21,222 nt of DNA from a virus. Positions 1 to 21,222 of the stretch are shown in pieces. The position numbers were made by a program, and so were the translations under genes. The DNA is taken from positions 1 through 21,222 of the IMG/VR virus record IMGVR_UViG_3300013128_001684. The stretch is one strand, 5' to 3'. Each line of letters opens with the position of its first letter. Position 1 is the first letter of the stretch. The notes under the pieces are model-generated. The model did not search any database, was not told the DNA's origin, and worked only from the letters and a program-made list of their open reading frames with translations.

Positions 1-3000
1 TATATATGACTGTACAGCCCTTTCTATACCTATACTTCCTGGAGAAGCATTATACTCTCCTACCCAATTAATTTTTAAAGTTCCTAATGTTGCAACTACG
101 TATCTATTAAATCTACCTCTAAATAATGGGTCTGTATTAGTTCTACTATTATAGCTATCAGCATTTAATGTATCACTATTCTCACTTTTAAATAAACTGT
201 AAGGATAGGACATAGTATCATGGGTCCAAGAGGCATTACTTCCTACTACTATTCCACAATATGTTATTAAATGTTCTGATCCAGCTGCATACCCCATTAT
301 ATTAAAAAAAACATACTTATTATCTACACTAAACTCTTTAAGTCTAAGTATACCACTTGTTTTACTATTTACAACTTTCTCATTTCCTTTAAAAATTAAA
401 GCATTCTGAGGTTGTGTAATACCTGTTAATTCTGATGGTGCACCACTACCTATAAACTTTAATTCTTTAACTTCTAAAGTATTATTTATTGTAGTTTTTC
501 CACTAACTGTTAAAGTATTAGATATTGTTGTATTATTAGCAGCTAAATCATTTACTACTGATAAGTTACCTCTTATTCTAACATCTATTTTTCCATAATT
601 ACCAAAGCCATCACCAAAATCCATAACTAAACTTCTAAAACCTTCATTACTAGTTACTGCCACATCAGAGCTTTTATCTATTAAATGTATGCCAAAGGGG
701 TACTCTGTGCTACTTAAATATCCACCTATTGTAGCGTATATAATCTCTTCTGGGGTAGTATCATTAGGAAACGTATTTCCTAAAACTAATTTTGGAGTAG
801 TTGTTAGTCCATCACTTACTATAAAGTTATGGGCATTTATGTCCCCATTTATTAATGCTTTTAAATTTGTATCTATTACTAATTCTGATGCTAATCTTCC
901 TGCAGCTGTAGGCGCTGGAATACCAATAACTACCTGTTCTTCAAAATACGCTGGGCTTGATACTAATAGCTTTCTACTTACTGTTAAATCACCTAAATTT
1001 GCTGATACAAAATACATGTCATTAGCAAAAAGAGATCCATATACAAACACATCATCTCTAAATATAGCATTAGGACTAAATGTTACTCTATTTAGTAAAC
1101 CATTACCATTAAAAAACACGTCACCATTAAACAACCACGCGTTAGCCGCTTCACCTAAGTCTAGTTTTGCGAACTTAATATCTAACAGATCTCCGCCATA
1201 TGAACCAGACCCATAAAAGTGAGTTTTTACTATAAGGTCATCATCTATAGTTATATCTGGTAATAATGTCGTATGATCTTCTAACAATATATAATCTATG
1301 GATTCAATTGCATTATTAGGATCTTTTATTATTATTGATCCATTAGAAGGGTCACTACTATCATATGGATTATTTAATGAATATACATACGTACCTGTAT
1401 CACCTGGGCAATAACTTGAATCATATGTAGATATTCCAGTATATAAGCTTGCAACAAAACTCTGTAATCCTGTATAGCCATCATATGTTACACTATATCC
1501 AGCTACTGTTAAAGGTACTGGGTTACTGTTAAAATTAATAGAATAACTAATTATATCACTAGTCTCTATTCCTCTTCCCCATTCTAATAAATCCGTAAAA
1601 CTTTTATTAATAAACCATAATGAATCTACAGATGTACCGTAGAGAGTTTTAACTACTCTGTCAAAATCTTCACCTAAGTCTCCTATTGTAAATAATCTCT
1701 CTCCGTTACTATTATAAGCTTCGTAAAAACCTGCTACTCCTGTATATCCTTTATAATCTGATAACCCAGATACACCAACTGTAGCTACTCCTGGTTTTAT
1801 AACCACAACAGCTTGTGATCCAGTAAGTCCCAAATCATTAAAAGAAAAGCTTTGTGGTATGCCTGTAAAACCTAAATACGCCTTATTTAAATCACTAAGT
1901 ATGCTTGGTATACTCCATGTTTTTCCATAAAGGCCTTCACCAATATAAGCATCTTTATCAACAAAAAAATGTTTTCTGATTCTTTGTGAGTCATTTATAT
2001 CTACTACAACATTAACTCCTGTAGAATACCTATCTGTATTCCAATCAGAAGGTATATTATCCCATGCTGGTTGAAAAGTATTAAATCCTAACCTACCCTT
2101 AAAATCTATTACTGAAAAATTATTTAAAGTTTCAGTCACAGGATCATATGAACTAATGTACGAAGAATAAATACCTGTTATAGTTCCTTTGTTTTGTATT
2201 GCTAAAGCTGCTACACCATCTACATCTTCTTTTACAAAATAAGAGCTACTAGGTCCTGTGAGACCTTGTGTGTTTATACTTAAAGCATCTTTATACTCTC
2301 TAACTCCTGTAGTTCCGCTATCATAACCTATATATAAACTGTTTAAAGATTCTTGATTAGCTACTATTTCACCTTTATTTAACTGCTCCGGTCCTGTAGC
2401 TGGGGTGTTGGGGTACTCAAAAGAACCCGTTTCTTCACCAACTTGAAGAGCCCCCATTAAAAATTTACCAGAATTATCTAGAACTCGTGGAGTCACTGAA
2501 TTAGTATTAAATGCTTCTGTTCCTAAGCCTTCTCCTACTCCAGATGCATACGCTCCTTCATATAAATTAGCGTATGGATACTGTGGGGTAAAACCAGATA
2601 CCCCAGCATCAACCAGTTCTTTAGATAATCCTGTAGTTCCTAAATCTATCAAATCTTTAGCTGAATACCCACCGTGTTTTGTCCTATAAGTTAATTCTTC
2701 TAAGGACATTACTCTTTTATCATAAAGTGTTAATAAGTCTACTATTTGATCCGTGCTTAAATTACTATTACCAGCTTTTCTATAAATAACAGCTATAGGA
2801 ACTTTATAATGATTAGACGTAGGAGGCTGTAACGATACAACACTTGGGTCAAGAAAGCTGGAAGAATAAAATATATTTTTATCAATAGAACCTGTATACC
2901 CCTCAATAACTTTAACATCAAAAACAGCCCTTAATCTATTAGCTGTCTCTGTTCCAAATCTCGGATCTCTTAAGCTACTATCATAATAAATTTCAGGATC

Positions 3001-3522
3001 AGTTCCTGTTACTGCGGTAGCTTCAGCAAAATGAATATCTACGTATATAATATCTACTCTATTGGCCACGGGTGTCGTTAAACTTGGTATTAATGACAGC
3101 GTCTTTGTTTTATCAGAAGTTATAGAATCGTCGCCTAAATCTATTAAGTCACTTGGATATTGCTGAGTATTATAGTATAAATCTCCCGTTAAAAATACAT
3201 AAAATCCTTTTATATACAATACAGCGGGATTTTCTATAGTACTTCCACCTTTTACATAAAAATTATTATTTGATAATCCTATTACTTTAAAAGCATCGTC
3301 TGTGGGTAAAAGTGGAGCTTTTAAACAATACTTTTTATAAGGTACAGCAATATCACCGTATGTATGTTGTATACCTCTTCTAGTTTGATCTAATTGAGAT
3401 ATACTAATACCTCTTATTTCATCATCTGTAAGAGGTTTATTTTTTTGAGAATGAAAATAATAATATCTTTTATTCTCGTCGTATATAATTATATTTGAAT
3501 AGTTCCCTGTTTTTCCACTCAT
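1..3522 (-). CDS. Large tail/baseplate-type virion protein (3' end beyond window)
   Basis: An uninterrupted reading frame of 1174 codons runs from the ATG at 3522 to the window edge, so the C-terminus is missing. The start is supported by an AAAGGA Shine-Dalgarno that overlaps the terL stop 11 bp upstream. Residues about 154-206 contain RVDIIYVDIHFAE followed by SLRDPRFGTETANRLRAVF. This resembles a conserved segment (RxDxVxLDVW...DPALGGPDTATR) that I associate with DUF6519-type baseplate or beta-helix proteins. The middle has many G-x-T-G tetrapeptides (GYTG, GLTG, GFTG, GTTG). Towards the right of the visible part come short repeats rich in N, T, G and V (for example NGDINAHNFIVSDG and GNLSVVNDLAANNTTISNT), as in beta-solenoid fibres. 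Position after terL also fits a structural gene. A tail fibre, spike or baseplate-attached protein is likely; the exact role is inferred. Confidence 0.75.
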   Translation of the reverse strand, partial: MSGKTGNYSNIIIYDENKRYYYFHSQKNKPLTDDEIRGISISQLDQTRRGIQHTYGDIAVPYKKYCLKAPLLPTDDAFKVIGLSNNNFYVKGGSTIENPAVLYIKGFYVFLTGDLYYNTQQYPSDLIDLGDDSITSDKTKTLSLIPSLTTPVANRVDIIYVDIHFAEATAVTGTDPEIYYDSSLRDPRFGTETANRLRAVFDVKVIEGYTGSIDKNIFYSSSFLDPSVVSLQPPTSNHYKVPIAVIYRKAGNSNLSTDQIVDLLTLYDKRVMSLEELTYRTKHGGYSAKDLIDLGTTGLSKELVDAGVSGFTPQYPYANLYEGAYASGVGEGLGTEAFNTNSVTPRVLDNSGKFLMGALQVGEETGSFEYPNTPATGPEQLNKGEIVANQESLNSLYIGYDSGTTGVREYKDALSINTQGLTGPSSSYFVKEDVDGVAALAIQNKGTITGIYSSYISSYDPVTETLNNFSVIDFKGRLGFNTFQPAWDNIPSDWNTDRYSTGVNVVVDINDSQRIRKHFFVDKDAYIGEGLYGKTWSIPSILSDLNKAYLGFTGIPQSFSFNDLGLTGSQAVVVIKPGVATVGVSGLSDYKGYTGVAGFYEAYNSNGERLFTIGDLGEDFDRVVKTLYGTSVDSLWFINKSFTDLLEWGRGIETSDIISYSINFNSNPVPLTVAGYSVTYDGYTGLQSFVASLYTGISTYDSSYCPGDTGTYVYSLNNPYDSSDPSNGSIIIKDPNNAIESIDYILLEDHTTLLPDITIDDDLIVKTHFYGSGSYGGDLLDIKFAKLDLGEAANAWLFNGDVFFNGNGLLNRVTFSPNAIFRDDVFVYGSLFANDMYFVSANLGDLTVSRKLLVSSPAYFEEQVVIGIPAPTAAGRLASELVIDTNLKALINGDINAHNFIVSDGLTTTPKLVLGNTFPNDTTPEEIIYATIGGYLSSTEYPFGIHLIDKSSDVAVTSNEGFRSLVMDFGDGFGNYGKIDVRIRGNLSVVNDLAANNTTISNTLTVSGKTTINNTLEVKELKFIGSGAPSELTGITQPQNALIFKGNEKVVNSKTSGILRLKEFSVDNKYVFFNIMGYAAGSEHLITYCGIVVGSNASWTHDTMSYPYSLFKSENSDTLNADSYNSRTNTDPLFRGRFNRYVVATLGTLKINWVGEYNASPGSIGIERAVQSYI

Positions 3523-3533
3523 TGTATATCCTT

Positions 3534-6500
3534 TTATCGAAAAAAAGTTCTAAAACTTGGCATTAAAGACGGCCTTCTATAATTTCCGCCAGCTAACGTT
3601 CTCATTGAAGGCCTTTTAAGTTCTATTTTTCTTGCCTCTAAACTTCTAACATTTTTATACATTCTAGCTTGTGATGATATAACTCCTACAGAATGCACAC
3701 CTATACCTTTAATTTTATATTCAGTAGCTACTAAAACCATACGTGCTAAAGCATCACTTAAATCGTCGTGACTTCCCTCTGTTTCTGGAGCAGCTACTTT
3801 TATTAAGTATTTAGATTTTTGATATGCTTGTAATGTTAAAAGTTCTTGTACAAGTGGGGTGTCTTTTTCTATTTTTCCGTTTATTTCCACTGGATTACCA
3901 TCAGGTAACCTTATTGTTTGTGATATAAAAGTTGATAATAAATTTTGATACGCTGTTGAATTAGATACCTCTGTAAAAGTTCTAGATTCAAAGCACTTAT
4001 GACCTTTTTTCTCTAATAATGGAACAACACTTAAACCATAGTACTGGTCCATTAGTCCTTTAACTACATAAAATCTATCTAAATATGAAGCTACCCAATC
4101 TGATATTTCATCTGGTACAAAGTAATCTTTACCCTCGTCTCCAGCAAATCTTATATCACAACAGTCTACTTCTATTTTATCTATATCTTGTCCTTCAACT
4201 TTTTCTTTAACCCAATGTCCTATACATACTGATGTTCCGTCATTCTTTAAACCCACATCTATACCCATAAAATGAGGTACTCTTTCAAAAGACCTTACTT
4301 TATATCTTAAACTAGGAACTATATTCTGTCTTACAGTAGTCTCGTCTTCTATCCACGCTGAATGCTTGTCACTAAACTGTGCCCCAAATTCTGATATAAA
4401 CGTTCTTGGATTTTCGCTAAATTTTGATTTTAAATACTCTGTAGAAAGATTAGGGTCCATTTCCCACGTAGGGGCTTGTATCATAAATAGATTTGTTGTT
4501 TCTTGCTTATAAGATCTTTCATATTCTTCATAAAATTTACCATTTCTACCACACGGTGACGAAATGCATATAACTTTTCCGTCTGGTATACCATCTGGTT
4601 TCTTAAACTTAGCAATAGAGGGAGTTACAGCATCATATATAGCTTTATCATTTTTATCGCTACCCGTAGGTTTGCTACCAATTTTTTTATATTCGTCATA
4701 AAAGAAAAAAGCCATTTCGTCTAGGGCTACTATTAAATTATTTCTACCACGAAGACCTTTAGCGCTACATGGGGCTACATCTATAGATACTGTTGCTCTA
4801 CCGTGATCTCCATATTTATCTAGGTCTCTTTGAGACCTTAATTTCATTCTCTGTTTAGTAGGTTTATCTCTATATTTTCTAAAAAACTCACTTCTTTCTA
4901 AATGTCCTGTAACTTTATTAAAAAGTTCTGCGGCAGTATCTTTTCCTGTAGACACACATGTTATTCTAATATCATCTTCGGGCATTATTCCATAATATTC
5001 CTGTGGGCAATATTTATTTAAAAGTCTATAAGTCTCATAAGCTATTATACATGCGGTTATTGTAGTATTATGATTAGTCATTCCATTAGCCACAAAAGAC
5101 TCTCCATCTGGTACGTTTAAATCATAAACCCTTTCTCTACCTTGTGTAACTTCTGTTACAGTATCAAAGAAATATTCAGTATTTTGTATATCCTCAAAAT
5201 GTTTTATAACTTTTATATCTGCATTTAAGTTTTTTGCTACCAAAATAGCCTTATCCAATCTAAAGTAATTAAAATTCTCAGTACAATTAGTTTTTAGTAC
5301 ATTACCTATGGCATCCCTTAGTAGCATTCTTTTAGGTTCTGACTTCTTTTTAGGATATATGCCATCAGATTTACCTTTACATACGGAGTCCCTTAATTTT
5401 CTACACCATTCTTTTTGATAAGGTATTGACTCAGTTTTACTTTTATTCCCCCGAAATCCTTTATTTATATGATTTTCTAATAACGACTTTTTTCTTTCAC
5501 TAATAAAACCTATTTCATTGTGAAATATTTTTAGCGACTTAAATCCTACTATATTTAAATGATAATAAACTTTATTAAATTTTCTATTCAATCTATTTTT
5601 TACTCTACTAACTATTCCAAAATTTAGTAATAATAATTGAAGCTCCTGAGCAAGTTTTAAACTTGCCGTCGAAAAAGAAACAATACTTCGTTTAGATTCA
5701 ACACAGCCATCAGTCTCAAAAAGACCCCTTAAAAAAGAAGCCACAACTGATTTTGGAGATTGCATAATTATCCAAGGTATTCTTTTTGTGTCACTTTTTG
5801 AATCTAAATTAAAACCTATTTTATCAAAAAAAGCTCTCATATCTACAGAACAGTACGATACTTTATACACTTCTTTTCCATTTTTTTTAAGAACGGAGGG
5901 TTTACCTATTGTGTTCGTAAAAATATTTATAACTTGATTTAACCAATCTGGATACGGACCCACTGTAACATCTAGAGAGTTATTTGAAACCCATGTACCG
6001 TCACCTACTAGTATCCCTAAAAGCTCAGACCACTTTTCATCAAAAATATTAGGTGTATTTACACACTTTCTACCTGTTAACTTACCCTTATATTTTTCTA
6101 CAGTTACATAATCTTTAGACCACATATCTGTTTTTCTGTGAATACACAGTATATCTCCTACTTTAATATCCTCTAAATGTCTCCATTTAATAGTACCATC
6201 ATTATCTAAAATTTTAACTCTGTGATTAGGAGTACCATCAATATGAAAACCATAAAAACTTTTCAATTTTACAATATCTCTTTCTCCGCCATTATAAAAA
6301 TAAGCTGATTCTGACCTATTAATACCCTCTTGGGCTACACCTACTTTTAACGGCTGATACTCTTCTCCATCACGATTACCTAATTCTTGTATCTCTATTA
6401 ATCCATTATTAGTATTTACAAATGTTCCTTCAGAAACGCACTTTCCTGCGCGTCTTCCGCACACTAATATCAAATCAGTAAATGTATTACCGTAGTCTCT

Positions 6501-6803
6501 TCTATTAACTCTTCCTTCATTAAATAAATAATTAAGATACTCAACTTCATTAAATCTATAAAGCTCTATTTCGTTAAATCTGTCTTTAATTATAATATCT
6601 CTATTACTACTTTTATCTAGTTCTAACTGATAAAAACACTTAATAATAAACCTCTGCGCCGGATATAAGGGTGGAATCTCTTTAGAAGACCCCAGGCCTA
6701 AACCCCACTCAGCAGTACAAAATTCCAGTATATTCTTATCTAGAATCTTACTGGAATCTTTTTCACTTTTAATAAAATTAGTGCAAAGTTCAGCTATACT
6801 CAT
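3534..6803 (-). CDS. terL: Terminase large subunit (TerL) with in-frame intein
   Basis: This is the ATP-driven DNA packaging motor and headful or site nuclease. The precursor is 1089 aa; removing the intein (residues 122-579) leaves 631 aa, a normal TerL size. The ATPase domain shows Walker A GRRAGK (116-121) rejoined to TT (580-581), Walker B LIVALDEMA (690-698, D695/E696) and the coupling motif VICISSP (744-750). The RNase H-like nuclease domain shows FMGIDVGLKNDGT (D849), LMDQYYG (D919) and SHDDLSDAL (D1013, D1014, D1017), so all acidic metal ligands look present. The ATG at 6803 overlaps the stop of the upstream gene as ATGA, which suggests translational coupling. The product would be inactive until the intein splices, because the P-loop is split. 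Assignment is very secure. Confidence 0.97.
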   Translation of the reverse strand: MSIAELCTNFIKSEKDSSKILDKNILEFCTAEWGLGLGSSKEIPPLYPAQRFIIKCFYQLELDKSSNRDIIIKDRFNEIELYRFNEVEYLNYLFNEGRVNRRDYGNTFTDLILVCGRRAGKCVSEGTFVNTNNGLIEIQELGNRDGEEYQPLKVGVAQEGINRSESAYFYNGGERDIVKLKSFYGFHIDGTPNHRVKILDNDGTIKWRHLEDIKVGDILCIHRKTDMWSKDYVTVEKYKGKLTGRKCVNTPNIFDEKWSELLGILVGDGTWVSNNSLDVTVGPYPDWLNQVINIFTNTIGKPSVLKKNGKEVYKVSYCSVDMRAFFDKIGFNLDSKSDTKRIPWIIMQSPKSVVASFLRGLFETDGCVESKRSIVSFSTASLKLAQELQLLLLNFGIVSRVKNRLNRKFNKVYYHLNIVGFKSLKIFHNEIGFISERKKSLLENHINKGFRGNKSKTESIPYQKEWCRKLRDSVCKGKSDGIYPKKKSEPKRMLLRDAIGNVLKTNCTENFNYFRLDKAILVAKNLNADIKVIKHFEDIQNTEYFFDTVTEVTQGRERVYDLNVPDGESFVANGMTNHNTTITACIIAYETYRLLNKYCPQEYYGIMPEDDIRITCVSTGKDTAAELFNKVTGHLERSEFFRKYRDKPTKQRMKLRSQRDLDKYGDHGRATVSIDVAPCSAKGLRGRNNLIVALDEMAFFFYDEYKKIGSKPTGSDKNDKAIYDAVTPSIAKFKKPDGIPDGKVICISSPCGRNGKFYEEYERSYKQETTNLFMIQAPTWEMDPNLSTEYLKSKFSENPRTFISEFGAQFSDKHSAWIEDETTVRQNIVPSLRYKVRSFERVPHFMGIDVGLKNDGTSVCIGHWVKEKVEGQDIDKIEVDCCDIRFAGDEGKDYFVPDEISDWVASYLDRFYVVKGLMDQYYGLSVVPLLEKKGHKCFESRTFTEVSNSTAYQNLLSTFISQTIRLPDGNPVEINGKIEKDTPLVQELLTLQAYQKSKYLIKVAAPETEGSHDDLSDALARMVLVATEYKIKGIGVHSVGVISSQARMYKNVRSLEARKIELKRPSMRTLAGGNYRRPSLMPSFRTFFR
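5067..6440 (-). mobile_element. Intein with LAGLIDADG homing endonuclease, in the TerL P-loop
   Basis: The 458-residue insertion starts at Cys122 (CVSEGTFV, block A) and ends in HN579, followed by Thr580 as the +1 extein nucleophile. Block B is TPNHRVKIL (191-199). The endonuclease motifs are LLGILVGDGT (261-270) and FLRGLFETDG (357-366), a two-motif dodecapeptide arrangement with an acidic residue in each. The C-terminal blocks are RVYDLNVPDGESFVANG and MTNHN. All residues needed for splicing (Cys1, block B Thr/His, penultimate His, terminal Asn, +1 Thr) are visible, so it should splice. With both endonuclease motifs present it may still be mobile. Inteins often sit in P-loops of essential phage ATPases; that is known, but activity here is inferred. 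Confidence 0.96.
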
Positions 6804-7618
6804 TTTTGTAACTTCTTTTTACCGTAATAAATATTTTCAGCTTTCTTTTCAAAACCGTCCATGCTTTTAGCTAGTTGGGCAAAAAATATATTTTTAAATT
6901 GTTCAGGTATATTAACACCAGTAAAAGTTTTTTCTACAGTCATTAAAAAATCTTCAAATATATTCTTAAACCCTTCTCCGTAAAAGTCTATCTTACCTCG
7001 AGAACTCTTTGTTAATAACTTTTCTCTCTTATCTATAGTATCAACTAATTTATTAAGCATTACTATTCTTCGCTCAGATATCTCTGATATATCATCTTTT
7101 AAATTAAAGTTCTCTCTTCTCCATGTTTTAAGAAAAGCTATCTCCTCAGCTATCTCTTTCATTATATTATTTAGTATAGTTACTGTAGGCTTATTTTTAT
7201 CTATAGAATTATATAAGTCATCATTTTCTGTAGGATCTTCTATATACTTCTGTAACTGCGACCCTTGTTGTATATTTATTTCTAATAAATCTAACGGATC
7301 ATTTTTTATTTCTTTTAATTCCTTTAATTCTTTTGATATACCTTCAGATTCTTTATCCATACTAACAATTAAATCATCTGGACTTTTCCGAACTATATTA
7401 CTATTGTCTAATTTTTCTTTAATAGTTTCATCATGATCTATATACAAATCATCTATATTATTTAAAACAATACTACAATCTTCTTTATCCCCTAATAATG
7501 TATCATTTATAAACTTTTCTAAATTTTCATCTTTTTTTTCTATAATTTCATTTTCATTAATAACTAACTTATTCTTCTTTTTACAACTATTAGTACTTTC
7601 GTTATTACTTTCACTCAT
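6800..7618 (-). CDS. Unknown acidic/coiled-coil protein, possible small terminase subunit
   Basis: The 272-aa product is unrecognised by sequence. Its N-terminal half is highly charged and low in complexity (rich in E, K, D, N, with repeated KELKELKEIK-like runs). The second half (about 140-272) looks alpha-helical, with a likely coiled coil around EIAEEIAFLKTWRRE and ERRIVMLNKLVDTIDKRE, and a C-terminal segment GFKNIFEDFLMTVEKTFTGV. The gene lies directly upstream of terL and overlaps it by 4 bp, the classic place of a terS gene. Helical oligomerising proteins of this size occur as small terminases, but I see no clear helix-turn-helix. The start has an excellent AAAGGA Shine-Dalgarno 8 bp upstream. 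The terminase role is an inference from position only. Confidence 0.85.
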   Translation of the reverse strand: MSESNNESTNSCKKKNKLVINENEIIEKKDENLEKFINDTLLGDKEDCSIVLNNIDDLYIDHDETIKEKLDNSNIVRKSPDDLIVSMDKESEGISKELKELKEIKNDPLDLLEINIQQGSQLQKYIEDPTENDDLYNSIDKNKPTVTILNNIMKEIAEEIAFLKTWRRENFNLKDDISEISERRIVMLNKLVDTIDKREKLLTKSSRGKIDFYGEGFKNIFEDFLMTVEKTFTGVNIPEQFKNIFFAQLAKSMDGFEKKAENIYYGKKKLQK

Positions 7619-7652
7619 TTTATATCCTTTATTATGTTATAGTTATGTTATT

Positions 7653-7680
7653 TATTATAAATCCAAACCTTTAGTGTTAA
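7653..7680 (-). promoter_or_regulatory. Candidate promoter before the terS/terL/tail genes
   Basis: The 76-bp gap contains, on the minus strand, TTAACA (7675-7680), a 15-bp spacer and TATAAT (7654-7659), about 35 bp upstream of the ATG at 7618. The sequence ATTTATAATA at 7653-7662 also fits a motif seen upstream of 11315 and 20751. The spacer is shorter than the 17 bp preferred by sigma-70, and the region is very AT-rich, so chance matches are easy. Transcription could also simply continue from upstream. Confidence 0.3.
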
Positions 7681-7694
7681 AATCCATATTTATT

Positions 7695-9533
7695 TCAACA
7701 AGCTTCTTTTCTCATCTTATCCATAACTATATTCGATCCAGACCCCCAAGAGGCTGTAGTTAGGTCATAGTCTCCGCCCATATCTTCTCTTGCTTCATCT
7801 GGATTATTTTTTAGCGTAACTTTTTTTGTAGCAGGATCTAATTTAACTATATCACACGCTTCATCATTATCTGATGCAAATCTAAGACCTGATACTATAC
7901 ATGTGTTACATGTCTTTAAAATACAAGTATCGCACTTGCTGGCTTTTTTTAGCATGGCCTTGGAATTTAAATGATATTTTTCAGTAGTACAGTTATTAAG
8001 AGCATTAGCATCAACTACATCCAAATGGGAAAGAGCTTCCCTAACCATTCCTACAGCTTCGGGCATGGGTATCATTGACGCCAACTTAGTTTCTACCTTA
8101 TCTACAGATATACCTGCTTCAAGAGCCTTATATGTAGACTCTTTTAATGAATTCCTATTAGCATATTTTCTATTTTCACTCTGATGAAAGTACCCTTTCA
8201 CTCCACCTTCTCTTACTTCTTTTTTATGGCTTAATGTCGCTAAAAAAGTATCCCTAATGATACCTAACACATTTTCATTAGATTCAAGGGACTTTTTAAA
8301 CGCATTAGCATTATCAGAGGATATCCTATCAGTAAAATAGAGGTCATCAATATAACTAGAAGCAATTTTTTTATCTATTTTACCATCACGAGGTAACTCC
8401 GCACAACCAGTAGCTTTTGCTACTTTATTAATAGAGTCGTCATATTCCCCATTACTAATAGTTTGTACTATATATGTAGGATTAGTCGACGCTGTCTTTA
8501 TAGCTTTTATTGCTTCATCAGGTGTTTTATAATAAGAAATATCTACATATACATTACCAATTAACCCCTGTAAGCTTGCTATTTTCTTTATTTCACTAGA
8601 ATATTTACTTATTATGTCTGAAGTAAAATTACTCTTAATAGATTCCTTTAAAGAATCTCCCATCTTACCTTTAAGCATTTCATTTTGTATAAAAGCTAAA
8701 ATAGGTCTTACATCATTAAATCTTTGGCATAAAGCAGCTTTTTCATCCATAGCAATCTTATTAGATAACTCTTTTTCAAAAGCTGTCTTAATCTCATCAT
8801 AATTAATATCATTAGATTCTTTACTAGCTACTTTTACTTCCTGAATATTAGACTTGGGTAATAAAGCATTTCTAAGGTCTTCTTTAGAGCTTAATACAGT
8901 ATTAGACTCTATAAGTCCTGCAATCTTAAGATGTGTAGAGTACTCTTTTAACACATTCTCATTATAATCTAATGAAGACACTACAGACTTTTTAAGTTCT
9001 GAACAAAACCCGTCTTTATGTGTAGCGCACACACATTTCTTAGGATCACCAATAACATACTTAGCTAGTCTTACCTTTGACCCTAACTTTTTAGCAGCTT
9101 CCTTGCACGTATCAAAAGGAGACAAATCTACATAAACATTACCTAAAAGACCCTGCTCCTCAGATACTTTCCTAAGCTCTTCACTTGCTTCTTTTATTAA
9201 ATTATTAGGATATAATGAAGAAAGCTTACTTGCTAAGTCTTTACCAATAAGCCCTGCCATTATTTCTTTCTTAGCAGTATTAACAATATCCTTTATATCA
9301 GAGCTACTTATTTTGTCATTAGTAGAAACTCTCTCCACATTAACGGTATTAGGAATAAGTGATGCGCTTTTATCTTTGTAATTCCAAGCCGCCTGTAACT
9401 CAGGTATTATCTGAACATTAAAAGGACGAGGAATATTATCCTTTTTATCAACATCTATAACAGCCCAATCAAGGTCTGGAACCTTAACTTCAGCTTCTTT
9501 TTCATTGAAAAAATTATCAAATGAAGTACCCAT
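7695..9533 (-). CDS. Unknown 612-aa protein with an internal domain duplication and cysteine clusters
   Basis: I do not recognise the family. The frame is open upstream to a TTG at 9560, but the ATG at 9533 is chosen because an AGGAG lies about 6 bp before it. A domain appears twice: EEQGLLGNVYVDLSPFDTC (about residues 126-144) and ASLQGLIGNVYVDISYYKTP (about 319-338), each preceded by a similar helical stretch and followed by an EA(A/I)K-rich helix. Cysteine-rich patches follow: CVCATHKDGFC (about 167-177) and, near the C-terminus, KCDTCILKTCNTC, which could bind metal. Its place in the packaging/structural block suggests a virion or head-assembly component, but nothing in the sequence proves that. 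It starts 13 bp after the preceding gene. Confidence 0.88.
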   Translation of the reverse strand: MGTSFDNFFNEKEAEVKVPDLDWAVIDVDKKDNIPRPFNVQIIPELQAAWNYKDKSASLIPNTVNVERVSTNDKISSSDIKDIVNTAKKEIMAGLIGKDLASKLSSLYPNNLIKEASEELRKVSEEQGLLGNVYVDLSPFDTCKEAAKKLGSKVRLAKYVIGDPKKCVCATHKDGFCSELKKSVVSSLDYNENVLKEYSTHLKIAGLIESNTVLSSKEDLRNALLPKSNIQEVKVASKESNDINYDEIKTAFEKELSNKIAMDEKAALCQRFNDVRPILAFIQNEMLKGKMGDSLKESIKSNFTSDIISKYSSEIKKIASLQGLIGNVYVDISYYKTPDEAIKAIKTASTNPTYIVQTISNGEYDDSINKVAKATGCAELPRDGKIDKKIASSYIDDLYFTDRISSDNANAFKKSLESNENVLGIIRDTFLATLSHKKEVREGGVKGYFHQSENRKYANRNSLKESTYKALEAGISVDKVETKLASMIPMPEAVGMVREALSHLDVVDANALNNCTTEKYHLNSKAMLKKASKCDTCILKTCNTCIVSGLRFASDNDEACDIVKLDPATKKVTLKNNPDEAREDMGGDYDLTTASWGSGSNIVMDKMRKEAC

Positions 9534-9546
9534 ATCTTTCTCCTTT

Positions 9547-10206
9547 TTATTTCCTAACAATATTGGCTAATATGTATTTTCTTAGTGTAGATGCTGTTTT
9601 ATCTGAAGATGTCGGGGCATCTAATAATTCTCTATACCTATCTATTGATTGCTGATTTGTTGTATCAATTTTTTCTTCAGCGGGAGAAATTTTTGTAATA
9701 ACGTCTTCGGGAGAGATAGATACTTCTTCCTCTTTAATTTCTTCTGGAGTTTCCTCTGGAGTCTTTCTCTCTTCTACAATATTATCAGCTACTTCAGCTT
9801 TATCTTCTACGTTTTCTTGTATTTCTTCAACTTTTTTCTTTTCTTTATCCGTTAAACCCCACCTTGGGTTTGTTAACTCATCCGCAATAGTATCTGTAAC
9901 ATTTGATAAACTATTAATAGACTCTGCCATAATAGTCTTAATTTCTCTAAAACTCATTATAAAACCAGACCCACCTAACTTACCATCTGGGGTAACATCA
10001 GATCCTCTAAGTATTGATAAATCTTTCATAGCAGCCAATAATGTGCCTAATGATACATTAATATTATGAAGTGCTTTTTGTAGTATTTTGGCTTTAGATT
10101 TATTGTACTCAAAATCGCCTATATTTCTACCTTCACTATCCCTTTTATCCTTCTTCTCTTTTTCAGAGGAAGCTGCAAATTTTTCTGTTAATCTTTCTCT
10201 TTTCAT
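9547..10206 (-). CDS. Unknown 219-aa protein with acidic linker
   Basis: No family is recognised. The N-terminal part (about 1-110) is predicted helical, with AKILQKALHNINVSLGTLLA and a glycine-rich turn LGGSGFIMSF. A long Glu/Lys/Pro-rich linker (about 120-180, with PEETPEEIKEEE) is followed by a short C-terminal helix (TLRKYILANIVRK). Disordered linkers of this kind are common in scaffold-like or adaptor proteins. AAAGGA lies 7 bp before the ATG. The gene sits 3 bp after the YkgJ-like gene and just ahead of the duplicated-domain gene, so all three are likely co-expressed. Confidence 0.85.
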   Translation of the reverse strand: MKRERLTEKFAASSEKEKKDKRDSEGRNIGDFEYNKSKAKILQKALHNINVSLGTLLAAMKDLSILRGSDVTPDGKLGGSGFIMSFREIKTIMAESINSLSNVTDTIADELTNPRWGLTDKEKKKVEEIQENVEDKAEVADNIVEERKTPEETPEEIKEEEVSISPEDVITKISPAEEKIDTTNQQSIDRYRELLDAPTSSDKTASTLRKYILANIVRK

Positions 10207-10209
10207 ATA

Positions 10210-10875
10210 TTATCCTTTTAAAGGTTCACCGTTATTATCAAATAGACGGGTTATCATAACCTCACCCTCTTTTCCTTGCTCAATCTTCCATAAATCTCTA
10301 GAAGATTTATGTATAAGCATTCCTGCATCTACCCTATTAAATCCAAATAAATCTTCTAAACTTGATATCTTTATTCTTTCAGGATTAAAATAATAGTCTA
10401 TGCCTTCATCTACTGCTGCAGCAGCCACTTTTAAAGAATTACTATTTTTTTGTAATTCATGAAAAAGATTATCAGTTACAATCTTTTCATATTGTTGCAA
10501 ATTAGAAAACTTTTCATTGATCTTCTCTATAGCTTCAGCATATCTGCTCTTCATAATAGAACTCCCATTTTTTTTAAAACCTGGGCACCTTTTATCATAA
10601 CTTTTAGGATATTCATTACATTGTTCTGGTTTTATATCAAATATAATACATTCATTATCTTTTAAATATATACAATCTTTACTATCTTTTTTATTTTTTA
10701 ATACTATTTTATTATTAACTTTTTTTGTATTTTCTTCTACCCAATCTTCTTTATTCTTTTTAAAATGTTTAGATATATAATCTATATCAGAATCTGTTAA
10801 AAACACATACCCATTCCAACGACAACATTTTCCACATTTTATACATTCAAATGGTATATTATCTATTAATTTCAT
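10210..10875 (-). CDS. YkgJ-family cysteine-cluster (zinc/iron-binding) protein
   Basis: The 221-aa product starts with the YkgJ signature: FECIKCGKCC (Cys11, 14, 17, 18), then C68, C76 in NECIIFDIKPEQC with C86, and C97 in YDKRCPGF. This CxxCxxCC...C...C...C...C layout is the eight-cysteine pattern of the putative zinc- or iron-chelating YkgJ/UPF0153 family (established family pattern). The C-terminal 120 residues have no recognised motif and include KVAAAAVDEGIDYYFNPERI. Family biochemistry is poorly defined; some members have been linked to protein modification or metal handling. The gene sits between virion-block genes, spaced 2-3 bp from both neighbours, so it may act on a virion protein or on a host metal pathway. 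That role is inference. Confidence 0.85.
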   Translation of the reverse strand: MKLIDNIPFECIKCGKCCRWNGYVFLTDSDIDYISKHFKKNKEDWVEENTKKVNNKIVLKNKKDSKDCIYLKDNECIIFDIKPEQCNEYPKSYDKRCPGFKKNGSSIMKSRYAEAIEKINEKFSNLQQYEKIVTDNLFHELQKNSNSLKVAAAAVDEGIDYYFNPERIKISSLEDLFGFNRVDAGMLIHKSSRDLWKIEQGKEGEVMITRLFDNNGEPLKG

Positions 10876-10877
10876 GA

Positions 10878-11315
10878 TTATGCTAAATAAGGGTTATTGT
10901 ATTGATCTGGATCTATTTCCTCATTTGGTGATACAAATTCTCCAGGATTGAATCCTATTGTATCTCTATTCTCGTTTCTAGCGCCTTGAAACGTTGTGTC
11001 ATTTGTGGGGTTATTCTGTTCATTTGTCTTTTCTTCATTTAGCACAGTTACCGTAACAGGAAGTACCCCTTTTTCAAATGTATCTCTATATGGTCTAATA
11101 CCTTGTCTTCTAATATCTTCAGACTTACTAAGTCTATCATCCTCATCTATGTCGTTATACATACTAGGAGGACCTAATGCTACTTCATCATTTTGTACAG
11201 TATCATCATTTTGATACGTATTATAAGGTATATTTATATATGGCGAATCAGAATCATTAGCATATGCTAATATAACCCTATGAATTACATTAATATCAGT
11301 AATATTTATAGTCAT
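10878..11315 (-). CDS. Unknown small acidic protein, first gene of the virion block
   Basis: The 145-aa product has an N-terminal segment MTINITDINVIHRVILAYAN that may form a strand and helix. The rest is acidic and low in complexity (rich in D, N, E, P), probably largely disordered, and it ends in DPDQYNNPYLA-like sequence. No family is recognised. It is the first gene after the terminator at 11432-11469 and precedes the YkgJ-like gene by 2 bp. The ATG has no convincing Shine-Dalgarno (upstream bases are AAAAACAACT), unlike most neighbours, which may mean a lower translation rate or a short leader. Confidence 0.8.
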   Translation of the reverse strand: MTINITDINVIHRVILAYANDSDSPYINIPYNTYQNDDTVQNDEVALGPPSMYNDIDEDDRLSKSEDIRRQGIRPYRDTFEKGVLPVTVTVLNEEKTNEQNNPTNDTTFQGARNENRDTIGFNPGEFVSPNEEIDPDQYNNPYLA

Positions 11316-11370
11316 AGTTGTTTTTACTAAAATTTATATTAAAAATAAAGAATTTTATTGCAAATAAATC

Positions 11371-11383
11371 TATCATAAATGAC
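11371..11383 (-). promoter_or_regulatory. Candidate phage promoter element GTCATTTATGATA
   Basis: The non-coding stretch 11316-11431 separates the replication block terminator from the virion block, so a promoter is expected here. The minus strand reads GTCATTTATGATA about 56 bp before the ATG at 11315. Twelve of these 13 bases recur upstream of the 124-aa gene (20777-20789), and the core ATTTATNATA also recurs before 7618. No good sigma-70 -35/-10 pair at 17-bp spacing is visible. The phage encodes a sigma-like protein that could read a special promoter; this is a hypothesis. Confidence 0.35.
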
Positions 11384-11431
11384 TTTATTCAAATTCTATA
11401 GAACAGATTTTTTATTAGTAGATTATTAAAC

Positions 11432-11469
11432 AAAAAAGGAGAACTATAATATAAAATAGTGCTCCTTTT
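11432..11469 (-). terminator. Intrinsic terminator after the sigma-like gene
   Basis: AAAAGGAG (11434-11441) pairs with CTCCTTTT (11462-11469). Inside this, ACTAT pairs with ATAGT across one mismatch, leaving an 8-base loop. On the minus strand the hairpin runs into a T6 tract (11432-11437). It lies 26 bp after the stop of the sigma-like gene and before the virion block. The structure is long but the U-tract partly overlaps the stem. Confidence 0.75.
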
Positions 11470-11494
11470 CAATTCTGCCCCTAAAAAACTATAA

Positions 11495-12118
11495 CTAAGA
11501 TACTTTTTTAATCTTAACACTATATCCTTTATTAAAATGTGGTAAAATAACTTCATAAAGCATATATAAATTCTTTTTTACATAAACTAATAAGTTATAG
11601 CAATCTTTATAATCATTACTATTTTTTCTTAGTTTCTTAAGTTTTTCTATATATTTATCAAATTTATGTCGTACTTTAACTTGTGTCATTTTATCTTTAC
11701 CCTTTAATTTATACGTATCATTAAGTATTTCAGCCGTTTTAGACTGGCATGTAGTTTCAATCATGTTTATTATAATATCTATATCAAATGCTTCGAAATC
11801 CTTTTTCAACAAATCCCTAATATCACAAGTTAATTTAGGCATATCTCTTAAAAAAGCTAATCTTTTTCTAGCTCTTGATAGTCTATGAGATATAGCTCCT
11901 TGTGTAAGTCCAAAGAAATCGGCAATTTCCTTCTGTTTTTTACGTTTTTTATAATACATTTCAATTAAATCTATTTCCCGTTGGGGTAACTTATCAACAA
12001 ATAACCTAAAATCATCTAAATGAAAAGAACTCTCATCTAATCGAAAAAAAGAATATTCCTCTGAAGAAAATCTATTCTGTATCTCAAAAGGATCCATTGT
12101 TTTATATATCCCGCGCAT
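11495..12118 (-). CDS. Sigma-70 region 4-like DNA-binding transcription factor
   Basis: The 207-aa protein has one clear helix-turn-helix of the sigma-70 region 4 type: LPQREIDLIEMYYKKRKKQ then EIADFFGLTQGAISHRLSRA and RKRL (about 44-88). No regions 2 or 3 are visible, so it is not a full sigma factor. The C-terminal half is basic and helical, with no recognised domain. Such truncated proteins in phages act as promoter-recognition or late-gene sigma-like factors or as transcription regulators (family knowledge). The ATG at 12118 is chosen because GGAG lies 5 bp upstream; an upstream in-frame GTG is less likely. It is the last gene before the terminator that divides the two blocks, so it is well placed to switch on the virion genes downstream. 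Confidence 0.85.
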   Translation of the reverse strand: MRGIYKTMDPFEIQNRFSSEEYSFFRLDESSFHLDDFRLFVDKLPQREIDLIEMYYKKRKKQKEIADFFGLTQGAISHRLSRARKRLAFLRDMPKLTCDIRDLLKKDFEAFDIDIIINMIETTCQSKTAEILNDTYKLKGKDKMTQVKVRHKFDKYIEKLKKLRKNSNDYKDCYNLLVYVKKNLYMLYEVILPHFNKGYSVKIKKVS

Positions 12119-12153
12119 ATACACTCCATTTTTTAAAACTTATAAATTTAAGT

Positions 12154-13095
12154 TTAATCAAACAGTGAATACGATTCCAGCCTATATGCCGGTCTAGCAT
12201 CTGAATACTTAATAGTTAAGGAAGACATAAACAACTCTGCATAAGATTCTGAGTCTATTGAAACTATTTCATACTTTTTTAGCATATCTGCAATGCCTTC
12301 TTTAGAAACAACCCCCTCTATTTTATTTAAATCCATTAAATTTTTATTTAATAACATTATTTTACTATTTACTTCTAACTGACTTCTAAACCCTTCAAAA
12401 GCCTCTTTACGAAATTTTGTTAACTTAATAGATGATAACGACTTATATATATCATCTATAGTATCATTACTATTTACTAAATCAGATATTATTTTCCTAG
12501 GAACACGTGGTATGCCTACTATAGTATCACTACCATCACCATCAAAAATCCTAAAATTTACTAATTTATTAGGATATACACCAAACTGACTTTTAACAGC
12601 TTCTTCATCATAAAACTTTTCAGGTATAACACCAACTTTGGGCTTATATACTACTATTTTACCAGTTTTAACTAACTGTAGCAAGTCCTTATCATTACTG
12701 TAGATAACGATAGTACCGGTATCTTCTTTATTCTTCAAACTTTCTACTAATGACGCTATAACGTCATCTGCTTCTTCACCGCTTTTATCATATTGATCTA
12801 TTCCTACATATTTTAAAAATTCTTTTATAGATGGTATTTGTGAAAAAACAGTAGAAGGTAAAGAAACCCTATTAGACTTATATTCTGGATATATATCATA
12901 TTTCCACTGAGCCTTATTATCCCAAGCTACTATAAATTTATAGCCCCTATACTTTTTTTTAAGACTTAAAAGAGACTTAGCATAACCATAAAACATACCG
13001 GACGGAGTACCGTCTGATAACCTAAGCTCGTAGTTAGCGTTATGTTGTCTATAAGCCATGTTCAGACTATCAATAATAAAATAGTTAATACTCAT
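12154..13095 (-). CDS. 5'-3' exonuclease / flap endonuclease (RNase H role)
   Basis: This 313-aa enzyme removes RNA primers and 5' flaps during lagging-strand synthesis. It has the PIN-like FEN layout of phage T5/T7 and Pol I N-terminal nucleases: Asp9 in YFIIDSLNMAYR, Asp59 in FIVAWDN, GEEADDVIA (E108, D110, D111), IYSNDKDLLQL (D135, D137) and FRIFDGDGSDTIVGIPRVP (D185, D187, D190) leading into the helix-3-turn-helix DNA clamp. All acidic metal ligands appear present. Its length is close to that of T5 exonuclease. The start ATG is 1 bp after the stop of the NusG-like gene. No DNA polymerase domain is attached. Confidence 0.93.
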   Translation of the reverse strand: MSINYFIIDSLNMAYRQHNANYELRLSDGTPSGMFYGYAKSLLSLKKKYRGYKFIVAWDNKAQWKYDIYPEYKSNRVSLPSTVFSQIPSIKEFLKYVGIDQYDKSGEEADDVIASLVESLKNKEDTGTIVIYSNDKDLLQLVKTGKIVVYKPKVGVIPEKFYDEEAVKSQFGVYPNKLVNFRIFDGDGSDTIVGIPRVPRKIISDLVNSNDTIDDIYKSLSSIKLTKFRKEAFEGFRSQLEVNSKIMLLNKNLMDLNKIEGVVSKEGIADMLKKYEIVSIDSESYAELFMSSLTIKYSDARPAYRLESYSLFD

Positions 13096-13096
13096 A

Positions 13097-13729
13097 TTAT
13101 TTTATAATCTCTAAATTTATTATATTTATTGGAACTTCTACTATTCTAGATCTTTTTTCAAAAACTACTGTAGCTGTCATTTTATTCTTATCTACCAGCA
13201 CTACTTTTCCTTCTAAATTCTTATAACTCCCTTCCCTAGGTATAACCATTTGCCCTTTTTTAGGTATTTTAGATTTTATAACATCTTGTAAGTCATCTTT
13301 AAACTTATTTATATCTTTATTGCATACAAAAGAACACTTACCTGATGACATCACTGGACCTATAATATTTTCCGTTCTTTCTTTAAATAAAGTTTCATTT
13401 ATAGTGTCATTACATTTAATAAATACATATTCCTCAAATAAAACTATATTAACTATTTTATTATTTAATTTTTCTCTATGAACTGGAATAAAAAACTCTA
13501 CATTATTACCAAATATATTTTTTATATCATTAACAACTATATCATACTTATCTTCTAATGAGCACTCTTCTGAAAGTTGCAAAATAAGCCACTTACTACT
13601 TCTTCCCCTGTATTTAAAATCTAAACTTTCTTTTGTTACAACTTTTTTATTTTTTAAATTTTTAAATAAAGGTATTTTTTTTGTCGAAGCTTTTAGTATT
13701 TTTTTAAAAGTTAAATTCTTCCTTATCAT
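13097..13729 (-). CDS. NusG-like (NGN-KOW) transcription elongation/antitermination factor
   Basis: The 210-aa product shows the NusG order. An NGN-like domain starts at SSKWLILQLSEECS (about 44-57), with FFIPVHREKLN and EEYVFIKCND matching the NusG FxPxxE and GYVFV elements, then NIIGPVMSS. A C-terminal KOW-like SH3 domain follows: KKGQMVIPREGSYKNLEGKV, then VDKNKMTATVVFEKRS and VEVPINIINLEII. The first 40 residues are an extra basic tail. Host NusG binds the RNA polymerase clamp and couples to ribosomes or Rho; a phage copy could antiterminate long phage operons or replace host NusG. The stop of dnaX and this ATG overlap as TAATG, so translation is probably coupled. Identification rests on pattern, not on a database search. 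Confidence 0.8.
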   Translation of the reverse strand: MIRKNLTFKKILKASTKKIPLFKNLKNKKVVTKESLDFKYRGRSSKWLILQLSEECSLEDKYDIVVNDIKNIFGNNVEFFIPVHREKLNNKIVNIVLFEEYVFIKCNDTINETLFKERTENIIGPVMSSGKCSFVCNKDINKFKDDLQDVIKSKIPKKGQMVIPREGSYKNLEGKVVLVDKNKMTATVVFEKRSRIVEVPINIINLEIIK

Positions 13730-15048
13730 TAAATATCTCCTAATAATTTCCTGTAAGCTTCGACTGCGGCTGGGTCTATCTTATCAGTACTCTTTTGTTT
13801 ATTTTCTTTTTCAGGACTCCACTCTTTTGTTAAAACTTCTTGAACATTATTTTTATTATCTACTATATTTTTTTTATTTTTATAAGCTTTTATTGCCTCT
13901 TCCCTTTGCCACGAAGGAAGTTTTTTTATTTCTTCCAATTTAGTAACAATAGAATCGTCTTTTTTTGTAACAGTTTTATCAACCTCCTGTGTTTGTTCTT
14001 TAGGTTTAAACTGATCTTTTAAAAACTTGTAGTGCATTATAAGAAGGTCTGACTGAAGAGCTATCAATTCTGTATACTTATTTTTTGATACTATATAATT
14101 TAAAATTTCATATAAAGAGGGACCGTACTGATTTTGCATACTTTTTAAAAGCTCTACATAAGACTGACTGTCATACATATACCCACTTATATATTTAATA
14201 GTATCTACTATCAATCTTACAATACTTTCATATAATGAGCTAATACTTATCTTAGATACTAATATGTCACATATCTTTAAGGATTCATTAACATCATACG
14301 ACAATTTTACTAACATATCTACTATTTCTTCATTATATATATTTGTTACTTTATTTATATTTTCTTTCGTTATATCTCCTAAGTTAGACACTAATGATAA
14401 CTTATTTTCAGCATATCTATAATATCTTCCTGAAGATTGTGCTAATAAATAAAGAGAATCCTTATCATAGACTAAACCTTTATTTTTACATATAAACTCT
14501 AATTTATTTACTATATCTGACTCAACTGGTTGCACAAATTGTATTTCCATACACCTAGATCTTAGCGTGCCAGGCATCTTATCAACATTTGTTGTACAAA
14601 AAATAGATATAACATTAGGATTATTTTCTTCTAATTTTTTAAGCCAAGCATCTTTAGCCTCTTTACTCATATTATGGCATTCATCTATAAGTATTATTGT
14701 CTTTTTGGAGACGCTTTCATATTTAAGTTTCTCAAATAATTCTTTAACGTCATCTTTTCCGCCAGTAGTTGCAGCATCTATTTCTGTATAAGAAGGATTT
14801 CGTTCCTTTAAGAAAGACAGACATGAGGGGCATTCATTACACGGAGACATATCATCTTTTCTATTTTCACATAGTATACTTCTTGCAAAAATACGAGCTA
14901 GAGTTGTTTTACCAGAAGATAAGCTTCCTGCAAATAAATACGCGGCATCTATTTCATTTTTCTTAAGTATTTTCTGTAATAGCTCCTTAACAACATCTAA
15001 GCCTAATACACTACTAAAATCTAATGGCCTAAATTCTACACCGTACAT
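13729..15048 (-). CDS. dnaX: DNA polymerase III gamma/tau-like clamp-loader ATPase
   Basis: The 439-aa protein is a AAA+ clamp-loader motor of bacterial DnaX type. It shows the start motif YGVEFRPLDFSSVLG, Walker A GSLSSGKTT (41-49), a four-cysteine zinc module (C60, C70, C73, C76), Walker B IILIDECH (D122/E123), sensor 1 CTTN (151-154) and the arginine finger SRC (164-166). The lid and collar helices follow, then a Lys/Glu-rich tail (about 345-420) ending in AVEAYRKLLGDI. There is no long tau-type polymerase-binding C-terminus, so it resembles the gamma form. An AGGAG 4 bp before the ATG is strong. Together with the delta and delta-prime genes it completes a pentameric loader of bacterial design. 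No sliding clamp gene is in this window; the host beta clamp or a phage clamp elsewhere would be the substrate. Confidence 0.96.
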   Translation of the reverse strand: MYGVEFRPLDFSSVLGLDVVKELLQKILKKNEIDAAYLFAGSLSSGKTTLARIFARSILCENRKDDMSPCNECPSCLSFLKERNPSYTEIDAATTGGKDDVKELFEKLKYESVSKKTIILIDECHNMSKEAKDAWLKKLEENNPNVISIFCTTNVDKMPGTLRSRCMEIQFVQPVESDIVNKLEFICKNKGLVYDKDSLYLLAQSSGRYYRYAENKLSLVSNLGDITKENINKVTNIYNEEIVDMLVKLSYDVNESLKICDILVSKISISSLYESIVRLIVDTIKYISGYMYDSQSYVELLKSMQNQYGPSLYEILNYIVSKNKYTELIALQSDLLIMHYKFLKDQFKPKEQTQEVDKTVTKKDDSIVTKLEEIKKLPSWQREEAIKAYKNKKNIVDNKNNVQEVLTKEWSPEKENKQKSTDKIDPAAVEAYRKLLGDI

Positions 15049-15078
15049 AAAGCTCCTTATGATAATCTATTAATTTAA

Positions 15079-15768
15079 TTATCTTAGAAAAAGCGGAATT
15101 TTAGATTTTATATAATATTCAAATTTTGATAAACCTAGTTTCTTTAAACATTCATTTGAATCTTTATAACCAATGTTTATAGAAAATATGTTACTATCAT
15201 TATATGTCTTGATAACTTTTTGTGCTCCATATATACCTGTAGAATCATTATCGTACACAAGTACTATTTTAGTAGCAAAAAATTTTAAAGTTTCATATTG
15301 TTGCTGATTTAAATAAGACGTTAAAGAAGATATAGTATTAGGAAATACTTTAGCAAAAGATATACAATTTATAGCGCCTTCATGAACAAAAACTACACCT
15401 TTTTTACATATGTAAGGTATAGCCTCATATAAACCAAAAAAAGCACCTAAATTAAGAGCCTCTGATAAAAAAAACTGAGTATATAATTTTTTAGTTAAGT
15501 CTCTTGCTATTATACCATTAACATTACCTATTACATTTTTTAATGGAAAAAGTATTCTATTCTGAATACCCCTAAACCCGTATGTTTCTTCTTTTATCTT
15601 CTTATAATCATCGCTTCCATCGTCATGTATTTTAGAAACTCTTGTGTATCCTATGCTATACTTATCAATATCTTCTTTTGATATACCTCTATTATAAAGA
15701 TAATTTAAAGGTTCTGAGTTAGAACCTATACCTATATTAGCTTTTTTTATAAAAGAATTTAAATACAC
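15079..15768 (-). CDS. Minimal DnaG-type primase core (Toprim)
   Basis: The 229-aa product corresponds to the DnaG RNA-polymerase core: LNYLYNRGISKEDIDKYSIG at the N-terminus, then RILFPLKNVIGNVNGIIAR, then a Toprim domain with VVFVHEGAINCISFA (E130) and IVLVYDNDSTGIYGAQK (D173, D175). The Toprim EGxxD motif reads EGAIN, so one usual Asp is Asn. There is no N-terminal zinc-binding domain and no C-terminal helicase-binding domain. The start is GTG: an in-frame TAA lies 9 bp upstream and no ATG fits. No good Shine-Dalgarno is seen before it, so expression may depend on read-in from the upstream gene. It synthesises short RNA primers if active. A zinc-binding partner may be supplied in trans by a neighbouring gene (inference). 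Confidence 0.88.
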   Translation of the reverse strand: MYLNSFIKKANIGIGSNSEPLNYLYNRGISKEDIDKYSIGYTRVSKIHDDGSDDYKKIKEETYGFRGIQNRILFPLKNVIGNVNGIIARDLTKKLYTQFFLSEALNLGAFFGLYEAIPYICKKGVVFVHEGAINCISFAKVFPNTISSLTSYLNQQQYETLKFFATKIVLVYDNDSTGIYGAQKVIKTYNDSNIFSINIGYKDSNECLKKLGLSKFEYYIKSKIPLFLR

Positions 15769-15784
15769 ATTGAATTATTAACTA

Positions 15785-16201
15785 CTATTTTTTAGATTTA
15801 GAATTTTTTATTAAAGAAAATTCTTTTATTTTTTTATTATTTTTAATATCATTTATGATCCACTCAGGAACTTCACAAAACATTTCTAATTTTGTATTTG
15901 GATAAAAACGAGGTATTACTTCTTCTACAGCGAGGCCCTTTTTTTCTTTTAAAATTATATCTGGATAATATATTTTTAAAACAAATTTAAAATCTTTAGA
16001 TACAAGATTTTTCCACTTCCCTGTTTTTTCACGAGCATCAAGAAGAAGTTTACCCTCTTTTGTATCCCAATTAAAAACTTTTATAATTCTAGCTAATCTG
16101 TTTGTCATGGGCACATTAAAATTAGAGTTAGACTCTTTTAGCCAATGTTCTATGTGAGGCGTTAAATAAACCCATTTATTAAATAAATCTTTATCTTCCA
16201 T
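15785..16201 (-). CDS. Unknown 138-aa protein upstream of the primase core
   Basis: The family is not recognised. Visible features are an N-terminal aromatic-rich segment (WVYLTPHIEHWLKESNSN), a central WDTKEGKLLLDAREKTGKW, a hydrophobic KFVLKIYYPDIIL stretch and a Lys/Ser-rich C-terminal tail (KNSKSKK). It has a single cysteine and no zinc motif. A GGAG about 12 bp before the ATG is a weak to fair ribosome site. It ends 16 bp before the GTG of the Toprim primase gene, in a different frame, so a primase-accessory role is possible but only by position. Confidence 0.75.
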   Translation of the reverse strand: MEDKDLFNKWVYLTPHIEHWLKESNSNFNVPMTNRLARIIKVFNWDTKEGKLLLDAREKTGKWKNLVSKDFKFVLKIYYPDIILKEKKGLAVEEVIPRFYPNTKLEMFCEVPEWIINDIKNNKKIKEFSLIKNSKSKK

Positions 16202-16276
16202 AAAAATGGTACTCCATTCTACATTAATATAATATATGTATGGAAAAAATTAAAGACTTTTTTAAACAAAAACACG
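16202..16276. other. Short AT-rich gap
   Basis: These 75 bp hold the weak GGAG ribosome site of the 138-aa gene and runs such as TATATTATATTAATG on the minus strand that could act as a -10 region. No -35 partner at normal spacing and no convincing hairpin terminator is visible. Confidence 0.4.
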
Positions 16277-16597
16277 TTATATTCTTTTTATAAAGTCATT
16301 AACATCAGAATTTTCTTTAAGTATTTGCTTTAACTCATTGATTTTACAATCAGTTAGCATACTTTTAGCAGTTTCGCTGATATTTATATCAAGAAGTTGA
16401 CCACACGGCACTGTCTTATGCTTTTTAAATAGTTTTTTAATAAATATTGAATCTACATTAAATAGCTTATTCCCGTGTACTACTATGCCTTTTCCACACC
16501 CCTTACACGATAATATAATAGGACTGGCCTCTTGTACTATTAACTTTATAGCAGAATCACAATATGGGCATTTAATAAGTATTTCAAATAGTGTCAT
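16277..16597 (-). CDS. Small zinc-ribbon protein
   Basis: The 106-aa product carries two CxxC knuckles, IKCPYCDSAIK (C10, C13) and LSCKGCGKGIVVHG (C31, C34), forming a classical zinc ribbon. The C-terminal half is helical with no recognised motif (PCGQLLDINISETAKSM). The open frame reaches a TTG inside the upstream gene, but the ATG at 16597 is preferred because GAGG lies 5-6 bp before it and it starts 7 bp after the upstream stop. Zinc ribbons occur in primase partners, transcription factors and recombination mediators. Its place three genes from a primase core that lacks a zinc domain makes an accessory replication role attractive, but that is speculation. Confidence 0.82.
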   Translation of the reverse strand: MTLFEILIKCPYCDSAIKLIVQEASPIILSCKGCGKGIVVHGNKLFNVDSIFIKKLFKKHKTVPCGQLLDINISETAKSMLTDCKINELKQILKENSDVNDFIKRI

Positions 16598-16604
16598 AAT
16601 AGCC

Positions 16605-17123
16605 TCACTGCTCAATGTTTACCGATAAGTAATTTTTCATAATATTTATACCAGCTAAATGCATATATTCATCACTTGATAATACCAATGGCTCTATTAT
16701 TGTTACATCATAGCCTCTATTTCTACACTCTTCTGCATTAAAAAGTACATAGTTATGAGTTTCAACACCTATTATATATATTTTATGTGGTTTTATTTTA
16801 TATAGCTCTGAATCTAGCGGAGTCTTATAAAAAGCATTATATCTATTAGTATTTATTATTAAACTAATATAAGATTTAAATATCTCCGGTATCTCTATAT
16901 CTTTACTACCTACTACTGAATGAGTCCTTACAGATGAATAAAACTTATCGTTATTTTCATGTATCTCTCTTATAGCATATACTATAGTATCATTTTTATT
17001 TAAACTTTTTAAATAATTTTCTATTCTTATTTTTAGTATATCAGATTTTTCTCCATAATACATAGGACCTTCACTACTAAAATAAGACTTCTGTGGACAA
17101 CACAACAACACTATATTTTTCAC
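16605..17123 (-). CDS. Isochorismatase/nicotinamidase-fold protein lacking catalytic residues
   Basis: The 172-aa product aligns by eye along its whole length with cysteine hydrolases of the isochorismatase superfamily. IVLLCCPQKSYF matches LLVVDPQNDFF, AIREIHENNDKF matches the metal-site TxDxH region, RTHSVVGSKDIEIP matches HCVxGTxGxEI, NTNRYNAFYKTPLDSEL matches KxxYSAFxxTxLxxxL, and IIGVETHNYVLFNAEECRNR matches GVxTHxCVxxTAxxAxxxG. All three catalytic positions differ: Asp becomes Cys9, the Lys is absent near Asn91-Asn93, and the nucleophilic Cys becomes Tyr125. It is probably a non-catalytic binding or scaffold protein. The GTG start overlaps the upstream TGA as GTGA, with AAAGG 7 bp before it. 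Confidence 0.78.
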   Translation of the reverse strand: MKNIVLLCCPQKSYFSSEGPMYYGEKSDILKIRIENYLKSLNKNDTIVYAIREIHENNDKFYSSVRTHSVVGSKDIEIPEIFKSYISLIINTNRYNAFYKTPLDSELYKIKPHKIYIIGVETHNYVLFNAEECRNRGYDVTIIEPLVLSSDEYMHLAGINIMKNYLSVNIEQ

Positions 17124-17644
17124 ACTAAAGCCTTTATATCTGGTGTGAATCTATTATCTTTTACTACATTACCAGATCCTTTACATGTATCTGAGCAATA
17201 TTTAGCATATCTTCCTTTATGAGAAAAGAATTTATTACATACTGGGCACTTCTTTAATTCTAATAAACCATATGCTTTTATATAAAGACCTAGATTATAA
17301 CATATTAAAGCCTCTATCCATGGAGCACTTTCACTTTTTAATGTAACCCACCTTTTATCATTAGTTCTGCTATAATTACCTGATGCCGTGATCTCTATAA
17401 GAGATGGCTTTAAATATGAATCCACATAATTAATAACATTTCTTGAAATTCCATTATCTATTATATCCTCCACACAATTAGCAAAATCTCGTTTAAATAA
17501 AGATAAATCAGGTACATTGTCTAATGATTTTTTTGCTATTTCTTTAGAATTTCTATCTTCAGATAACTCTATAAAAGAGTTTATAACCCCTACTGTATTG
17601 GTTTCTCCGTTTAAAAATCTAATAAATAAAGGTTCTTTTTTCAT
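17120..17644 (-). CDS. Unknown protein with C-terminal CGNR-like zinc finger
   Basis: The 174-aa product has a helical N-terminal region of about 125 residues, then a zinc finger CPVCNKFFSHKGRYAKYCSD continuing into TCKGSG. Cysteines are at about 133, 136, 150 and 154 (CxxC-x13-CxxxC). This resembles the CGNR/treble-clef fingers found at the ends of DNA-binding regulators, and WVTLKSESAPWIEALICYNL just before it is like the helical part of such proteins. The ATG at 17644 shares a base with the upstream stop (TGATG); a GTG one codon earlier is the alternative. It may be a phage regulator or nucleic-acid-binding accessory factor; the exact function is unknown. Confidence 0.8.
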   Translation of the reverse strand: MKKEPLFIRFLNGETNTVGVINSFIELSEDRNSKEIAKKSLDNVPDLSLFKRDFANCVEDIIDNGISRNVINYVDSYLKPSLIEITASGNYSRTNDKRWVTLKSESAPWIEALICYNLGLYIKAYGLLELKKCPVCNKFFSHKGRYAKYCSDTCKGSGNVVKDNRFTPDIKALV

Positions 17645-17961
17645 CACAGTGCTCTAATAAAATAATTTAATTTTGATACTTTTCTTCTATTTTTTGATGA
17701 TAATAACAACTTTTTTCGTCTTGGATCTATTCTTAATATAAGATCAGGTAATATTGAATTTGGCAGAGGTATAAAAAATTCTACAGAAATTCTACCACTA
17801 TTTAATACTTTATCTAAAGATTCTATTGCTTTTTCCATAGATATAGTATCTTGACTACCATAATACTCATTGATCATAAAAATGCCTTCAGTTACAATCT
17901 CTCTTATACGATCTATATTTATATCAACATTAATGTCTTTTTTTGAGTTTTTTATCACCAT
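17644..17961 (-). CDS. Unknown small protein
   Basis: The 105-aa product is not recognised. It starts with a Lys/Asp-rich stretch (MVIKNSKKDINVDINIDRIR), has a central helix-like section and ends with a strongly basic region DPRRKKLLLSSKNRRKVSKL that could bind nucleic acid. GGAG lies about 10 bp upstream of the ATG. The gene is coupled to the CGNR-like gene by a 1-bp TGATG overlap and follows the delta-subunit gene by 27 bp, so it belongs to the same transcription unit. Confidence 0.75.
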   Translation of the reverse strand: MVIKNSKKDINVDINIDRIREIVTEGIFMINEYYGSQDTISMEKAIESLDKVLNSGRISVEFFIPLPNSILPDLILRIDPRRKKLLLSSKNRRKVSKLNYFIRAL

Positions 17962-17988
17962 AATATGATAGCTCCTAATAATAGATTA

Positions 17989-18921
17989 TTACAATTTAAA
18001 CGCTTTAAAAAGATAGGATTCTACTAAAAGCTTATGAGAAAGGGTATTTTGCCTCAATTGAAAGTCTAAATCATTCAATATTTCTAAAAATTTAATTAAT
18101 TTTATTTTATTAAATACCGCTAAAATTGCATTGTATTTTGTTCTTAAAAAGAACTTATTTATACCCGTTAATTCGGATATTTCTTCTAAATTTTTACCCT
18201 GCTCTTTAAAAGAAGCCACTTTATATAGTTTTTCAATATAATTAATAAAAGTATATATTAACTTAATATATGAGTAATCATCCAATTTATCAAATTCTTT
18301 CATAAATTTATTTATGTCTTTAGTCATAAACTGTTCAACTATCGTATAAAATTTAGACTCAGACAAATTTAAAATAATATCACAGTCTTTAATAGATATA
18401 TACTTATTGTCATATAATATAAATAATTTCCTTATTTCATTATTTAAAGCAGATAAATTTGCTCCTTTTCTATTAACAATCAGATCTGGCACTAATCTAT
18501 CATAAAGCATTTTTTTAGCATTCATTTCACCTTTAACCCAATCAAGACACTCTTTTTCTGTAGGAGCACTTAATTTTATATTATTACAATTTGCTTTAAA
18601 ATTAGTATAAAGTTTAGTTTTTGATATTGCTTTTTGTTCTACAAAAACTATAATATCAGCAGTGTTACTTTCTATTACTGTATTTACTATCTTTAAATTA
18701 TCAGAATCTAGATTCATTAATACAATAATCTTATTATTACTATTAAATAAATTTCCTCTATGTATATCTTCCATAAAATCATCTACACTATAATATGTAC
18801 TTAAAGTATAACCAGAAAACTGACTTTTAAGCTTATTTAAAAAGTCATATACTATGTATGTGTCCTTACACTCTACTAATAGTTTATTTCTTTCTTCGAT
18901 GCTTTTTTTAGTTATATTCAA
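17989..18921 (-). CDS. holA: Clamp-loader delta subunit-like protein (HolA-like)
   Basis: The 310-aa protein resembles DNA polymerase III delta. It has an inactive AAA+-like N-terminus (VYDFLNKLKSQFSGYTLSTYY, then KIIVLMNLDSDNLKIVNTVI) without Walker A. The delta-type segment NRKGANLSALNNEIRKLFI follows, and a C-terminal helical collar ends in LLVESYLFKAFKL. Delta opens the sliding clamp and needs no ATPase site, so the missing P-loop is expected. The start is TTG at 18921, because no upstream ATG exists between it and the TAG of the delta-prime gene; AGTAGG lies 6 bp before it. The match is by overall pattern and by its pairing with the delta-prime and dnaX genes, so it is less certain than those two. 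Confidence 0.82.
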   Translation of the reverse strand: MNITKKSIEERNKLLVECKDTYIVYDFLNKLKSQFSGYTLSTYYSVDDFMEDIHRGNLFNSNNKIIVLMNLDSDNLKIVNTVIESNTADIIVFVEQKAISKTKLYTNFKANCNNIKLSAPTEKECLDWVKGEMNAKKMLYDRLVPDLIVNRKGANLSALNNEIRKLFILYDNKYISIKDCDIILNLSESKFYTIVEQFMTKDINKFMKEFDKLDDYSYIKLIYTFINYIEKLYKVASFKEQGKNLEEISELTGINKFFLRTKYNAILAVFNKIKLIKFLEILNDLDFQLRQNTLSHKLLVESYLFKAFKL

Positions 18922-18927
18922 GAATAC

Positions 18928-19905
18928 CTACTTATTATTAAAAATATTTTTTGTATATAGTATATCTACTAATATTCTTGGTTTAATATTTATATTTAAT
19001 CCCCTATTATATTCAATTATTGTATTTTTTAATCTATCTATAAAAATATAACATAACTTTTCTGTCCATATATCTTTCAGTTTATATATTAATTCATATT
19101 CTTTTTCATTACAAAAACTTTCTTGAGCTTCATAATAAGACTTTAAAATGTCATTTAGATACATTATTAGTATCTCACTAAAATAAAGCAATTCTTTCTT
19201 TTCATCAATTTCCTTAATTATGCTCAATAATTCATCTTCAGTAATGTTAGAAAAATTTAATAAAAACTTAGGTATACTATTAATATAATTAACATATATG
19301 GTATAATTCTTAAGTATATTTTCACTAATATAAGGAATCATTCTTTTTATACTATTAAATTTTTCAGAATTAAAACCCTGCTTTTTTAAAATACTTATAT
19401 AATCTTCTGGCAATAAAGACATAAAGTGCACTGGTATAGACCTTGATACTATTGTTGGAAGTACTTTATGAATTTTATTAGACACCATAATTACCACATT
19501 ATACTCTTTTATATCCTCTAATAATTTAAGGAGGCTACATGCGGAGGCATACGATATACTATCAATATTATTTATTAATAATACGCGCTGATTTGATCTG
19601 TATGGGTATAATTCTAAAAAAGAAGCTATATTTTCTATATCTTTAATTACTATTTTTGAATCATCATCGTTAGAAACTTTAAAAAAATCTGGAATATTTG
19701 GAAATAATCTGCAATTTTCACATCTACAAGAATCATCTTTAGTTCCAGTACAGTTAATATATTTAGCAGTAATAGTAGCTATAGTCTCTTTTCCTACACC
19801 AATAGGTCCATCAAATAGATATGCTCCTTTAAAACTGTTTTCTCTTATTAATTTTTTTATTTGGGACAATACTATCGTATGACCAACTATTGATGTATAT
19901 TGCAT
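18928..19905 (-). CDS. holB: Clamp-loader delta-prime subunit-like protein (HolB-like)
   Basis: The 325-aa protein shows the DnaX/HolB AAA+ fold: YTSIVGHTIVLSQIKKLI at the N-terminus, Walker A GPIGVGKET (33-41), a zinc module with Cys at about 52, 60, 62 and 65 (CRCENC), a degenerate Walker B VLLINNIDSI where the DE pair is NN, KLLEDI, and an arginine finger SRS (154-156). Loss of Walker B acidic residues with an intact SRx finger is what delta-prime shows: it stimulates ATPase in its neighbour rather than hydrolysing ATP. The open frame reaches a TTG at 19908; the ATG at 19905 is chosen because AAGGA sits about 6 bp upstream. The holA-like gene starts 6 bp after its TAG. Confidence 0.9.
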   Translation of the reverse strand: MQYTSIVGHTIVLSQIKKLIRENSFKGAYLFDGPIGVGKETIATITAKYINCTGTKDDSCRCENCRLFPNIPDFFKVSNDDDSKIVIKDIENIASFLELYPYRSNQRVLLINNIDSISYASACSLLKLLEDIKEYNVVIMVSNKIHKVLPTIVSRSIPVHFMSLLPEDYISILKKQGFNSEKFNSIKRMIPYISENILKNYTIYVNYINSIPKFLLNFSNITEDELLSIIKEIDEKKELLYFSEILIMYLNDILKSYYEAQESFCNEKEYELIYKLKDIWTEKLCYIFIDRLKNTIIEYNRGLNINIKPRILVDILYTKNIFNNK

Positions 19906-19928
19906 CAAAGGTCCTTATATTATTTTAT

Positions 19929-20045
19929 TTAAACTTTTAAAAACGAACTACAGTTCCCGAAGGTACTGCAAAGTGGCGCGAACGCCACAGTTTTTTTCGT
20001 ATTTGTATTTTCTTTATTATCTTCTATATCTTTTTCTTTTGCCAT
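19929..20045 (-). CDS. Possible 38-aa small ORF (uncertain)
   Basis: ATG at 20045 opens a 38-codon frame: MAKEKDIEDNKENTNTKK, then TVAFAPLCSTFGNCSSFLKV, ending 23 bp before delta-prime. The first half uses phage-like AT-rich codons. Codons 3-16 lie in the 41-bp repeat found again at 20851-20891. The second half spans two GC-rich hairpins and has different codon use. There is no Shine-Dalgarno and a hairpin (20051-20083) sits just before the start, so translation is doubtful. It may be a decayed gene or a leader peptide. Confidence 0.3.
   Translation of the reverse strand: MAKEKDIEDNKENTNTKKTVAFAPLCSTFGNCSSFLKV
19951..19997. terminator. Tandem GC-rich hairpins; plus-strand terminator-like, UUCG loops on minus
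   Basis: GTGGCG (19973-19978) pairs with CGCCAC (19983-19988). On the plus strand this is followed by AG and T7 (19991-19997), a textbook intrinsic terminator, yet no plus-strand gene precedes it. On the minus strand, the sense of the neighbouring genes, its loop is UUCG. The second hairpin (19951-19957 with 19962-19968, one mismatch) has a C(UUCG)G loop. A third short stem GAAC-TGTA-GTTC followed by GTTTTT overlaps the second one, so the two are mutually exclusive. Terminator, attenuator or mRNA-stability element are all possible. Confidence 0.5.
19997..20037. repeat. 41-bp perfect direct repeat, copy 1
   Basis: The sequence starting TCGTATTTGTATTTTCTTTA is identical over 41 bp to 20851-20891. 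In this copy the minus strand encodes codons 3-16 of the possible small ORF. The two copies are 854 bp apart and bracket the 124-aa gene and a GC-rich island. Flanks differ immediately on both sides. Confidence 0.97.
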
Positions 20046-20370
20046 TTATAGATGTATGTACTTTAAATTTAAGTACTTACATCGCCTATGCCCGCATCGC
20101 TTGTATGCGAGGATCAATCGGCATTTTCTACAAGAAGTATTCAAAGAGCCGCTTGCTTGCTGTTTAGGCTTTTTACCTTCAAGCACATACAAGGGATTTG
20201 TTCTCTTCGAGCAGAAGACCTATATAAGAGGGGTCTCTTTCCTCTATTCTTTTAACAGCGCCAGTTTGTCTCATTTACAGGGGATCACTCGATTGGCTTA
20301 TCTGCAAAGGCAGCACTCTCTGGCTTATCCCCAACCAAACTTAACTTGCTAAAAGGTTTTATATGCCGCT
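20046..20370 (-). ncRNA. GC-rich hairpin-rich island; possible structured RNA or decayed tnpB/omegaRNA element
   Basis: This 325-bp stretch has no convincing gene and is clearly richer in G+C than the surrounding phage genes. Stems visible on the minus strand are GATGTA/TACATC with GTACTT/AAGTAC inside (20051-20083), CGCAT/ATGCG nested in ATGCC/GGCAT (about 20086-20125), AGCC/GGCT, AGACC/GGTCT, and the elaborate stem at 20280-20332. TCGCCTATGC (20082-20091) recurs exactly at 21023-21032 within the tnpB remnant, with CATC, ATGC and GG at similar spacing. Short frames exist (for example 31 codons from 20274), but none has a ribosome site. It could be a relic of an IS200/IS605 right end or an unrelated structured RNA. 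Confidence 0.45.
20280..20332 (-). repeat. Two-fold stem with direct repeats inside
   Basis: GGGGAT (20280-20285) pairs with ATCCCC (20327-20332), and CTGC (20302-20305) pairs with GCAG (20310-20313) around an AAAG loop. The two unpaired arms between these stems carry near-identical direct repeats: CACTC-gat-TGGCTTAT (20286-20301) and CACTC-tc-TGGCTTAT (20314-20328). The result is a symmetric internal loop whose strands have the same sequence. Confidence 0.6.
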
Positions 20371-20377
20371 ACCTCCT
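20371..20377 (-). promoter_or_regulatory. Orphan perfect Shine-Dalgarno AGGAGGT
   Basis: AGGAGGT overlaps the TGA of the 124-aa gene on the minus strand. It is followed by AGCGGCATATAA, so no ATG, GTG or TTG lies within reach. The next ATG is about 97 bp downstream at 20274. It looks like a ribosome site cut off from its gene. Confidence 0.6.
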
Positions 20378-20751
20378 CACTTAGAGTTAAGTTTTTCTAT
20401 ATTAAAATTCCAACGTTCTATAAGCTTTGTAATCCATTCAGAATCAATAGCTTTTAAGACTTCTGCTTTAGCTGAATATAGATCAAATTTTAGTATATAG
20501 TCTGATTTATCTATATAAGATTGAGGTATAATCTTTTTAAGACCTTTTTTGGTTTTAAACTTAATAAGTAATATCTGATTATCTTTTATATCTTTTATAA
20601 AGTCTTCTAAAGAGGACTCTATAACTCTATCACTAAATAAGAAATTTATGTCTTTAATTATAACTAAAGAATTAGTTGAATATATAGAACTAATATAATT
20701 AGAAAACATAGATAATGTTAACTTATCTGGAGAAATTACTGTTATAATCAT
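20377..20751 (-). CDS. Unknown 124-aa protein
   Basis: The family is not recognised. The N-terminus MIITVISPDKLTLSMFSNYI alternates strand- and helix-like segments. SLVIIKDINFLF and NQILLIKFKTKKGLKKIIP look like core beta strands with a lysine patch, and the C-terminal helix contains SEWITKLIERWNFNIEKL. It vaguely recalls the N-terminal part of a delta-like clamp-loader protein (short ATPase-like alpha/beta core, no P-loop), but this is too weak to call. AAGGA is 8 bp before the ATG and codon use matches the phage. It is the most upstream gene of the replication block visible here and lies between the two 41-bp repeats. Confidence 0.75.
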   Translation of the reverse strand: MIITVISPDKLTLSMFSNYISSIYSTNSLVIIKDINFLFSDRVIESSLEDFIKDIKDNQILLIKFKTKKGLKKIIPQSYIDKSDYILKFDLYSAKAEVLKAIDSEWITKLIERWNFNIEKLNSK

Positions 20752-20850
20752 AAAATATTCCTTATTTTATGATAAATATAATAAATGACACATAAAAAAT
20801 AAAAACTTTTTTAATTTTAATTTTTTTTATTAAATTGAGTTAATGAACTC
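20752..20850. other. AT-rich leader of the 124-aa gene with promoter-like motifs
   Basis: The minus strand carries GTCATTTATTATA (20777-20789) and an overlapping ATTTATCATA (20768-20777), matching the element before the virion block. Poly-A/T tracts fill 20800-20830. GAGTT/AACTC (20837-20850) forms a short stem that directly abuts copy 2 of the 41-bp repeat. No open reading frame is seen. Confidence 0.4.
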
Positions 20851-20891
20851 TCGTATTTGTATTTTCTTTATTATCTTCTATATCTTTTTCT
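20851..20891. repeat. 41-bp perfect direct repeat, copy 2
   Basis: Identical to 19997-20037. Here the minus-strand frame that encodes the small ORF in copy 1 has no start codon upstream and stops four codons after the repeat, so this copy is non-coding or a broken gene fragment. The base pattern CTTTTTC-tac-GAAAAAG overlaps its right end. Confidence 0.97.
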
Positions 20892-20970
20892 ACGAAAAAG
20901 AAAAGAATATATAATATAAATATTATATAATATAAAATTCCTAATATACTTTTTTAAAACTAATAGGTAT
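20892..20970. other. Extremely AT-rich stretch with a perfect palindrome
   Basis: TATAATAT-AA-ATATTATA (20910-20927) is a perfect inverted repeat within almost pure A/T sequence. This could be an easily melted or cruciform-forming site, or simply the consequence of base composition. No gene is seen. Confidence 0.5.
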
Positions 20971-20982
20971 TAGAGTGAACTA

Positions 20983-21003
20983 CCACTGCCACAAGGGCGG
21001 TGG
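20983..21003 (-). repeat. Right-end/omegaRNA-type hairpin
   Basis: CCACTGCC pairs with GGCGGTGG (8 bp including one G-U when read as RNA) around a 5-base loop. It is flanked on the minus strand by GAAGCC before and TAGTTCAC after. It is the most GC-rich stem in the window and is well preserved although the gene beside it is broken. Confidence 0.75.
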
Positions 21004-21012
21004 CTTCCCAAT

Positions 21013-21168
21013 TCAGCAACCGTCGCCTATGCACAACATCACCCCACATGCAGGGTCCTGCCTGCAGCAACCGAAGGCCTTGGCTAATAAGATAGCTTAA
21101 TCCTTATTGGGATACAGGCGGATTTTGATGGCCTTTTTAGGCGTATTATCTGGGAGTTTTCGTTTCAT
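21013..21168 (-). pseudogene. tnpB: tnpB remnant (RNA-guided nuclease of IS200/IS605), stop-broken and deleted
   Basis: From the ATG at 21168 the frame reads MKRKLPDNTPKKAIKIRLYP, then NKD, a TAA (21097-21099), then AILLAKAFGCCR. This is the conserved TnpB N-terminus (typically K-x-R-x-YP-[NT]-K-EQ...LL-x-[KR]-x-FG-CCR-[FY]). The TAA stands where Gln (CAA) is usual, a single C-to-T change. After FGCCR the frame continues QDPACGVMLCIGDGC and stops at 21013, replacing about 350 or more residues of the nuclease, so the RuvC domain is absent. No nuclease can be made. What remains could still produce an RNA containing the right-end hairpin. Confidence 0.8.
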
Positions 21169-21222
21169 TTATATTATATATAAGAATATTAGTAGAGTAT
21201 TTCTGACTCGATTCATCCGCCA
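21169..21222. other. AT-rich flank of the tnpB remnant, window edge
   Basis: The minus strand is AT-rich just before the tnpB ATG, with GGCGGATGAATCGAGTC at the edge. A left-end palindrome of the element would be expected here or just outside, but none can be defined. Confidence 0.3.

Follow-up and report, generated by a model that had tools for sequence, protein, structure and literature searches.

Common bacterial transposons of the IS200/IS605 family encode TnpB, the protein from which Cas12 descends. Its guide RNA stops precisely where the transposon does, at the right end (RE). IS605 elements that have lost their core, known as PATEs, arise by repeat-mediated deletion in Haloquadratum walsbyi (PMC3119063), and a PATE-like element has been published in Halanaerobium hydrogeniformans (PMC7290912). 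The element described here is, like the PATEs, a transposase-free remnant of IS605 type with near-terminal palindromes and a deleted core, for which no target duplication is expected. Unlike them, it is located in a phage, has 36 codons of tnpB on its left side, was seen in a single copy and shows only half of its left palindrome.

Other described systems resemble it in part. MITEs of the IS200/IS605_NA type occur in viruses of eukaryotes, where ascoviruses and baculoviruses harbour their tnpB-only partners (PMC6004678); these are also non-autonomous derivatives of tnpB-only IS200/IS605 transposons in viral genomes, but they belong to eukaryotic viruses and are defined by terminal inverted repeats, while our element has subterminal hairpins. 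The plasmid pBM20 of Bacillus methanolicus (L043) likewise contains a tnpB with a deleted core and an intact RE, although its deletion is smaller (positions 124–314 of the TnpB HMM are missing) and tnpA is annotated adjoining it. Phage TldR is a TnpB-derived guide RNA system of phages (PMC13418256), but it keeps the full protein, which our element has lost; the likeness is one of resemblance only and our element is not a member of that group. In the open-access literature, no survey of IS200/IS605-derived MITEs or PATEs in phages was found, which is weak evidence of novelty, because subscription papers are outside its scope. The kind of element is already known, and its setting, a phage, has been little surveyed.

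Architecture of the element

The window, that is, the whole stretch of DNA analysed, is a single contig of 21,222 nucleotides (positions 1–21,222 of the IMG/VR fragment IMGVR_UViG_3300013128_001684) and is AT-rich and of large-phage type. The element is about 250 nt long, too short for a transposase; the RE and a probable half of the left end (LE) are present and tnpB is gone after codon 36. On the minus strand, the LE half is followed by an AT-rich spacer, the tnpB stub, a 3′ segment and the RE:

21207–21222, minus strand: probable 3′ half of the LE hairpin with its foot, TGGCGG-ATGAATCGAG, truncated where the contig ends (8-mer GGATGAAT)
21169–21206, minus strand: AT-rich spacer from the LE foot to the tnpB start (spacing as in intact elements)
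21061–21168, minus strand: 5′ stub of tnpB, 36 codons (PF12323, E-value 1.8e-8; positions 4–30 of the TnpB HMM)
21008–21060, minus strand: 3′ segment, possibly a degenerate remnant of the tnpB 3′ end or omegaRNA scaffold (motif skeleton; covariance model 10.3 bits, E-value 0.53; no HMM match)
20975–21007, minus strand: RE, GAAGCC-hairpin-GTAGTTCAC (same RE after intact tnpB; found in 0 of 100 shuffles)
20955–20974, minus strand: flank outside the RE, the place where a guide would be expected from known TnpB omegaRNAs (PMC10278001), TCTAATACCTATTAGTTTTA

The insert (minus strand, 21168–20975) has a GC content of 49.7%, versus 29% for the whole window, and stretches of 195 nt elsewhere in the window reach 45% at most. 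Its composition is foreign to the phage; an earlier first-pass annotation had said so of its codons. The stub reads MKRKLPDNTPKKAIKIRLYPNKD, a stop codon and AILLAKAFGCCR (21168–21061). Its similarity to TnpB is evident from the match to the Pfam family HTH_OrfB_IS605 (PF12323), which covers only profile positions 3–28 of 47, the amino-terminal helix-turn-helix. When its residues are used in tblastn, the starts of TnpB proteins of phages and plasmids are recovered with identities of up to about 65%; among the loci fetched, the closest match is the intact TnpB of the gut-phage scaffold L047. The in-frame TAA (21097–21099) is located where relatives carry glutamine, in the context KDQ or KEQ, as had been proposed. 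After the stub, the same frame continues into QDPACGVMLCIGDGC and a stop codon, and the RE begins a few nucleotides beyond that stop. The annotated jump from the TnpB start straight to a 3′ region ending in GAAGCC-hairpin-GTAGTTCAC is thus present, with a gap of 53 nt and the RE at 21007–20975.

The RE itself reads GAAGCCACCGCCCTTGTGGCAGTGGTAGTTCAC (21007–20975). A single match to the pattern GAAGCCN{8,36}GTAGTTCAC is present in the window, and 100 dinucleotide shuffles contain none. In TnpB systems, the omegaRNA scaffold has its 3′ end at the RE (PMC10278001). GAAGCC-hairpin-GTAGTTCA follows intact tnpB in Bacillus phage BSP12 (after 76 nt) and in Finegoldia (after 119 nt), and most intact tnpB elements in our scan of viral contigs have their RE 70–130 nt past the gene. 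Many matches to the pattern in the viral contigs have poor stems; these were counted as chance and left out. Since the same RE sits directly after intact tnpB elsewhere, the 3′ end of the element in the window is of TnpB type. The hairpin had been described as intact. The subterminal hairpin with its TTCAC-type end is present, but its stem is imperfect, with one C·A mismatch and a DNA folding energy of −6.1 kcal/mol (z −1.96); the mismatch would be expected of a relic in decay no less than of an element that is mobile. The earlier view that the hairpin is better preserved than the gene comes from a single copy. Because the stub matches TnpB, the RE is unique in the window and the GC content is an outlier, the internally deleted tnpB element first noticed from the sequence alone is real.

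The LE had been missed. The final 16 nt of the contig, TGGCGGATGAATCGAG on the minus strand, are, judging from their sequence, probably one half of the LE hairpin, the 3′ one, with the remainder beyond the contig edge. The LE hairpin has a constant build among the elements of the scanned contigs (for example CACGCTGAGAAAACCCAATGATCTTTAGCCATTGGGATGAATCAGC in L167), and GGATGAAT is the 3′ foot that closes it in at least seven of them (L089, L108, L144, L156, L167, L169 and L177). In the window, GGATGAAT occurs once, at the contig end and on the strand expected for an LE, with 77 nt from the foot to the first matched TnpB residue; in intact elements, this distance is about 48–239 nt. Shuffling gives 0.84 expected occurrences per window, and therefore, by our estimate, about 0.002 for the right position and strand. 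The contig stops before the 5′ part of the LE, and the left boundary and the target site lie off it; insertions of tnpB-bearing IS200/IS605 elements are characteristically 3′ of a tetra- or pentanucleotide, with no target duplication. The earlier statement that only the two ends survive had been made without locating the LE, of which only the probable 3′ half is on the contig.

On one side, the element neighbours a 124-residue open reading frame and a delta-prime clamp-loader gene, and is located upstream of both; on the other side is the contig edge. The assignment to a replication locus therefore holds for one flank, where the clamp-loader gene is, while the other flank is beyond the contig. 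No empty site was found, because searches with the clamp-loader protein returned no relatives of the locus. There is no second copy of the element within the 21 kb fragment, which is part of a phage genome. An AT-rich inverted repeat of 15 nt flanking the insert (20907–20921 and 21167–21181) was dismissed as low-complexity sequence.

Other features of the window were also recorded. An exact direct repeat of 41 nt (19997–20037 and 20851–20891) surrounds the 124-residue open reading frame and a GC-richer non-coding block. A second GC-rich block (about 43%, 19940–20400) has no Pfam or Rfam match and adjoins two hairpins with UUCG loops, GTGGCG-TTCG-CGCCAC and CAGTACCTTCGGGAACTG; it is possible that this block is a structured RNA of a new type or another decayed element. 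The gene for the large terminase subunit (3534–6803) is split by an intein with a LAGLIDADG domain.

Parallel mini-elements and the search for a parent

Two further elements composed of LE, tnpB stub and RE were found in the viral contigs. In L153, located in a contig of 105 kb, positions 4–49 of the TnpB HMM are directly followed by the RE. In L167, located in a contig of 290 kb (G521), positions 3–26 are followed by the RE and the LE hairpin is complete. In addition, at least nine LE-RE elements are devoid of tnpB, with the two ends about 150–280 nt apart (L105, two in L106, L109, L114, L116, L126, L135 and L206). The LE hairpins are imperfect in L116 and L153. An omegaRNA-like core is recognisable in the tnpB-less phage mini-elements L105, L116 and L145. 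The final 90–98 nt of L106b, L109a and L198, from three different viral contigs, are 90–97% identical and form a dispersed mini-element family.

The contig G521 contains both L167 (30623–30974) and an intact element, L214 (265714–267104), which encodes a TnpB of 402 residues. The two have both ends in common: their 3′ 116 nt are 99% identical and their 5′ stretches 86–90%, while the flanks differ. At the deletion junction of L167, about 7 nt of sequence are shared. This pair resembles the element in the window in its LE hairpin, its approximately 26 matched tnpB positions and its GAAGCC-hairpin-GTAGTTCAC RE, and differs from it in that the parent is known in the same genome, the LE is complete and the TnpB is of a different lineage. 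Because L167 and its intact parent share their ends within G521, an architecture like that of the window can be seen to arise when a tnpB element is deleted internally. L167 also contains an internal inverted repeat of 31 nt with about 90% identity.

Several other loci deserve mention in their own right. Between the LE hairpin and the RE of the tnpB-less mini-element L206 (2055–2164, IMGVR_UViG_3300034521_000267), two identical CRISPR-like repeats of 37 nt (ATTCAAAAGCAAGATCCACTAAAACAAGGATTGAAAC) are separated by a spacer of 36 nt. In the Finegoldia magna plasmid L042, omegaRNA and RE are present twice in tandem (3149–3274 and 3346–3472) after a single tnpB, and the second copy, which has a flank of its own, resembles a guide-only element. 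A Bacillota genome (G044) contains many short, exclusively carboxy-terminal TnpB matches (query residues around 300–371) at separate places, which suggests a family of deletion derivatives.

Viral contigs, phages, plasmids and GTDB genomes yielded no parent with the same sequence as the element in the window, and a blastn search of phages and plasmids with the element gave no match. RE patterns with a CCAC/GTGG stem were absent from the viral contigs and from all 198 Desulfobacterota genomes; one of 300 Bacillota genomes contained one (L037), which was rejected as a parent, no TnpB adjoining the match. A related phage of 210 kb (G003) was rejected as well: its intact TnpB is of another type, the right end differs and there is no similarity at the DNA level. 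The same ends around an intact tnpB are therefore known for the parallel element L167, but no such genome was found for the copy in the window.

The omegaRNA scaffold

The first-pass annotation had suggested that a guide-like RNA could be retained. A covariance model was built from nine related omegaRNAs, with the window excluded. On the window it gives 10.3 bits with an E-value of 0.53, which is noise level, and the score is carried by the RE; the same model finds omegaRNAs outside its build with E-values of 4.7e-8 to 2.6e-3 (among them L012, 4.7e-8; L058, 7.9e-6; L008, 2.2e-4; and L043, 4e-4). Neither an HMM of related omegaRNAs, searched against the window, nor Rfam, searched with the element, gave a match. 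The skeleton TGTGG[AG]G...TGAAN4GAAGCC is present, as TGTGGGG..., and occurs in 16 of 100,000 shuffles, a frequency that applies to a motif picked post hoc. RNA folding of the element is ordinary when compared with shuffles (z −0.38). A guide role is unsupported here, because the scaffold is at noise level, the stub contains a stop codon, and the fragment contains neither TnpA nor a second copy. With a scaffold that is not significant and an ordinary RNA fold, the copy in the window is most readily interpreted as a derivative that has decayed or lost its function.

Origin, mobility and implications

We consider the element to be a non-autonomous, internally deleted PATE-like IS200/IS605 element, an identification to which we assign a probability of roughly 0.8 and which has parallels, including the element beside its intact TnpB parent in G521. 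It is filed as PATE-like and not as a proven mobile PATE, with one copy in a fragment of 21 kb. A tnpB transposon from a source of around 50% GC would have lost its core by internal deletion, so that what remained was the LE hairpin, the first 36 codons of tnpB, some 50 nt from the 3′ region and an RE hairpin ending in TTCAC; the resulting element would now reside in the AT-rich genome of a large phage. It may have moved by single-stranded transposition in trans, using TnpA from the host or from a different element; alternatively, a full-length element may have inserted first and undergone the deletion later. As a candidate mechanism, transposition in trans is plausible, and the proposal that this is a MITE-like derivative of the kind moved in trans is upheld by an RE of the type found at intact tnpB, the probable LE half and the G521 parallel with its parent. 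The window, its relatives, G520 and G521 were all negative for TnpA; the one contig among those searched that has it is G513, which contains L106 and has three TnpA matches, four TnpB genes and two mini-elements. Movement of the element in the window would need TnpA in trans.

Within the PATE-like reading, we give somewhat less than even odds to an immobile relic, that is, a full element that, once inserted, underwent deletion and point mutation where it stood, without ever moving as a mini-element. The in-frame TAA, the mismatch in the RE stem, the single copy and the lack of TnpA in the fragment all fit such a history, but the hairpins needed for mobilisation in trans are largely kept, and mini-elements of related build are dispersed among contigs, as in the L106b, L109a and L198 family. 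A chimera, in which assembly fused bacterial DNA to the terminus of a phage contig, is very improbable. The GC-rich insert is indeed less than 250 nt from the edge of an IMG/VR fragment and no close relative spans the junction; however, it is bounded on the right exactly by the RE, after which AT-rich, phage-like DNA resumes, and elements of the same LE-stub-RE build are located inside the viral contigs of 105 and 290 kb that contain L153 and L167.

We regard it as equally improbable that the mini-element yields a working omegaRNA for a TnpB provided in trans by the host or by the same or a co-infecting phage, for which retention of the transposon, regulation or interference have been proposed as uses. 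The geometry of RE and flank is that of an omegaRNA 3′ end (PMC10278001), three elements without tnpB (L105, L116 and L145) keep a recognisable omegaRNA core, and the 3′ end of L167 matches that of L214, the intact TnpB element in the same genome, at 99% identity. Against this, in the window the scaffold does not rise above noise and has no HMM match, the RNA fold is no better than that of shuffles, and intact TnpB is absent from the fragment. A broader version, in which phage mini-elements are a guide-only class that borrows TnpB from the same phage (as in G521) or the host, with the window containing a decayed member, is unlikely, though less so. If true, the RE, and in several cases the omegaRNA, would be kept for the elements' own retention or for targeting competitors.

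Our survey shows that elements of the PATE-like kind, which keep the RE and lose the gene, recur across viral contigs. They raise the question of whether guides can work without a nuclease of their own. The copy in the window is too degenerate to answer it, and the pair of L167 and L214 in G521 is the better natural test system.
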